Shown one piece after another: positions 1-64,000 of a stretch of DNA of 64,000 bases (positions within the stretch are counted from its first letter, which is position 1; each line of letters starts with the position of its first letter). The notes below the pieces were generated by a model, which did no database searches, was not told the DNA's origin, and saw only the letters and a program-made list of their open reading frames with translations. This DNA comes from Acididesulfobacillus acetoxydans (GTDB lineage: Bacteria; Bacillota; Desulfitobacteriia; Desulfitobacteriales; Desulfitobacteriaceae), in contig NZ_LR746496.1 of the NCBI RefSeq assembly GCF_902729405.1, positions 1,550,001-1,614,000 of the forward strand, given 5' to 3'. The position numbers and the translations under genes were made by a program.

Positions 1-23
1 CTGACTTGTGGTAAAATGTAGGC

Positions 24-1679
24 ATGTATATACGTGTGACGTCTCGTAAGAACAAAGATAATAGTGTGGTTAAGTACGTTCAGTTAGCTCATAACGTTCG
101 TAATCCGGAAACCGGCTCTCCGCAGGCGAATGTCCTTTTTAATTTCGGACGTTTGGATCGGTTGGATATGGAGTCCCTTCGCCGGCTGGAACGCAGTATC
201 CAGCGTTTCCTCGGGGAACCGCTCGATCCGGTGGAGGCCCCGAAACCGGAGCTCCTCTCCTGTCGCCCGCTGGGCGGTGCCTGGTTTCTGGATCAGCTCT
301 GGCGGAAACTCGGAATCGATAGCATTTTGAAGCGCCGCTTGAAAGAGCGCGAGTATCGCACGGAGGTGGAACGCGCTCTGTTCGCGATGGTGGCTAACCG
401 GGCTTTGGCACCTTTGAGCAAGCTGCAATTGGAGAAATGGGTGCCCGAAAAGGTAGTCATTCCCGGCCTTGCGAACGTGGAGGTTCAGCACTGCTATCGC
501 GCGATGGATTTCCTCTTGGAATCCCAGGAAGACGTTGAGCGAGAGGTGTTTTATGCCGTAGCGGACTTGTTCCATCTTGAAGTCGATCTCCTGTTCTTCG
601 ATACCACTTCGACTTACTTTGAAATGGACGCGTGGGACGATGAGGAACAGGACTTAAAGGCGCTGGGTCACTCGAAGGACAGCCGGCCCGATTTGCCCCA
701 AATTGTGATCGGCCTGGCGGTCACACGGGACGGGATCCCGATTCGCTCTTGGGTCTGGCCCGGCAATACCTCCGATATGTCGGTTATCCCGGAAGTCAAG
801 CGGGATCTGGCGGGTTGGAAGTTGGGGCGGGTCGTGAGTGTGATGGATAGGGGTTTTTCCTCCGAGGAGAACTTGCGGATTCTGCAAAGGACCGGGGGCC
901 ACTACATCGCTGGAGAACGTCTTAGAGCCGGTAAGCCCGAAGTCGAGGAGGCCCTCTCCCATCCCGGAAGGTTTCGCACGCTTCAAGAGAATCTGGAGGC
1001 GAAAGAAGTCGTTGTCGGCCACGGTGAGGCCCGCATCCGCTACGTTCTGGTCCGTAACCCTGCGGAAGCCAAGCGTGATGCCCATACCCGCACCAAGCAC
1101 TTGGAGAAGCTGAAGCAGAAGCTCGCGAAGCTGAAGGAGCTGGACGGAGAAGCGCACACCAAAGCCCACTGTGCTCTCTACAGCCATATCGTCTACAAGC
1201 GATATTTGCAAATCGATGCTAAAGGCAACCTTAGGATTAACCAGAAAGCGGTCAAAGCCGCGGAAAGGCTGGACGGGAAATACCTTATCCGCACCTCGGA
1301 TGACACCCTCTCCATAGAGGATATCACCTTGGGCTTCAAACAGCTTTGGGAAGTGGAGCGGGCTTTTCGCACGCTCAAAACGACTCTGGAGCTACGGCCT
1401 GTTTACCACCGAAAAGACGATCGGATCTGTGCCCATGTCCTGCTGTGTTGGCTGGCTTTGCTCCTGGTACGCCTGGCAGAAGTAGAGACTCAACAAACTT
1501 GGGCCAACCTTCGTTCCGAACTGGAGAAAATTTATCTCGTCGAGTGGGAATCGGCGGACGGGAAAGTCTTTCAAAGGACAGAATTAACCCAAGAGCAAAC
1601 GGGTATTTTTTCAGCACTCAAATTGCCGGAACCCCCGAGAATATGGGATATTTCGCTTCCCAAGGGACAAAAAGTGTAG
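24..1679 (+). CDS. IS1634-type transposase (copy A)
   Basis: This 551-residue protein is a DDE transposase of the IS4/IS1634 type, which cuts and moves its own element. The first acidic residue is in the FFDTTSTYFE segment (about residue 193), the second in VMDRGFSSEENL (about 275) and the catalytic Glu in LWEVERAFRTLK (about 445). The length is normal for the family and the frame is intact. The left end of the element lies at or beyond the window start, so only the right part can be delimited. It is inserted in an istA gene that runs on the opposite strand. It shares family but little sequence with the second IS1634-type transposase at 36.8 kb. Confidence 0.88.
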   Translation: MYIRVTSRKNKDNSVVKYVQLAHNVRNPETGSPQANVLFNFGRLDRLDMESLRRLERSIQRFLGEPLDPVEAPKPELLSCRPLGGAWFLDQLWRKLGIDSILKRRLKEREYRTEVERALFAMVANRALAPLSKLQLEKWVPEKVVIPGLANVEVQHCYRAMDFLLESQEDVEREVFYAVADLFHLEVDLLFFDTTSTYFEMDAWDDEEQDLKALGHSKDSRPDLPQIVIGLAVTRDGIPIRSWVWPGNTSDMSVIPEVKRDLAGWKLGRVVSVMDRGFSSEENLRILQRTGGHYIAGERLRAGKPEVEEALSHPGRFRTLQENLEAKEVVVGHGEARIRYVLVRNPAEAKRDAHTRTKHLEKLKQKLAKLKELDGEAHTKAHCALYSHIVYKRYLQIDAKGNLRINQKAVKAAERLDGKYLIRTSDDTLSIEDITLGFKQLWEVERAFRTLKTTLELRPVYHRKDDRICAHVLLCWLALLLVRLAEVETQQTWANLRSELEKIYLVEWESADGKVFQRTELTQEQTGIFSALKLPEPPRIWDISLPKGQKV

Positions 1680-1699
1680 GTACACGGTACGTTATCCAC

Positions 1700-1740
1700 A
1701 AGTGCCTGAAGCCCAGATGCCATAAGGGTTTGAGGCACTT
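1700..1740. repeat. imperfect palindrome near right end of IS1634-type element
   Basis: AAGTGCCT at the left is matched by AGGCACTT at the right, with further pairing inside (AA.CCC / GGG.TT and ATG / CAT). It lies just after the transposase stop and before the istA remnant, so it is either the subterminal hairpin of the IS or a bidirectional terminator. There is no T-run. Confidence 0.5.
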
Positions 1741-1764
1741 CCCGTGTCTACGGACTGCCGAAAG

Positions 1765-2217
1765 CGAGTATTTGACTCCGTTCTCATAGAAATCGGCCTC
1801 TCCGAAATCTGCCTGCGCTTCACCGGGAGCGTGTTGAAGCGGCAACCGGCCCTTGTTTTGACCGAACAATTCCTTTTTCCTAATGGCCACATAAGCAGCT
1901 ACCGTACGGTAAGAGCAATCGAAGCGGATTCCATACTTGCTGCGTAACCGGTCAAAGACCCGTCTGGCCGTATGCCGCTGTTTGCGCCGGGCCCGCTTGT
2001 CCTCTTCCAGCCACTCATCAATATCCTTCATGTACGGTTCAAGCTTGGGAAACTTTCTCATACTTTCTACCGCCTGAACCGGTACGGGTTCATTCCAATC
2101 CTCCGTCTCGAGATATTTGCGGATTGTTTTCCGGTCGTGACTAAACCGTTCAGCGAGCTCACTGACATTTAGCCCTTCCTCAAAGAAAGCTTTTCTGATA
2201 AGATCGACTTGGGTCAT
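1765..2217 (-). pseudogene. istA: IS21 istA, 5' fragment
   Basis: The N-terminal about 150 residues of an IS21-family IstA transposase are present: a helix-turn-helix (LIRKAFFEEGLNVSELAERF, then DRKTIRKYL) followed by the start of the catalytic core (HAPGEAQADFGEADFYENGVKYS). Similarity stops after GVKYS at about 1765, where sequence of the IS1634-type element takes over. The rest of istA and all of istB are absent. The start at 2217 is chosen because GGAGG at 2227-2231 is then about 8 nt upstream; an ATG at 2226 would abut it. The reading frame stays open beyond the junction only by chance. Confidence 0.85.
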
Positions 2218-2319
2218 TGTGAGCATCCTCCTGTCCTCCCTTGAAGTCTTTATCTCAACTACAAGGGTAAGGCTTGTTTTAGGTGCCTGCAATGGCCTTT
2301 GCAATTTTGGGGATTTCCC

Positions 2320-2378
2320 CGTTGCAAAAGTGGGGAATTTTAGTTGCAACTTTGTCCATTTCCATTATGCAACAAACA
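2320..2378 (-). repeat. probable left terminal repeats of the IS21 remnant
   Basis: Upstream of the istA start, TTGCAA-type words recur (GTTGCAAAAGTGGGGAATTT, GTTGCAACTTTG, ATGCAAC) and the outermost strand reads TGTTTGTTGCAT. Multiple short terminal repeats and a TG terminus are typical of IS21 elements. The exact end, put at about 2378, is an inference. Confidence 0.45.
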
Positions 2379-2577
2379 CGCTTTGGGGCATGTAACCCGG
2401 GACAGTCTTGCCCCATACCTCTCCCTTGATGACGAAAGGATGGGGCTATGTATAAGCAGCTAACGCAAATTCGGCCGAATCCGAATCGGGTCCGTCCCGG
2501 TTCGAATTCGATCCGCCAGTTACGCACGAGCGCTTTGCTTAATAAGAATCACCACGGTTGTTCGAAAATATTGCCTA

Positions 2578-2638
2578 TTGCCAAGATTACTTCCAAGTGG
2601 TATTCTAGTCATAAAGATGTCTAGACAAATAGACAAAT
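2578..2638 (+). promoter_or_regulatory. sigma-A promoter with GntR-type operator, first methyltransferase operon
   Basis: The -35 is TTGCCA at 2578-2583, followed by a 17-nt spacer and the -10 TATTCT at 2601-2606. Right after it lies the palindrome TGTCTAGACA (2618-2627). The right half is repeated as a direct repeat, giving TAGACAAATAGACAAAT at 2622-2638. The promoter at 6418 has the same arrangement, with TATACAAATATACAAAT in the same place. An operator overlapping the start of transcription implies repression, most simply by the GntR/UTRA protein encoded at 4930. Confidence 0.65.
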
Positions 2639-2676
2639 CGTGCTTTAGGCCACGCAAGAAAGGAAGGGAAGTAACG

Positions 2677-3312
2677 ATGTTAGACGAGCTTGTGAACCTG
2701 ATTGCCGATCTAAAGGAAAAGGAGGCAGTCGAGGCAGCCAAAAAACTGCTGGATGACGGGGCCGACCCGATAAGAGTACTAGAGCGTTGCAGAATGGCTA
2801 CGGAGATAGTTGGAAAACGCTTCGAGGAAGATATATACTTTATTCCGGACATGCTTTTTAGCGGGGAGATACTCGAACAGATTTCACAACTTGCGAAAGC
2901 AAAGATTCATAGGGATGTTGATGACGAGTCATATGCCGGTAAAGTGGTCATAGGTACAGTTGAAGGGGACCTGCATGATATTGGCAAGAATATCGTCGCG
3001 TTTTTACTGGAAGCAAATAACTTCAAAACTTACGATCTGGGTGTCGATGTATCCGCACAAAAATTTGTCGACGCTATTCGGGAGGTGCAGCCGGATGTTG
3101 TCGGAATGAGCGGCCTGCTAACCATTGCTTTCGGGGCCATGTCCAATACAATAAGCGTCATCAAGCAAGCTGGGCTTAGGGACAAGGTGCGTATTATGAT
3201 CGGGGGAGCTCCTACGAACGAAGATGTGGCAAGGCGTGTGGGAGCCGATGCTTATGCCAAAGACGCGCAGCAGGGAGTTGAACTTGCCAGACAGTGGAGC
3301 GCAGTGAAGTAA
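2677..3312 (+). CDS. corrinoid (cobalamin-binding) protein of a methyltransferase system
   Basis: This 211-residue protein carries the methyl group on cob(I)amide between a substrate methyltransferase and a THF methyltransferase. The first about 85 residues form the helical cap domain. The Rossmann-like B12 domain follows, with the lower-ligand motif DLHDIGKN (D-x-H-x-x-G) near residue 98 and a GG pair (MIGGAP) near 185. The ATG at 2677 is used because AGGAAGGGA precedes it at 2661-2669; the upstream open frame lacks a ribosome site. It begins an operon with the methyltransferase at 3380 and lies directly behind an operator-bearing promoter. It resembles OdmA/MtvC-type proteins. The methyl donor cannot be told from this gene alone. 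Confidence 0.88.
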   Translation: MLDELVNLIADLKEKEAVEAAKKLLDDGADPIRVLERCRMATEIVGKRFEEDIYFIPDMLFSGEILEQISQLAKAKIHRDVDDESYAGKVVIGTVEGDLHDIGKNIVAFLLEANNFKTYDLGVDVSAQKFVDAIREVQPDVVGMSGLLTIAFGAMSNTISVIKQAGLRDKVRIMIGGAPTNEDVARRVGADAYAKDAQQGVELARQWSAVK

Positions 3313-3379
3313 TTCCTCAGCAAGCGTTGGCCGTTTACTATGGCCCAGCCATTTTGAAGTCGAGGAGGGAAAATCAATC

Positions 3380-4621
3380 ATGTCGAAAAGTCCTGAAGAG
3401 CTATGCCAGGAAAGATTAAAAAGGGTAAAAGATGCTGTTGCCCTTAAGGTCCCGGATAGAGTACCCGTGACTGCCTTCTTTGCCTATTTTGCCGCCAGTT
3501 ATTCCGGGATAACATACGAGGAATATACGTATGATCCTGAAAAGATGCTTAAAGCGGCAATCAAAGTGCATGAAGACTTCGAGCCTGATTTAGCCGATAT
3601 TCCGAGTATCTACTATCTTGGACCGACGTTAGATGCTGTCGGATTTAAGCAGCTAAGATGGCCGGGCCGGCACCTTAGTGCCAACAAACCTTATCAATTT
3701 GTTGAAGGGGAGTACATGAAAGCCGACGAATATGGACATTTCTTGGACGACCCCACCGATTGGCTGATTAGAAAATATTGGCCCAGGATTTGCACTGAGT
3801 TTGAGCCATTTAGCCAAATAGCACCGTTAAAATATAGCTTTACGTATTTCAACATGGGCTCTTTAGCACCGTTTGGCACTCCCGGATTGCAGCAGGCGTT
3901 GAGTGCTTTAAAAAATGTTGGAGAAGCGGCTTTACAGGCACTTAATTATACGGTCAAATTTAGCGAGGAAATGGGAAAAAGAGGCTTTCCCTTGTCGCTG
4001 GGCGGACTCACCCAGGCACCCTATGACACGCTGGGTGATTATTTCAGGGGAACACGAGGCATCATGATGGACATGTATCGCCGACCAGACGAGCTCCTCA
4101 AGGCGTTGGACAAATTAACGCCTTGGATGATTGAACAGGGCGTAAATGCAGGAAAACAGTCTGGAAATCCGTTCATCTTTATCCCTCTTCATAAAGGCTC
4201 AGACAAGTTTATGAACCAGCGACAATTCGAGACGTTTTATTGGCCAACACTTAAGGAACTAATGCTGGGCTTGATAAAGGAAGGGATGACCCCGATTGTT
4301 TTTGTTGAGGCCGACCATACTTCAAGGCTCGAAACTATGAAGGACGTTCCGCCGGGGAAAGTTGTTTACCACATGGAAAATACAGATATGTTTAAGGCCA
4401 AAGAAATTCTTGGCGACAGAGTTTGCCTAAAAGGAAATGTACCGGTGTCCTTACTGTGTTTAGGTACTCCCGATGAAATAAAAGACTATTGCAAGAAATT
4501 AATTGATGTAGTGGGCAAGGATGGTGGTTTTATCTTAGACAGTTCAGTAAATGTCGAAGAGGCTAAGGTGGAAAATGTTAGGGCGATGTTTGACTTTACA
4601 AAGGAGTATGGCAGATATTAG
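3380..4621 (+). CDS. substrate:corrinoid methyltransferase, uroporphyrinogen-decarboxylase fold
   Basis: This 413-residue protein of the URO-D superfamily (MtaA/CmuA/OdmB-like) has the usual opening, RVKDAVALKVPDRVP, near residue 15. It lacks the H-x-C zinc motif of MtaA. The equivalent place reads VYHMENTDMFKAKEIL, followed by a Cys in RVCLKGNVP, the same pattern as in the protein at 7674. Long URO-D proteins of this kind, next to a corrinoid protein, act in O-demethylase systems as methyltransferase I, which takes methyl from an aryl methyl ether. That role is inferred from context. A GAGGAGGG ribosome site lies 10 nt before the ATG. Confidence 0.8.
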   Translation: MSKSPEELCQERLKRVKDAVALKVPDRVPVTAFFAYFAASYSGITYEEYTYDPEKMLKAAIKVHEDFEPDLADIPSIYYLGPTLDAVGFKQLRWPGRHLSANKPYQFVEGEYMKADEYGHFLDDPTDWLIRKYWPRICTEFEPFSQIAPLKYSFTYFNMGSLAPFGTPGLQQALSALKNVGEAALQALNYTVKFSEEMGKRGFPLSLGGLTQAPYDTLGDYFRGTRGIMMDMYRRPDELLKALDKLTPWMIEQGVNAGKQSGNPFIFIPLHKGSDKFMNQRQFETFYWPTLKELMLGLIKEGMTPIVFVEADHTSRLETMKDVPPGKVVYHMENTDMFKAKEILGDRVCLKGNVPVSLLCLGTPDEIKDYCKKLIDVVGKDGGFILDSSVNVEEAKVENVRAMFDFTKEYGRY

Positions 4622-4672
4622 TAGGGAAAGGGCACTATTGTGAGAATATCCAGGTATCCGGTCGGTTTCTGC

Positions 4673-4702
4673 AGGAGGGGGGAAACACCGGTTTCCTTCC
4701 TC
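4673..4702 (+). terminator. possible terminator after first methyltransferase operon
   Basis: A G-rich arm ending in GGAAAC (to 4686) pairs with GTTTCCTTCCTC (4691-4702) around a 4-nt loop. A T-containing stretch (TCGTTTCTT) follows. Pairing is imperfect. The remaining intergenic DNA up to 4929 shows no further gene. Confidence 0.4.
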
Positions 4703-4929
4703 TCGTTTCTTAGGGGCAAGAACCACTTTGCCAAACTCAGGGGGAAACATTCCACTTCTAGGGTTACCTCCAGTTATCTCCACTGCGAGATATTTTGCCA
4801 TTGATCCCGATGCGATTTGGAGTATTTTGGTCCCTGAAGGCGAGTAATATCCACAGGTAATCTCGGACAGACAATGAACGAGAAACCGATATTGCGCGGA
4901 CTGAAGCTATAGAAGTGGGTGTTTTGACC

Positions 4930-5685
4930 ATGCAGGAAGGCGAAGCGATTGACAAGAATTCAGTCATTCCCATATATTATCAGCTGGCTAAACTAATCAG
5001 GGAACAAATTCGGCGGGGAGAGTTTAAGCCGGGCGAAGCGCTGCCCACGGAAATTGAGATTGCCAACCGCTATGAAATCAGTCGGATGACGGTGCGAAGA
5101 TCCATCGCCGAACTGGTGTCGGAAGGCATGGTCTATGCGCTGCAAGGAAAAGGCACCTTTGTTGCAAGCCCAAAGTTGGATAATGTGGTTTTCGAACTGA
5201 ACAACTTTAACCGGGAGATGGCGCAAAGAGGACTAAACTTCAAAACAACCCTTTTGCAAGCCAAGATCCTCCGGGCGGATGATGAATTGAAAGAGAGGTT
5301 CCGGCTGGGTGAGGGGACGCACAGAATTTTGCACTTTCGCACGGTCACGGCTGCGGAAGATGAGCGCCTGAGTCTTGAAAACAAATACATTATTTACACC
5401 AAAAGCAAACCTCTTTTGGAGTCGGAACTCAATGACCCGACCTTGCCGGGTTTGATTGCTTCCCACAGTGATTACCTGCCGGTAAGCGCTAAGAAGGTCC
5501 TTAAGGCGGTGGTGGCAACCAATGAAGAAGCGGCGCTGCTCGGGATTGCCGCCGGTTCTCCTCTGTTCCTGGTCGAGACGACTGTTTTTGATCCGGATCT
5601 CAAGCCTGTTGGTTGGAGCAAGTCCATTTACCGAGGGGACAGGTACAAGATCACAAGCTATGATGGATGGTATCAAAAGGAGTAA
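4930..5685 (+). CDS. GntR/HutC-family transcriptional regulator with UTRA domain
   Basis: The N-terminal winged helix (about residues 10-75) has the typical GEFKPGEALPTEIEIANRYE and ISRMTVRRSI helices and the wing GKGTFVA. The rest is a UTRA ligand domain ending in SIYRGDRYKI. Relatives repress small-molecule catabolic operons and release DNA on binding the effector. The gene sits between two operons that share operator-like repeats, so it is the likely repressor of both. ATG 4930 is taken as the start; a GTG at 4915 is possible, and neither has a strong ribosome site. The effector is probably the methylated substrate or a derivative (inference). Confidence 0.85.
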   Translation: MQEGEAIDKNSVIPIYYQLAKLIREQIRRGEFKPGEALPTEIEIANRYEISRMTVRRSIAELVSEGMVYALQGKGTFVASPKLDNVVFELNNFNREMAQRGLNFKTTLLQAKILRADDELKERFRLGEGTHRILHFRTVTAAEDERLSLENKYIIYTKSKPLLESELNDPTLPGLIASHSDYLPVSAKKVLKAVVATNEEAALLGIAAGSPLFLVETTVFDPDLKPVGWSKSIYRGDRYKITSYDGWYQKE

Positions 5686-5706
5686 CGCCGGGAGGAGGTA
5701 GAAAAA

Positions 5707-6354
5707 GTGGACGAGCCATTGGAATTGGCCATGGGTGAACTCGATGAAGAAAAAGTCCTGGCCCTGGTCGAAGAGCGGATTCAGGCGGGCGTCAGCCCGA
5801 CAGAGATCGTAGAAAGCTGCCGCAATGGGGTAGAAATTGTGGGCAGGCGCTACAGCGACGGGGTGTATTTTCTCTCGGATTTGATCATGTCCGAGGAGAT
5901 TTTCCGGGGCGTGATGCGCCTTGTCGAACCTCACATTCCGCAGGGGGAGGCGACAAACGGCTATACGGTTGTCATGGGTACGATCGAGGGTGATATCCAT
6001 GACCTGGGGAAAAACATTATTATTTATCTCTTGCGTTCGTCCGGTTTTCGTGTCTATGACTTGGGGGTCGATGTTTCGCCGGAACGGTTTGTTCAGGCTG
6101 TCAGCGAGACGAAAACTTGCATTCTCGGGATCAGTGTTCTCCTTTCTTTCTGCGTCGGCTCGATCAAGAAGGTTGTTGACCTTTTGGAGGAGGCGGGTCT
6201 GAGGGACGAAGTCAAGGTGGTTGTCGGCGGCTACACGGTCAGTGAGCTGGTGCGGGAATATACCGGGGTGGACTACTATGCCGGTGATGTGTCTCAGGCG
6301 CTGCGAATTATCCGGGAAATCGTGAATGCAGATTGTCCGCAGCGAAAGAACTGA
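5707..6354 (+). CDS. corrinoid (cobalamin-binding) protein, second copy
   Basis: This 215-residue protein has the same two-domain build as the proteins at 2677 and 9089: a helical cap, then a B12 domain with DIHDLGKN near residue 98 and VVGGYTV near 175. The GTG start at 5707 follows GGGAGGAGGTAG at 5690-5701. It lies 21 nt after the GntR gene, so regulator and corrinoid protein are probably co-transcribed. No methyltransferase follows it directly; the next operon starts at a new promoter 60 nt downstream. It may serve the methyltransferases encoded on either side. Confidence 0.85.
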   Translation: MDEPLELAMGELDEEKVLALVEERIQAGVSPTEIVESCRNGVEIVGRRYSDGVYFLSDLIMSEEIFRGVMRLVEPHIPQGEATNGYTVVMGTIEGDIHDLGKNIIIYLLRSSGFRVYDLGVDVSPERFVQAVSETKTCILGISVLLSFCVGSIKKVVDLLEEAGLRDEVKVVVGGYTVSELVREYTGVDYYAGDVSQALRIIREIVNADCPQRKN

Positions 6355-6417
6355 CAGGAATCTAAAAAACAGAAGAAATTTTTAAATAGAGGATTCTAAA
6401 TAGTTTGTCGAAGGGTA

Positions 6418-6488
6418 TTGACCCACTCATGACATCATGTTAAAATCGATTAAATCAATTGTATATACAATTATACAAATATACAAAT
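6418..6488 (+). promoter_or_regulatory. sigma-A promoter with GntR operator, main methyltransferase operon
   Basis: The -35 is TTGACC (6418-6423), with a 17-nt spacer and the -10 TAAAAT (6441-6446). The perfect palindrome AATTGTATATACAATT follows at 6457-6472, and its right half is repeated as TATACAAATATACAAAT (6472-6488). TTGTATATACAA is the operator type known for the HutC-class regulator TreR. A further half-site, AATAGACAAAGAT, is at 6547-6559. Placement at +1 implies repression, presumably by the protein encoded at 4930. Confidence 0.72.
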
Positions 6489-6616
6489 TGGTCCTTTTGT
6501 TTTAGTATATTTCAAACATTTGATGTTTATTGCGCGCAACTTGATAAATAGACAAAGATATGAAGATACTTAAACTGGACAAAAATAAAATGCTCGGCCT
6601 GAGAAAGGGGAAAAAG

Positions 6617-6661
6617 ATGCGGATGGAGAAATTAACCGAACGGGATTTCGGTTTTCGATAA
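6617..6661 (+). other. 14-codon leader ORF with hairpin
   Basis: GAAAGGGG at 6603-6610 is followed by ATG 6617 and a 14-residue frame (MRMEKLTERDFGFR) ending at TAA 6659. A 7-bp stem AACCGAA / TTCGGTT (6634-6640 and 6647-6653) lies inside it. It is in the untranslated leader of the operon that begins at 6776. It could be a leader peptide or chance. The rest of 6489-6775 shows no gene. Confidence 0.3.
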
Positions 6662-6775
6662 GCGGACCAGAATAGACGGATGAAAGGGTGAAGGCTGTCT
6701 CGCGGCTAACCACGGTCCAGAATGAAGTTTTAGGTTTCTGGAAGGCAGATTTGAACGCTTGGGGAGGTTTTTGAG

Positions 6776-7567
6776 ATGCTTATCATCGGCGAGAAATTAA
6801 ACAGTGCCATTCCCTCCGTACGGGAGGCGATGCTGAATAAAGATGTTGAGTTCATTAAAGAACTGGCTAAGAAGCAGGCCGCCGGCGGAGCAGACTTTCT
6901 CGATATCAATACGGCACAGGGAAACAGTGAGATAGACGATATGGAGTGGGTCGTGCAGGCGGTGCAGGAGGTCGTTGATGTTCCTCTCTGCATTGACAGT
7001 GTGAGTCCGGAAGTGGTTCGGAAAGGATTGCAGACCGCAAAAGGCAAGACGATGCTGAATTCCATCAGCATGGAGGCCGCCCGGCTTGAGGGCATGCTTC
7101 CTTTAATTAAGGAATACGATTGTTCCGTTATCGCTTTGACGATGGACGATAACGGGATTCCTAAAACTGCCAAAGAACGCATCCGGATCGCGGGTGAGCT
7201 CGTCGAGGTCTTTAAGCGGGAAAACATTGACATGGAAAAGGTCTATTTTGACCCACTGGTCTTACCCTTGGCTGTGGACAGCAACAACGGTGTCATCTTC
7301 TTTGAATGTCTGTCTGAAATAAAACGCTTGTTCAACGGCAAAACGGTTTCAGGCCTGAGCAATGTATCGCATTCGCTTCCGAAACGCAAGTTGATCAACC
7401 GTAATTTCCTGACGATTTGCATGAGCCACGGGATGGATGCGGCGATCATGGATCCGATGGATACGAAGATCACCAGCGCCCTGATTGCGACGAATTTGCT
7501 CCTGAACAAGGACCGCTTTTCCCGCAATTACTTGAAGGCCTTCCGCAGCAACGCTTTGGAAGATTAG
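6776..7567 (+). CDS. methyltetrahydrofolate:corrinoid methyltransferase (methyltransferase II)
   Basis: This 263-residue TIM-barrel protein of the pterin-binding family (AcsE, MtvA, MetH domain type) passes the methyl group from a corrinoid protein to tetrahydrofolate. Family signatures are MLIIGEKLNSAIPSV at the N-terminus, ADFLDINTAQG with the conserved Asp and Asn near residue 45, CIDSVSPEV near 75, and VSGLSNVSHSLPKR near 195. The methyl-THF formed would enter the Wood-Ljungdahl pathway. A GGGGAGG ribosome site precedes the ATG. It is the first gene after the 6418 promoter, with the substrate methyltransferase next. Confidence 0.88.
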   Translation: MLIIGEKLNSAIPSVREAMLNKDVEFIKELAKKQAAGGADFLDINTAQGNSEIDDMEWVVQAVQEVVDVPLCIDSVSPEVVRKGLQTAKGKTMLNSISMEAARLEGMLPLIKEYDCSVIALTMDDNGIPKTAKERIRIAGELVEVFKRENIDMEKVYFDPLVLPLAVDSNNGVIFFECLSEIKRLFNGKTVSGLSNVSHSLPKRKLINRNFLTICMSHGMDAAIMDPMDTKITSALIATNLLLNKDRFSRNYLKAFRSNALED

Positions 7568-7673
7568 AAGCGCCTTGGCCGGCAGAGCGACCGACAGAAG
7601 GAGGTGGCAGCGGAAAGAAATCGTGTGTTTCGGGTTCTTTGCCAAATTAGGAAATAACGTTGGAGGTGTCGGA

Positions 7674-8849
7674 ATGTCAATGGACAAAGAAGAACTTTTT
7701 CAAGAAAGGTTAAACCGCTATACGACCGCCCTCAAAGGAGGAAAGCCGGACAAGGTGCCGATCCGGCTGCAGTTGAGCGAATTTATGGCGGCCTATGCCG
7801 GGATTAAGTTGCAAGACATCTATTACGATTTGGATAAAAACAACGAAGCGGTTGACAAAATCCTTACGGATTTCGATCTGGATGTCTGCGGCGGGGCTCC
7901 CAGCCTCTGGTGGGCCGGCCTGCATGATGCGGTCGGAGCAAAATACCTGAAGTTTGCGGGACGCGAGCTGGAAGAGAACCGTCAATTCCAATATGTTGAA
8001 CAAGAGTATATGAAGGCGGATGACTATGATGCTTTCATAGCTGATCCGACGAAATGGATTTTGGAAGCCTATCTCCCGCGCATTCACGAAGAGTTCGCCG
8101 AGCCGGGTTCCTATCGGGCTAATCTGGCCTTGATTAAGGGAACCGCGGCCATGATGATGGCGAATGGGTCTGCCCAGCAGGCTGCCGCCCATTGGGCCAA
8201 AGACTTCGGCATGCCCGGGTCCATTTCCGGTATAAGCAAGGCTCCTTTCGATACGCTGGGCGACACGCTGCGGGGCCTCAAAGGAATTATGATGGACCTG
8301 CGCAAACGCCCGGACAAAGTCCTGGCCGCGACCGAGATGCTGGTTGGTCACAATATTTTCTACGGCATGGCCACAGCCGGCGGGGACACGACGCTGCCTT
8401 GCTTCATGCCTCTGCACCGCGGCAGTTTTCCGTTTCTTAATCCCACACAGTGGGATACGTTCTACTGGCCGTCACTGAAAGCGGTCATTGAAGGTATGTG
8501 GAAGCTGGGCAAACAGACGATGTTCTACGCGGAAGGCAACTGGACGCCCTACCTGGAGGCGATCGCCGAGCTTCCGGCTCACAGTATTGTCTTCCATGTG
8601 GACCAGACCGATATGGCTAAAGCCAAGGAAGTGCTGGGCGGGAGGTTCTGCTTGAGCGGGAACGTTCCCAACACGTTGCTGGCCTATGGCAAACCGGCGG
8701 AAGTCAAAGAGTATGTCAAACGGCTTCTCCACGATTATGCCGCAGATGGAGCCTTCATCATTGACAGCGCCGGGGTTATGCAGACGGACGTTAAGGCTGA
8801 AAATGTGTTTGCCCTCATTGAAGCAGCCAGAGAATTCGGGACTTATTGA
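7674..8849 (+). CDS. substrate:corrinoid methyltransferase, uroporphyrinogen-decarboxylase fold
   Basis: This 391-residue paralogue of the protein at 3380 shares LFQERLNRY...GGKPDKVP at the start, PFDTLGDTLRGLKGIMMDL in the middle, and FHVDQTDMAKAKEVLGG plus a Cys in RFCLSGNVP near the end. As in the paralogue, His-x-Asp stands where MtaA has His-x-Cys. It is probably methyltransferase I for a methoxylated aromatic, inferred from its place between methyltransferase II and a corrinoid protein. ATG 7674 has GGAGG at 7661-7665; upstream in-frame codons are not preceded by a good site. Confidence 0.8.
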   Translation: MSMDKEELFQERLNRYTTALKGGKPDKVPIRLQLSEFMAAYAGIKLQDIYYDLDKNNEAVDKILTDFDLDVCGGAPSLWWAGLHDAVGAKYLKFAGRELEENRQFQYVEQEYMKADDYDAFIADPTKWILEAYLPRIHEEFAEPGSYRANLALIKGTAAMMMANGSAQQAAAHWAKDFGMPGSISGISKAPFDTLGDTLRGLKGIMMDLRKRPDKVLAATEMLVGHNIFYGMATAGGDTTLPCFMPLHRGSFPFLNPTQWDTFYWPSLKAVIEGMWKLGKQTMFYAEGNWTPYLEAIAELPAHSIVFHVDQTDMAKAKEVLGGRFCLSGNVPNTLLAYGKPAEVKEYVKRLLHDYAADGAFIIDSAGVMQTDVKAENVFALIEAAREFGTY

Positions 8850-8866
8850 ATGGGGAGGTAATGAAA

Positions 8867-9046
8867 ATGACGGACATGCCGAAAAAAGAGGATGCGCATG
8901 GCAACCCTCCGGGAGTCTGCATCCCTTGGGAACAAAAAATGAAAGAGTTCGGGCTGATTGCCGGCAAACCTGAAACTATAAAGAAGGAATGGGAGAAGAT
9001 AGACGCTTTTGCCTATGTCTATCTCTGGTATTGGGTTCACCGTTAA
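8867..9046 (+). CDS. small protein of unknown function in the methyltransferase operon
   Basis: This 59-residue protein lies between a methyltransferase and its corrinoid protein. GGGGAGG at 8852-8858 fits the ATG at 8867 (8-nt spacing) better than the one at 8861. It contains one Cys in GVCIPWEQKMKEFGL and an aromatic C-terminus (FAYVYLWYWVHR). There is no signal peptide. I do not recognise a family. Its good ribosome site and close spacing (17 nt after the previous stop, 42 nt before the next start) argue that it is a real gene; it could be a subunit or assembly factor of the demethylase. Confidence 0.65.
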   Translation: MTDMPKKEDAHGNPPGVCIPWEQKMKEFGLIAGKPETIKKEWEKIDAFAYVYLWYWVHR

Positions 9047-9088
9047 AAGCGGGCACACTATCTTTGGAAATTGGGAGGAATCGTTAAA

Positions 9089-9718
9089 ATGGCTACACTG
9101 ACGGATGAACTAGCGAGCGCGATTGCGGAATTGGAGGACGAGAAGGTTTTGGATCTCGTGCAAACCCGCCTGGATTCCGGAACTTCGCCTTTAGAAATAG
9201 TAGGCAACCTGCAACAGGGAATGACTGAGGTCGGCATGCGCTTTGAAGCTGGGACTTACTTTTTGAGCGAATTGGTCATGTGCGGGGAAATTATGAAAGA
9301 TGCGATGAACATTCTTGAGCCCCGCCTCGCAGGGGCGGATCAAAAGCACCGCGGCAGCATTGTCATCGGAACGGTCAAAGGCGATGTCCACGATCTGGGC
9401 AAGAACATTGTTGTGATGCTCCTCAAAGGGGCCGGATACAATGTGATTGACTTAGGCATCGATGTCCCAGGCGAAAAATTCATTGAAGCGATCCGGGCCA
9501 ATGGGGCTCCATTAGTGGGAATGAGCGTTCTTCTGACTGCCTGCCAGGAGGGAATGAAGGGGATCATTGAAGAGATACGGGCCGCCGGGCTGGATACCCG
9601 TGTGGTGATTGGCGGAAACTATGTGGACGAGTCTGTGAGAGACTACGTTAAGGCAGACTATTTTGCTCATAATGCGAGTGATGCGGTAAAAATTGCGGAC
9701 GGAATATTCGTCCACTAA
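9089..9718 (+). CDS. corrinoid (cobalamin-binding) protein, third copy
   Basis: This 209-residue protein has the helical cap followed by the B12 domain, with DVHDLGKN near residue 98 and VIGGNYV near 175. The ATG at 9089 is preceded by GGGAGGA at 9073-9079. It closes the group methyltransferase II, methyltransferase I, small protein, corrinoid protein and is the most likely partner of the two enzymes encoded at 6776 and 7674. A strong hairpin follows the gene. Confidence 0.88.
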   Translation: MATLTDELASAIAELEDEKVLDLVQTRLDSGTSPLEIVGNLQQGMTEVGMRFEAGTYFLSELVMCGEIMKDAMNILEPRLAGADQKHRGSIVIGTVKGDVHDLGKNIVVMLLKGAGYNVIDLGIDVPGEKFIEAIRANGAPLVGMSVLLTACQEGMKGIIEEIRAAGLDTRVVIGGNYVDESVRDYVKADYFAHNASDAVKIADGIFVH

Positions 9719-9755
9719 TGCCGGGCATGCATGTGCGCATCGGAGGCTCGTGAGG

Positions 9756-9793
9756 AAAATGGGGAGTTTGCCTGTCAAGCATCTCCCCATTTT
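9756..9793 (+). terminator. terminator or attenuator between corrinoid protein and activator gene
   Basis: An 11-bp perfect stem, AAAATGGGGAG / CTCCCCATTTT, encloses a 16-nt loop and is followed by ATTATCT. The downstream gene starts only 34 nt later and has no evident promoter of its own, so partial read-through, with less activator than catalytic protein, is plausible. Confidence 0.6.
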
Positions 9794-9826
9794 ATTATCT
9801 GGCCGGGGAGAAAGGGGGAACCAGGC

Positions 9827-11653
9827 ATGGTTGAGGTAAGATTCTTGCCCGCAGACAAAACAATTCGCATTCAGGAGGGAATGAGTATCCTTCAAGCGGC
9901 TATTGCGGCGGAAGTCCGGGTGGAAAGCACCTGCGGCGGGAAAGGGACCTGCGGCAAGTGCAAAGTGCGGCTGCAGACCGGAAAAATAGGGAACGCGGAA
10001 GATTTAACGCCTGCCGAAAAGAAGTTTCTCACGCCCGCTGAAATCGAGTCGGGCTGGGTTTTGGCCTGCCAGCACATTTTGACGGAGGATACCTTCGTTG
10101 TCTTGGAGGAGCAGAAAGATGCGTTTGACCGTAAAGCCGGTATGCGCGATTCCGAAAAGGCCTGGGAACACGCCCCGGCCATTCGCAAAGTTGCGCTCGC
10201 TTTAGACCCTCCGACCGTGGAAGAACAGACTGCGGACTGGGAACGCCTAAGCCGGGCCCTTCCGGTCGATCATGTTGCGTTCAGCCGGCTTGTTGCCGCC
10301 TCGTTACCGCAAAAACTGCGCCAGGGTAAGTTTAAAGTGACGGCCGTGCTGGACGGGGCCAAACTGCTCGCCGTGGAGCCGGGAGACACGATTTCGCGTT
10401 CTTTCGGTTTGGCCATTGACATAGGAACGACCACAGTGGTGGCTTACCTTGTCGATCTGAACAGGGGAACGGTTATTGGAAGCGGCGCTGTGACAAATCC
10501 CCAGAATGTGTTTGGGGCGGATGTCATCTCCAGGATCACCTATGCGGCCGGCGGCCCGGAAAAGCTGCGGGAACTGCAGGCCAAGGTGGTCGGCGGGATC
10601 AACGGAGTCATAACCCAGTTGACCGAAAAACACGGGGTGGGCTTTGATGAAATCTACCAGGCGGTTGTGGTCGGCAATACGACCATGAGCCACTTGTTTC
10701 TGGGAATTGATCCGACCTTTCTTGCTCCCGCCCCTTTTATACCCGTGTTCCAGCAGGAGGTGGAAATAGAGTCCAGGGAACTGGGCCTGAAGATTCTACC
10801 CACAGCCGTCGTGACCGTGCTGCCCAACGTTGCCGGCTATGTCGGTTCGGATACTGTCGGCGTCATGCTGGCTGGAAACGCGGACCGTTTACCAGGCCTG
10901 AATCTCATGGTGGATATTGGGACGAATGGAGAAATTATCCTGGCCGGAAAAGGAAGCATCCTGACCTGTTCCACAGCAGCCGGGCCGGCCTTTGAAGGCG
11001 CGGAAATCAAACATGGGATGCGGGCCGCAGAGGGTGCGATTGAGAGGGTGCGAATTGCCTCGGATGTCTTCGTCGAAGTGATCGGCGGGACGAAAGCGCG
11101 TGGAATTTGCGGTTCCGGTCTGATCGATGCCATGGCGGAGATGGTGCGGGCCGGTGTTGTTGAGACTTCGGGCCGGCTTGTCACCAAAGAAGCTCAGCTG
11201 GAAAAGCTCCCGCCTTTGGTGCAGAAACGCCTGCGCGGCGGGACGGAGTTTGTTCTTGTTTGGGCCGAGGATTCGGCCACAGGCGGAGACATCGTGATTA
11301 GCCAGAAGGATGTGCGTGAACTGCAGCTTGCGAAAGGGGCAATCATGGCTGGAATCAGGATCCTCCTTCGGGAGGCGGGAGCCGAGGCCGGGGACATCGA
11401 CAAAGTGCTTCTCGCCGGAGCTTTTGGCAACTATATCGGAAAAGAAAGTGCCCTTGGCATCGGGCTCTTGCCTTCCGTGCCTCTCGAGCGGATTGCTGCG
11501 ATCGGGAATGCGGCAGGCGACGGTGCGAAAATCGCTCTGCTTTCCCTCCCGGAAAAAGAGCGGGCGTTCAGGCTGGCCCGCCAGGCAAAGCATATCGAAT
11601 TGTCGACGGATCCGGACTTTCAGGAAGAATTCATCAACGCCCTCTCTTTTTAG
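9827..11653 (+). CDS. reductive activator of corrinoid proteins (RACo type), 2Fe-2S/ASKHA protein
   Basis: This 608-residue protein matches the activating enzymes that use ATP to return oxidised cob(II)amide to the active cob(I) state. An N-terminal ferredoxin domain binds a 2Fe-2S cluster through Cys36, Cys42, Cys45 and Cys81. A linker follows, then the ASKHA-fold domain with GLAIDIGTTTVVAYLVDL (about 195), LMVDIGTNGEIIL (about 365) and GAFGNYI near the C-terminus. ATG 9827 is preceded by AAAGGGGG; a longer open frame upstream includes the hairpin and is not used. One copy could serve all three corrinoid proteins. Confidence 0.9.
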   Translation: MVEVRFLPADKTIRIQEGMSILQAAIAAEVRVESTCGGKGTCGKCKVRLQTGKIGNAEDLTPAEKKFLTPAEIESGWVLACQHILTEDTFVVLEEQKDAFDRKAGMRDSEKAWEHAPAIRKVALALDPPTVEEQTADWERLSRALPVDHVAFSRLVAASLPQKLRQGKFKVTAVLDGAKLLAVEPGDTISRSFGLAIDIGTTTVVAYLVDLNRGTVIGSGAVTNPQNVFGADVISRITYAAGGPEKLRELQAKVVGGINGVITQLTEKHGVGFDEIYQAVVVGNTTMSHLFLGIDPTFLAPAPFIPVFQQEVEIESRELGLKILPTAVVTVLPNVAGYVGSDTVGVMLAGNADRLPGLNLMVDIGTNGEIILAGKGSILTCSTAAGPAFEGAEIKHGMRAAEGAIERVRIASDVFVEVIGGTKARGICGSGLIDAMAEMVRAGVVETSGRLVTKEAQLEKLPPLVQKRLRGGTEFVLVWAEDSATGGDIVISQKDVRELQLAKGAIMAGIRILLREAGAEAGDIDKVLLAGAFGNYIGKESALGIGLLPSVPLERIAAIGNAAGDGAKIALLSLPEKERAFRLARQAKHIELSTDPDFQEEFINALSF

Positions 11654-11734
11654 GCTTGTGCGCATGACAGAAGACTCGAGGGGAAGTATTTGAACGGCTT
11701 CACAGCCACCCGGGATTTCCGGAGGACTTTAAGA

Positions 11735-12679
11735 ATGGGTGTGAATGAGGTGCCGGACAAGGACCAAATGGAGGCGGAGAGGCAGCGGGCATGGGTTGCC
11801 CGGAGTATCACCGGCGGCGTGAAGGAGCGGGTTCCGAAGGGGGAGCTGTGCATAGCCGACTCCCTCATCGAAAAGGCCTTGAACTGCCGAGTAGTTGGGT
11901 TCCGCGAGAGGTACGCTTTTGTCAAAGGCATGAATCTGGATATCGTCACAATTGGTCCTGTTTATCCCGAGCAGGGAAAACGCCTGCCTGGCCCGAATGA
12001 GATTATCTGGCCGGAGCTGAAGGAATGGATTGCGGAGACTTCCTTATTCACGTTTGCTTTGCTCGACGGAGCGTTTGAGTGGGGTCTGCGCACCCTGGGT
12101 TTTCAGGACTTTCTCCTCTTGCCCCATGCTTCTCCTTTGCAGCTCAATGGGCATATCCGCGCGGTGGAGGAGGTGAACACCGCCCAGATCCGGCTTCTGG
12201 CCGAGAGCGGGGTGGATGGCATCATCTTGGCGGATGACATTGCCTTTCCGAACGGGCTCATGCTTCGGCCGCAGGTTCTGAAAGAGCATTTCTTCCCTTC
12301 CCTCGCCAGGCAGGCGGCCCTGGCGGCGAAGGCAGGCCTTTCCGTTTTTTATCATTCGGACGGCCGCTATGGGGATGTGATAGAGGATGTCATTGCCTCC
12401 GGCTTTGCCGGATTGCATTGTATTGACCGGGCTTCCGGAATGGAGATGGAAAGCCTTCGGGCTAAAGTGGGAAACCGGCTCTGCCTCTGGGGCCATCTTG
12501 ATGCGGGTGATGCGGAGAGAGCCGGAGACCCGGCTGTGCGGGAAGAATTGACGCGTTCCGCTTGGCAGCTTGCCCGGAACGAAAGATTCATCCTCGGAAC
12601 GAACAGCGGCCTCTATGAAGGCATGGACATCGAGGGGTTGCGGGCGCTGTACCGCTCGATTGATGGCTTGCCCAACTGA
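11735..12679 (+). CDS. short uroporphyrinogen-decarboxylase-family protein
   Basis: This 314-residue URO-D superfamily protein is shorter than those at 3380 and 7674 and differs from them in sequence. It has VDGIILADDIAFPNG in the middle, FYHSDGRYGDVI near residue 205 (the family His) and a C-terminal RFILGTNSGLYEG. ATG 11735 has GGAGGA at 11720-11725; a TTG at 11690 would add 15 residues. Proteins of this type accompany RACo and methyltransferase genes. It could be a further methyltransferase or act in corrinoid handling. The substrate is unknown. Confidence 0.72.
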   Translation: MGVNEVPDKDQMEAERQRAWVARSITGGVKERVPKGELCIADSLIEKALNCRVVGFRERYAFVKGMNLDIVTIGPVYPEQGKRLPGPNEIIWPELKEWIAETSLFTFALLDGAFEWGLRTLGFQDFLLLPHASPLQLNGHIRAVEEVNTAQIRLLAESGVDGIILADDIAFPNGLMLRPQVLKEHFFPSLARQAALAAKAGLSVFYHSDGRYGDVIEDVIASGFAGLHCIDRASGMEMESLRAKVGNRLCLWGHLDAGDAERAGDPAVREELTRSAWQLARNERFILGTNSGLYEGMDIEGLRALYRSIDGLPN

Positions 12680-12712
12680 ATCCGGAGGCTGTCCCTCAGT
12701 CTCCGGATTCAG
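12676..12712 (+). terminator. strong hairpin overlapping the stop codon
   Basis: A 12-bp perfect stem, CTGAATCCGGAG / CTCCGGATTCAG, includes the TGA of the preceding gene. No T-run follows, so it is more likely an RNA-stabilising or attenuating hairpin than a full terminator. Confidence 0.4.
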
Positions 12713-12750
12713 CCTCCGGGCCATTGATTCCGTGAAAGGGGTGAGGACAT

Positions 12751-13473
12751 GTGACGGGAGCGGTAATCCGAAATCTGCCTTTGCCAAGAATCCGAGTCGA
12801 AGATGTCTTGCGGGCGGAAGGAAATGACGGGATGCGTTTTCCCCGTCAAAACATCTTAGATCTTTACGAAGATGTCTTGGCGGAAACGGCAGCTTTGCTG
12901 GAACCGAAAGCGATCTGGACGGAAATTGAGGTTGAGGGTGCGGCAGAAGACGCGCTCCTTCTCAGAGGGGGATTTCGACTCGGCAGCAGGCTTTTGGTCA
13001 AGTGCGCCGGGGCAGCCGAGAAACTTCTCATCTTCGTTATGACGGTCGGGCCAAAGATTGACGAAAAGATTGCTATGTATCAGGAAAATGACGACCTTAC
13101 CCGGGCGTATGTTCTGGATTCCGTCGGCTCAGCAGCCATTGCTTTGGCGAGTTCCGAGGCTTTGGGACGGTTGGAGAAGGACTATGCCGAAAGGGGCCTG
13201 AGGACCTCAATTCCCTTAGGGCCGGGGCATTCCTACTGGAAGAGACTGGAGGACCAGAAGGTTCTCTTCCAAATCCTTCAGCCGGAGCGGATCGGGATAA
13301 CGCTCAACGGCTCCGACTTAATGCTTCCCCGAAAATCGGTCAGCATGGTGATGGGAGCCGGGAAACAGCTGCCGGAGCATGAAGAGGGCCAGAAGCATTG
13401 TGATTTTTGTGCATTACGGGGAAACTGCTCCATGAGCAGGGTCGTTTCCGGCTATGCCTCACCCACTACTTAG
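12751..13473 (+). CDS. MetH-activation-domain-like protein
   Basis: This 240-residue protein resembles the free-standing form of the vitamin B12-dependent methionine synthase activation domain. It has FVMTVGPKIDEKIAMY, DSVGSAAIALASSEAL and the sequence IPLGPGHSYWKRLEDQ that resembles the AdoMet-binding region. The C-terminus carries a cysteine group, CDFCALRGNCSM, which could bind metal. The start is GTG 12751, preceded by AAAGGGGTGAGG. In corrinoid methyltransferase loci such proteins are thought to help reactivation or substitute for MetH domains. That role is inferred here. Confidence 0.75.
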   Translation: MTGAVIRNLPLPRIRVEDVLRAEGNDGMRFPRQNILDLYEDVLAETAALLEPKAIWTEIEVEGAAEDALLLRGGFRLGSRLLVKCAGAAEKLLIFVMTVGPKIDEKIAMYQENDDLTRAYVLDSVGSAAIALASSEALGRLEKDYAERGLRTSIPLGPGHSYWKRLEDQKVLFQILQPERIGITLNGSDLMLPRKSVSMVMGAGKQLPEHEEGQKHCDFCALRGNCSMSRVVSGYASPTT

Positions 13474-13513
13474 GCAGCCGGATGTCCAGAGAGATTTTGA
13501 GGAGGAGTCATTC

Positions 13514-13837
13514 ATGAAGGTAGCGAGAGTTAAGGCGGGGATCTGCGGATTTGTCACAGAAATTGTGGCGAGTTCCCAGAATGGACGTCAGGTTGATCTC
13601 GTGTTTCGAACCCAATGTCCGAATTTGAAACCGATGGAAGAGGAACTCACTCAGGTTGACGCGTATGCGGAGTGTTTTGCCAAGGTCGGGGATTCCCCGG
13701 TCTATCATTTGGCCCGCAAGTTCTGTAAACATGCCGCCTGTCCGGTTCCCAGCGCAATAATCAAAGAAATAGAGATCGCCGCCAAGCTGGCTCTGCCGGC
13801 GGATGTCACGTTCGAATTTGAAGACGATGCTGAGTGA
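13514..13837 (+). CDS. small conserved cysteine-containing protein
   Basis: This 107-residue protein starts at ATG 13514 behind GAGGAGGAG. Cysteines occur in KAGICGFVTEIVA, RTQCPNLKPMEEEL, AYAECFAKVG and FCKHAACPVPSAI. The last group with Pro recalls a conserved family of unknown function found with corrinoid methyltransferases (DUF6951-like, assigned from memory only). It is the last gene of the run that began with the activator at 9827 and may assist metal or corrinoid chemistry. Confidence 0.6.
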   Translation: MKVARVKAGICGFVTEIVASSQNGRQVDLVFRTQCPNLKPMEEELTQVDAYAECFAKVGDSPVYHLARKFCKHAACPVPSAIIKEIEIAAKLALPADVTFEFEDDAE

Positions 13838-13908
13838 ACTCGTTCGACGAAAGCTGAATATGGATATAGCTTAGAGTTACAGCACGGCCAGCAAGGGTGG
13901 TTGCATTG

Positions 13909-15144
13909 ATGAAAGAAAAATATCTTGGCGAAGATCTGCGTCAGATGAAGGGAGCCCGGCGGCTGGGAATTACTTTTGTTCTCGGGGCACTGGCGGCATT
14001 CGGTCCCTTATCCATTGATATGTACCTGCCTTCCCTGCCTTCGTTGACCCGCGACCTGCACACAACAGCCTCGCTGGCCCAACTCAGCCTGACGGCCTGT
14101 CTTTTGGGACTTTCAGTCGGGCAGCTGTTGGCCGGTGCGCAAAGCGATGTCCGCGGACGGCGTATGCCGCTCTTGGTCGGACTTGTCGCTTATGCGGCTT
14201 CTTCCATTCTTTGTGCCTTTACGCCAAGTGTTTGGAGTTTGATTCTTCTCCGCTTTATCCAAGGCCTGGCGGGTTCGGCCGGAATCGTCGTCTCCCGGGC
14301 CGTGGTCAGAGATCTGTATTCCGGGACGGAGATGACCCGGTTTACCGCCCGCTTAATGCTGGTCAACGGGGCCGCTCCGATTCTGGCACCGATTATCGGA
14401 GGACAGCTTTTGGAATTTACGACTTGGCGTGGGGTCTTTGTCGTACTCTTTGCGGTCGGAACTCTGATGCTCCTGAGCGTTCTCTTCGGTCTTCCGGAAA
14501 CGTTGCCGGCAGAGGCACGTTCCCGGGGCGGTTTAAAAAACACTTTGGAGACGTTTGGCACGTTGCTGAAGGACCGTGAATTTATGGCGTACGCCCTGTC
14601 CCAGGGCTTTGTGACCGGGGCGATGTTTGCCTATATTTCCGGTTCGCCGTTTGTCATCCAGAATATCTACGGCGTATCTCCCCAGGGGTTCAGCTTGATC
14701 TTCGCCATGAACGGCTTAGGTATCATCCTGGCGGGCCAGATTACCGGGAAGCTGGCAGACCGCATCCGCTTGAGGACCCTGTTTCTTGCCGGTCTTGCTC
14801 TCGCCGCGGCCGGAGGGGTTGCCCTCTTAGCCGTGATCCTGCTTAAGATAGGGCTTTTCGCCATCTTGCCGCCTCTTTTTGTGGTAGTCTCCTGCGTGGG
14901 CATCGTGGGAACAGCCGGTTCATCGCTCGCGATGGAGAACTATGGACGCGCAGCCGGGAGCGCTTCAGCCGTTCTTGGCCTCCTGTCCTTCATCTTTGGG
15001 GCTATAGTTGCCCCGCTCGTCGGTTTAGGCGGCAGCAACACAGCCGTCCCGATGGGAATCATCATTGCCGTGATCGAAGTCTGTGCCTTGCTTCTCTATG
15101 TGTTCTTAGGAGGCCGGGGAAAGCGGGAACAGGCGGTTGCCTAG
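13909..15144 (+). CDS. MFS transporter, Bcr/CflA drug-efflux type
   Basis: A 411-residue membrane protein with about 12 hydrophobic segments. Family marks are FGPLSIDMYLPSLPSL in the first segment and GAQSDVRGRRMPLL in the loop between segments 2 and 3. ATG 13909 has AAGGGTGG 8 nt upstream; a GTG at 13897 is also open. It follows the methyltransferase genes by 70 nt and might export aromatic products such as phenols left after demethylation. That is speculation; the family usually expels antibiotics. Confidence 0.82.
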   Translation: MKEKYLGEDLRQMKGARRLGITFVLGALAAFGPLSIDMYLPSLPSLTRDLHTTASLAQLSLTACLLGLSVGQLLAGAQSDVRGRRMPLLVGLVAYAASSILCAFTPSVWSLILLRFIQGLAGSAGIVVSRAVVRDLYSGTEMTRFTARLMLVNGAAPILAPIIGGQLLEFTTWRGVFVVLFAVGTLMLLSVLFGLPETLPAEARSRGGLKNTLETFGTLLKDREFMAYALSQGFVTGAMFAYISGSPFVIQNIYGVSPQGFSLIFAMNGLGIILAGQITGKLADRIRLRTLFLAGLALAAAGGVALLAVILLKIGLFAILPPLFVVVSCVGIVGTAGSSLAMENYGRAAGSASAVLGLLSFIFGAIVAPLVGLGGSNTAVPMGIIIAVIEVCALLLYVFLGGRGKREQAVA

Positions 15145-15297
15145 CGGGGGTTTACAAATAAGAGGTTTTTAGCCTATTTTATGTTGAAGTAGGGTCTGTA
15201 ACCCTTGATAGGTAAGCGTCAAACCGTGCCCACCTTTTTTTTCAGCGGGATTTAAAGGATAATCTTCCTCAGAACATGAAATGGGGAGGATTTTTCT

Positions 15298-15612
15298 ATG
15301 ACCAGAGCGCAGCAGCAAAAAGAATGGGAAACCCGGGTCGCTGACTTCTTGAACAGCGGGCAAAGTGCTACAACATGGTGCGCAGCGAATGATGTAAAAC
15401 CTCATCAACTATGGTACCGGGTCCATAAGCATAGGATGGAGCACGATGTTCTGGCCGAAAATCCAGCCAAATGGCTAGCGGTCGAGGTTGGTGACAATAT
15501 ATCCGGTGGGATTTTGCGAGTAGACGTGGGTCGAGCCAGTGTTGAAGTAAAGCCTGGTTTCGATCCTGCGCTGCTGGCCGCTGTGGTCAAGACTTTGGTG
15601 AGCCTATGCTAA
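15298..15612 (+). CDS. tnpA: IS66 accessory protein TnpA
   Basis: This 104-residue protein begins TRAQQQKEWETRVADFLNSG and contains a helix-turn-helix (QSATTWCAANDVKPHQLWYRVHKH in two helices), the usual form of IS66 TnpA. The ATG is preceded by GGGGAGGA. It overlaps tnpB by 7 nt, as in other IS66 elements. Confidence 0.88.
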   Translation: MTRAQQQKEWETRVADFLNSGQSATTWCAANDVKPHQLWYRVHKHRMEHDVLAENPAKWLAVEVGDNISGGILRVDVGRASVEVKPGFDPALLAAVVKTLVSLC

Positions 15613-15962
15613 GTGAAATCGGCGTTGAGCGAGTTTACCTCGCCCGCGGAGCGACGGATCTGCGTAAGTCGATTGACGGGCTGGCCGTGCTGGTCAAAGA
15701 AGGCTTTCAACTCGACCCGTTTTCTCCCTGTCTCTTTGTCTTTTGCAATCGGCAATGCGATAAGCTGAAAATCCTTCATTGGTCTCACAACGGCTTCTGG
15801 CTATATTATCGAAGACTGGAGCGCGGCAGATTTCAATGGCCCACCGAAGCAGGCTCTTTAACGGTCAAGGTGAGCTACCGCGAACTACGTTGGCTGCTTG
15901 ACGGCCTATCGCTAGAGCAGCGGCAAGCTCATACAGCCGTTACAGCCCGTACGGTCTTGTGA
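15606..15962 (+). CDS. tnpB: IS66 accessory protein TnpB (Orf2)
   Basis: A 118-residue TnpB with the family marks VYLARGATDLRKSIDGLA, FVFCNRQCDKLKILHW and GFWLYYRRLERGRFQWP. It starts inside the end of tnpA and is probably translated by coupling. It is required for IS66 transposition, but its biochemical role is unknown. Confidence 0.92.
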   Translation: MLSEIGVERVYLARGATDLRKSIDGLAVLVKEGFQLDPFSPCLFVFCNRQCDKLKILHWSHNGFWLYYRRLERGRFQWPTEAGSLTVKVSYRELRWLLDGLSLEQRQAHTAVTARTVL

Positions 15963-16049
15963 AAGGGCTGTGAATCCCGTATTTATTGTGTTCTTGGGCC
16001 GGTCCGATAGGAAATCGGCATCGTTTGTCGAATATTAAATATTAATAGC

Positions 16050-17390
16050 ATGGATACAGCATCAAACGTGATCATGACAACAGAAGATATTCGGGCGCGC
16101 TGCCTTAAGCTTGAGAAGCAAAACGAGCGGCTCCAGCGGGAAAATGCCCAACTAAACGCCATGCTTGACTGGTTTAAGGAACAGTTGCGTTTAGGTAAAC
16201 ACCGGCAGTTCGGGACTTCCAACGAGCGAACGATTCTTGGGGTAGAGCAACTTAATCTTTTCAACGAAGCAGAAAAGGAAGCCCAACCCCTGCAAGAAGA
16301 ACCGGCCTTCGAAACGGTCACCTATCAACGGCGTAAACAGCGGAATCACCGAGAAGTGGTGCTCGCCGACCTGCCAGTTGAGAGGATAGAATACAAACTG
16401 CCTGCCGAAGAGCAGGTCTGTTCGTGTTGCGGCGGCCCTTTGCACGTCATGAGCACTGAGGTACGGCAAGAGCTTCAATTCATACCCGCCCAAATGAAAG
16501 TCATTGAGCATGTACGCGAAGTCTATTCCTGCCGCCACTGCGAGCGTGAGGAAATCAAGACGCCCATCGTAACGGCGCCGATGCCGGCTCCGGTACTTCC
16601 TGGAAGCTTCGTGTCTCCTTCTCTCATGGCTCATATCATGAACCAAAAATATGTAGAAGGAATGCCCCTTTATCGCCAAGAGCAGCAGTTTGGCCGATTG
16701 GACCTTGAGTTGTCTCGTCAGACGATGGCGAACTGGATGCTCTATGGAGCGAAGAAGTGGCTGACTCCTCTTTATGACAGAATGCATTGGCATTTGCTCA
16801 AGCAGGATATCCTTCAGGCGGACGAGACAACGCTGCAGGTGCTCCATGAGCCGGGCCGGGCCGCGGAGACCGATTCCTACATGTGGTTTTACCGCACCGG
16901 GCGTATGGGTCCCCCCATCGTGCTTTATGATTACCAGGAGACCCGAAGCGGCCAACACCCCCGCCAATTTCTCTCCGGTTTCAAAGGCTACCTACAGGTT
17001 GATGGCTATGGCGGCTACAACGGATTACCGAATGTGACTTTGGTAGGCTGTTGGAGTCATTCGCGGAGGAAATTCAATGAGGCTTTGAAGGCCCTGCCTC
17101 CTGCAAATCGCTCAGCACTAGTCGCCGCTAAAGAGGGACTGGAATTTTGTAACCGTCTCTTCGCCATAGAACGCGATTTGAAAGACGCGACTCCGGAAGA
17201 ACGTTTCAAAAATCGATTGGCACGCAGCCGTCCCGTGCTGGATGCCTTTCTGGATTGGCTCTATAAACAACAGGCCCAAGTACTGCCGAAGAGTACCTTC
17301 GGTCGGGCGATTCAGTATTGCCTTAACCAATGGGACAAACTCGTGGCCTTTTTACAAGAGGGACGACTGGAAATCGATAATAACCGCAGC
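16050..17390 (+). pseudogene. tnpC: IS66 transposase tnpC, 5' part
   Basis: The first 447 codons of the IS66 transposase: a leucine-zipper-like N-terminus (LKLEKQNERLQRENAQLNAM), a zinc-finger-like CSCCGGPLHVM...CRHCE, and the DDE core with LQADETTLQVL and VDGYGGYNGL. The frame is broken after EIDNNRS by the element at 17391. It rejoins in frame at 21549 (ERSIKPFVIG), which would restore about 531 residues. Confidence 0.9.
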
Positions 17391-17477
17391 TTATCCTCAT
17401 CTTTAGGAAATCCTCATCATTCCTCGGGCATGCGCTGGCGCAACATCGCTTGAGAAAAAGATGAGGATTTCCTGATT
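17391..17477 (+). repeat. left 87-bp terminal inverted repeat of the RIT-like element
   Basis: The sequence from TTATCCTCATCTTTAGG to AGGATTTCCTGATT matches the inverse of 21430-21516 with 5 mismatches in 87. It contains two direct and one inverted ATCCTCAT words, probable recombinase-binding arms. Confidence 0.85.
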
Positions 17478-17480
17478 ACT

Positions 17481-18509
17481 CTACCTCAGCCCGCACATCC
17501 TTGCCATGGCATCCTCGTCCCCTTCCCATATGGGTTTTTCGTCTGGCATGAACCCATTGGCGGATTCCATTGCTTTTTTTAGCATCTCAATTGACGGGGC
17601 GGCGTAAATTTTGGTGGTTTCGGTGGAGCTGTGCCCCAGTATCCTCGAAACAAGCTCTAGCGCCACACCGCTTTGGTAAAGGTTTGTGGCTCTTGTCCTG
17701 CGGAACATATGGGGGTAAACCTTGTCTGGCAGGCTTGGGAACTCGCCGCGTATTGAATCCGCGTACTTGTTGATGATCCTCTCGATGTTGCCAGGAGAGA
17801 CCCGGTGGCGGGCGCCCTTTATCACGGTATAGAACAAAGGCGTATTGCCGCTGCTGGCATTACCATGGAACGCATGGATATAATGTCTAAGATGCTCGGC
17901 TGCCTTGTCAGACAATGCGACGATCCTATCTTTGTTGCCTTTCCCCCGAACCCGTACATACGGCTCAGCGACAGCCAAGTTCGCATCGGACAGGAGCATC
18001 CCGGTCAATTCGCTGAGCCGGACGGCTGTGTCATACAGCAGAATCATAATCATTTGGTCACGCCTTCCGATCCTGTTTGCCTTCGGGGCAGTAAAGATTG
18101 CCGCCAGGGCTTCCCCCGAAAGGGTTCCCCTGTTCAGTTTCGGCTCCCTTTGAAAGGGGACATGCGACGCGGCCAATGCGGATGGCTGGAGAGCAATGTC
18201 GCAGTCCGCGCAGTACCAAAGGTATGACTTGATTGCAGTCAGGCGTTGGTTGCATGTGCCTGGGGAACTCCCCTTTTCTTTCAAGAAAACCATGAAATCC
18301 AACAGGAATTCCCTCGTGCAGTCCTGAAAAGAGAACTTTGCAATTGAAAGCCCCTTCTCGTTGTGGACGTACCGCCTGAAAACAGTCAAAGCGTCCCGGT
18401 ATGACCTGACCGTGCATGGGCTTTTGGCCGCCTGGTTGACCAAGTAATTGCCGAGGAACTCTGCCGTCCTCGAAAAGAACAGGCTGACCGCCAGTTTGTC
18501 AGTTTTCAT
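17481..18509 (-). CDS. tyrosine recombinase, third gene of the trio
   Basis: A 342-residue phage-integrase-type recombinase. The N-terminal SAM-like domain (SRTAEFLGNYLVNQA) is followed by the catalytic domain with Arg in DTAVRLSELTG, HMFRRT (His-x-x-Arg), LGHSSTETTKIYA with the His and the nucleophile Tyr. ATG 18509 lies within the last codons of the preceding gene, so translation is coupled. All catalytic residues are present. Confidence 0.9.
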   Translation of the reverse strand: MKTDKLAVSLFFSRTAEFLGNYLVNQAAKSPCTVRSYRDALTVFRRYVHNEKGLSIAKFSFQDCTREFLLDFMVFLKEKGSSPGTCNQRLTAIKSYLWYCADCDIALQPSALAASHVPFQREPKLNRGTLSGEALAAIFTAPKANRIGRRDQMIMILLYDTAVRLSELTGMLLSDANLAVAEPYVRVRGKGNKDRIVALSDKAAEHLRHYIHAFHGNASSGNTPLFYTVIKGARHRVSPGNIERIINKYADSIRGEFPSLPDKVYPHMFRRTRATNLYQSGVALELVSRILGHSSTETTKIYAAPSIEMLKKAMESANGFMPDEKPIWEGDEDAMARMCGLR

Positions 18510-19482
18510 ATGCGGCAACCTCGGGAAGCACCCTGCCGGAAACGGCATCTTTCTCTTTGACTATGCGGAATGCGTCCTTTACTTGGTGGTAATAATAGAA
18601 AGTTTCATTCCTGCCTTTGTGCCCAAGGTACTTGCTCAGGTATGGCATCATCACATTCAGGTCCGCGCCGGATGACATCCACGTGTTCATCGTTTCGACA
18701 ACAAACGTATGCCTGAGGCAATGGACCGTCGGATTCTTGTCGCAAGTATTTGCGTATGGCGTCTTTGCCCAAAAGCCGCTGAATTTTTTGTCCAAGCTTG
18801 TTTTTGGCATGTGCGCCCGCGGGTCTATGGAGGGGAAAAACCACTCCGGGATTGCCGCAAGACTAAGACATATATGATCCCAATAGTCCTTCAACACCGC
18901 CTTCAAATCGTTGGCCAGGTAAACGATCCTGTCTTTGTCGCCTTTGGAGTGCTTGACGGTTATTGCACCATTTTCCAGATCCACGCAGTCCCTGCGGAGG
19001 CTGCAGGCTTCGGATATCCTGAGCCCGCAACAGTAGATCAGCCGGAATATGACACGGTATTCACCGGCCAGCCTGTAGAATACGGGCCGTGGGACGCTCG
19101 GCACGTATGCGTCAACGGCTGCAAAGAATGATTGGATTTCATCCCTGTTCATTACGTGGGGGACCGGGGTTTGGGCCGAGGGCGCTTTGCCCGGGACGTA
19201 TGAGCTGATCCCAATTGAATTGAGGTAAACAGAGAACAGCCTCACGAACGACACCATCTGTGCGCGGGTCCCGTTTGAAACTAGAAGGAATCTCCTGTTC
19301 CAGTCATCCATGATGCATTTTGTGATGGCACCGCCATGGTATCCATTGGCCGCGTAAAAATCGTCGAAGGCCTTCAGGACACTCGCTTCATAGTCATATA
19401 TGAAACCGGATGAGCGTTTCTGGGCAATGAAGTCGGATATATGGGCGCCAAGCTCGCTGGCATAGGCATAATCCTTGCTCAT
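18499..19482 (-). CDS. tyrosine recombinase, second gene of the trio
   Basis: A 327-residue recombinase with Arg in CCGLRISEACSLRRD, the HCLRHTFVVE box, and YLGHKGRNETFYYYHQ with His and Tyr. The ATG at 19482 overlaps the TGA of the preceding gene (ATGA), with GGAGGGAGG shortly upstream. The gene overlaps the next one by 11 nt. The three proteins probably act together as a hetero-complex, as proposed for RIT elements. Confidence 0.9.
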   Translation of the reverse strand: MSKDYAYASELGAHISDFIAQKRSSGFIYDYEASVLKAFDDFYAANGYHGGAITKCIMDDWNRRFLLVSNGTRAQMVSFVRLFSVYLNSIGISSYVPGKAPSAQTPVPHVMNRDEIQSFFAAVDAYVPSVPRPVFYRLAGEYRVIFRLIYCCGLRISEACSLRRDCVDLENGAITVKHSKGDKDRIVYLANDLKAVLKDYWDHICLSLAAIPEWFFPSIDPRAHMPKTSLDKKFSGFWAKTPYANTCDKNPTVHCLRHTFVVETMNTWMSSGADLNVMMPYLSKYLGHKGRNETFYYYHQVKDAFRIVKEKDAVSGRVLPEVAAYEN

Positions 19483-21377
19483 AGGGACAGGCCTCCCTCC
19501 AACTGGATACCTGCTTCCGCAAGGGACATGGCGCAAAGCCTCATCCGCCCTTCGTCCAGCGACAGATACTTATTGACAGTGTCATCCGTGCTGTGCCCCA
19601 AGGAGTCAATGATGGTGTTCACGCCAACCCCGGCCCTTAGGAGATTGGTGGCAAACGTTCTCCGGGTCGTGTGGAAGCCGCCGCGAGCATTTTCGCCCAG
19701 TATGGCATGTATTGCTTGTCCGCAGGCTTCTTTGCCCAGTTTCCCGAACGGCACCCTATGGTGGATGAAAAGGAAAGGGGACTCGCTGCGTGGACGCCCG
19801 TCGCGCACATACCCGTAAAGTAAGTTAGCCACTTCAACGGGCAGCGGCAAGCTCAGGGACTTGAGTGTCTTCGTCTGGACAATCGACACTGTCTGCTTCG
19901 CCCAGTCAATATCCGCGAATTTGAGATTGACAATATCCGATGCTCGCAATCCCATCCGAAGGCCCAGTAAGACCATTGCCGACTGGCGGAGTTCGTAGGG
20001 AGCGGCGCTGCCACGGCAGAAAGCCGCGATCCTGGACATATCGTCGTCGTTGAAAACAACCGTGACTCTTTCCTTGTCGGCGCATTGGCATTGTAGTGCT
20101 TTGTGCAGCATAGGCTTGTCCGACAGGACCCCTTCTTCCAAGTATTCCAGGAACATTCTTATCCGCACATTATAAGCGCTTTTCCCCTCGGCAGTTTCGT
20201 GTGGGTCCAATCGGTTGAACAACACCAGATGATTGGCTTCGATGTCGTGGAACGATGATACTCCTTGGGCAACAAGGAAGGCGCAGAAACGGACGCATGA
20301 AGAGCGGCACATGTCAATCGACGACCTTGCCAGCCCTTCTTTCCTGCGCAGCTCAAGGTATTCCGTGACTTTATCCACGCACCACCGCGGAAGCCGCGAC
20401 AAAGACGTGTCTTTGTATCTGTATACCTTTTCCGGGGCAATGTCCCCGAGCGTAGCGTACTGATTGAACTGCATCAGCGCGCGGCGGGTTTGCTTCCAAC
20501 TACTGCCCAAGGCAGGCTTCAGTTCCGAAAGCCAAAGCAGGCCGAGCTCCAGCGAGTACCCGGTTCCGTTCATGTCGAAGAACAAATACAGGAGCCTGCA
20601 GGTGCGCTTTGCGTGTTTTATGATATTCTTTGAGTACAGATGTTTTTTGAGGCAGTCCACATAACCGTCGATGGCATTGTGGTATTTCGCCAAAGGAAAG
20701 CCAAGGCTTTTGCTCCTGAGCCTGATAACCTCTTCGATGGCGCTGTCTGACATCTTAGCCGGCGGCTGGATGTGCGGTGACATTTGCTTATTGCAGGCGT
20801 ATGACAGCCCGATGCTTATGCCAAGCTCGCGATGGTGGAATGCCAGCAGCCGACGGGCGGCACATTCGAACACGTCCTTGGATTTCCTTGTCTTATGGGT
20901 ATCTTCATCAAGGAACTGGCGGATATGGCTATAGGTTGTTTCCGCTACGGAAGACACGCCTCTCTCCTGCAAGAACAGGAGAAAATTTGAACATCGCATC
21001 CGCATGTTCTCTCGCATGTTCTCAGTCTCGATGCTGTCCAAGAACATGCCCAGTTCCTTTGCGAGCGTCCCCGACAGCATCGCGAACGGCGGAAAATGAT
21101 GCGATAAATGATAGGCCGGGATTCCGCCCAGCCGATCCATGTCGTCCAGATGGACGATGAAATACCTGTAATTGGCGGATTTCCTCCGACCCCAGCGCTC
21201 GCTTTCCTGCTTGATCCAGTCCAACGCTGTCTCAAATGAATAGCCAAACTCTGCCTCAGTCAGGTGCGTCCGCAATTCGCTGTAACATTTCTTGTGTGCG
21301 CACACGGTCGATGCCGTGTATTTCTGTTCCCTCAGAAAGGCAACAACTCTCTCCACGCTCTGGTCAAATTGATTCAT
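19479..21377 (-). CDS. tyrosine recombinase, first and longest gene of the trio
   Basis: A 632-residue protein whose C-terminal about 200 residues are a tyrosine recombinase: Arg in GLRMGLRASDIVNL, FHTTRRTFATNLL (His-x-x-Arg) and LGHSTDDTVNKYL with His and Tyr. The about 400 preceding residues hold one or more further core-binding segments. The start at 21377 has GGAGG at 21387-21391; ATG 21395 would leave this site inside the gene. Confidence 0.88.
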   Translation of the reverse strand: MNQFDQSVERVVAFLREQKYTASTVCAHKKCYSELRTHLTEAEFGYSFETALDWIKQESERWGRRKSANYRYFIVHLDDMDRLGGIPAYHLSHHFPPFAMLSGTLAKELGMFLDSIETENMRENMRMRCSNFLLFLQERGVSSVAETTYSHIRQFLDEDTHKTRKSKDVFECAARRLLAFHHRELGISIGLSYACNKQMSPHIQPPAKMSDSAIEEVIRLRSKSLGFPLAKYHNAIDGYVDCLKKHLYSKNIIKHAKRTCRLLYLFFDMNGTGYSLELGLLWLSELKPALGSSWKQTRRALMQFNQYATLGDIAPEKVYRYKDTSLSRLPRWCVDKVTEYLELRRKEGLARSSIDMCRSSCVRFCAFLVAQGVSSFHDIEANHLVLFNRLDPHETAEGKSAYNVRIRMFLEYLEEGVLSDKPMLHKALQCQCADKERVTVVFNDDDMSRIAAFCRGSAAPYELRQSAMVLLGLRMGLRASDIVNLKFADIDWAKQTVSIVQTKTLKSLSLPLPVEVANLLYGYVRDGRPRSESPFLFIHHRVPFGKLGKEACGQAIHAILGENARGGFHTTRRTFATNLLRAGVGVNTIIDSLGHSTDDTVNKYLSLDEGRMRLCAMSLAEAGIQLEGGLSL

Positions 21378-21429
21378 GGAATCATACCTCCTCAAAAGAT
21401 GATTCCATTATAGCCACATCTAATCAGGC

Positions 21430-21516
21430 AATCAGGAAATCCTCATCTTTTTCGCAAGCAATGTTACGGCAGCGCACGCCCGAGGAATGATGAGGATTTC
21501 CTAAAGATGAGGATAA
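21430..21516 (-). repeat. right 87-bp terminal inverted repeat of the RIT-like element
   Basis: Inverse partner of 17391-17477 with 5 mismatches. It carries the same two direct and one inverted ATCCTCAT words. Confidence 0.85.
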
Positions 21517-21548
21517 GCTGCGAAATCCTCATATGAGGATTTCGCAGC
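21517..21548. repeat. 32-bp perfect palindrome at the right junction
   Basis: GCTGCGAAATCCTCAT joined to its own reverse complement ATGAGGATTTCGCAGC. It lies just outside the right 87-bp repeat, ends in the target repeat CGCAGC, and has no counterpart at the left junction. The core is two facing ATCCTCAT words with no spacer. Confidence 0.85.
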
Positions 21549-21803
21549 GAGCGCTCGATCAAACCTTTCGTCATCGGACGTAAAAATTGGCTGTTCTCGA
21601 ACACCTCACGCGGAGCCAAGGCTAGCGCTACGATTTACTGCATTGTAGAAATGACGAAGGAAAATGGACTGAATCCCTTCCGATATCTGAGTTACCTCTT
21701 CGAGAAGCTCCCCAACCTTAACCTTGGGGATGAGGACACCTTGGATGCCATGCTCCCCTGGTCCGAGTCCTTGCCGAATCTCTGCAGAGTTAACCGACAA
21801 TAG
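21549..21803 (+). pseudogene. tnpC: IS66 transposase tnpC, 3' part
   Basis: The last 84 codons of TnpC: ERSIKPFVIGRKNWLF, then SRGAKASATIYCIVEM and YLFEKLPNL, ending at TAG 21801. It joins in frame to the 5' part at 17390 if the recombinase element and one CGCAGC are removed. Confidence 0.88.
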
Positions 21804-21957
21804 CAAAATAGCCATGTCTAAAATAATCCCCGCCTTGCTTTAATGTGGGGAGTATTTTACGCTTACCACTCGGACCAGCGCTCAGGAAGGAATATAGGCT
21901 TACGCGGGTGACGTCGTTCAACACGCGCATCGAGCCCGAGACAGGAGGTGCATCAGC

Positions 21958-22317
21958 ATGATAGACTTGGTCAACGTCCACCTCTCAAAAGACGCGAGCG
22001 CAGTGGTGGAACGGATGGAGGCCACAGTGTGCTTCGATCAAAAGATCACAGCAGCGAAGTTCGCGCTGGCCTACGCGATCAAGAACCACTTCGACGAGAT
22101 CGACCCAGAACGGTACGCCTTGCCAGACGGCGAAGGGAGCAACTTCAACTTCGGCACGCTTGATCCTGACGGGCAACTATCCATGTTACTCAGGGCACTA
22201 TACCCCGGAACTAACACACCATACCTGTACGCTCGCGCCCTCATGGTGTTCGGACTGATGAAGCTCGACGCACGCATCGAACGCGAAGGGCTGCAGACGA
22301 TCAGCGCACTCATGTAA
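21958..22317 (+). CDS. hypothetical protein
   Basis: A 119-residue protein with a strong AGGAGGTG ribosome site before ATG 21958. It is soluble, without a signal peptide or Cys-rich motif apart from one Cys (ATVCFDQKI). Recognisable segments are KFALAYAIKNHFDEID, DPDGQLSMLLRALYPG and PYLYARALMVFGLMKLDARI. I do not recognise a family. Codons favour G/C and the gene stands alone between an IS66 end (90 nt upstream) and decayed IS debris, so it may be transferred cargo. Confidence 0.6.
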   Translation: MIDLVNVHLSKDASAVVERMEATVCFDQKITAAKFALAYAIKNHFDEIDPERYALPDGEGSNFNFGTLDPDGQLSMLLRALYPGTNTPYLYARALMVFGLMKLDARIEREGLQTISALM

Positions 22318-22411
22318 CACGTACTCAGCTGGGGTGTATTGACAAGCATCCCCGCTTTGTCTTGTGCCAATTAACAGTAAGACTTGATGCATGCTGTCCT
22401 ATGCTTTATAT

Positions 22412-22434
22412 GACGCTACAGCGGCGTCTTTTTT
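22412..22434 (+). terminator. Rho-independent terminator
   Basis: GACGC pairs with GCGTC across a short loop, followed by TTTTTT at 22429-22434. It would end the transcript of the orphan gene at 21958. The DNA from here to 22768 shows no supportable gene. Confidence 0.5.
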
Positions 22435-22768
22435 GTCGGTAGTTCAACCTTATTAAAGGATTTTTGCAATACAACAAGAATAACCATTCGTGGATAATGG
22501 CGGAATGTCCTAAGGGTTTCGTATGGCCTTCTTAGAAATGGCTCGGTTTTCACTTGAGAAGGCTAAGGTACCGCCAAACAGATAATGAGATTTGGTTAAG
22601 AGGCCAAGAGTACGGTTACGCACTGCAAGTTATAACGGCAGGAAAAGCAGCGGCTAAAACAATAGGGGCACGATTGTATGTTGATATCAGAGACAACCAG
22701 GACTCCGACTTTCGTATACCTGATAAACGGCCAACTCGTTTCGCGTTGGCCGCATGGGTGTTGCCGGT

Positions 22769-22828
22769 CGCTTGCCATTCTTGCGGCAGGCACTTGGCGG
22801 TAAGAGATAGGATTTTGGATGCCAAGTT
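22769..22828 (-). pseudogene. fragment of a DUF4338-type protein, inverted copy
   Basis: About 20 residues (NLASKILSLTAKCLPQEWQA) match a conserved segment of the DUF4338 (DruA-like) family, which often occurs fused to or near DDE transposases. A related segment lies on the plus strand at 22914, so two inverted pieces of the family sit about 90 bp apart. No complete gene. Confidence 0.5.
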
Positions 22829-22895
22829 CTTGACATGAACCCAGAGTAGAAGTAAAGGCGCGAAAAATCCAAAGGTTCGGATTTTACCCAATTTT

Positions 22896-23105
22896 TTGGC
22901 TCTCCCTGGCGTTAAGCTTCCGAACCTGGCCTCCAAGATTTTGTCTCTTAACGTAAAGAGGCTGTCCTCCGATTGGCAAAGGATTTATGGCCACCCCATT
23001 GTACTGGCAGAAACGTTTGTCGACCCCTCGCTTTTCAAAGGAACGTGCGATCTGGCGGCAGGATGGATCCGTCTCGGTGAAACCCGTGGGTTTGGCCGGA
23101 ATGCG
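22896..23105 (+). pseudogene. fragment of a DUF4338-type protein
   Basis: About 70 residues match the family: LPGVKLPNLASKILSL, then LSSDWQRIYGHPIVLAETF, FVDPSLFKGTCDLAAGW and GETRGFGRN. Everything before and after is missing; the next DNA belongs to an ATPase on the other strand. The normal protein is about 300 residues or is fused to a transposase. A remnant. Confidence 0.6.
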
Positions 23106-23568
23106 GAATGCGCTGCGCGAGCGGAATCAGGGCAGGTAATTTCAAAATAGTCGGCAGCGCCGGTTGACCCAGAAGCATTAAAGTGACAACGGCTTCGTGC
23201 TTACCGGTTGCATTGGTCAGTAAGCGGAGTTCATTCAGACAGGTGGGCGTTAAGATATGGGCTTCGTCGATCACGAGCAAATTGGGACGATTCGACTCCA
23301 GATAGGAATAAGTGAGCAGATCCACTACTTTGAGGGCGTCGGCCCCAAACCAAGAGGTATTCACTCCCAGAGAGGCTGCAATAGAGCGATAGAGGTCCCG
23401 TGGTCTGGCTTGCGGAATCGAAATAGGGATCACCCGGTAGCGGGAACCCTCAACCTTACTCAAAAAGACATCAAGTAAGGTCGTTTTGCCGCTACCGGCT
23501 TCGCTCACGACCACCCCGATTTCACGGGTGACCAGCAAGGGCTGGAGGCGATCCATGGCCTCATCCAT
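23100..23568 (-). pseudogene. IS-associated AAA ATPase (ExeA/TniB-like), truncated
   Basis: The core of an AAA ATPase that partners a DDE transposase: Walker A EAGSGKTTLL and Walker B LLVIDEAH, followed by LLGQPAL and LPALIPLAQRI. The normal N-terminus seems present upstream only out of frame, and the C-terminus is lost at about 23100 against the DUF4338 fragment. The matching transposase remnant lies just upstream on the same strand. Confidence 0.72.
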
Positions 23569-23761
23569 GCGCTTGTCCGCAAATGCGTGTTGGAGTTGAG
23601 CAATTTTAGGGAAAGGCCAGTGAATTAAGCCCCCGATATTCCAAAAACGTCTGGGTGACTAATTCACCACAGCGTACATTTGATTCAGTCCTTTCGTCCT
23701 TCTTTTTCTTGATTTTCTTGGCTTATGTCGTTCCGTTTATGGGGGGTACAAGGGCCAAAGT

Positions 23762-24593
23762 TCATTTTCCCGCCGCCAAACGCAAAGCGTCCAAACAGCC
23801 CATGAGGTCTGAGACGGGATGGCCTTCCGCAAGCAGACGCCCGACACTTTGACGGACCCACGTTTCCGGCCAAGGCCCATAGTGCTGCTAGACCGTGGCT
23901 AGAGCCAGGCGTTCCCGCGCATCCAAGGGGCGTTTCAAGAGCGTGCTCATTAACTGGGCACAACGGTCGAGACCCCATTTGGGTGCCTCGGTTTTCGGAG
24001 GGCCCGGTGAAGAGTCGGGGGAAATGACCGCGACCGGAGTCAGTGCGGCTCGGATTTGCTCCTTCTTCGCCAAGACCTGTTTCAGCGATTCGTTGAGCTC
24101 CCCTTCCGCGACTTCCTGACGGTACTCGGCGAGTTTATGTTCCAGACGGCTATAGGGCGGAACATAGGCCGCGTCCGGCAAGGAGCCGCTTTCCTGAACT
24201 TGTTGGCTAAGCTTCTCTAGGTATTCCACCCGCAAAACATAATCGTTTTCCGCCACATAGAGGTCGGCTTCGCCATAATAACGGTCACGCCACCAGACAT
24301 AGATTTGCGTGGGATGCAAGAGGTCACAGTGCACTTCCCCCCATTGCTTGTAAAGAGTGGCATCCGGAACCAAGTACTTCTGCTGGTTCAGGTGGATGAG
24401 ACGGTCTTGGAAACCTTGGAGCGACGGCAGGGCGAGAAAACCAGAGTGAGGACTTCCTGGGAAACAAACGGCGGTACTGGGGCGGAAAGTGAAAGAACCT
24501 TTCTTTAGGGCTGTGACCGGTTTCGGAATGCACTTTCCGGTGATAGTCCTGGCTCGTGAAAGCGGCGAGATACTCGTTGGCTTCCTCCAGCAT
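23762..24593 (-). pseudogene. DDE transposase C-terminal remnant, frameshifted and with an in-frame stop
   Basis: The first piece (FTSQDYHRKVHSETGHSPKERF) is in one frame. The next (HLNQQKYLVPDATLYKQWG, YVWWRDRYYGEADLYV) is in another, a frameshift near 24450. A TAG at 23888 interrupts it, after which the frame continues HYGPWPETWVRQSVGRLLA to a stop at 23762. This is the C-terminal half of a transposase paired with the ATPase at 23100. The N-terminal catalytic part is gone. Confidence 0.68.
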
Positions 24594-24651
24594 GGCCTGT
24601 CAGACGGAATGGGAATGAGAAAATATTTTCTAAAAAATCCAAAGTAAATTA

Positions 24652-24681
24652 TTGTCCGCATGTACATACAAGTGATATACT
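24652..24681 (+). promoter_or_regulatory. araR promoter with AraR-like operator
   Basis: The -35 is TTGTCC (24652-24657), with an 18-nt spacer and the -10 TATACT (24676-24681). The spacer holds ATGTACATACAAGT, close to the AraR operator type TTGTACGTACAA. AraR binding here would block its own promoter, so autoregulation is likely. Confidence 0.6.
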
Positions 24682-24739
24682 ATGATCAGTTTGGATGGCT
24701 TGTCATATTAACTATAGAGGAGGGGAGTATTTTCGCCGT

Positions 24740-25939
24740 GTGGAAACATCTTTTATCTGTTATGGGGGTAGTATAGCGGTCGTGGTAAAATTTTACACCG
24801 AGCAATTTAACGTGGACGAAAGCAAATACCATCAGGTGAAGGTAAATATTAAAAAGTGGATCTTATCCCGAAAAGTGGTGGCTGGACAGCGGATTCCGTC
24901 GGAAAATGAACTGTCTGAGCTATTTGGGATAAGCCGGCACACCGTCCGGCATGCGATTGGCGATTTGGTTAACGAGGGATGGCTCTATCGCGAACAAGGC
25001 AAAGGCACATTTGTCCAAGAAAGAGAAAAACGGAGCGGTCAGGAGACAAACCAAAGGGCAAAAATCGCGGTAATTACGACGTACTTATCGGACTATATTT
25101 TCCCGCACATCATCCGGGGCATTGAGGGAGTTGTCGCTCAGGCCGGGCATACTATTTCCCTTTTTAGTACAGGGAACAACATTCAAACGGAGCGGCGTTG
25201 TCTGGAGACGGTTCTGCTTGAGGGAGTAGACGGGCTCATTGTCGAACCGACCAAGAGTACCTTACCCAATCCGAACATAGACCTGTACTTTCTGCTTCAA
25301 CAAAGAAATATTCCATTTGTCATGCTGCACAGTTCCTATGTTGAGTTGAATGCCAGCCTGGTCGCCCTCGACGATGCCAACGGGACTTACGCACTGACCC
25401 GACACTTGATAGGGTTGGGACACCGCGATATCGCCGGGATTTTCAAACAAGACGATATGCAGGGGCGAAACCGTTTCCGCGGTTTTGTCAGAGCCCATCA
25501 GGATGCCCATTTGCCGGTGGCGGCCGAGAATATTGTCACGTATGGTACGGAGGAACGTGAAGTGATCGGAGAGACCTTTGTCAAAAGGGTGTTTGCCCAG
25601 GGTGCCGGGACGGGCAAGCCTACGGCGGTGGTTGGCTACAACGACGAGATCGCGGTGCAAGTGCTCATGGCTCTGCGGAACCTGGATATTTCCGTGCCAA
25701 AAGAGGTGGCAGTGACGGGTTTTGACGACTCACGTTTGGCAACGGTGAGCGGCATCCCACTTACTACCGTGCGCCATCCTAAGGCAGAGATGGGAGAGAC
25801 GGCTGCCGAGATGTTGCTGGGGCTGATGGAAAACAGGGACAGCATGTGGGTCCCGCGCGAGCACATTTTTGCCCCGGAGATCATTGTCAGAGAATCCACC
25901 GTAGCCGATCTGCTTCGCCCAGCCAGCCAAGGCATCTAA
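24740..25939 (+). CDS. araR: arabinose operon repressor AraR (GntR-type DNA-binding, LacI-type sensor)
   Basis: A winged-helix domain (KYHQVKVNIKKWIL, IPSENELSELFGISRHTVRHAI, wing GKGTFVQ) is fused to a periplasmic-binding-like sensor of the LacI class (IAVITTYLSDYIFPHII, VDGLIVEPTKS, FVMLHSSY, VTGFDDSRLA). This chimeric build is characteristic of AraR, which leaves the DNA on binding L-arabinose. The arabinose genes follow. GTG 24740 is chosen because AGAGGAGGGGAG lies upstream; ATG 24695 and GTG 24782 are alternatives. Confidence 0.88.
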   Translation: METSFICYGGSIAVVVKFYTEQFNVDESKYHQVKVNIKKWILSRKVVAGQRIPSENELSELFGISRHTVRHAIGDLVNEGWLYREQGKGTFVQEREKRSGQETNQRAKIAVITTYLSDYIFPHIIRGIEGVVAQAGHTISLFSTGNNIQTERRCLETVLLEGVDGLIVEPTKSTLPNPNIDLYFLLQQRNIPFVMLHSSYVELNASLVALDDANGTYALTRHLIGLGHRDIAGIFKQDDMQGRNRFRGFVRAHQDAHLPVAAENIVTYGTEEREVIGETFVKRVFAQGAGTGKPTAVVGYNDEIAVQVLMALRNLDISVPKEVAVTGFDDSRLATVSGIPLTTVRHPKAEMGETAAEMLLGLMENRDSMWVPREHIFAPEIIVRESTVADLLRPASQGI

Positions 25940-25954
25940 GATTTTTTAAGATAA

Positions 25955-25968
25955 GTTGTACGCACAAC
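25955..25968 (+). promoter_or_regulatory. AraR-type operator before the arabinose transport genes
   Basis: GTTGTACGCACAAC is palindromic except for the two positions around the centre and matches TTGTACGTACAA in all but one base. It is 17 nt before the ATP-binding protein gene, in a good place to control the whole downstream operon. Confidence 0.65.
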
Positions 25969-25985
25969 CGGACAGAGGTGATGAC

Positions 25986-27500
25986 ATGTCAACATTATTG
26001 AGAATTCGCGGGATTACAAAAGCATTTCCCGGAACTCTGGCTCTTAACGATGTCTCGCTTGAATTCAATGCAGGCGAAGTCCATGCGCTCATGGGAGAAA
26101 ATGGAGCGGGAAAGTCCACTCTGCTCAACATCCTCACGGGTTCCCTTCGGAGTGATCAAGGAGAAATCCTTATCAATGACAGGCTGGTTTCTTTTAGGAG
26201 CTCCTTGGAGGTCAGAAAAGGCGGCATTTCCATCGTCCACCAGGAATTGGGCCTGTTTCCTGAACTATCGGTTGCTGAAAACATCCTTGTCGGACAGACC
26301 CCCAGCCGATTCGGTCTTTTGGACCGCAAAAGGATGTTACATATCGCCCAGGAACTATTGAGCCAATTTCAAGTCGAATTCGGCCTGAACACACTCGTCC
26401 GGGACTTGAGTGTGTCTCAGCAACAGATTGTTGAGATCGCGAAGGCTTTGGCTCTGGATGCCCATACCTATATTTTTGACGAACCGACCTCGACGCTCAG
26501 CGGGGATGATGTCGAGCGCCTATTTCAGGTCATTCGCGGATTGAGGAAGAAGCAGAAAGCAATTATCTATGTCAGCCACAAATTCAGCGAAATTTTCCAA
26601 ATAAGTGACAGGATCAGTATTTTACGTGACGGGCAGCTGGTTGGCACGGGGTTAGCCTCGGAGATGGATACGGAGGGTATTATCAAAGCGATGGTCGGGA
26701 GGACGCTGGACCGGATTTACCCGGAAAAGGGGAAGCCCGGAGATGAGGTTCTGTTGGAAGTGTCTCATCTTTCCGCAGGGACGAAATGCATGGATATCTC
26801 CTTCAAACTTTTCAGAGGCGAAATTCTTGGAATCTTCGGTCTGGTCGGTTCCGGACGGACAGAGATCGTCCGGGCATTGACCGGCGTGGATCGGAAACAA
26901 AGCGGCCAAATCCGTTTGGATGATAAAGAAGTCAACATTCGAACCGTTCGCGACTCGATTGACTTAGGCATGTATTATCTGACGGAGGACCGTAAAAAAC
27001 AGGGGCTGTTCTTGAAATTGGCGATAGGAGACAATGTCGCCGTGACTCATCTCGGAAATATAGCTTCCCTGGGAATGATCAGAAAGCAAAAGGTTGAAGA
27101 GGTATCTACGGGTGTTCTTCGTGACTTGAGGGTTAAGGCCAGCTCAGTCTCACAACAGGTGGGAAGTCTGAGCGGTGGAAACCAACAAAAGGTCATGGTA
27201 GGAAAATGGTTGTCAAAGGCCCCTAAAATCGTCATTCTCGATGAGCCTACACGTGGAATTGATGTCGGAGCTAAGGCGGAGATCCATCAGTTGCTGCGAC
27301 GTTTAGCCAATGAGGGAATCGGGGTCATCATGATTTCGTCCGAACTGCCGGAAATCGTAGGTTTAAGTGACCGGGTGATGGTTGTGCACAAGGGACACTT
27401 TACGGGCGAGTTGACGGGACCGGATGTCAACGATGAGACCATCATGACTCTGGCGTCGGGATTGGATGCCCATGCAGAAAGAGGTGTAGGGATTGAATGA
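25986..27500 (+). CDS. sugar ABC transporter ATP-binding protein (AraG/XylG type)
   Basis: This 504-residue protein carries two fused ABC domains. The first has Walker A GENGAGKST (about residue 38), the signature LSVSQQQ and Walker B YIFDEPTS. The second has the degenerate Walker A GLVGSGRTE, signature LSGGNQQK and Walker B VILDEPTRG, the normal asymmetry of the RbsA/MglA/AraG family. It powers pentose import with the permease at 27493 and binding protein at 28525. ATG 25986 follows GAGGTG. The context points to L-arabinose as substrate. Confidence 0.92.
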   Translation: MSTLLRIRGITKAFPGTLALNDVSLEFNAGEVHALMGENGAGKSTLLNILTGSLRSDQGEILINDRLVSFRSSLEVRKGGISIVHQELGLFPELSVAENILVGQTPSRFGLLDRKRMLHIAQELLSQFQVEFGLNTLVRDLSVSQQQIVEIAKALALDAHTYIFDEPTSTLSGDDVERLFQVIRGLRKKQKAIIYVSHKFSEIFQISDRISILRDGQLVGTGLASEMDTEGIIKAMVGRTLDRIYPEKGKPGDEVLLEVSHLSAGTKCMDISFKLFRGEILGIFGLVGSGRTEIVRALTGVDRKQSGQIRLDDKEVNIRTVRDSIDLGMYYLTEDRKKQGLFLKLAIGDNVAVTHLGNIASLGMIRKQKVEEVSTGVLRDLRVKASSVSQQVGSLSGGNQQKVMVGKWLSKAPKIVILDEPTRGIDVGAKAEIHQLLRRLANEGIGVIMISSELPEIVGLSDRVMVVHKGHFTGELTGPDVNDETIMTLASGLDAHAERGVGIE

Positions 27501-28503
27501 GCAAATAAGCAAGGCTTCAGTGGGCCAAGCTGTGGAACCGGCTCCTAGGAAAAAATCGGCTTTCGCCCGATTGACTCAGGTCAGAGAGTTGACGATCGCC
27601 CTCGTCATCATTCTCCTTATGGTGATTTTATCTCTCGTGAGCCCCACTTTTTTGACAGCCGACAATTTGATCACAACTTTCCTGGGAATTGTTATGATGG
27701 GGATTATTTCGGTTGGGATGACGATCGCGCTCGTCTCCGGGGGGTTTGACCTGTCCGTAGGCTCCGTGATGTCCATGTCTGGGGTTCTGGCAGGGATGCT
27801 CGCCTTAAACGGAATGAACATTTGGCTGGCTGCTCTTATCGCGATGATAGCAAGCCTTCTCTCAGGGGCGCTCACCGGGTGGTTCATCGGAAAGGTCAAG
27901 ATCAATCCTTTCATTATGACGCTCGGCATGCAGGGGGTCATCCAAGGGGTGGCCTATGTGATCACTCAGGGTGCACCTTTATCGGTGACCGGGATGGCGC
28001 CTTCATTTTTATTCCTGGGACAGGGGACCCTGTTCGGGATACCAACCTTAATCTGGATCATGCTGGTCATCGTTCTCATCGGAGACTATCTTATGCGACA
28101 TGCGGTTGCGGCGAGAAAGGTCTATTATATCGGGAGCAATGAAAACGCTGCCTTTCTTTCGGGAATTGCGGTATCTCAAGTGAAAACTTGGATATATATC
28201 ATGACGGCACTTTTGGCGGGTCTAGCAGGCGTTCTCACTCTGTCGCGTTTCAGTGTCGCCGCACCGACTGCGGGTGTGGGAATGGAACTGCAGGCGATTG
28301 CGGCCTGCATCATAGGCGGGGCCAGTCTGACGGGAGGTGAAGGGACTGTCCTTGGGGCGTTGTTAGGCAGCATTCTAGTCGGAACCGTAAACGACGCTTT
28401 GGTTCTTCTCAATGTGTCTGTCTACTGGCAGAGTCTGGTAACCGGTCTGGTTCTTATCGGGGCAGTAACATTTGATGTGCTTACCCATTGGCAAAAAGCT
28501 TGA
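27493..28503 (+). CDS. sugar ABC transporter permease (AraH/RbsC type)
   Basis: A 336-residue membrane protein with about 9-10 hydrophobic segments, a single-subunit permease of the ribose/xylose/arabinose class. Family marks are SGGFDLSVGSVMSMSG and GGASLTGGEGTVLGALLG. The TTG start at 27493 overlaps the preceding gene by 8 nt and follows GAGGTGTAGG, so translation is coupled. Confidence 0.9.
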   Translation: MNEQISKASVGQAVEPAPRKKSAFARLTQVRELTIALVIILLMVILSLVSPTFLTADNLITTFLGIVMMGIISVGMTIALVSGGFDLSVGSVMSMSGVLAGMLALNGMNIWLAALIAMIASLLSGALTGWFIGKVKINPFIMTLGMQGVIQGVAYVITQGAPLSVTGMAPSFLFLGQGTLFGIPTLIWIMLVIVLIGDYLMRHAVAARKVYYIGSNENAAFLSGIAVSQVKTWIYIMTALLAGLAGVLTLSRFSVAAPTAGVGMELQAIAACIIGGASLTGGEGTVLGALLGSILVGTVNDALVLLNVSVYWQSLVTGLVLIGAVTFDVLTHWQKA

Positions 28504-28524
28504 GTACCAAAAGGAGGACTTTTC

Positions 28525-29547
28525 ATGAGGTTTAAAAGACTGACAGCAATTGCAGGTATCGTTGGCATGTTAACTTTAGCGGTGGTGGGGTGCGGTACGG
28601 CACAAAGCACTGCCTCCGCATCAGGCACTGCCCAGAGCGGAAACGCGATGGTCGGGCAACCGAATGAAACATACTATATGGTGACGTTCCTGTCCGGCAT
28701 CGAATACTGGAAGGGAGTATATGCCGGAATGCAGGCCGCGGCCAAAAACCTGAATGTCAAGACAGTCTATACCGGCGGTCCCCAATACGATATCAACCAA
28801 GAGGTTACGACTTTGCAGCAGGTTATAGCCAAGAAACCGGCAGGGATTTTGGTCACGGCTATCAATGCCAAGGCGCTGACTCCGGCCATCAACCAGGCCG
28901 TTGAAGCCGGCATCCCTGTCATTTCGTTCGATTCCGACGCACCGGACAGCGAGCGCTATGCCTATCTCGGAACGAGCAATTATGAGGCAGGGCAAGTTGC
29001 GGCGAAATTCCTCGGGAAGCAGTTGAATGGGAATGGACAGGTTGCGATAGTTTCCACTCCGGGCGAACTGAATCTGGACCAAAGAACCCAAGGTTTCAAA
29101 GACGAAATGGCGCAAGCTTATCCAAACGTGAAAATCGTGGCGGTTGAAAACGGGAATTCCGACCAAATTAAAACGGCTCAAGTCACATCCACGTTGCTGC
29201 AAACTTATCCCCAGCTGGCAGGGGTGTTCGCTACAGAAGCAGACGAGGGAACAGGTGTAGCCACAGCCGTCAAAGAAGCGAAAAAGTCTGACAGCATAAA
29301 GATTGTCAGCTTTGATACGAATAAAGCGACGCTTGAACAGATTCAACAAGGATTGGTTACGGCCACCATTGCTCAGGGCACTTGGAATATGGGTTATTGG
29401 GGTCTCATGGATGCCTTCACGATCCATCATGATTTGCTTCATCCGGTGGCGAATTGGCAAGAGGCAAAAGTCGATCCGGTTCCGCCCAGTGTCGATACCG
29501 GTGTTACGGTTATTACCAAGGATAACGTGGGCGCGTACTTACAATAA
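28525..29547 (+). CDS. sugar-binding lipoprotein of the arabinose ABC transporter
   Basis: A 340-residue binding protein. A lipoprotein signal (hydrophobic stretch then VVGCGT, Cys near residue 22) anchors it outside the membrane. The mature part is a type I periplasmic-binding fold: MVTFLSGIEYWKGVYAG, KPAGILVTAINAKALTPAI, VISFDSDAPDS and VATAVKEAKKSD. AAAGGAGGA precedes the ATG. It lies directly after the permease and supplies substrate to it. The sugar is inferred from the ara genes downstream. Confidence 0.9.
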   Translation: MRFKRLTAIAGIVGMLTLAVVGCGTAQSTASASGTAQSGNAMVGQPNETYYMVTFLSGIEYWKGVYAGMQAAAKNLNVKTVYTGGPQYDINQEVTTLQQVIAKKPAGILVTAINAKALTPAINQAVEAGIPVISFDSDAPDSERYAYLGTSNYEAGQVAAKFLGKQLNGNGQVAIVSTPGELNLDQRTQGFKDEMAQAYPNVKIVAVENGNSDQIKTAQVTSTLLQTYPQLAGVFATEADEGTGVATAVKEAKKSDSIKIVSFDTNKATLEQIQQGLVTATIAQGTWNMGYWGLMDAFTIHHDLLHPVANWQEAKVDPVPPSVDTGVTVITKDNVGAYLQ

Positions 29548-29643
29548 GATGCTAGGTTACTGGGAAACATCGGGGATTCGGTGACGGGAAGAGTCTGCCG
29601 GATGCTTGCCGAAAGTGCTTTTGTTGGGGATTGCCTAACCACC

Positions 29644-29697
29644 GCAGCGATAGGCTGCGAATGCAGGCGACAGCCTCCGAGCGAGGCTATCGCCTGC
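29644..29697 (+). repeat. two adjacent hairpins before araB
   Basis: A short GCAGC / GCTGC stem (29644-29658) is followed by a 14-bp stem GCAGGCGACAGCCT / AGGCTATCGCCTGC (29663-29697) with one mismatch. No T-run follows. Position between transporter and catabolic genes suggests mRNA processing or differential stability. The rest of 29548-29789 shows no gene. Confidence 0.55.
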
Positions 29698-29789
29698 ACC
29701 AGGTGTTTGGCTCAAGCACATTTGGCCTAAGTTCGCTAAAGCCGACGACGCGGAAGCTTGCAGTAAAATTGTCTGAAGAAGGTATGTGT

Positions 29790-31457
29790 ATGAAATATAG
29801 CATTGGCGTCGATTTTGGGACACAATCCGGAAGGGCTTTGTTAGTAGAAGTAGATACAGGAAAAGAGATAGCGAGCGCCGTCAAAGAGTACAGACATGGT
29901 GTTATGGATGAAACGCTCCCCGACGGTGTAACCAGGTTGGAATCAGATTGGGCCTTGCAGCACCCTTCTGATTATCTGGAAGTTTTGCAGGTGACCATCC
30001 CTGAAGTATTACATAAAACAGGCGTTTCGCCAAAGGATGTCATCGGCCTCGGAATTGATTTTACCGCCTGTACAATGCTGCCGGTCGATGCGAAAGGAGT
30101 TCCCTTGTGCCTCTTAGAGCAATTCAGCCACAATCCCCACAGCTACGTGAAGCTTTGGAAGCATCATTCGGCACAAGATGAAGCGACTCGTTTGAATCAG
30201 ATCGCGGAAGAACGAGGGGAGAAATTCTTGCGGCGTTACGGCGGGAAGATTTCCTCAGAATGGCTGATACCCAAAATATGGCAAATCCTAAATGAAGCGC
30301 CAGAGGTGTATGAGGCGGCCGACCAGATGATCGAAGCCGGTGATTGGCTCATTTCTCAATTGACCGGAGTGATTCGGAGAAATAGTTGCACGGCAGGTTA
30401 TAAGGCAATCTGGAACAGAAGAGAGGGTTACCCCTCCGAAGAGTTCTTTCGGGCACTGGATCCTCGCTTAGAGCATGTTGTCGATAAAATGTTGGGACGC
30501 GAGATCTTTACAATTGGAGACAAAGCAGGGGAAATTACACCTGAGGCGGCTCGGCTGACAGGCTTGCTACCCGGGACAGCTGTTGCCGTTGCCAATGTTG
30601 ATGCGCATGTCTCCGTTCCGGCCGTCGGAATTACCGAGCCTGGAAAAATGCTGATGGTTATGGGCACTTCCACGTGCCACGTCTTATTAGGTGAAAAAGA
30701 GCAAATAGTTCCTGGTATGTGCGGTGTGGTGGAAGGCGGAATCCTACCAGGGTTCATGGGATATGAAGCCGGGCAATCTTGCGTGGGCGACCACTTTGAG
30801 TGGTTCATCGAGAATTGTGTGCCTGAAAGTTATTTTCAGGAGGCGAAGAACAAAGGTGTAGGGATTCATCAATTGTTGACGGAGAAAGCCGAAGGGCTGA
30901 AAGCCGGAGAAAGCGGATTAGTGGCTTTGGATTGGTGGAATGGCAACCGTTCCACCCTGGTGGACGTCGATCTCACGGGCGTCATTGTGGGCGCCAATCT
31001 ACTGACCAAGCCGGAGGAGATCTATCGCGCTTTGATCGAGGCGACTGCTTTTGGGACGAGAATGATTGTGGAGACGTTTCGGGAAAACGGCGTTCCTATT
31101 TACGAGATATATGCCTGCGGCGGAATTGCTGAGAAGAATGATTTGATGATGCAGATTTATTCGGACGTTCTAAATATGGATATTCATATTTCCGCATCTC
31201 CGCAAACACCGGCTTTAGGAGCAGCCATGTTTGGCGCGGTAGCAGCCAGGAAACAACGCGGGGGATATGACCACGTGGTCGAGGCGGCAAAAGCCATGGC
31301 CAAGGTAAAAGAAGAATTCTATCAACCGAATCGGGAAAATGCCGCTATTTACAACCGGCTTTATGCGGAATATGCTAAACTTTATCGCTATTTCGGCCAG
31401 GGCGGCAACGACGTCATGAAAGAATTGAAAAAGATCAAGAAGCAAGTGAAGCCGTAA
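29790..31457 (+). CDS. araB: L-ribulokinase
   Basis: This 555-residue FGGY-family kinase phosphorylates L-ribulose with ATP, the second step of L-arabinose use. It opens with [19 protein letters not shown] (phosphate-binding loop 1), has [28 protein letters not shown], and the late ATPase motif [21 protein letters not shown] in which the glycine pair binds nucleotide. The ATG at 29790 is used because the upstream frame crosses the hairpins and lacks homology. AraA follows after 17 nt. Confidence 0.95.
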
Positions 31458-31474
31458 CATTAGGAGGAATAGCC

Positions 31475-32965
31475 ATGTTGGATTTGAAACCCTATGCTTT
31501 TTGGTTTGTTACCGGCAGCCAGCATTTATACGGACCGGAAACCTTGCGGGAGGTTGAAGAACATTCCCGGCGCATCGTTGAGAGTCTAAATCGGGATAGC
31601 GGGATTTCTTACAAGATTCTGTTCAAATCGGTATTGACCACTCCGGACGCTATCCGCAGACTCTGCTTGGAAGCCAATGCGGATGACGACTGTGCCGGAA
31701 TCCTAACCTGGATGCACACTTTTTCTCCGGCCAAAATGTGGATCGGCGGTCTGTCCGTGTTAAGCAAGCCCCTTCTTCATTTGCACACTCAGTTCAATCG
31801 TGATATCCCCTGGGATAGCATTGACATGGACTTTATGAATTTGAACCAGTCTGCTCACGGTGACCGTGAGTATGGATTTATCGGTGCACGTACGGGCCTC
31901 CGGCGCAAAGTGATTGCCGGCTATTGGGAGGACCCGGAAGTGCGCCGGAGGCTTGGGCAATGGATGCAAACCGCGGTTGCTCATACGGAAGGACACTGTC
32001 TGAAGGTGGCGCGGTTTGGCGACAACATGCGCGAAGTCGCGGTCACGGAAGGAGACAAAGTCGAAGCGCAAATTAAGCTGGGTTGGTCGATTAATGGTTA
32101 TGGGGTAGGCGACCTGGCTCAAAGGATCAACGATATCGCCGAAACTGAAGTGGAGCGGCTGCTCGAAGAGTATGCGGAGATGTATGATATTCGTGCGGAG
32201 GACCGTCACGACACCCGAATATGGGATTCTGTCCGTGAACAGGCGCGCATTGAACTTGGGCTCAAAGCATTTTTGGAAGAAGGTAATTTTAGCGCATTTA
32301 CGACGACTTTCGAGGACCTTCATGGCCTTAAACAACTTCCGGGTCTGGCGGTTCAGCGTTTGATGGCAGCGGGTTACGGTTTTGGGCCGGAAGGCGATTG
32401 GAAATCGGCCGCTCTGGTCCGCATTGTGAAGATTATGGCGGGCGGACAGAGGACATCCATTATGGAGGACTATACCTATAACCTGAATCCGGGCAATGAA
32501 ATGATACTCGGCGCACATATGTTGGAAGTCTGCCCAAGCATCGCGGCAACGCGGCCTAGAATCGAAGTGCATCCCCTGTCAATCGGCAGTAAAGAGAGGC
32601 CCGCACGGCTTATTTTCGACGGAGGTACCGGGCCGGCTGTTTGCGCTACGCTGGTCGATATGGGTCAGCGATTCCGCTTAATTGTGAATGAGGTTGAGGC
32701 GGTAAAAGTGGAGAAATCCATGCCGAAGCTACCGGTTGCCCGGGTGCTGTGGAAACCGCAGCCTTCACTTCGCGACGCTGCGGAAGCTTGGATTCTTGCC
32801 GGCGGCGCGCATCACACCTGTTTTTCCCTGGCCGTGACGGCAGAGAATTTGCTAGATTGGTCTGAGATGACGGGTATCGAATGTGTCCTGATCAACAAAG
32901 ATACGTCGATTTTAGCATTCCGAAACGAGCTTCGCTGGAATGAGGCATTTTGGAACCGAAGGTAG
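31475..32965 (+). CDS. araA: L-arabinose isomerase
   Basis: This 496-residue enzyme converts L-arabinose to L-ribulose with Mn2+. Family marks are FWFVTGSQHLYGPETL at the N-terminus, GILTWMHTFSPAKMWI, LHTQFNRDIPW, RFGDNMREVAVTEGDK, EDYTYNL and GGAHHTCFS near the C-terminus. Metal-binding Glu and His residues sit in these blocks. The length is normal. TAGGAGGA precedes the ATG. Confidence 0.97.
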   Translation: MLDLKPYAFWFVTGSQHLYGPETLREVEEHSRRIVESLNRDSGISYKILFKSVLTTPDAIRRLCLEANADDDCAGILTWMHTFSPAKMWIGGLSVLSKPLLHLHTQFNRDIPWDSIDMDFMNLNQSAHGDREYGFIGARTGLRRKVIAGYWEDPEVRRRLGQWMQTAVAHTEGHCLKVARFGDNMREVAVTEGDKVEAQIKLGWSINGYGVGDLAQRINDIAETEVERLLEEYAEMYDIRAEDRHDTRIWDSVREQARIELGLKAFLEEGNFSAFTTTFEDLHGLKQLPGLAVQRLMAAGYGFGPEGDWKSAALVRIVKIMAGGQRTSIMEDYTYNLNPGNEMILGAHMLEVCPSIAATRPRIEVHPLSIGSKERPARLIFDGGTGPAVCATLVDMGQRFRLIVNEVEAVKVEKSMPKLPVARVLWKPQPSLRDAAEAWILAGGAHHTCFSLAVTAENLLDWSEMTGIECVLINKDTSILAFRNELRWNEAFWNRR

Positions 32966-33063
32966 TTAAACTTCTTGTCAGCGCGGCTGCCTTAATGCAT
33001 TTCCGGGGGCAGCCTCTTTGTTCGTCAAGATGACTTGATAGAGAGGCTAAGGAGTGAGAAAAT

Positions 33064-33756
33064 GTGCTTGAGATGCTCAAACAGGAAGTACTGTTGGCCA
33101 ATCTGCAACTGCCTTTACACGGCTTAGTCGTTTTTACATGGGGCAATGTGAGCGGAATTGACCGCGAAAGAAATTTGGTCGTTATTAAGCCTAGCGGTGT
33201 TCCTTATGATGAATTGAGGCAACAAGACCTAGTGGTGCTCGATCTCGACGGAAATATTGTCGAAGGAAATTTGCGGCCGTCTTCCGATATTCCGACCCAC
33301 CTGGCGTTGTACCGAGAATTTCCCGCCATTGGCGGCATTGTGCACACGCACTCTCCTTGGGCGACAGCGTGGGCGCAAGCCGGCCGGCCGATTCCGGCGC
33401 TTGGCACCACGCACGCCGATTATTTTTACGGTGAAATTCCGGTGACCCGCCCGATGACGAAGGAAGAGATCGACCGGGATTATGAAGCGCAGACCGGTCA
33501 CGTCATTGTGGAGGCGTTTAAGGCTCATAACATCGACCCATCTCACATTCCGGGAATTCTGGTTCAGAACCATGCTCCTTTTAGTTGGGGCCAAAACCCT
33601 GATAATGCAGTTCATAATGCGGTTGTGCTGGAGAAAGTGGCGGAAATGGCCTTCAAGACATTTCAACTCAAGCCGGAAGTTTCTCCGATGAGTCAAGCAC
33701 TGTTGGACAAACACTTTTTGCGGAAACATGGGGTGAATGCCTATTACGGGCAATAG
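33064..33756 (+). CDS. araD: L-ribulose-5-phosphate 4-epimerase
   Basis: This 230-residue class II aldolase-fold enzyme turns L-ribulose 5-phosphate into D-xylulose 5-phosphate. It has [19 protein letters not shown], the zinc-binding [22 protein letters not shown] and [13 protein letters not shown] 33064 follows AAGGAG; ATG 33073 is also possible. It is the last of the three catabolic steps. Confidence 0.95.
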
Positions 33757-33813
33757 CGAATGGAATTGTCAATTCGGGAAGAGAGCCTTAGCTCCGTTTG
33801 GAGGGGAATGCGG

Positions 33814-34965
33814 ATGGGTTGTACGTGTCGGAACCACTTTCCGGTCGATATCGATGTCGTGATCGAAGCCAATTGTTTGGCAAAACTCCCGTCCTACCTG
33901 GAATCTCGAAATTGTCGCCACGTGCTGGTTGTGGTGGATCAGAATACCTACCGCGCCGCCGGGAAAAGCGTCCTGGAGTGTCTCAGCGAAAACAGCTTCG
34001 CCCACGCTCTCGTATGTCTTCAACCCAATGAACAGGAAGACGTGGTGGCCGATGAGGTAGCTTTAGTACAAATCTTCATGGAGGCGTCTCCGGATGTCGA
34101 CGTCTTCATTGCGGTCGGCTCAGGAACCATCCATGATTTGGTCCGGTTTGTAAGCTGTAAGCTGCAGAGACCTTTCGTTTCAATACCCACGGCGCCTTCT
34201 GTCGACGGATTTGCCTCTTCCGGAGCGCCTCTGGTCATTCGCGGAGCCAAGGTGACGATTCAAGCGGCGCCGCCGGTTGCCATATTTGCCGATTTGAACA
34301 TTTTGCAAGAGGCGCCTAGACATCTTTTGGCAGCAGGGTTCGGCGACATGCTGGGCAAATGTACCGCTTTGGTTGACTGGACTTTCTCCTGCTTGATGGC
34401 GGATGAACCGTACTGCGAAACGGCTGCGGAGTGGACAAGACAAGCGCTGGATTCTTGCCTAAGCAGGGTTGACGCTATTGTGGAAGGAAAGGCCGAAGGA
34501 ATTGAAATCTTAATGAGAGGGTTAATCCAATCCGGTTTGGCGATGCTGCTGGTCGGACATTCCCGTTCCGCTTCCGGAGCGGAACATCACTTATCGCATT
34601 ATTGGGAAACGGATTTTCTCGAGCATGGGAGACCTCAGGTTCTGCATGGAGCAAAAGTCGGGGTGGCGACAGGCATCATTTCCGGTCTGTACAAAAACCT
34701 TTTTGAACACCTGTCTCCGGATGACTGCTCCCAATTATCTCCTCATTACGAAGCACTCAGGGATTTGGTCTTTCAGATCCCGGAGCCCGGTTTGATCAAG
34801 GACTATTTACGGCGCGTTCAAGGTCCCGCCTTACCGGAGGAACTGGGGATAGACCGGATGCTGGTCAATGAAGCCTTGCACAAGGCTTATCGTTTAAGAG
34901 AGAGATATACGATTTTAAGATTCATTAACGAAAATAATCTCTGGAATAGACTGGCGCAGGAATAG
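33814..34965 (+). CDS. araM: sn-glycerol-1-phosphate dehydrogenase (AraM)
   Basis: An iron/nickel-dependent alcohol dehydrogenase-fold protein of about 383 residues, of the EgsA/AraM family, which reduces dihydroxyacetone phosphate to sn-glycerol-1-phosphate. Nucleotide motif AVGSGTIHDLVRF; the metal ligands are the Asp of GFGDMLGK and the His of SGAEHHLSHYWE and VLHGAKVG. The start at 33814 is favoured by GGAGGGG 8 nt upstream; the frame is also open from 33760. In Bacillus araM is likewise part of the arabinose operon, although its role there is not obvious. Confidence 0.88.
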   Translation: MGCTCRNHFPVDIDVVIEANCLAKLPSYLESRNCRHVLVVVDQNTYRAAGKSVLECLSENSFAHALVCLQPNEQEDVVADEVALVQIFMEASPDVDVFIAVGSGTIHDLVRFVSCKLQRPFVSIPTAPSVDGFASSGAPLVIRGAKVTIQAAPPVAIFADLNILQEAPRHLLAAGFGDMLGKCTALVDWTFSCLMADEPYCETAAEWTRQALDSCLSRVDAIVEGKAEGIEILMRGLIQSGLAMLLVGHSRSASGAEHHLSHYWETDFLEHGRPQVLHGAKVGVATGIISGLYKNLFEHLSPDDCSQLSPHYEALRDLVFQIPEPGLIKDYLRRVQGPALPEELGIDRMLVNEALHKAYRLRERYTILRFINENNLWNRLAQE

Positions 34966-34981
34966 GGGGAGAAGGTGTCAC

Positions 34982-35977
34982 ATGTCTTTCGATGTGGAAG
35001 AGGTTCTGTACTTTGGGGAAGAAGCCATAAAGGCCGGGAACAAGCATCTGGAAATTATCTTGGTTCCCGCCTGGGGGAGCAATCTCATTTCGCTTGTTTA
35101 CAAACCCACCCGGGAGAAAATACTGAGAAGTCCCAACTCTGCGGAAGAATTTCGGGCGAATCAGATCCTGTATGGTGTTCCGGTTTTGTTCCCGCCCAAC
35201 CGGATCGGCGGAGGAACATTTACCTTTAGAGGACGCGTTTATCGTCTGGATGTGAATGAGGAAGACAAAAACAATCATATTCACGGTTTTCTACATGGGG
35301 AGCGATGGCGGTTAGTCAGGGCTGAATCCGGAGAACATGGGCCGGTCGTGGAAACGAGAATCGATGTGGATTCCACGAGCCATCCGGCAATATACCGGCA
35401 ATTTCCGCATGACTTCAGTGTGGAGATGAGTTATCGTCTGAACGGAATGGCGGTCTGCCAAGAGGCCACGATTGTCAATCACGGTCGGGAACCTTTTCCT
35501 TGGGGATTCGGTTATCATACATCCTTTTCTTTTCCGGAAAACACGTCCCGCTTTGCGCTGACGGCAGAAAAACGCTGGAAATTGAATGAACGGCTCCTTC
35601 CGACGGGAGAGTTGGAAGACATAGAATACAAAAATCTCTTGAGTCAAGGGATGAGCCTTGATGGTTTTCCCTTGGATGATGCCTTTCTCGCATCTGTTTC
35701 CGCCGACGGGACAAGTGAGGCATCTATCGTGCTGCAAGACGGCACTGGAGGGGACGGCCTGAGAATCCGCTATCGGGGAGACAAGAATTTCAAACATTGG
35801 GTTGTGTACAACGCTGACGGAAAACGAGGCTTCATCTGCCCGGAACCCTATACGTGGGTGACAAACGCTCCAAATCTCACTCTTTCCGCTTCCTTGACCG
35901 GGATTCAGGTGTTGTCTCCCGGGGAACGAGTTACTGTCAAAACTGAAATGCTCGTTTCGATAATAGCACAAAGCTGA
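34982..35977 (+). CDS. aldose 1-epimerase family protein
   Basis: This 331-residue galactose-mutarotase-like protein interconverts alpha and beta anomers of free sugars. NHIHGFLHGERWRL carries the catalytic His, GFGYHTSFSFP the second His, and WVVYNADGKRGFICPEPYTW the conserved Glu-Pro-rich end. It is 17 nt after araM, so probably the last gene of the operon; here it would speed supply of the anomer used by AraA. Confidence 0.85.
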   Translation: MSFDVEEVLYFGEEAIKAGNKHLEIILVPAWGSNLISLVYKPTREKILRSPNSAEEFRANQILYGVPVLFPPNRIGGGTFTFRGRVYRLDVNEEDKNNHIHGFLHGERWRLVRAESGEHGPVVETRIDVDSTSHPAIYRQFPHDFSVEMSYRLNGMAVCQEATIVNHGREPFPWGFGYHTSFSFPENTSRFALTAEKRWKLNERLLPTGELEDIEYKNLLSQGMSLDGFPLDDAFLASVSADGTSEASIVLQDGTGGDGLRIRYRGDKNFKHWVVYNADGKRGFICPEPYTWVTNAPNLTLSASLTGIQVLSPGERVTVKTEMLVSIIAQS

Positions 35978-35989
35978 GAGACTTTCGCG

Positions 35990-36130
35990 AACCGGTGCAT
36001 GAGGGTACCGGTTTCGTTCACCGGCGAAACTTTATGCGCAACAGTCTAGCCGGACTTCAAATTGTAACCATGAAACTTTAGGAGAGAGGGCAAAAAGAAA
36101 GCCGGCCGCATGTTTAGACGACCGGGCTTT
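35990..36130 (+). terminator. hairpins after the arabinose operon
   Basis: AACCGGT / ACCGGTT (35990-35996 and 36006-36012) is a short perfect stem. A second, AAAGCCGG / CCGGGCTTT (36098-36105 and 36122-36130), lies further down. Neither has a clear T-run, but the convergence of two stems after the last ara gene suggests transcription ends here. From 36131 to 36656 I see no gene. Confidence 0.4.
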
Positions 36131-36656
36131 GGAACGAGACCCCTGAGCTAACTTAGTTAGTTTCCCTGCGAATCAGGCTAAAAGCATGAGTGCGGCGATG
36201 TCGGGTGTCTCACCATAGGATATGCACTCCTTGTCATTAATGTACCTTGATGCTTGCCATGGTTCGTCAAGAGGAGGTTCGATCAAAGGATTGGGAGTCC
36301 GCGGGCTTGTAAGAGGCCTTGTCTTTTCTGGATTGACATTTCGTTCTCTGCAACTAATATTGTTGTTGGGGCGAGTCCAATTTCCGACGCCCCCTTTGGG
36401 CAATTGTCGGCCAGCTGTTGCGAAGCACACGATCAATTTGAATGGCCGGCAGGGAGTACATGCCCTGCAAGTGTTTCTAAATTGAAAACGTAAAAGGGGG
36501 AGCTCGTTTGAAAAGATTTAATGATTGGCTAGCGGGAGTTTACGACTTATCCAAATAATTACCATATAAATCTTCCCCTTTTATAGGCACCAAAACCCAA
36601 AAAGTGAGTCGTTGAGCCCCGGAGGGAGATGGGATAAGGTACCAGTATTGGGAGCT

Positions 36657-38524
36657 AAGTGTATTACCCTACTAAGTGTTAGTACGCGTTTGCGTGAGTA
36701 TCCTTTCAATTCCTTTTATTACGAGCCTTCGTAAATAATTGAAGGAATTTTGACCTCCATGTAAAAGTAGTGTATTACCCTACGGTCGAGAAGGAGGAAT
36801 CCTATGGCCACCATCATTAAAAAGAAAAAGAAGAATCAGTGGTATTACTACCTGGTGGAATCCGCCCGCGTTGACGGAAAACCGAGGATAGTCCACCAAC
36901 AGTACCTCGGACGCGCCGAGGAGATCGCCAAGAAGTGTTCACAAAGCACTGAAATGGCTCCTGCCAAATACAGTATTCGCCTCGATTTCAGAGCCGTCTG
37001 CGCTCTGTACGAGATTGCCAAGGAACTGAAAGTGGTTGAAATGATCGATAGCTACGCCAATAAGCGTAATCAGGATCTCAGTATCGGTACTTACATGTTG
37101 ATTGCAGCCATTAACAGGGCGGTCGCCCCCGCCAGCAAGGTTCAGATGGCCGACTGGTATGCTAAGACGATGCTTAAAAAACTAATTCCCGCTGAAAAAA
37201 GGATGCTTTCGAGCCAGCGCTTTTGGGACAACATGGGTCTGCTTTCAGAGGATGCCATAGAAAAGTTCGAAGATGCTTTCACTGAGCGGATCGTCAAAAG
37301 GTACAACCTGGCAACAGATTGCCTGATCTATGACGCAACCAACTTCTTCACCTATATCGACACGAAGTCGGAAAGCGAGCTGGCACAACGCGGCCATTCT
37401 AAGGAGAAACGTTTTGACCTCAAGATCGTCGGCCTGGCAATGATGGTGACTCCGGACTTTAACGTTCCGCTGTTTCACGAGGTTTATCCCGGCAATCGGG
37501 CCGACGCCACGGAATTCGACAGTGCCCTCACCAAGCTGAAAGGACGCTTTGCCCGGATCTGCGGCGCTCCTTGCAATGTGACACTGGTCTTTGACAAGGG
37601 CAATAATTCTGAACCGAATATCGAACGTGTCTTCGAGAAAAATTCCTCCTTTCATGTAGTGGGTTCTCTCAAAGGATCCGAGCACAAAGACCTACTGGAC
37701 ATTCCGAAGAAGCAGTTTAAACAAGTATCTGAGCAGCGTTACCCGGGCGTGACCGCATTCCGGTGCCGGCGACAAGCTTATGGGAAAGAGATGACTGTGC
37801 TGGTCACTCACAACCCGGAGTTGCTCCGCGGACAGACTCAGGGGATCATGAACAATATCGAAAAATGCACCCTTAAACTCGGCGAACTCCAGCGCTCTCT
37901 GCTCAAAAGGAGCACCGGCGAGGTGACCAAGGGGCGCAAACCGACGGTAAGTTCCGTAGAGAGGCGTGTCAGCGACATCCTACGTCCCGAATTCATGGCG
38001 GACGTTTTCGATGTAGAGTTAACAACCGGCAGTGATGGGGTTCATCTCGACTTCGCTTTTAACAACGACAAGCTGAGACACATCCAGGAGCATTTCCTGG
38101 GCAAGACGATTCTGTTTACGGACAACCACCACTGGACAGATGAGCGAATCGTGGCAGCGTACAGATCCCAGTATCATATTGAGGACGACTTCAAACAGAT
38201 GAAGAATACCAAGTTCCTAGGACTTCGCCCCATCTACCACTGGACCGACCAGAAGATCAGGGTCCATGCCTTCTACTGCGTGCTGGCGTTACGCCTGTGT
38301 TGCCTTTTGCAGCGGACCCTTCACGAAAACGGCATCACCGTCAGTATGAACAAGATGCTCTCTTCGCTATCGGAGATCCAGCAAATCATCACCATTTATC
38401 CCAAGCTGGGAGCGTCCAAGAAAGATCGGGAGTCCTTCTCCCTGGACAAGATGGAGCCCGAACAAAAGAAGATGCTGGAGGTGCTCAATGTAAATCAATA
38501 CGCGTTAAGAGGGTAATACACTTT
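36657..38524 (+). mobile_element. IS1634-type element (copy B, distinct from copy A)
   Basis: AAGTGTATTACCCT at 36657-36670 is the inverse of AGGGTAATACACTT at 38511-38524, giving a 1,868-bp element. A third copy, TAGTGTATTACCCT, lies inside at 36768-36781, just before the transposase. An inverted repeat AATTCCTT / AAGGAATT (36709-36749) fills the leader. Confidence 0.8.
36804..38516 (+). CDS. IS1634-type transposase (copy B)
   Basis: This 570-residue DDE transposase starts with a basic run (MATIIKKKKKNQWYYY). Catalytic positions are the Asp in LIYDATNFFTYI, the Asp in LVFDKGNNSEPN and the Glu in YHIEDDFKQMKNTKFLGLRP. GAAGGAGGA precedes the ATG. The frame is intact and ends 8 nt before the right terminal repeat, so the IS may be active. 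Confidence 0.9.
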   Translation: MATIIKKKKKNQWYYYLVESARVDGKPRIVHQQYLGRAEEIAKKCSQSTEMAPAKYSIRLDFRAVCALYEIAKELKVVEMIDSYANKRNQDLSIGTYMLIAAINRAVAPASKVQMADWYAKTMLKKLIPAEKRMLSSQRFWDNMGLLSEDAIEKFEDAFTERIVKRYNLATDCLIYDATNFFTYIDTKSESELAQRGHSKEKRFDLKIVGLAMMVTPDFNVPLFHEVYPGNRADATEFDSALTKLKGRFARICGAPCNVTLVFDKGNNSEPNIERVFEKNSSFHVVGSLKGSEHKDLLDIPKKQFKQVSEQRYPGVTAFRCRRQAYGKEMTVLVTHNPELLRGQTQGIMNNIEKCTLKLGELQRSLLKRSTGEVTKGRKPTVSSVERRVSDILRPEFMADVFDVELTTGSDGVHLDFAFNNDKLRHIQEHFLGKTILFTDNHHWTDERIVAAYRSQYHIEDDFKQMKNTKFLGLRPIYHWTDQKIRVHAFYCVLALRLCCLLQRTLHENGITVSMNKMLSSLSEIQQIITIYPKLGASKKDRESFSLDKMEPEQKKMLEVLNVNQYALRG

Positions 38525-38553
38525 TGAAGCCTGGAGGTCTTGCAGCGCAAGGA

Positions 38554-39215
38554 TCACAGGGATTCTATAAGCGCTAATTCGTAAACTGGCGCTAGTGCTC
38601 GCTTCATCGTCTCCAGCACAAATCCAATCTCCAGACTTTGATCGAGCTGCCAATCGACAATGAAACGGGAGTACCAATCCATGATAGCGTACAGATACAT
38701 TACATCCAGCCATGTGTCATGCGGATGTAGGTGATATCCACAGACCACACTTGATCGGGCTTTGTGATTTGCAGCTTCCGGAGCAGGTAAGGATAGATCC
38801 GATGTTGGAGATCCCGTTTGCTCAGGTTCGGCCCGGGAAAGACAGCCATGATAGCCATTTCACGCATGTAGCGACGTACGGTATTCTCGTGGATTCCATT
38901 TCCTTCCCGATTCATGATGGCAGCGATTCTCCGGTAGCCCAGGAACGTATGCTGCGTATAGAGTTCATCAATCCGGTGCTTGCGGCGAATCTCCTCCGGA
39001 GAGGGAGGGACCGGCTTGTAGTACAGGCTGGAGCGATTCAGGCTAAGCAGCTCGGCTTGAACGCTGATCGCGTGTTCGGGGCAATCCCATTCCAGCAGGT
39101 TGATACGTTCATCGCGTGACAGGTTAGAGGCCAGATTTTTTTTTGAGCCACGACAATTGACTGGTGAGCTGTCCAATCTCGGCGTAGAGTTCGTGAATCG
39201 TTTTTTCGTAATCAT
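38554..39215 (-). pseudogene. IS3-family orfB, frameshifted and truncated
   Basis: The N-terminal half of an IS3 (IS150-like) OrfB: RINLLEWDCPEHAISVQAELL, SLNRSSLYYKP and DQVWSVDITYIRMTHGWM with the first catalytic Asp. An extra 5 bp near 38697-38703 then puts MYLYAIMDWYSRFIVDWQLD out of frame, and the sequence ends after KRALA close to the right end of the IS1634-type element. The second Asp and the Glu of the active site are missing. Confidence 0.85.
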
Positions 39216-39417
39216 TCTTCATTTTCGTGATGCCTTTCCGATCATCGACGAACAATTGCGGGAGATTCTGAACAGCTTCCGATTTCCACCTATTAAGGAC
39301 ATTCGTGTGAACGCCATGCTCAGATGCGAGCTGCGAGACCGACTTTTCTTCCTTCAAAATTTCCAGCACAATTCGCGTCTTTTCTTCCGGCGTAAACTTT
39401 CTTCTGATGGTCGTCAT
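39124..39417 (-). CDS. IS3-family OrfA
   Basis: A 97-residue helix-turn-helix protein: RRKFTPEEKTRIVLEIL, SVSQLASEHGVHTNVLNRWK and a leucine-zipper-like end (IHELYAEIGQLTSQLSWLKKK). A run of nine A on the coding strand (39136-39144) just before its stop is a classic -1 frameshift site that would fuse it to OrfB. The partner is broken, so the IS is inactive. Confidence 0.85.
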   Translation of the reverse strand: MTTIRRKFTPEEKTRIVLEILKEEKSVSQLASEHGVHTNVLNRWKSEAVQNLPQLFVDDRKGITKMKNDYEKTIHELYAEIGQLTSQLSWLKKKSGL

Positions 39418-39458
39418 ACAACTAACTTACTCCTCTTTTTCTGTCTTGTTTCTATGTA

Positions 39459-39589
39459 GATTCCCCTGAAAAACTGCTAATTCGAAGAAATCTCTGCCAC
39501 AGATATCCAACCCAACTCGCATGAATAAAGGGTTTAGCAACGGAGGCATTGGCTGGATGTTATAAAATAGGGACTTTTTCAGGGGAATC
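39459..39589. mobile_element. 131-bp MITE, first copy
   Basis: It is bounded by perfect 15-bp inverted repeats, GATTCCCCTGAAAAA and TTTTTCAGGGGAATC, and flanked by the 6-bp direct repeat TATGTA (39453-39458 and 39590-39595). The ends differ by one base from those of the IS at 40419 (GATTGCCCTGAAAAA), so that transposase could move it. It has no coding capacity. It lies in the terminus of the IS3 remnant. Confidence 0.85.
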
Positions 39590-39598
39590 TATGTAGCA

Positions 39599-40429
39599 CT
39601 ATATCTGATCATGAGTACCTTTAACAATCCGTTTTTTGTTTCTCTGAAGAACGGGGCTGAGTATGAGGCTAAGAAATTGGGGTATAAATTAGTCGTACAA
39701 AATGCCAATAATGATAATCAAACTGAATTAAACCTGGCACAAACAGATATCTTGAAGAAACCGGCAGTCCTGATTTTAGATCCGGTGGACAGTAACGCGA
39801 TCGTTACGGCCATTGATAAAGCGAACCAAGCGGGGATACCTGTATTTGCGTTTGATCGCAAGCCCGCTGGAGGAAAGCTTGTAACTTTTGTTGGCTACGA
39901 TGCGATTCAAGCTGGTAAGAGAGCCGCTGACGCTCTCGCAAAGGTGTTGAATAACACCGGTAAAGTCGTGGAAATCCAAGGTATTATGGGTACAAATGTG
40001 GCTCAAGATCGCAGTAAGGGTTTTGAGGATGAAATAGCCAAATACCCGAATATCCAGATCGTGGCCAAACAGCCCGCCAATTTTGATCGGAGCCAAGCAC
40101 TAAACGTTATGACGAATGTGCTTCAAGCTCATCCAAACATCAATGGTGTCTACGCCGCCAATGATGAGATGGCCATGGGAGTTCTGGCGGCACTTAAGGC
40201 CCGTGGTCTCGAGGGTAAGGTAGCTGTAATTGGCAATGATGGGATCAAAGATGCACTGGATGCCATCACTGCCGGGACGTTGGCTGCTACAAATGCTGAA
40301 TCACCCTTCTACGAAGGTGTTAAAGTGGCTGATATTGCAGGACGTATCTTAAAGAAAGAAACTGTTCCACCCGCCACGACACTTGAAGGCCAGCTCGTGA
40401 ATAGGGATAACGTAGCTAGATTGCCCTGA
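39599..40429 (+). pseudogene. sugar-binding protein gene, 5'-truncated and interrupted (first copy)
   Basis: 271 residues of an RbsB-type periplasmic binding protein from MSTFNNPFFVSLKNGAEYEA to LEGQLVNRDNVA. The signal peptide and about 40 N-terminal residues are missing, where IS3 and the MITE now lie. The 3' end is split by an IS at 40419: after it, KYWDYLKSIGDPQD and a stop continue in frame at 42082-42125. The current stop (40427-40429) lies in IS sequence. Without a signal peptide the product could not reach its place. Confidence 0.88.
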
Positions 40430-42075
40430 AAAACTAAGCAAACTCTGTGCAAAAATCCCTCGAAACAAAAAGGAATTCACTAGGATTTTGTGGAAATTTA
40501 GAAGTGACCAAACAACGAAACTCCACAACCACCCTTTAGAGAATTCCTCGTTCCTGTGGTTCTCCAAAGGGACATGAAAATCCTTTTTTGGGGGGCAAAA
40601 AATGTTACGACTTCGCAACGAACAGCTTACAATTTGGGACTCCATTTTGCCGAAGGAAGTGCTGGAACTAAGCCCAGAACTCAAGACGGTTGATCGTCTC
40701 TTGGATGATGAGCGATTTATGGAGCCCTTTCTCTCTCACTGGAATATTCGTATTGGCCGACCAACTGTTCCGGTGGAAACTTATCTCCGTCTAATGTTTC
40801 TCAAATTCTGTTATGGATTTGGCTATGAAACACTTGTTAGCGAAGTCAGTGACAGTATCAAATGGCGGCGGTTCTGCCGCGTTGATCTCGATGCCTTAGT
40901 GCCGCACAGTACGACATTGATCAAGCTGAGCCAGAAATACGGGGACGAAATCATTGAGGATCTGAACAAAAAACTTGTTACTAAGGCGAGTCAGGAACAG
41001 ATGACACGGAACCGGCGGCTGCGTACAGACACTACAGTAACCGAATCCAATGTTCACTACCCAACGGATGCCCATCTGCTGGCGGATGCAGTAAAAACCA
41101 TAACCCGACAGGCGAACCGCCTTTGCGATCAAGTGAGTGGCACAGTTCCTAAGATGAGGAATCGTTTTCGTTCAACGAAAAAACGGATACTGGAAATCGG
41201 CAAGACCTTGAAACGGCGAAGCCATGAGGCGGTACAGGAGGTTCGCAACATCACGGATAAGCTTGTGGATAAAGCGATTGAGACGATTTCCGATGCCCAT
41301 CGGATAATGGATAAAGTTGAAGAGACTTGGGGCGAGCAAATAAGCCCAGCTCTAAAAAATACGATCGAGAAATTGGACAAGCTCATTCATACCACGGACA
41401 AGATTGTCAATCAAACGCTTCAGGTGAACAGCGGAAAAACACACATCCCGCAACGGGTAATTAGCCTCTATGATCCTGACGCGAGGCCTATCCAGAAGGG
41501 CAAGTTGAAGAGCCCGACGGAATTTGGCTATAAGACCGAAATCACAGAGAATGAAGACCGTCTGGTTACGGATTACAAAATCCATATAGGCAACCCCAGC
41601 GATGAAAGTTTGCTCTTGGGCACCGTGAGACGCCACATCGAAAACACTGGGCGGATCCCTTACGCTGTTGCCACTGACCGTGGTTACAGCAGTGGTAAGA
41701 ATGAAGCAGCTTTAACCGAACTGGGGATAAAACGAATATCCATCCCAAAGAAGGGCAAGAAAACTCAGAAGCGACAAACCCATGAAAGGCAAAGATGGTT
41801 TCGACGTCTGCAAGCATGGCGTGCTGGTGGAGAAGGAACCATTAGCATCTTGAAACGTAAATATGGCCTGGGGAGGAGTCTGCTCAGAGGACACCGCGGA
41901 GTTAGCATCTGGGTGGGATTTGGCATACTGACCTACAATTTAAGAAGATTGGCCGCCATGAATTAGGAAATGGCAAGGAATACCCCTCTACAATGCCGGG
42001 GATTCATACTGATGTATTCCGATCCCAGGGGGTCGGTCAAGGGACGGTTTGCAAACCTACTTTTTCAGGGCAATC
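40419..42075 (+). mobile_element. 1,657-bp IS (ISNCY/IS1182-like), first copy
   Basis: Ends GATTGCCCTGAAAAA and TTTTTCAGGGCAATC are perfect 15-bp inverted repeats. The flanks TAGCTA (40413-40418 and 42076-42081) are a 6-bp target duplication. Removing the IS and one repeat restores the sugar-binding-protein reading frame through to its stop at 42125. Confidence 0.9.
40602..41966 (+). CDS. DDE transposase (ISNCY/IS1182-like), first copy
   Basis: This 454-residue transposase has LRTDTTVTESNVHYPTDAHL with the first catalytic Asp (about 140), VATDRGYSSGKNEAAL with the second (about 360), and GGEGTISILKRKYGLGRSL with the Glu (about 408). An N-terminal domain (RPTVPVETYLRLMFLKFCYG) of the DUF772 kind precedes it. 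The start follows a G-rich ribosome site (GGGGGG at 40590-40595). Identical to the protein at 48380. The exact IS family is uncertain. Confidence 0.85.
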   Translation: MLRLRNEQLTIWDSILPKEVLELSPELKTVDRLLDDERFMEPFLSHWNIRIGRPTVPVETYLRLMFLKFCYGFGYETLVSEVSDSIKWRRFCRVDLDALVPHSTTLIKLSQKYGDEIIEDLNKKLVTKASQEQMTRNRRLRTDTTVTESNVHYPTDAHLLADAVKTITRQANRLCDQVSGTVPKMRNRFRSTKKRILEIGKTLKRRSHEAVQEVRNITDKLVDKAIETISDAHRIMDKVEETWGEQISPALKNTIEKLDKLIHTTDKIVNQTLQVNSGKTHIPQRVISLYDPDARPIQKGKLKSPTEFGYKTEITENEDRLVTDYKIHIGNPSDESLLLGTVRRHIENTGRIPYAVATDRGYSSGKNEAALTELGIKRISIPKKGKKTQKRQTHERQRWFRRLQAWRAGGEGTISILKRKYGLGRSLLRGHRGVSIWVGFGILTYNLRRLAAMN

Positions 42076-42081
42076 TAGCTA

Positions 42082-42125
42082 AGTACTGGGATTATCTTAA
42101 GAGCATTGGTGACCCGCAAGACTAA
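42082..42125 (+). pseudogene. 3' end of the sugar-binding protein gene
   Basis: AAG TAC TGG GAT TAT... encodes KYWDYLKSIGDPQD and a stop. It continues the frame of 39599-40418 if the IS is removed. deoC begins 93 nt later. Confidence 0.8.
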
Positions 42126-42218
42126 TGCCTGCGACATTACGTGACGGGGGCGGTACACAAACCGCTCCTTTCTGATTGAATATTGAATGATGTAGGACTT
42201 TACGAGGAGGAATTCGGT

Positions 42219-42920
42219 ATGGAAAAAGAGAAGATCGCTGGGATTATGGATCATACTTTGCTTAAGCCCAATGTATTGGATGAGCAAATTGAAGTTCTAT
42301 GTGCCGAAGCAAAGGAATATGGTTTTGCCTCAGTCTGCGTCAATCCTACCTATACCAAGAAGGTTAGGGAACTTCTGGTGGGGACGCGTATCAGGGTCTG
42401 TACGGTGATAGGTTTTCCGTTAGGTGCGACCACGAGTGCAACAAAGATTTTCGAAGCGCAAGAGGCCTTGCGTTTGGGTGCTGACGAACTGGATTATGTA
42501 GTCAATATTAGTGATGTGCTAAATGGCCGCTTTGGGGAGGTCCGAGCGGAAATGAGTCAATTCGCGCAGCTTAAAGGAGGAAATAGTCAAGTTCTCGTTA
42601 AGATAATTCTGGAAACTTGTTATCTAAGTGAGGACCAAATAACTAAGCTGTGTGTTATGGCAAAATCCGCTGGCTTAGATTTTGTGAAGACTTCCACGGG
42701 TTTCGGCAGCGGCGGAGCATCAACGGAGCATGTGACACTCATGCGGCATGCAGTGGGCCAAGCCCTGGGGGTTAAGGCCTCCGGCGGCATACGTACTTAT
42801 GAGGACGCCGCGAAGATGGTGGAAGCGGGTGCCTCTCGAATTGGTGCCAGCGCCAGCGTTGCGATTGTAAGAACGGCCAGGCTACTTTCGGTTAAGCAGA
42901 GTAACGTTCTGAACTGTTAA
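42219..42920 (+). CDS. deoC: deoxyribose-phosphate aldolase
   Basis: This 233-residue TIM-barrel enzyme splits 2-deoxyribose 5-phosphate into acetaldehyde and glyceraldehyde 3-phosphate. It has MDHTLLKPNV, VCVNPTYTKKV, CTVIGFPLGATTSATK, the Schiff-base Lys in DFVKTSTGFGSGGAS and VKASGGIRTYEDA. GAGGAGG at 42204-42210 fixes ATG 42219. It stands just behind the broken sugar-binding gene, so the two may once have formed a (deoxy)pentose operon. Confidence 0.95.
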   Translation: MEKEKIAGIMDHTLLKPNVLDEQIEVLCAEAKEYGFASVCVNPTYTKKVRELLVGTRIRVCTVIGFPLGATTSATKIFEAQEALRLGADELDYVVNISDVLNGRFGEVRAEMSQFAQLKGGNSQVLVKIILETCYLSEDQITKLCVMAKSAGLDFVKTSTGFGSGGASTEHVTLMRHAVGQALGVKASGGIRTYEDAAKMVEAGASRIGASASVAIVRTARLLSVKQSNVLNC

Positions 42921-43974
42921 AAGCGTTGATGGCTCTTGGCCCACAGGATGAGGGCGAGTCAAACAATAGATAGGATGCACTTTCGGACACGTGAGCGAGC
43001 ACGCAGTCGATTCCTGGTATGGTACAACAAAGTAAGAAGAACCTAAAGGCCCGTTGGCAAAGACGGGGTTTTACTTATGCTTATTCGTCCTTTCAGCCTG
43101 CTTTCATCCCTACTCTTGCTAACACAATCTACAAATTGCATCGAGGGGCACAGGGTTTGCCGATGTCCCCCAATACTGTAAAGCCCGGTATGAGAATTTT
43201 CGAGAGCAAGCCACCCAGACAGACTTTTAAGCAAATTGGCTTGAGAAGGTGACGACCAGCAGGATTCCCAAGCGGAGTGTAGAATTTATTGAGAAATGGT
43301 GCCGAACAGGAAACTATACGAGCGTTTCTTATCATAGCGGCGTCGGATGGTTCGTTTGTTTAGCTGGAGGGGCGTGAGAATGTCGGATTAGCGGGATTCG
43401 CCGCCCTAATTCGTTAAGAGGGGGTGTTGTTCCCCCGTTCCGGTCCTTAAGGAGGCCGAAATCCGAGGATACATGGTTGGTCGAACCTTCGAACCAACCA
43501 AGCTGAGCTAGTTTATTCGATGTGTCTTGAGGCGGTGGCGTATGCATCGGGCTAGATTGCGCTAGCCCATATCGAGGAAGCGTTCTGGTGGTAAATAATG
43601 ATGGCATTGTGATTTACTGCAACGGAATTGCGGCGGACACGGATAATCTAGCCGTGGATAGTGCCAGCCTGGGGAAAAGCCCTTTGGGGTCTGTCTAAAA
43701 AGAGCTTTCCCCCAAGCTTTGGACAAGTCTGATTTCGGGTTACGCTTGGGGGTAGACTTGCCCACACTGACCACAACCTCGGCGACTGCATTGGGTCATT
43801 TCTAATACTGCGCGTACCTTGTTGTTGGCAAAAAGCAGTCTACAATTTCCAGTTATATTTGCCTGTTTTATCCTAAATATTTACAGAGAGGGGTGTTCAC
43901 ACGGTACTTAAACAAGCCTGTAAAATTGTCTTGACATCCTTGTCCACCTTAATTTCTATAACAAGGAGGAGTTT
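42921..43974. other. non-coding stretch with a decayed PAS-domain piece
   Basis: No intact gene is supported in this about 1-kb stretch. Only 43582-43698 on the plus strand makes sense as protein (listed separately). The last 60 nt before 43975 hold TTGACATCC with TATAACAAGG downstream, a possible promoter for the activator gene. Confidence 0.5.
43582..43698 (+). pseudogene. PAS-domain fragment of a lost regulator
   Basis: 39 codons read VLVVNNDGIVIYCNGIAAD and on to LGKSP before a stop. This resembles the start of the PAS domain of sigma-54 activators (compare ISIVNNKGITIRVNPAM in the gene at 43975). It has no start or ATPase domain. It suggests a second activator gene was once here. Confidence 0.45.
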
Positions 43975-45441
43975 ATGTCATACTTGGAACTTTGCAGTGG
44001 GTTTTTAGATGATCTGCTAGATATTTTAATGCGACTTTTAAAGAAACTTATAGATATTGAGGAAGCGAATCGGGACTTAGAATCGATTTTCTTAAATTCC
44101 TATGATGGTATTTCCATTGTGAACAATAAAGGAATTACAATTCGAGTAAATCCTGCAATGGAACGTTTAACCGGGGTTAAGAAAGAAGAAGTTATAGGCA
44201 AAGATATGAGGCAGTTAGTTGAAAATGGAGTCTTTATTGATTCTGTTTCGCTTCGGGTGCTCGAAAATAAAAGGCCAACAACGATTATCCAAAAAGGTCG
44301 CACAGGTAAACAAACCATTATGACAGGTACGCCAATAATGGATGGAAATGAGAGGATCAAAAACGTTGTTATTAATATTAGAGATGTTACTGAACTGTAT
44401 AGCTTAAATGAAAAGCTACAACGAACGATGGAATTAACCAATCGCTATCAGTGTGAAATCAATGAATTGAGGCGTCAGGTAATTGAGCAAAATGATATTG
44501 TGGCTGAAAGTAAAGAAATGCAGGAAATCGTAGATTTAGCCTTGAGAGTGGCAAAAGTGGATTCAACGGTTTTATTGTTGGGTGAATCTGGAGTGGGAAA
44601 GGAGGTCTTAACAAAAATAATCCATAAATCGAGCAGCCGCTTTCAAAGTGGTTCTTTCATTAAAATTAACAGTGGAGCTATTCCTGCCAGCTTGTTGGAA
44701 TCTGAGCTTTTTGGCTATGAAGAGGGAGCCTTTACCGGGGCAAAAAAGAAGGGGAAACTAGGTATGTTTCAATTGGCTACAAAAGGGACATTATTTCTGG
44801 ATGAGATTAGTGAGTTGCCGCCAGAATTGCAGGTGAAATTGCTCAGAGTGATCCAAGAAAAGGAATTTATCCCTTTGGGTGGAACTGTGCCAGTTACAGT
44901 AGATGTCAGGATTATTGCCGCGACTAATAAGAATCTTAAAAAGATGGTGGAGGAAGGCAAGTTCAGGGAAGATTTATTTTATCGTTTAAATGTAGTGTCC
45001 ATTGAAATTCCTCCATTAAGAAAGAGACGAGAAGATATTCCCGCACTCATTTTCCACTTCTCAAGGGAGATTAATGACAGATATGGGTTTAAAAAACAAT
45101 TTACCGCTGAGGCACTTAAACAGCTAATTAGATACGATTGGCCGGGAAATGTACGGCAATTAGCCAATATTATAGAACGAAGTTTCATAACTTCTAAAGG
45201 AGATAGAATAGGCAAAGATGAGTTATCGGGGGAACTTACTGAAGAGAAGCTTTTTCAGTTTGATTTTGGCAATATTATACCTTTGAACGAAGCGGTGGAA
45301 TTATTGGAAAGGTCGTTAATTAAGAAAGCTTTGGAAAAGTATAAAACGACGTATGAAGTGGCTAAAGTTCTTAAAGTAAGTCAGGCTACTGTTGCTAGGA
45401 AAGCGAAAAAATATCGAGACGAAGAATCCTCTATGCCATAA
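43975..45441 (+). CDS. sigma-54-dependent transcriptional activator (PAS, AAA+, HTH)
   Basis: This 488-residue regulator has three parts. A PAS sensor domain (about residues 35-145; SIVNNKGITIRVNPAM) is followed by a coiled-coil linker. The AAA+ domain has Walker A GESGVGKE (about 200), the sigma-54 contact loop GAFTGA (about 260), Walker B LFLDEISELP and the R-finger region FREDLFYRLNVVSI. A Fis-type helix-turn-helix closes it (YEVAKVLKVSQATVARKAKKY). AAGGAGGAG precedes the ATG. It is encoded just before a sigma-54 promoter at 46072 and is its likely activator; the PAS ligand may be nicotinate or a derivative (inference). Confidence 0.9.
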   Translation: MSYLELCSGFLDDLLDILMRLLKKLIDIEEANRDLESIFLNSYDGISIVNNKGITIRVNPAMERLTGVKKEEVIGKDMRQLVENGVFIDSVSLRVLENKRPTTIIQKGRTGKQTIMTGTPIMDGNERIKNVVINIRDVTELYSLNEKLQRTMELTNRYQCEINELRRQVIEQNDIVAESKEMQEIVDLALRVAKVDSTVLLLGESGVGKEVLTKIIHKSSSRFQSGSFIKINSGAIPASLLESELFGYEEGAFTGAKKKGKLGMFQLATKGTLFLDEISELPPELQVKLLRVIQEKEFIPLGGTVPVTVDVRIIAATNKNLKKMVEEGKFREDLFYRLNVVSIEIPPLRKRREDIPALIFHFSREINDRYGFKKQFTAEALKQLIRYDWPGNVRQLANIIERSFITSKGDRIGKDELSGELTEEKLFQFDFGNIIPLNEAVELLERSLIKKALEKYKTTYEVAKVLKVSQATVARKAKKYRDEESSMP

Positions 45442-45600
45442 TGGTATGAGACCTCCCTCCCTCGAAATTAGTGTAGCAGACTGCAGGGCGGAGAAAGGTG
45501 ATGGAATGGACATGGAGGGAATTTTCAGGTGTGGGATAGCCTGGGTGTTGAACAGGGTCAGTTGCTCCGCAGGAGAGGGGCCGTAAGGGCCGGGCGGTGA

Positions 45601-45801
45601 ATTCTGGTCCCGGCGGGTTCAGGAGTTGAAACGGGAGACCAACAGCTTCGGGAACGTCTGCGGCGGGCTGAGGAGATCAACGAACTGCAAAAAAACCTCC
45701 GAGGTATTGAGGACGCCCCTGAGGAGTCCCGACGCGTGGGGGAGGAACTGATCATGGCAACTGAGCGGGTTGCCGCTACTGTGGGTGTGGCTTGGGGGTA
45801 G
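45601..45801 (+). other. GC-rich degenerate open frame, possible coiled coil
   Basis: A frame without a clear start reads GDQQLRERLRRAEEINELQK and later EESRRVGEELIMATERVAA before TAG 45799. The heptad-like charged pattern suggests a helical coiled coil. The GC content is far above that of the flanking activator gene, so this may be a transferred remnant. No family recognised. The rest of 45442-46071 holds no gene. Confidence 0.25.
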
Positions 45802-46071
45802 CCAGGGCGGCGACCCTGTACCGTCAACGGCAGCCTGAGCCTGCTCCCACAGCTGTCGTCCGGAACGTCACTCTAATTCAGTTATGGATTATAGTAACCC
45901 AAAAATGAATTAAAATTTGCCTGGCTAGCGGTCAGCTGTGCCATGTAAATGTCCTGGAGAACAGTATTTGCTGGGAAGATCTAATTCATCATTGCATTAG
46001 ATAGCCATTAACTATTGTTGACCAAAGATTCAGACTCCAGTATTTAGGCAATAATTCTGAAAGACGCGGCT

Positions 46072-46087
46072 TGGCATCATTTTTGCA
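46072..46087 (+). promoter_or_regulatory. sigma-54 promoter of the nicotinate operon
   Basis: TGGCATCATTTTTGCA fits the -24/-12 consensus TGGCAC-N5-TTGCA with one change. It is 40 nt before the ALDH start at 46128, and an AGAGGGGG ribosome site lies between. The activator gene upstream (43975) supports it. Confidence 0.8.
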
Positions 46088-46127
46088 AGGGGAATAACGT
46101 GTTCAAACTTTTAGAGGGGGTTAGGTG

Positions 46128-47236
46128 ATGGCTGTAATTCCGGAGATTAGTAAATATTATGGAAGGCACAAACTCTTTATTAATGGCGAATGGATCGAAT
46201 CTAAGTCTGCTTCTGTAGAAATGAACTTAAACCCGGCAACGGGAGAGGTGATTTCAGAATTACCGAACGCTACGAAAGAAGAAGCCATAGGGGCGGTTAA
46301 AGCGGCCCACGAAGCTTTCAAGAAGTGGAGAGATGTCCCAGTGAGGGATAGGGCCCGCTTGCTTTTTGAACTACGCGCTAAACTTGAGGAAGGCTCCGAT
46401 GAATTAAGCCGAGTTCTCTGCCAAGACCATGGTAGAACTATTGGGGAAGCCATTGGTTCGGTAAGAAGAGTTATTGAAAATGTGGAATCCGCTTGTTCAG
46501 CGTTATATGGTTTAGCCAAAACTAATGAACATATTGAACAAGTTGCTCGCGATATTGATCAATACCTGACGTGGGAGCCGTTAGGTGCATTTCTTATTGT
46601 AACCCCAAGTAATATTCCCATGCACGCATGGTCATCTTTTGTGCCCTATGCACTGGCTGCAGGTTGCACTGTTGTGGTTAGCCCGAGCAGACAAGATCCT
46701 ATTGCGGCTGAATACATCTGTCGAGTGGCTCAGGAAGCGGGCTTTCCTCCTGGAGTTATAAATCTAGTTCATGGCGGTAGAAATGTTAATAAGGAGATAT
46801 TGGTCCAACCTGAGATTAAAGGAGTAGGATTTATTGGTTCTAATAGAGCAGGATGGGAACTGTTTGAATTATGCGGAAGATACGGAAAGACCTCGTCTAT
46901 TAATGGTAATGGGAAGAATAACTTTGTAGTAATGCCTGATGCAGACTTTGATGAAGCCGCGCAGGGTCTTTTGAGATCTTGCTTTGGTATGGCTGGGCAG
47001 CGTTGTTTGGGTGTTGACAATGTAATCATAGTTGGGGATAGATACGATGAGTTTAAGAGTAAATTTATAGAAGCTGCTAAAGGCATCAAGGTCGGCTATG
47101 GCCTAGACTCTGAAACAGACCTAGGACCACTGGTTTCTCAAGCGGGGAAAGATAAGGTAGTACGTTGGATAGAGGAGTCACTCAAAGAAGGTGCCAAAAT
47201 GGTGGTTGATGGTAGAAATGTTAAGGTGGATAATTA
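46128..47236 (+). pseudogene. methylmalonate-semialdehyde-dehydrogenase-like ALDH, 5' part
   Basis: The first 369 codons of a CoA-acylating aldehyde dehydrogenase. It has TPSNIPMHAWSSFVPYALA, FIGSNRAGWELFELC (NAD-binding), the segment NGNGKNNFVVMPDADFD in place of the usual catalytic-base Glu, as in MMSDH enzymes, and the catalytic Cys in GMAGQRCLGVDN. MMSDH enzymes oxidise and decarboxylate beta-formyl acids to acyl-CoA. The frame stops at TAG 47234 in the inserted transposon. With the 3' part (49860) it would be 494 residues, full length. It is the first gene after the sigma-54 promoter. Confidence 0.9.
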
Positions 47237-47367
47237 GATTCCCCTGAAAAACTGCTAATTCGAAGAAATCTCTGCCACAGATATCCAACCCAACTCGCAT
47301 GAATAAAGGGTTTAGCAACGGAGGCATTGGCTGGATGTTATAAAATAGGGACTTTTTCAGGGGAATC
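47237..47367. mobile_element. 131-bp MITE, second copy
   Basis: Same as 39459-39589: GATTCCCCTGAAAAA and TTTTTCAGGGGAATC ends. The inner TATGTA (47368-47373) was carried along, whereas the outer flank is now TAATTA. Confidence 0.85.
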
Positions 47368-47376
47368 TATGTAGCA

Positions 47377-48207
47377 CTATATCTGATCATGAGTACCTTT
47401 AACAATCCGTTTTTTGTTTCTCTGAAGAACGGGGCTGAGTATGAGGCTAAGAAATTGGGGTATAAATTAGTCGTACAAAATGCCAATAATGATAATCAAA
47501 CTGAATTAAACCTGGCACAAACAGATATCTTGAAGAAACCGGCAGTCCTGATTTTAGATCCGGTGGACAGTAACGCGATCGTTACGGCCATTGATAAAGC
47601 GAACCAAGCGGGGATACCTGTATTTGCGTTTGATCGCAAGCCCGCTGGAGGAAAGCTTGTAACTTTTGTTGGCTACGATGCGATTCAAGCTGGTAAGAGA
47701 GCCGCTGACGCTCTCGCAAAGGTGTTGAATAACACCGGTAAAGTCGTGGAAATCCAAGGTATTATGGGTACAAATGTGGCTCAAGATCGCAGTAAGGGTT
47801 TTGAGGATGAAATAGCCAAATACCCGAATATCCAGATCGTGGCCAAACAGCCCGCCAATTTTGATCGGAGCCAAGCACTAAACGTTATGACGAATGTGCT
47901 TCAAGCTCATCCAAACATCAATGGTGTCTACGCCGCCAATGATGAGATGGCCATGGGAGTTCTGGCGGCACTTAAGGCCCGTGGTCTCGAGGGTAAGGTA
48001 GCTGTAATTGGCAATGATGGGATCAAAGATGCACTGGATGCCATCACTGCCGGGACGTTGGCTGCTACAAATGCTGAATCACCCTTCTACGAAGGTGTTA
48101 AAGTGGCTGATATTGCAGGACGTATCTTAAAGAAAGAAACTGTTCCACCCGCCACGACACTTGAAGGCCAGCTCGTGAATAGGGATAACGTAGCTAGATT
48201 GCCCTGA
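47377..48207 (+). pseudogene. sugar-binding protein gene fragment (second copy)
   Basis: Identical in translation to 39599-40429: an RbsB-type protein without signal peptide and with the last 14 residues replaced by IS sequence. It is cargo of the composite transposon. It has no functional link to the ALDH gene around it. Confidence 0.88.
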
Positions 48208-49853
48208 AAAACTAAGCAAACTCTGTGCAAAAATCCCTCGAAACAAAAAGGAATTCACTAGGATTTTGTGGAAATTTAGAAGTGACCAAACAACGAAACT
48301 CCACAACCACCCTTTAGAGAATTCCTCGTTCCTGTGGTTCTCCAAAGGGACATGAAAATCCTTTTTTGGGGGGCAAAAAATGTTACGACTTCGCAACGAA
48401 CAGCTTACAATTTGGGACTCCATTTTGCCGAAGGAAGTGCTGGAACTAAGCCCAGAACTCAAGACGGTTGATCGTCTCTTGGATGATGAGCGATTTATGG
48501 AGCCCTTTCTCTCTCACTGGAATATTCGTATTGGCCGACCAACTGTTCCGGTGGAAACTTATCTCCGTCTAATGTTTCTCAAATTCTGTTATGGATTTGG
48601 CTATGAAACACTTGTTAGCGAAGTCAGTGACAGTATCAAATGGCGGCGGTTCTGCCGCGTTGATCTCGATGCCTTAGTGCCGCACAGTACGACATTGATC
48701 AAGCTGAGCCAGAAATACGGGGACGAAATCATTGAGGATCTGAACAAAAAACTTGTTACTAAGGCGAGTCAGGAACAGATGACACGGAACCGGCGGCTGC
48801 GTACAGACACTACAGTAACCGAATCCAATGTTCACTACCCAACGGATGCCCATCTGCTGGCGGATGCAGTAAAAACCATAACCCGACAGGCGAACCGCCT
48901 TTGCGATCAAGTGAGTGGCACAGTTCCTAAGATGAGGAATCGTTTTCGTTCAACGAAAAAACGGATACTGGAAATCGGCAAGACCTTGAAACGGCGAAGC
49001 CATGAGGCGGTACAGGAGGTTCGCAACATCACGGATAAGCTTGTGGATAAAGCGATTGAGACGATTTCCGATGCCCATCGGATAATGGATAAAGTTGAAG
49101 AGACTTGGGGCGAGCAAATAAGCCCAGCTCTAAAAAATACGATCGAGAAATTGGACAAGCTCATTCATACCACGGACAAGATTGTCAATCAAACGCTTCA
49201 GGTGAACAGCGGAAAAACACACATCCCGCAACGGGTAATTAGCCTCTATGATCCTGACGCGAGGCCTATCCAGAAGGGCAAGTTGAAGAGCCCGACGGAA
49301 TTTGGCTATAAGACCGAAATCACAGAGAATGAAGACCGTCTGGTTACGGATTACAAAATCCATATAGGCAACCCCAGCGATGAAAGTTTGCTCTTGGGCA
49401 CCGTGAGACGCCACATCGAAAACACTGGGCGGATCCCTTACGCTGTTGCCACTGACCGTGGTTACAGCAGTGGTAAGAATGAAGCAGCTTTAACCGAACT
49501 GGGGATAAAACGAATATCCATCCCAAAGAAGGGCAAGAAAACTCAGAAGCGACAAACCCATGAAAGGCAAAGATGGTTTCGACGTCTGCAAGCATGGCGT
49601 GCTGGTGGAGAAGGAACCATTAGCATCTTGAAACGTAAATATGGCCTGGGGAGGAGTCTGCTCAGAGGACACCGCGGAGTTAGCATCTGGGTGGGATTTG
49701 GCATACTGACCTACAATTTAAGAAGATTGGCCGCCATGAATTAGGAAATGGCAAGGAATACCCCTCTACAATGCCGGGGATTCATACTGATGTATTCCGA
49801 TCCCAGGGGGTCGGTCAAGGGACGGTTTGCAAACCTACTTTTTCAGGGCAATC
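48197..49853 (+). mobile_element. 1,657-bp IS, second copy
   Basis: Same IS as at 40419. Its inner TAGCTA (48191-48196) is present on the left only; the right flank is TAATTA. This shows that the IS did not jump here on its own. Confidence 0.88.
48380..49744 (+). CDS. DDE transposase (ISNCY/IS1182-like), second copy
   Basis: Translation identical to 40602-41966, with all three acidic residues present. Presumably the enzyme that moved the composite unit by acting on the IS right end and the MITE left end, which differ from each other by one base. Confidence 0.85.
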   Translation: MLRLRNEQLTIWDSILPKEVLELSPELKTVDRLLDDERFMEPFLSHWNIRIGRPTVPVETYLRLMFLKFCYGFGYETLVSEVSDSIKWRRFCRVDLDALVPHSTTLIKLSQKYGDEIIEDLNKKLVTKASQEQMTRNRRLRTDTTVTESNVHYPTDAHLLADAVKTITRQANRLCDQVSGTVPKMRNRFRSTKKRILEIGKTLKRRSHEAVQEVRNITDKLVDKAIETISDAHRIMDKVEETWGEQISPALKNTIEKLDKLIHTTDKIVNQTLQVNSGKTHIPQRVISLYDPDARPIQKGKLKSPTEFGYKTEITENEDRLVTDYKIHIGNPSDESLLLGTVRRHIENTGRIPYAVATDRGYSSGKNEAALTELGIKRISIPKKGKKTQKRQTHERQRWFRRLQAWRAGGEGTISILKRKYGLGRSLLRGHRGVSIWVGFGILTYNLRRLAAMN

Positions 49854-49859
49854 TAATTA

Positions 49860-50235
49860 TCCTAAAGGGTTCTTCCTTGGACCTACTATTTTAGAAGACG
49901 TGAATGTGGATATGTCTATGGCCAAAGTTGAGGCTTTCGGTCCGGTTGCCGCGTTGATCAAAGGTGATAGCCTTGAACAGGCAATTGAGTGGATTAATAC
50001 AAAAACAAATCTCGGACATTCAGCTTGTATTTTTACGAGCAATGGCAAGGATGCACGTCGGTTTAAGAGAGAAGTTAACGTGGGAAATATCGGGATAAAT
50101 GTAGGTGTTCCTCAACCATACTCATTTTTCCCACTGGGTTCAAGAAGAGAATCTTTTGTAGGAACCGCTAAGTCTAGACTGGCTTCAATGCGCTTGTTCA
50201 TGGATGAAAAGACGGTTTGTGAACGATGGATATGA
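49860..50235 (+). pseudogene. methylmalonate-semialdehyde-dehydrogenase-like ALDH, 3' part
   Basis: The last 125 codons, resuming as T + CCT AAA GGG (YPKGFFLGPTILEDV), then VEAFGPVAALI, ACIFTSNGKDARRF and the end VPQPYSFFPLGSRRESF, which resembles the MMSDH C-terminus (PLPMFSFTGSRSSF). The frame matches the 5' part exactly, so loss of the transposon and one TAATTA would restore the gene. Confidence 0.9.
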
Positions 50236-50259
50236 TAAATTTTAAAGGAGAGCAAAGTA

Positions 50260-50838
50260 ATGCAAATACGCAAATTTTTAACTATCGTTGAAGAAACTCT
50301 TGAAGAAGCGGGAAAAGAGCTACCCGTAAAAATACGTAAAGCTGCAGCACTAGCCGTAATTAAGAACCCCTTTGCAGGTAAGTATCAAGAAGACTTAACA
50401 GAACTAATGGATATTGGAGAGAAGCTTGGAGGAATATTGGCAGCCAAGGCAGTAGAAGCCTTGGGTATAGATAAAAACAAAGTAGAAAGTTATGGTAAAG
50501 CAGCAATCGTGGGCGAAATGGGAGAGCTGGAAAATGCTGCCGCTATTCTGCATCCCAAGCTGGGTAAACCATTTCGTGAGGCAGTTGGTGGTGGTAAAGC
50601 AATAGTACCGTCGGCTAAAAAGATGGGAGGAATAGGTACTGCCATTGATGTGCCTCTGCATTACAAAGACGCTGCCTTTGTACGTACCCATTATGATGCA
50701 ATGGAGGTCAGGGTGAGTGACGCTCCCCGAGCAGATGAAATTGTGGTCGCGCTGGTGGTCACTGATGCCGGGCGTCCATTGGCCCGGATCGGTGGTTTGC
50801 AGAAACAAGAGATTAAAGGCGAAGATGGTCTGAGATAA
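50260..50838 (+). CDS. amino acid synthesis family protein (DUF1185)
   Basis: A 192-residue protein of the DUF1185/AA_synth family, with KAAALAVIKNPFAGKYQEDL, GEMGELENAAAILHPKLG, GGKAIVPSAKKMGGIGTAIDVPL and ADEIVVALVVTDAGRPLARIGG. Its biochemical activity is not established. AAAGGAGA precedes the ATG, 24 nt after the ALDH stop. Members occur in degradation clusters for nitrogen heterocycles and amino acids next to ALDH and amidohydrolase genes, which fits here. Confidence 0.8.
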   Translation: MQIRKFLTIVEETLEEAGKELPVKIRKAAALAVIKNPFAGKYQEDLTELMDIGEKLGGILAAKAVEALGIDKNKVESYGKAAIVGEMGELENAAAILHPKLGKPFREAVGGGKAIVPSAKKMGGIGTAIDVPLHYKDAAFVRTHYDAMEVRVSDAPRADEIVVALVVTDAGRPLARIGGLQKQEIKGEDGLR

Positions 50839-50863
50839 AATGTTCATGATAGGGGGGCTGACT

Positions 50864-52024
50864 TTGGCTACTCTGGCGATTACCAATATCGGGACCATAG
50901 TAAGTGGAGATATTCGGCGGCCACTGCTGGTAGCAGACACCGTCTTGGTACGGGATGAAAAGATTGTAGCTGTCGGTGATTCAGGGATCCTAGCTGGGAT
51001 GCAGGTGGATAAGACGGTAGACGCCCAGGGGGTGACACTGATGCCTGGGCTCATCGACTCCCATACTCATCCGGTGTTGGGTGATTTTGCTCCGAGACAG
51101 AAAATGCTCGATTATATCGAGAGTTCTCTACATGGCGGGGTGACCACCATGATATCGGCGGGTGAGCCCCATTGGCCCGGTCGGCCGAAGGATCCCACAG
51201 GGGTTAAGGCTTTGGCTGTTGTGGCGGCGCGTTCTTTTCAAAACGCCCGACCGGGCGGGGTAAAAGTGCATGCGGGTGCGTTGATTCTGGAACCGGGATT
51301 GACGGAAGCAGATTTTGCTGAACTGAAGGAAGCCGGAGTCTGGCTGGTGGGAGAAGTAGGGCTGGGCGGTGTCCGCAGACCGGAAGATGCGGCGCCGATG
51401 GTGGCCTGGGCTCATAAATATGGATTTAAGGTGGCCATGCACACCGGTGGCACCTCGATTCCCGGCAGTTCCACCATTACGGCTCAAGATGTTCTGGCGA
51501 TTAAGCCTGATGTGGTTTCTCATATTAACGGTGGGACGACAGCCGTAGCACCCGGAGAAATCGATAAAATCATTGAACTCAGTGATTATGCCATTGAAGT
51601 GGTGCAGTGCGGCAACCCCCGTGCAGCCCTCCGGGCCGTGCAGCTCTTAGCTTCCCGCCGGGAACTGGGGCGGCTAATTCTGGGGAACGATGCCCCTTCC
51701 GGTACCGGGGTCATTCCTTTGGGTATGCTGCGCAACCTAGCTTTTCTGGCTGCAGTGGGTGAAATGGAGCCGGCCCAGGCTGTTGCGGCGGCTACCGGCA
51801 ACACCGCGCGGGTTTTCGGGCTGGCGGCAGGGGTGATAGAAGCCGGACGGGAAGCAGATCTGGTCTTAATGGATGCTCCTATGGGTTCTTTCGGTCGGGA
51901 TGCCTTGGAAGCTCTTGCTGTCGGGGACCTTCCCGGTGTGGGCATGGTCATTGTGGACGGTGAAATTAAAGCCGGAATCAGCCGGAACACGCCGCCGCCT
52001 AAGCGGAAACCCATCTTGAAATAA
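50864..52024 (+). CDS. ena: enamidase (ring-opening amidohydrolase of nicotinate fermentation)
   Basis: This 386-residue metal-dependent amidohydrolase resembles the E. barkeri enamidase throughout: NIGTIVSGDIRRPLL, PGLIDSHTHPVLGDFAPRQK with the metal-binding HTH, SLHGGVTTMISAGEPH, MHTGGTSIPGSSTITA, DVVSHINGGTTAV, VVQCGNPRAA and LGNDAPSGTGVIPLGMLR. That enzyme opens 1,4,5,6-tetrahydro-6-oxonicotinate to 2-formylglutarate and ammonia. TTG 50864, 7 nt after AGGGGGG, is preferred to ATG 50840, which has no ribosome site and adds residues without homology. It overlaps no neighbour and lies 25 nt after DUF1185. Confidence 0.88.
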   Translation: MATLAITNIGTIVSGDIRRPLLVADTVLVRDEKIVAVGDSGILAGMQVDKTVDAQGVTLMPGLIDSHTHPVLGDFAPRQKMLDYIESSLHGGVTTMISAGEPHWPGRPKDPTGVKALAVVAARSFQNARPGGVKVHAGALILEPGLTEADFAELKEAGVWLVGEVGLGGVRRPEDAAPMVAWAHKYGFKVAMHTGGTSIPGSSTITAQDVLAIKPDVVSHINGGTTAVAPGEIDKIIELSDYAIEVVQCGNPRAALRAVQLLASRRELGRLILGNDAPSGTGVIPLGMLRNLAFLAAVGEMEPAQAVAAATGNTARVFGLAAGVIEAGREADLVLMDAPMGSFGRDALEALAVGDLPGVGMVIVDGEIKAGISRNTPPPKRKPILK

Positions 52025-52038
52025 TGGAGGGAGGGCTT

Positions 52039-52914
52039 ATGTTCGAACTCGACGCTTACTATCAGCCTGAATCATTGGCCGTTGCCCTCGAATTGTTAGC
52101 CAAATCGGACGGGAAATTACGGCCGTTGGCAGGGGGAACGGACTTAGTGCCCGCTTTGGCCAAAAGGAAAATCCATTGTCCGGGTTTGATTGATTTGTCC
52201 GCTGTTTCAGAGCTACGCGCAATTATTGCAAGGGAACATGAGATCCAGATTGGCAGCATGTCAACTTTTGCCCAAATTGAAGAATTCCTTGTCATCCGGA
52301 ACAGATTTCCGTTGCTATCTGAGGCTGCTGCCTCAGTCGGCTCGCCCCAAATTCGTAATACTGGAACGATTGGCGGAAATATTGCCAACGCTTCCCCGGC
52401 AGCAGACATGGTCACAGCCCTCATTGCTCTCGAAGCGGAAGTCAGGTTGGATTCTAGCGAAGGGTTCAGGACTGTACCGTTGCAGAACATTCTGGAGGGG
52501 GCCGGAAAAACCCATATCCGACCGCAGGAGATTATTACTAACATTTTAATAAGACCGCTTGCGCCAGGGAGTAGGAGCGGCTATATCAAATTAGGTCGTC
52601 GCCGGGCCTTGGCTATTGCCAGGCTTAATCTAGCCGTTATTCTGGCCGTGCATGAAAACAAGATCAGTTTGGCCCGTGTGGCCTTGGGAGCGGTAGGGCC
52701 GAATCCTTGCCGAAGTTCCGCTTTGGAGACGACGTTGGAGGGACAGCAGATTTCGAGCACTCTGGTTGATACCTTTGCCAGCGAAGCGGAAAAGGAAGTG
52801 GTAAGAATGCTGGGTTCCCGCCCTTCGGTATCTTATAAGCAGGAGGCTGTAAAGGGAATTGCCCGTGAATTATTGCCCAGGTTATTTTCCAGTACTGAAG
52901 GGGTGGTGGCCTGA
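52039..52914 (+). CDS. ndhF: nicotinate dehydrogenase FAD subunit
   Basis: This 291-residue protein of the CO-dehydrogenase flavoprotein family has the FAD motifs RPLAGGTDLVPALAK (about residue 30) and TGTIGGNIANASPAADM (about 110), and SGYIKLGRRRALAIAR. It passes electrons from the Fe-S subunit to NADP or another acceptor. GGAGGGAGGG precedes ATG 52039. It is followed at once by the small Fe-S subunit; the next two genes encode the split molybdenum subunit. Confidence 0.9.
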   Translation: MFELDAYYQPESLAVALELLAKSDGKLRPLAGGTDLVPALAKRKIHCPGLIDLSAVSELRAIIAREHEIQIGSMSTFAQIEEFLVIRNRFPLLSEAAASVGSPQIRNTGTIGGNIANASPAADMVTALIALEAEVRLDSSEGFRTVPLQNILEGAGKTHIRPQEIITNILIRPLAPGSRSGYIKLGRRRALAIARLNLAVILAVHENKISLARVALGAVGPNPCRSSALETTLEGQQISSTLVDTFASEAEKEVVRMLGSRPSVSYKQEAVKGIARELLPRLFSSTEGVVA

Positions 52915-53409
52915 ATGGACAGGTTTCCCTTGCACATGAAAGTCAATGGCACTCAGATGACGGTGGATGTCGATCCGGGCATGCGTTTGCTGGATGTGTT
53001 GCGCGATGTATTGGGTTTAACGGGCACGAAAGAAGGCTGTGGTGAAGGAGAATGCGGTGTCTGTTCCGTGATTCTGGACGGGAAAATTGTGGATTCTTGT
53101 TTGGTTTTGGCACCGCAGGTCCAAGGCCGGGAGATCATCACAATTGAAGGGGTGGCCCGCAACGGTGAGCTTGATATCTTGCAGGAGGCTTTCTTAGAGG
53201 CCGGGGCTGTGCAGTGTGGATTTTGCACACCGGGAATGATTTTGGCAGGCAAGGCGTTGTTGGATAAGAATTCCCATCCGGACAGGCGGGAAATTGCCCG
53301 GGCCATATCTGGTAATCTTTGCCGCTGCACCGGTTATGCCAAGATCGTCAAAGCCGTGGAATTGGCGGCAGCAAGAAGGTCCGGGAAAGAAGGTGCTACC
53401 GGTGCTTGA
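52915..53409 (+). CDS. ndhS: nicotinate dehydrogenase [2Fe-2S] subunit
   Basis: This 164-residue protein binds two 2Fe-2S clusters: the ferredoxin-type GCGEGECGVCSVILDG (about 42-57) and the C-terminal cluster with VQCGFCTPG and CRCTGY. It is a typical small subunit of a molybdenum hydroxylase. The start codon is 2 nt after the stop of ndhF, and the end overlaps the next gene by 17 nt. Confidence 0.93.
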   Translation: MDRFPLHMKVNGTQMTVDVDPGMRLLDVLRDVLGLTGTKEGCGEGECGVCSVILDGKIVDSCLVLAPQVQGREIITIEGVARNGELDILQEAFLEAGAVQCGFCTPGMILAGKALLDKNSHPDRREIARAISGNLCRCTGYAKIVKAVELAAARRSGKEGATGA

Positions 53410-54676
53410 AGGCGGAGTTGTCGGTCAATCCGTGCAACGGGTGGATGGCTTGGTCAAGGTTACGGGAGAGAGCTATTTTGCCGCCGATGAGAAGGTTCCG
53501 GCTGCTTTGGTTCTCAAAGTGCTGCGCAGTCGTGTCGCTCATGCCGTCGTCAAGCGGATTGATATTTCCGAAGCGGAAAAAATCCCGGGTGTGGTACGGG
53601 TGTTTACTTATGCGGACATTCCGGGTGAAAACAGTTACGGTATTATGGTTAAAGACCAGCCGGTCCTGACGGACAAAATCCGGTTTATCGGAGACGCTAT
53701 AGCTTTGGTGGTCGCGGAAAACCCGGACGCCGCCCGGAAGGGTGCGGAGGCTGTAAAGGTAGAGACTGAGGAGCTGCCACCCCTTTATGATGTTTGGTCC
53801 GCTATGGCGGAAGGCGCTCCGCCTATTCATGACAAGGGAAACATTCTAACGGTGGGCAGGGTAAAGAAAGGGGATGCCGCAGCGGCTCTGAGCCGGGCGG
53901 ATGTTGTTATTAGCAGGCTCTATCGTACGCAGAGGGTGGAACATCTCTATTTGGAAACGGAAGCCGGTATTGCTTACCCGGAACATAACGGCCTTACCAT
54001 CAAAGTGTCCACTCAGAATCCGCATTATGACCGGCGGGATGTGGCCCGGGTCTTAGGCCTGCCCATGAATAGGGTGAGAATTATTCAGACCCCGACCGGA
54101 GGTGGTTTTGGCGGCAAACTGGACATATCCGTGCAGTGCTTTCTCGCTTTAGCGGCCTGGAAACTGAGGCGCCCGGTCCGGATGCTCTATGACCGGGAAG
54201 AATCTTTTATCGCAACCGCGAAACGGCATCCTTTTATCATTGATTACACCAGTGGGGCAAACCGGGAGGGGCAACTTTTGGCTGTCAAAGTCAGGATTAT
54301 CGGCGATACCGGGGCATACGCCTCCTATGGTCCCGCCACACTGATCAGGGCGGCTGTCCATGCGACGGGACCGTACGAAGTCCCCAGTGTGGATATCGAG
54401 GGACTTTGCGTTTACACCAATAATCCGTTTAGCGGCGCCATGCGCGGTTTTGGCACACCGCAAATGGCTTTTGCCTTTGAAAGCCAGATGGATCTGCTGG
54501 CGCAAGCTTTACAAATAAGCCCCCTGGAAATCCGCCGGCGCAATATCTTGCGTCCCGGTTCGGCTACGGCAACCGGGCAAGTTCTGTCCGACAGTGTCGG
54601 CATCGCTAAAACCTTGGCAGCGGCATGGGAAAAGGCCTGCCAGGTGATGCCCGGTCTGGGAGGTGAGAACCAATGA
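53393..54676 (+). CDS. ndhL: nicotinate dehydrogenase large molybdopterin subunit
   Basis: The N-terminal part of a molybdenum hydroxylase catalytic subunit, 427 residues, close to the 425 of E. barkeri NdhL (from memory). It has VQRVDGLVKVTGESYFAAD, YLETEAGIAY, TQNPHYDRRDVARVLG, TGGGFGGKLDISVQ and the segment FSGAMRGFGTPQMAFAFE that lines the Mo pocket. It ends where most family members continue into a second half, here encoded by the next gene. GTG 53393 is chosen; the frame is open upstream but inside ndhS. Position and division identify it as nicotinate dehydrogenase rather than xanthine dehydrogenase. Confidence 0.88.
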   Translation: MLPVLEGGVVGQSVQRVDGLVKVTGESYFAADEKVPAALVLKVLRSRVAHAVVKRIDISEAEKIPGVVRVFTYADIPGENSYGIMVKDQPVLTDKIRFIGDAIALVVAENPDAARKGAEAVKVETEELPPLYDVWSAMAEGAPPIHDKGNILTVGRVKKGDAAAALSRADVVISRLYRTQRVEHLYLETEAGIAYPEHNGLTIKVSTQNPHYDRRDVARVLGLPMNRVRIIQTPTGGGFGGKLDISVQCFLALAAWKLRRPVRMLYDREESFIATAKRHPFIIDYTSGANREGQLLAVKVRIIGDTGAYASYGPATLIRAAVHATGPYEVPSVDIEGLCVYTNNPFSGAMRGFGTPQMAFAFESQMDLLAQALQISPLEIRRRNILRPGSATATGQVLSDSVGIAKTLAAAWEKACQVMPGLGGENQ

Positions 54677-55680
54677 AAAAACACGGTTATGGCATTGGAA
54701 ATATGTGGTATGGAGTGGGTAATACCGCTGCTCCTAACCCGTCAGGTGCTTTTGTAGACTTCCTGGATGACGGAACCGTGATTGTGCTCAGTGGCTGCGC
54801 GGATATTGGCCAGGGATCGAGTACTGTGCTGGCTCAGATTGCAGCAGAGACACTGGGGGTCGGCCTGGAGAATGTGGCGGTGATTGCCGCCGATACTGAA
54901 GTTACTCCGGATGCCGGCGCTACGTCCGCATCCAGGCAAACCTATATTTCGGGCAACGCTGTTCGGTTCGCTGCTGAAAAGGCCAGGGAGCAAGTGATTG
55001 CTCAAGCAGCGGAGCGTTTAAACCTCCCGGCCGACAATGTCAGCCTCAAAGATGGACAGATTTGGCATCAGGATGAACCGACCGGCACGAAAATCCAGGA
55101 TGTTATTGCTCAGTGCCGCAGTAAGGGAATTCTGACTTTGGGGCAGGGCTGGTTTAATCCGGTGACTACGAAGCTGGATCCTCTGACGGGACAAGGGGCA
55201 CCCTATGCTACCTATGCCTTCGCCACGCAGGTGGCCGAAGTGGAAGCCGACACGGAAACGGGAGTGATCGAAGTCAAAAGAATCGTTGCCGCCCATGATG
55301 TGGGCAGGGCGATCAATCCCCAAAATGTGGAGGGACAAATTGAAGGGGGCTGTATCATGGGGATGGGGTATGCCCTCTTGGAAGAAGTGGCAGTCAATCA
55401 GGGCCGGATCGAAAACCCTGCTCTGTCAACTTATCTGATCCCAACAGCCCTGGATATCCCGGAAATGTTTCCGGTGATTGTGGAAGATGAGGAGCCCAGC
55501 GGACCTTATGGGGCCAAAGGGGTCGGTGAACCGGCTCTCGTGCCTACGGCGGCAGCTATAGCCAATGCTGTGGCGGATGCCCTGGGGATCCGTCTGTATG
55601 ATCTGCCGTTGACACCGGAAAAGATTGTGGCTGCGATCAGGGCAGCTGCAGAAGAGAGTGAACTCGGACTAAACGGTTAG
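54673..55680 (+). CDS. ndhM: nicotinate dehydrogenase medium molybdopterin subunit
   Basis: The C-terminal part of the molybdenum subunit, 335 residues: VVLSGCADIGQGSSTVLAQ-like segment near residue 35, VTPDAGATSASRQTYISGN, VAAHDVGRAINPQNVEGQIE, and the catalytic Glu in GAKGVGEPALVPTAAA. With NdhL it forms the site that hydroxylates nicotinate to 6-hydroxynicotinate. The E. barkeri enzyme needs labile selenium; nothing in this sequence tells whether this one does. The ATG overlaps the ndhL stop (ATGA), with GGGAGGTGAG before it. Confidence 0.9.
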   Translation: MKKHGYGIGNMWYGVGNTAAPNPSGAFVDFLDDGTVIVLSGCADIGQGSSTVLAQIAAETLGVGLENVAVIAADTEVTPDAGATSASRQTYISGNAVRFAAEKAREQVIAQAAERLNLPADNVSLKDGQIWHQDEPTGTKIQDVIAQCRSKGILTLGQGWFNPVTTKLDPLTGQGAPYATYAFATQVAEVEADTETGVIEVKRIVAAHDVGRAINPQNVEGQIEGGCIMGMGYALLEEVAVNQGRIENPALSTYLIPTALDIPEMFPVIVEDEEPSGPYGAKGVGEPALVPTAAAIANAVADALGIRLYDLPLTPEKIVAAIRAAAEESELGLNG

Positions 55681-55742
55681 CCGTAAAATTGCGGGACGCA
55701 ACGGGACAAGAATATTAAGGATAGAGGTTGGGGGCCAGCTCA

Positions 55743-57254
55743 ATGATAAAAATCGACCTGGACTTATGTAACGGTTGTGGTTTGTGTGTACGGGATTGTC
55801 CCTTGGGTCTAATCAATGTGCAAGACCATAAAGCCTTTATTGCGGACGGATGCTCTTCCTGCGGTGTCTGCACCAGGGTATGTCGGCGTGGCGCAGCCCA
55901 AAAAGCCGGGGAAATCATGGCAGGTGCGGTGGTTTGCACGGCATGTCCGGTGGAGTGCCAGATCCAGAAAGGTTATGAGGGGGCCTGTCGGCGCTATACC
56001 AATGAAGACGGTAAGTTGGTGCGCAAGCGGCCTTTGGTCACAGAGGCGGCAGAACCCAAACGGCAAGCTCCGGAAATTGACTGGCCTTTAATCACCGGAA
56101 TCGGAGCAGGAACCGAGTATCCAGACCCCCGCCCGGCACCTTACATCCTTCAGGGTCGGCGAGGGGAAATCGAGGTGGTGACTGTAGTTACGGAAGCCCC
56201 CTTGAGCTATAGTGGTCTTAAAGTCAAAATCGACACCAATTTCCATGTCGGGGAAGAAGGCGCTAAAGTTCACCATGACGGGCGGGTTGTCGGTATGGTG
56301 GATATGGAGGAATATGGCTCAAAAATGCTGACGATCGGCGGAGCTAATCTGTTAACAGGTAGGGCAGGTTTTATCGTAGCCCGGACAATTGTCGATCTGG
56401 CTAACCGACAAAGGGTTATCTTGCAGGTTGATGGCGGCAGCAAACTGGAACTGCAGGCGGGACGAAGTCCGGTCATTGACGGCGAAGAAGACACGACCAT
56501 GAGGGTAGGTTGCGGCAGTGCCACTGTGGGATTGTTTGCCCGGGATCTTAAGGGGGTGGTGGATGAGGCGATCATCCTTGACCACCACATTATCGGCTTG
56601 CTTTCGGAACACCGGGCAGGGCAGGAAGTGGGGATGTCTTACAGCGGTGTTGTCCCTGCCGGGCGCAAGAGTACTGCGGGGCGTTATTTTGGTGAACACG
56701 GCAAGGGTTGGGGGGGGACAGCCATCAGCAATCCGCGGGATGCGATCAAAGAAGTCAATATGCGGATTGGCAAGGCCGGGATGCACATTTTGGTAACGGA
56801 AACCACAGCCAGAAAGGCTGTACTGTTTGAAGTCAAGGCCAACGGGCACGTGCAGGAAGTTCCCCTCACACCGCAAGTAAGGCAAGTGATGCAACGGATT
56901 GCGGCTAATTGTGAAGAAGCCAGGGTTTCCGTCATTTATAGCGGTGGTGTCGGCGGTTCGGCCAGGGCCGGGGTCACGACCCAGCCGGTGGAACTCACTC
57001 GGGCTGTGCATCAGGGTGAAGTTAAGCTCACGATCGGTGGGGCTCCGGTTATGCTCCTGCCCGGAGGGGGTATTAATTTCATGGTGAACGTGGAGGAGGT
57101 CGTAGCTCCCCGTGCTTTCTACTGGACGCCCACTCCGGCTACGATTGCTCCCGTGGAATATACGATGCAGCGCAGCACCTATGCCCGGATTGGCGGGCAT
57201 ATGGCCCGGTTGCGTCCGCTTGAGGAAGTGTTGAAGGGAGAGACTGATGCTTAA
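55743..57254 (+). CDS. hnr: 6-hydroxynicotinate reductase
   Basis: A 503-residue iron-sulfur protein whose N-terminus is ferredoxin-like: CNGCGLCVRDCP and CSSCGVCTRVCRR bind clusters, and a third Cys group (VVCTACPVECQIQKGYEGACRR in parts) follows. The remaining about 400 residues match the enzyme that reduces 6-hydroxynicotinate to 1,4,5,6-tetrahydro-6-oxonicotinate, assigned by context and by its resemblance to E. barkeri Hnr. ATG 55743 has GGGGG 8 nt upstream; a TTG at 55728 is also open. It overlaps the next gene by 8 nt. Confidence 0.82.
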   Translation: MIKIDLDLCNGCGLCVRDCPLGLINVQDHKAFIADGCSSCGVCTRVCRRGAAQKAGEIMAGAVVCTACPVECQIQKGYEGACRRYTNEDGKLVRKRPLVTEAAEPKRQAPEIDWPLITGIGAGTEYPDPRPAPYILQGRRGEIEVVTVVTEAPLSYSGLKVKIDTNFHVGEEGAKVHHDGRVVGMVDMEEYGSKMLTIGGANLLTGRAGFIVARTIVDLANRQRVILQVDGGSKLELQAGRSPVIDGEEDTTMRVGCGSATVGLFARDLKGVVDEAIILDHHIIGLLSEHRAGQEVGMSYSGVVPAGRKSTAGRYFGEHGKGWGGTAISNPRDAIKEVNMRIGKAGMHILVTETTARKAVLFEVKANGHVQEVPLTPQVRQVMQRIAANCEEARVSVIYSGGVGGSARAGVTTQPVELTRAVHQGEVKLTIGGAPVMLLPGGGINFMVNVEEVVAPRAFYWTPTPATIAPVEYTMQRSTYARIGGHMARLRPLEEVLKGETDA

Positions 57255-58095
57255 GCGGATCGACCCTTATAAGGTTCTTGTCGACATCGGACCGGTGCAG
57301 ATGAGTATATGGGCCGGACGCAAGGGTGAACCCTTGGGACGCGAATGGCGCAAACTGGAGAATCTGGTCAAGGAGTGGTTAGCCGATATCCGGCGTTATC
57401 TGCCGGAGGTGAAAAAGCCATGGCCTCAGCTTAACGACCTTGCCGAATATAACAGGGTGGTACAAAAAATGCACGCTGCGGTTAGAGACACCGGGGATCC
57501 CAGCCTGACTTCTATGGCCGCTGTGGCTGGCACTTTAGCCGGCATGACCTGTGAATATTTGGTCTATAAAGGGGCGACCAAAGTCCTGGTTAACAATGGC
57601 GGTGACCTTGCCATTTTCCTAGGCAAAGAGGAGAAGACCAAAGTTGGGATTGTTCCCCGTCTGGGGGTGGCTCCATCTCATTATTTAGAGGTGAAAGGGG
57701 GGAGTAAGATAGGCGGGGTGGCGACCAGCGGTAGGGGCGGTCGCAGTTTTACGCTCGGGATTGCCGATGCCGCCGTAGCGATTGCTGCTAGACCGGAGGT
57801 TGCTGATGCCTGTGCCACTGTACTGGGTAATGCCGTCAATGTGGATTCCGTGCTGATTGAGCGGCGACCGGCCAGGGAAATCGATCCGGATACCGATATC
57901 CCCCGGCTTCTGGTAACAACGGCTGTTGCACCCTTGTCGGTAGAATTAAGGACGGAGGCATTGGACCGGGGATTGCAGAGAGCCCGTCGGTTGGTCCAAG
58001 ACAAGTTGCTTCTGGGGGCTGTCTTGTTTTTGAATGGGGATATGCGCCAGTATCCGGAGGATCTTGTTCGCCCGGTGACCGCCTCCGGGTCCTGA
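57247..58095 (+). CDS. UPF0280 family protein
   Basis: A 282-residue protein of the UPF0280 family, distantly related to ApbE-type flavin transferases: LTSMAAVAGTLAGMTCEYLV, KVLVNNGGDLAIFLG, KVGIVPRLGV, GGVATSGRGGRSFTLGIADA and DACATVLGNAVNV. It overlaps hnr by 8 nt, so it is coupled to it and may serve the flavin or cofactor of Hnr. A second, broken copy lies at 59571. Function not established. Confidence 0.85.
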   Translation: MLKRIDPYKVLVDIGPVQMSIWAGRKGEPLGREWRKLENLVKEWLADIRRYLPEVKKPWPQLNDLAEYNRVVQKMHAAVRDTGDPSLTSMAAVAGTLAGMTCEYLVYKGATKVLVNNGGDLAIFLGKEEKTKVGIVPRLGVAPSHYLEVKGGSKIGGVATSGRGGRSFTLGIADAAVAIAARPEVADACATVLGNAVNVDSVLIERRPAREIDPDTDIPRLLVTTAVAPLSVELRTEALDRGLQRARRLVQDKLLLGAVLFLNGDMRQYPEDLVRPVTASGS

Positions 58096-58177
58096 ATGAC
58101 AACCCGGTTCACGCTGGGGGGTAAGACCAGCTATTGTAATTGAAAGATTCAAAAGAATTGGAGAAAGGGGAATGCTC

Positions 58178-59518
58178 ATGAATATCTCACAGAGGCTGGA
58201 CAGACTGCCGGTGACCCGCACACTTTGGAAAGTATTATTCCTCACAGGAATCGGTTGGCTTTTTGATGCTATGGATCAAGGTATGGTGGCCGGAGTGATG
58301 GCGGGTATCGGCAAAGAGTGGCAGCTGTTGCCATCTCAACTAGGGTTAATTGGCAGTATCGGAGCGGTCGGGTTAGCTATCGGGGCGGCTCTGGCCGGCA
58401 TGTCGGCAGATAAATGGGGTCGGCGGGTCATAATCATGTTTACACTTATTCTTTACGGAGTCGCCAGCGGATTGACAGGGATTGCGACCAGTTTCGGAAT
58501 GTTGTTGGTGTTTCGGTTTGTTACAGGGTTGGGTTTGGGAGGCGAATTACCTGCGGCGTCAACTCTAGTCAGTGAATTTTCACCGTCCGGGGCCCGAGGC
58601 CGCATGGTGGTCTTATTGGAAAGCTTTTGGGCATGGGGTTGGATTTTGGCATCTCTAATCTCTTTTTTACTGATTCCCATTTATGGATGGCGGATTGCCT
58701 TCTTCTTGGGCGCTGTGCCGGCCCTATACACGGCTTACCTCCGTCGAGGCGTGCCCGAATCACCACGATTTTTGGAACAAACAGGAAAGCCGGCGGAGGC
58801 TAATTCCATTGTCAGCAAGATGGAGCAGGAAGCAGGGCTTGAGCCTTATCAGAACACAACCAAAGATTCCTCGTCGGTGACACCCGGAAAGGCTACTTTA
58901 ATGGAATTGTGGTCAAAGCCTTTATGGCGCCGTACGTTAGTTTTATGGATTCTTTGGCTAGGAATTAATTTCGGCTATTACGGTTTTGTGCTTTGGCTTC
59001 CGACATTAATGATCGGGAAAGGGTTTGTACTGATGAAAAGTCTGGAATTTACCTTGATTATGACTTTAGCTCAGTTGCCGGGTTATTACAGTGCAGCTTA
59101 TCTGATTGAGAAAATCGGGCGCAAAGCGGTGTTGGTGATTTATTTAGCGGGGACGGCAGTGGCAGCTTACATGTTAGGACAAAGCACATCAATATCTTCT
59201 ATTTTGCTTTATGGTTGCTTGCTTTACTTTTTTAGCTTAGGGGCATGGGGTGGAGTATATGCTTACACGCCGGAGATGTATCCTACCCGTGCTAGAGGGA
59301 GCGGAGCAGGTTGGGCCGCTGCAGTCGGCCGAATTGGAGCGATAGCCGCACCCTATGTCGTTGGAGTTATGTATCAGTCTTATGGCAAAGTGAAGGGCTA
59401 TTCATACGTTCTTGGGATGTTAACCATTGCTTTCGCTGTTGTAGCACTGGCTGTCGGCGTTCTCGGCATTGAGACCAAAGGTCGGACTTTGGATGAAATC
59501 AATGAACTGGGGGTCTAA
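58178..59518 (+). CDS. MFS transporter, sugar/aromatic-acid porter type (NiaP-like)
   Basis: A 446-residue membrane protein with 12 predicted segments. It has WLFDAMDQGMVAGVMAGIG, SADKWGRRVI in loop 2-3, GLGLGGELPAASTLVSEF and, late, GGVYAYTPEMYPTRARGSG, as in the niacin/aromatic acid MHS branch. ATG 58178 has AAAGGGG 8 nt upstream. It lies right after the nicotinate genes, so uptake of nicotinate is a reasonable role (inference). Confidence 0.85.
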   Translation: MNISQRLDRLPVTRTLWKVLFLTGIGWLFDAMDQGMVAGVMAGIGKEWQLLPSQLGLIGSIGAVGLAIGAALAGMSADKWGRRVIIMFTLILYGVASGLTGIATSFGMLLVFRFVTGLGLGGELPAASTLVSEFSPSGARGRMVVLLESFWAWGWILASLISFLLIPIYGWRIAFFLGAVPALYTAYLRRGVPESPRFLEQTGKPAEANSIVSKMEQEAGLEPYQNTTKDSSSVTPGKATLMELWSKPLWRRTLVLWILWLGINFGYYGFVLWLPTLMIGKGFVLMKSLEFTLIMTLAQLPGYYSAAYLIEKIGRKAVLVIYLAGTAVAAYMLGQSTSISSILLYGCLLYFFSLGAWGGVYAYTPEMYPTRARGSGAGWAAAVGRIGAIAAPYVVGVMYQSYGKVKGYSYVLGMLTIAFAVVALAVGVLGIETKGRTLDEINELGV

Positions 59519-59570
59519 GCGGTCAGATTCCCGGAATCATCCAATATGTGTATGAGGTTGTTCGGTCACC

Positions 59571-59945
59571 GGTGAGCCAACCCTTACTTCGATGGCGGTG
59601 GTGTCGGGAAGCATGGCTGAACTGACATGCTTCTCGACAGAAAGAGGCCACTACGGTCTTGGTGGAGGTGAGCGCACCCGGGTTGGAATTGTACCCCGTT
59701 TAGGAGCGCCGCCATCCCGTTTTAACGATGTTATGTGGCTGGGGAGGGGGGTTACCCTCGGGATAGCCGCCGCTGTCGAAGCTGCCGAAACAAATGTTGC
59801 AGAAGCCTGTGCCACCATTATGGGCGATGAGGTAAGCGTTGAAAGCTTTGCCGCAGGAATGCGCGACTTAATTTTGGAAAATGGTTTGCGTAATACATTT
59901 AGATTAGGAGGAATGCAGTTATGTCGATTGGCTATGGTTCCATGA
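59571..59945 (+). pseudogene. UPF0280 gene remnant
   Basis: About 115 residues match the gene at 57247: EPTLTSMAVVSGSMAELTC, RTRVGIVPRLGAPPS, GVTLGIAAAVEAAE and VAEACATIMGDEVSVESF. The N-terminal half is missing and about 15 residues (VLVNNGGDLA block) plus the GGVATSGRGG segment are deleted. The end runs into the start of the transporter at 59921. It is a decayed second copy. Confidence 0.8.
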
Positions 59946-61273
59946 GTAACCGACTTGATCGACTGCCTATATCTGGCTTTCATTATAAACTTTTACGGAT
60001 AAACGGATTTGCGTGGGCTTTTGATGCCTTCGATACAGGTCTCATTACCTTTGTGGTGGCTGCTTTGGCCAAAGTATGGCAATTGAACACCGGACAAATT
60101 AGTCTAATATTAAGTATTGGTTTAGCTGGAATGTTTCTAGGGGCAATTGGTGCCGGAAGGATTGCCGATCGACTCGGTCGTAAAACTGTTTTTCAGATCA
60201 CTATGTTGTTATTTGCCATATCGTCTATTCTATGTGCAATTTCCTGGAACTGGATAGCATTACTAGTATTCCGCTTTCTTGTAGGTGTGGGATTAGGTGG
60301 CGAAACACCGGTTGTTAATTCAGTCATGGGCGAATTTATACCAGCGGAAAGTCGGGGTAAGGTACAGGGATTGATTAACACCTTTTGGGCGCTCGGGTGG
60401 TTAGCCTCCGCGGTTATTTCCTTCTTTGTGATACCTACTTTAGGATGGCGGTGGGCATTTATAGTTGGTGCCCTGCCCGCTTTTTACGTTTGGGTAATAC
60501 GGAGAAATTTGCCGGAATCACCGCGATGGCTCGTTAAACGGGGTAGATTGGCTGAAGCAGAAGCAATTGTTAGTGATATGGAAACGCGAGTCAGCAAAGA
60601 ATTGAATAAACCTTTGCCGGAACCTGTTGCTGATGCCAGAGATGAACAACCGAAGGATCATCTGCATGTTGGATTCATTTTAGACAACCATTATCTGCGC
60701 CGTACCATTATGTTCTGGATATTATGGTTCATGGCCATGTTTGGGTATTACGGATTATTTTCATGGATGCCAACATTGTTTGTTAAAGCTGGCCATACGA
60801 TGATGACATCATTTTTTTATGTATTTATTATGCAATTAGCTTATGTTCCTAATCAGATCTTGAGTGCTTATCTGATGGACCGGGTTGGTAGAAAATGGTT
60901 GTTGACTATTAATCTATTTTTGGCCGGGATTGCCACAGTGGCCTATGGTTGGGCTTTAGGACATGGAGTTTCTACTTTGTTTGTAGTCACTTTGGGAGTT
61001 TTTGCTTCATTTTTCATTTCGGCAATCTGGGCAATCACTTATACGTACACAACAGAATCATATCCGACGGAGTTTAGAGCAACGGGTATCGGAGCGGCTT
61101 CTGCCTGGTCGAGAATTGGCTCACTGCTTGCTCCGCTCATTGTCGGATACAGCTTGGCATCCATGGGTACATCAGGTGTTTTTATGATTGTGGCTTTTGC
61201 GTTTATTATAGCAGGTTTTGTTATTGCTATTTTGGGTGTAGAGACAAAAGGTAAAAAACTTGATACGATTTGA
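59921..61273 (+). CDS. MFS transporter, second NiaP-like copy
   Basis: A 450-residue, 12-segment transporter paralogous to the one at 58178: RLDRLPISGFHYKLLRING, AFDTGLITFVVAAL, GRIADRLGRKTV, GVGLGGETPVVNSVMGEF, NLPESPRWLVKRGR and TESYPTEFRATGIG. AGGAGGA precedes ATG 59921. It forms a duplicated pair with the UPF0280 remnant, copying the order of 57247-59518. Substrate probably nicotinate or a related acid. Confidence 0.85.
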   Translation: MSIGYGSMSNRLDRLPISGFHYKLLRINGFAWAFDAFDTGLITFVVAALAKVWQLNTGQISLILSIGLAGMFLGAIGAGRIADRLGRKTVFQITMLLFAISSILCAISWNWIALLVFRFLVGVGLGGETPVVNSVMGEFIPAESRGKVQGLINTFWALGWLASAVISFFVIPTLGWRWAFIVGALPAFYVWVIRRNLPESPRWLVKRGRLAEAEAIVSDMETRVSKELNKPLPEPVADARDEQPKDHLHVGFILDNHYLRRTIMFWILWFMAMFGYYGLFSWMPTLFVKAGHTMMTSFFYVFIMQLAYVPNQILSAYLMDRVGRKWLLTINLFLAGIATVAYGWALGHGVSTLFVVTLGVFASFFISAIWAITYTYTTESYPTEFRATGIGAASAWSRIGSLLAPLIVGYSLASMGTSGVFMIVAFAFIIAGFVIAILGVETKGKKLDTI

Positions 61274-61409
61274 GGTAATCAATAAAGCCATTGCTCTGGG
61301 GAAATTCACCAATGTCCGGAAACAATTTGTATACTTGATTTCAGTGCTAAAAGTCTAAAAAATGGCAGCCTCATTCTCATCCGACTACCTATTTGGATTC
61401 GCTCAGGCC

Positions 61410-61434
61410 AACGGGTACCAAAATGGTACCCGTT
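61410..61434. repeat. perfect 11-bp inverted repeat, 3-nt loop
   Basis: AACGGGTACCA, AAA, TGGTACCCGTT. No T-run on either side, so it is not a clear terminator. It lies between the second transporter and an ISAzo13 remnant and may be an IS end or transcription barrier. The rest of 61274-61535 shows no gene. Confidence 0.5.
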
Positions 61435-61535
61435 GTCGCTCTAATGGGAAACGTGCCAGGGGTCTTTTTTTATTGCGCTTAAGAAGGCGCCACTCCAGAA
61501 AAGCATAAAAAAACAGAAGACGATGGAAATCACGG

Positions 61536-62354
61536 CTATAAAGTGGTAAGGAGCCGCGACCGAATAAATTTTCTAGGGATGGCACGGACGGATGACGTAA
61601 TCCATTCGCCGTGGAATTGAGAGTGCTCGATTTGGACTTCGGCCAGGTCAGCTTTGGAGATTTGAACGCCGGTGGGGCAGACGTTGGTGTCGAGCTGACA
61701 ACGAACCTTCAGTCCCGTGGCGGTGGTGGTGTTGGCAATTAGATTAACGATGACCTCATGACTCTCAAGAGGGCGCCCACGCCAGTTTTGCGCGATATGT
61801 GAGAAGAGTCGATGCTCAATCTTGTTCCACTTGCTGGTTCCGGGCGGAAAGTGGCAGACAGCGATTGACAGTCCGGTTTCGTCGGCCAGTTCTTGCAACT
61901 GTGTCTTCCAGAGTCGGGAACGCGAACTGTTGCTGCCTCCCCCGTCAGCAGTAATGAGTAACTCCTTGGCGTCGGGGTAAGCCGTTCGGCCCATGCTCTG
62001 CCACCAGCCCCGAATGCTGGCCACCGCAAAGGTGGCGGTGTCGTGATCGGTACCGACGTTGACCCAGGCCTCGTTGTGGGTGGGATCGTAGACACCGTAG
62101 GGGCTGACCTTGCCGAGTTTGGGAAGGACGAAGTCGTGGGCGCGCACATCCTCCGGCTGTCCTTTTGGCTGCCACTCGACACCTGCGTTCTTGAAGTCCC
62201 CAACCAGATCCTTCTTCTTGGTATCCACCGAGATGACCGGCTGACCGAGTTGCTGATAGGTGTGGACCCTTTGGTTGATGTAGTGGAACTGGGTGTTACG
62301 ATCCGGATGTTCAGAACCTTCGTGCGTCTTGCTGGTGGGCTGAAGACTGTATCC
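61536..62354 (-). pseudogene. ISAzo13-family transposase, 3' part
   Basis: The C-terminal about 270 residues of an ISAzo13-type transposase: GYSLQPTSKTHEGSEHPDRN, QPVISVDTKKKDLVGDFKN with the first Asp, LLITADGGGSNSSRSRLWK with the second, and PPGTSKWNKIEHRLFSHI with the Glu. The N-terminal third is missing; sequence upstream of 62354 does not match. All the rest is in frame to the stop at 61536. Base composition is more GC-rich than in the neighbours. Confidence 0.85.
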
Positions 62355-62681
62355 TGTTTGAGCTAGAGTATAAAGTCCGAAAGCTGGCGGTATTGCCTGT
62401 CCGGAAATTGCCAGATATAAACCCATGGGCACAACGAATACTACCAGCCGGTTGGCAGGCAATAAGCGGGCGGTTCTTTTTTTTTTACACAACAGAAAGG
62501 TCTGGCTGACCGACCCAATCTACTGGCCACTTCTGTCAAATCAAAGTGCAGACGGCTACACCTTCAATCTATGGACACTATGCGGCGGCCCTAATATTTT
62601 AATATCAAGTGGGATCGGGAGATATGTCGAGGACGTGCAGAATAATTGGATATTTCAGATGGATCGGTAAAAACCGGTGGC

Positions 62682-62718
62682 TTGACAACTTTAGCGATAC
62701 TGGAATATATTACAGTAT
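62682..62718 (+). promoter_or_regulatory. sigma-A promoter with flanking inverted repeat, XRE gene
   Basis: The -35 is TTGACA (62682-62687), with an 18-nt spacer and the -10 TATATT (62706-62711). ATACTG (62697-62702) and CAGTAT (62713-62718) form an inverted repeat around the -10. The XRE protein encoded 140 nt downstream could bind there and control itself. Confidence 0.65.
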
Positions 62719-62858
62719 AACAGTAATAAAAATAAATCTGATATGGGACAGGCGAATGAAATCGCTTTGCTAGCGTCATTACTTCTACTCTACGTATTTC
62801 GCGACGGTAGGACAGAATCGCTTGGTAACGACATCACAGTAAGGAGTAAAGTTTTACG

Positions 62859-63416
62859 TTGGAGAGTGTTTTACAGGGCATTTATGAGAAGATTAGGTTA
62901 TTGCGCAAACAGAAAAAAATGACTCTGAAGGAGATGAGCGAGAAAACTGGTTTCTCGGTGAGTTTTCTATCGCAAGTTGAGAACGGAAGCAGTTCTCTCG
63001 CCATTACATCCTTGCAAAAAATCTCCGAAGCCCTAAATGTTCCCATCTCCTCCTTTTTCGAGGAGCCTATGAATAATACTTTCACTACTCGGGGAGCAGA
63101 ACGCAGATTTTTCCGAATCGAACATTCCAACTTGCTGTATGCTCGATTGGCCGGAAATTTTCAAGGACAAGTGTTGGAACCACTCTACGTGACGCTTGAG
63201 CCCAAAAAGACGGTAGGTAGATACAACCACCATGGCGAGGAATTCTACTACGTATTGCAAGGTGAGGTCGTGGTTACTGTTAATAACAAAAAATACGTAT
63301 TGCAAGAAGGGGATAGCATTCATCTACCTTCTATTTTGAAGCATTCCATGAGAAATCCAACTGATAAGCCGGTACACATGATTGCGGTCCTCACCCCCGC
63401 CATATTCCAGGGGTAA
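62859..63416 (+). CDS. XRE-family regulator with C-terminal cupin domain
   Basis: A 185-residue protein. The helix-turn-helix (about residues 8-65) includes IRLLRKQKKMTLKEMSEKTG, FSVSFLSQVENGSSS and TSLQKISEALNV. The cupin domain (about 110-180) has YNHHGEEFYYVLQGEVVV with metal-binding His/His/Glu and IHLPSILKHSMRNP. Such regulators sense a small molecule in the cupin and usually control a nearby catabolic gene. The TTG start at 62859 follows AAGGAG by 12 nt. The hydantoinase gene downstream is the likely target. Confidence 0.87.
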   Translation: MESVLQGIYEKIRLLRKQKKMTLKEMSEKTGFSVSFLSQVENGSSSLAITSLQKISEALNVPISSFFEEPMNNTFTTRGAERRFFRIEHSNLLYARLAGNFQGQVLEPLYVTLEPKKTVGRYNHHGEEFYYVLQGEVVVTVNNKKYVLQEGDSIHLPSILKHSMRNPTDKPVHMIAVLTPAIFQG

Positions 63417-63459
63417 AATTGGTTGACGGATTGACGAACTTTGCAAGGAGGTTTTATGG

Positions 63460-64000
63460 ATGCGAGTAGCGGTGGATATTGGAGGAACATTTACCGATCT
63501 ATTCTACTTGGATGATCAGAATCAGATTGGCATGGCGAAGTGTGATACCACCCCGCCGAACTATGATGAAGGAGTTATTGATGTCATCAGTCGAACTCGG
63601 ATTCCTGGCGAACTGATAGATACTTTTATTCACGGAACAACAGTGATCATCAACGCTCTAACGGAGAGAAAAGGAGTCAAGACTGGACTAATCACCACTA
63701 AGGGTTTCCGGGATGTGCTAGAGATTGCTCGCGGTAACCGACCCGATTTATTTAACGTACGCTACCAAAAGCCAGAGCCATTTGTGCCTCGCTACTTGAG
63801 ACTGGAAGTCAGCGAGCGCCTTAATTATAAGGGGGAAGTGTTGGTGGCGCTTGCAGAAGAGGAAGTGAGGGCAGCCGTAGCCCAACTACAAGCCGAAGCT
63901 GTGCAAGCGATTGCGGTGGCTTTTCTGCATGCCTATACCAATCCGGTACACGAAATGTTGGCATTGCAAATTATCAAGGAGGTTTGGCCGGAAGTAGAGG
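63460..64000 (+). CDS. hydantoinase/oxoprolinase subunit A, N-terminal part (runs off window)
   Basis: 180 residues of an ATP-dependent hydantoinase/oxoprolinase A (HyuA) protein: MRVAVDIGGTFTDLFYLDD with the phosphate-binding loop, FIHGTTVIINALTERKG, TTKGFRDVLEIARGNRPDLF and AIAVAFLHAYTNP. The gene is open at the window end. AAGGAGG at 63445-63451 is 8 nt before ATG 63460; an ATG at 63456 is in another frame. It sits 43 nt after the XRE-cupin gene. Family members hydrolyse cyclic amides such as 5-oxoproline, hydantoins or N-methylhydantoin; the substrate is unknown here. Confidence 0.88.
   Translation, partial: MRVAVDIGGTFTDLFYLDDQNQIGMAKCDTTPPNYDEGVIDVISRTRIPGELIDTFIHGTTVIINALTERKGVKTGLITTKGFRDVLEIARGNRPDLFNVRYQKPEPFVPRYLRLEVSERLNYKGEVLVALAEEEVRAAVAQLQAEAVQAIAVAFLHAYTNPVHEMLALQIIKEVWPEVE

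Follow-up and report, generated by a model that had tools for sequence, protein, structure and literature searches.

A RIT element in an IS66 transposase gene and the inheritance of six-base-pair spacers among its relatives

The closest described counterparts of the element analysed here are the RIT elements of Cupriavidus (pHG1, CH34), with which it has in common three overlapping genes (ritABC), inverted repeats at the ends and a palindrome (PMC3414803, PMC2864759). In RIT elements, inverted repeats and an overlapping palindrome flank ritA and ritC (PMC3414803), as they do here; a canonical RitA combines two sequential core-binding domains with a catalytic domain, and RitC has an additional helix at its C terminus (PMC8138268); insertion of the CH34 element in IS66 has been reported (PMC3414803, PMC2864759). 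Since the first description of RIT elements, both their way of moving and their need for three recombinases have been open questions. In a 2012 survey their ends proved difficult to match to known recombinase sites, and a table from 2023 gives "not tested" for mode of movement, empty site and target specificity alike. Here we describe a RIT element in the window, by which we mean the whole 64,000-nucleotide stretch of DNA that was analysed, and compare it with relatives in other genomes and plasmids, whose short spacers appear to record where each copy has been.

The insert in IS66 tnpC and its three recombinases

The target element lies on the plus strand, where IS66 tnpA (15298..15612; NF047593) and tnpB (15606..15962; PF05717 / NF033819) are followed by a tnpC gene (PF03050 / NF033517) that is cut at DNN-RS|ER, adjoining a conserved glutamate, by a 4.16-kb insert. 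The 5' part of tnpC (16050..17390, plus strand) runs to DNN-RS and ends before the conserved Glu of NN-xx-ER; the 3' part (21549..21803, plus strand), assigned by frame continuity after removal of the insert, begins ERSIKPFVIGRKNW.., and deletion of 17391-21548 restores a single uninterrupted frame (..LEIDNNRSERSIKPFVIGRKNW..), as the original prediction had anticipated. The insert measures 4158 bp when the right 6-mer, interpreted below as imported, is counted.

The element can be written as x-M-[E]-I-P-O-y, with three 6-bp spacers (M, I and O). The rit block, E, spans 4126 bp on the minus strand (17391..21516), with ends TTATCCTCAT..ATGAGGATAA. Its 87-bp inverted repeats lie at 17391..17477 (plus strand), where subterminal copies of the half-site ATCCTCAT are found, and at 21430..21516 (minus strand); the inverted arms span 93 nt at 95% with the 6 bp included, hence 87 bp without. 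M (CGCAGC, 17385..17390, plus strand) adjoins the ritC end of E. On the other side, I (GCTGCG, 21517..21522, plus strand) is the reverse complement of M, and P (21523..21542, plus strand) is a perfect 20-bp palindrome, AAATCCTCATATGAGGATTT, which consists of two half-sites back to back (AAATCCTCAT.ATGAGGATTT) between GCTGCG and the right CGCAGC. This last 6-mer is O (21543..21548, plus strand), at the P end. Counting the inverted copy at 21517-21522, the element thus has three CGCAGC 6-mers, and I lies in the middle of a complete core site, ATGAGGATAA-GCTGCG-AAATCCTCAT. The repeats and flanking CGCAGC had been correctly located from the sequence at the outset; at the right end the repeat and CGCAGC were recognized, and the inverted third 6-mer and the palindrome, on which the account of movement given below depends, were missed.

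The three overlapping genes foreseen are all present on the minus strand: ritC (17481..18512, 343 aa), ritB (18499..19482, 327 aa) and ritA (19479..21395, 638 aa from TTG, or 632 aa from ATG at 21377), with overlaps of 4 bp between ritA and ritB (ATGA) and 14 bp between ritB and ritC. All three products match PF00589, the third (RitC) at 1.6e-28. The catalytic residues of RitA are conserved (R484, K509, H575, R578, H601, Y610) and those of RitB are intact; RitC is judged solely from its strong PF00589 match. In a tree of 105 Rit proteins, RitA forms one clade (SH-aLRT 99), and RitB and RitC each form one clade of 34 with the broken L115 frames set aside; the window proteins group with those of L034 and L035 inside clades that also hold pHG1. 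With each recombinase placed in the RitA, RitB or RitC clade together with pHG1, the insert is a RIT element in IS66 tnpC, and the phylogeny proposed as a check agrees with what had been predicted.

Two features depart from the archetype, in which RitA has 410 aa (638 aa here, with duplicated core-binding domains) and the inverted repeats are about 28-34 bp (87 bp here). By profile comparison, RitA residues 1-97 correspond to CB1 (probability 98.1, E 9e-14) and residues 103-205 to CB2 (probability 98.8, E 1e-16), which makes the N-terminal extension a duplicated CB1-CB2 pair; the catalytic domain follows. An AlphaFold prediction of RitA (two sequences) reached pLDDT 40, and the duplication rests on the profile comparison instead. 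The likeness of this protein to Tn554 TnpB that had been suggested is not supported: RitA is longer because its own pair of core-binding domains has been duplicated internally, and the protein lies inside the RitA clade, in a tree composed of Rit proteins only. RitA of 629-647 aa also occurs in L034, L035, L036 and L037, and intermediate forms of 528-543 aa in L106, L107 and L082. As a guess, the long extension may go with the 87-bp ends.

Searches of its own genome for the ends, the IS66 flank and the intact IS66 returned the window copy alone, and a plasmid DNA search with the element returned no match. The same genome contains three more RitB-like genes (G000:C1, 1620105-1621058, 1547691-1548434 and 1356904-1357650), the first two of which flank the window just outside each side; the first (L128) showed no recognizable P layout, and neither of the other two yielded a parsed trio. 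Elsewhere in the window, ORFs at 23035-24667 (minus strand) resemble a truncated IstB/TniB/ExeA-type AAA ATPase beside a Mu-like transposase fragment.

Layout and empty sites in relatives

The x-M-E-I-P-O-y layout recurs in 43 RIT elements, of which 42 were parsed; the remaining one (L081), whose end is displaced by cargo, was added manually. It is common to the classical pHG1 element, in which it is the same as in the window, and to Priestia, Rhodococcus, Phaeobacter, Sphingobium and many Firmicutes elements. The parser scored end similarity and palindromicity alone and was blind to spacer identity; about one third of the trio loci examined were unparsed, owing to contig ends, decay, and rearranged or unrecognized ends, and the counts leave out L079, L105 and truncated or decayed loci. 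Over the 43 elements, 5.1-5.3 of the 6 positions match between the three spacers; shuffling gives a mean of 1.77, and the best of 2000 spacer shuffles gives 2.58. This three-spacer agreement is far beyond chance. All three spacers are equal in 21 of the 43 elements and not all equal in 22, the latter comprising seven with rc(I) = O, five with M = rc(I), four with M = O and six with all different; L034 is in the rc(I) = O class owing to its 1-bp insertion, and discounting it leaves 21/43 unequal. P lies on the ritA side in 25 elements and on the ritC side in 18.

The nearest relatives share the target as well. L034 has an E that is 93% identical to that of the window and sits at another target, at homologous codons of another IS66 transposase (NN-QG-ER in L034, NN-RS-ER in the window). 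The inner and P-side spacers of L034 are CAGGGT, and its E-side copy is the same 6-mer shifted by a 1-bp insertion. The inserted base, an A lying between ACCCTG and the end of E (4382-4388), either breaks the 6-bp rule by one position or reflects misassembly of this metagenome-assembled contig. L036, with a 647-aa RitA, occupies the same IS66 site as the window element with a different 6-mer, TTGGTA.

Some loci depart from the simple plan. L081 (G272:C43) has a 445-aa ORF (1403-2740) between the outer inverted repeat (1221-1307) and ritA, and at least this one RIT element seems to carry cargo. L079 (G368:C1; 3181-3212, 6673-6704) has P on both sides, with apparently the same IS66-target half on both sides, and L105 (around 2849-2878, 6270-6299) lacks P and has target-like sequence on both sides; they look as if two inverted RIT copies had recombined with each other, and are probably the reciprocal products. 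In G488:C1 (848145-851678), the ritB of a RIT element is in two pieces ~2.5 kb apart, as if another element interrupts it. L136 (G113) and L137 (G132:C1, 195000-204000) are the same RIT element with identical flanks in the genomes of two species, which suggests recent transfer of a larger segment.

For two elements in which M differs from O, a near-identical uninterrupted target is available. Priestia plasmids of ATCC 14581 and DSM 32 carry GGCATGT-GTGAGT-TCATG, which in the occupied Priestia L042 reads GGCATGT-[GTCAAC-P-GTTGAC-E]-GTGAGT-TCATG; a Sulfitobacter plasmid carries GAGCT-GACCCA-CTGG, and the occupied Phaeobacter site reads GAGCT-GACCCA-[E-TGGGCC-P-GGCCCA]-CTGG. At both sites the native 6-mer has stayed beside E, the one flanking P arrived with the element, and nothing is duplicated. 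As M is native and O imported at these two sites, the repeat at RIT ends is not a target duplication, and annotations that call it one should be corrected. For the window element, whose closest IS66 in the family is 52% identical, neither an empty site nor a near-identical sister copy was found, and its history is therefore read by analogy. The CGCAGC pair should accordingly be read not as a target duplication but, by analogy with the empty sites of the two relatives, as a native left copy (M) and an imported right copy (O).

Spacer pedigrees and a proposed two-site circle

Copies with E 99.9-100% identical were compared, each written as (M, rc(I), O). The comparison points to a shift rule by which a child carries (new target, parent M, parent rc(I)), with P on the other rit side. 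The rule was formed on G275 and G247 and then tested on plasmid copies outside that set. G275 has four copies, their 3448-bp E 100% identical, in which c2 (CAAGGG,TAAAGG,TAAAGG) fits as the parent of c3 (TAAAGG,CAAGGG,TAAAGG), CAAGGG being a rare spacer; a RitB search across the order of G275 found no further copies. In G247 (E 99.94% identical), L077 (TCCACC,ACCCCC,GCCGCC) corresponds in the same way to L076 (GCCGCC,TCCACC,ACCCCC), and the O of L077 also equals the M of L076, a coincidence for which shared codons are the sole explanation. The plasmid copies, with E 100% identical, follow the same pattern. Within one strain, Phaeobacter P13, L094 (GACCCA,GGCCCA,GGCCCA) precedes L162 (GGCCCA,GACCCA,GGCCCA). 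In Phaeobacter inhibens, L165 (CACGCA,GGCTCA,GGCCCA) precedes L163 and L164 (both GGCCCA,CACGCA,GGCTCA) as well as L167 (GACCCA,CACGCA,GGCTCA), and L167 precedes L168 (CACCCA,GACCCA,CACGCA), giving a three-generation chain, L165 to L167 to L168. All seven informative pairs obey the rule exactly and show a flip of the P side, and no pair with such spacers lacks it; none of 20,000 within-family shuffles reaches seven pairs (mean 1.4). Spacer diversity is limited because the targets are conserved motifs. The copies L163/L164/L167, and likewise L098/L169, have equal inner and outer spacers and the same P side with different M; we read them as siblings, but a second route through the new joint that keeps O would fit them equally well, and ten ordered pairs are compatible with that route, which the data do not require. 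Read from the aligned copies, then, are the inheritance of spacers, the side of P in the seven pairs, the native M with imported O, and the anatomy.

We suggest, with considerable confidence, that the insert is explained by a two-site circle with a spacer shift. The mobile unit would be the rit block E together with the 20-bp palindromic P, with 6-bp spacers between them. Recombination of attL (x-M-E) with attR (P-O-y) at the outer ends would form a circle whose new joint retains M. In such a circle, each E end would carry a core site composed of a half-site, 6 bp and an inverted half-site. One of these two equivalent sites, which have P between them, would be the new joint and the other the former inner site; it is through this second one that integration would proceed, the target's native 6 bp remaining at the E end and the old inner spacer becoming the P-side outer spacer. 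Cleavage would fall at the spacer side far from E in excision and at the near side in integration. Each generation would thereby move P to the other rit side, and M would denote the present target, rc(I) the previous one and O the one before. In the window, where M, rc(I) and O are all CGCAGC, the last three targets would have shared the same IS66 codons. The circle, the recombinase chemistry, the pairing of Rit proteins with half-sites and the fate of the donor copy belong to the inferred part of this account. A parent and its child are found together in G275, in G247 and on two plasmids each of P13 and of Phaeobacter inhibens P66 (the strain of L163-L165), which fits copy-out, short of proof. 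A bolder version is an obligatory two-phase cycle, in which a replicatively made circle inserts only via the formerly internal site, every copy is a three-generation target pedigree, and three recombinases are needed because two types of half-site (E end and P) are cut on different strands at excision and integration; we put this forward tentatively, as a conjecture that may well fail.

Among the alternatives, one would have E invert in place between inverted core sites, the two-site circle not being the transposition route. The inverted identical core sites on E make such an inversion chemically plausible. However, copies with P on the other side sit at different targets, and an asymmetric P (G132, G247, G275, Phaeobacter F2) appears there in reverse complement with respect to the target, so that the integrated forms are circular permutations of one circle and not in-place inversions of E. 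We consider this alternative improbable. In-place inversion of E as a means of equalizing spacers was also considered and was rejected because of the orientation of P.

It is still less probable that integration depends on overlap homology, with the fixed 6-mer of a circle inserting only at an identical target 6-mer. Spacers within a family are indeed alike and the targets are conserved codons, yet elements with 100%-identical E sit at differing 6-mers in Priestia (GTTGAC, ACTCAC) and in Sphingobium (CCGAAA, GCGGAA), and an identical E is found in Phaeobacter at CACGCA, GGCCCA, GACCCA and CACCCA. Similarity of spacers may aid target choice; identity is not required.

Just as hard to sustain is a route like that of Tn554 or of the strand-biased circularizing integrative elements (SEs), a strand-biased circle with one site in which P is a passive decoration. 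It would have the same 6-bp logic as that of SEs, with flank in the circle, native 6 bp at one end and a fingerprint at the other (PMC10214605). Nevertheless, P is present in every parsed element, where it forms a second complete core site; this second site is used in all seven pairs, and the genes are RitABC.

Finally, an ordinary 6-bp target duplication, in which staggered cuts and a hairpin fill-in of the inner copy would make all spacers copies of the target, agrees with the three equal spacers of 21/43 elements, of the window and, bar the 1-bp insertion, of L034, but has almost nothing left to recommend it given that 22/43 elements (21 if the L034 shift is discounted) have spacers not all equal, that the P-side 6-mer is unlike the target at both empty sites (Priestia, Phaeobacter), and that the inner spacer tracks the parent and not the present target. 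That all three spacers are copied from the target was our initial hypothesis, formed on four elements, and was contradicted by Priestia L042, L083 and L088.

Targets and comparison with known systems

Target motifs were read from reading frames by inspection of the flanks. Insertions were found at the IS66 codons NN-xx-ER (window, L034, L036), GCW-AH (L090, L091) and LGRKNW (L098), at the GKT loop of IS21 IstB (L081, L083, L085, L088, L115), at (S/T)KG or KGNVE of IS21 IstA (G275, G368), at PQ-GG of a group II intron reverse transcriptase (G247, L084) and at HExxH of ArdC (Priestia, Phaeobacter), and P faces one constant target side within each target family examined. Many targets thus appear to be conserved codons at the active sites of other mobile elements (IS66, IS21, group II introns, ArdC). 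This niche resembles that of homing elements and would explain a constant supply of sites for elements that destroy mobile elements.

The two-site circle with its spacer shift would turn existing genomes into recorded transposition experiments, in which parent, child and sibling can be named. It would also permit base-by-base prediction of the circular intermediate and its two sites, and the order of strands could be inferred. We found no description of the 6-bp spacer logic in the open RIT literature, although an earlier mention in a 2013 RIT phylogeny paper is possible.

Related logic is known from other systems. GInt elements (ginABCD; PMC5385486) likewise have three recombinase-type genes and circular intermediates, and their attI sites vary by a few flank nucleotides, but they possess a fourth gene, ginD, and large cargo, with no P module reported, unlike the RIT element of the window. 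Tn554 (TnpA, TnpB, TnpC) shares the 6-bp footprint without target duplication (as summarized in PMC10214605) and one abnormally long recombinase; its third protein is TnpC-like, whereas the third gene here encodes a full tyrosine recombinase, and its ends and P differ. SEs work alike: their circle takes up 6 bp from one flank, one end keeps its native 6 bp, the imported 6 bp mark the other, and the target is not duplicated (PMC10214605). The same cleavage asymmetry has been reported for them, and a strand-biased copy-out route has been proposed (PMC10214605). Native and imported 6 bp of this kind were found at the empty sites of the two relatives, and by analogy would apply to the window. However, SEs combine IntA, Tfp, IntB and Srap with one joint site, whereas only three recombinase genes, and not the IntA-Tfp-IntB-Srap set, lie between the ends of the window element. 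Because its third gene is a full recombinase and it has no Tfp or Srap gene, the window element is neither an SE nor Tn554. RIT elements instead have three full recombinases and a second core site supplied by P, which would give them alternation and a longer history than that kept by SEs.
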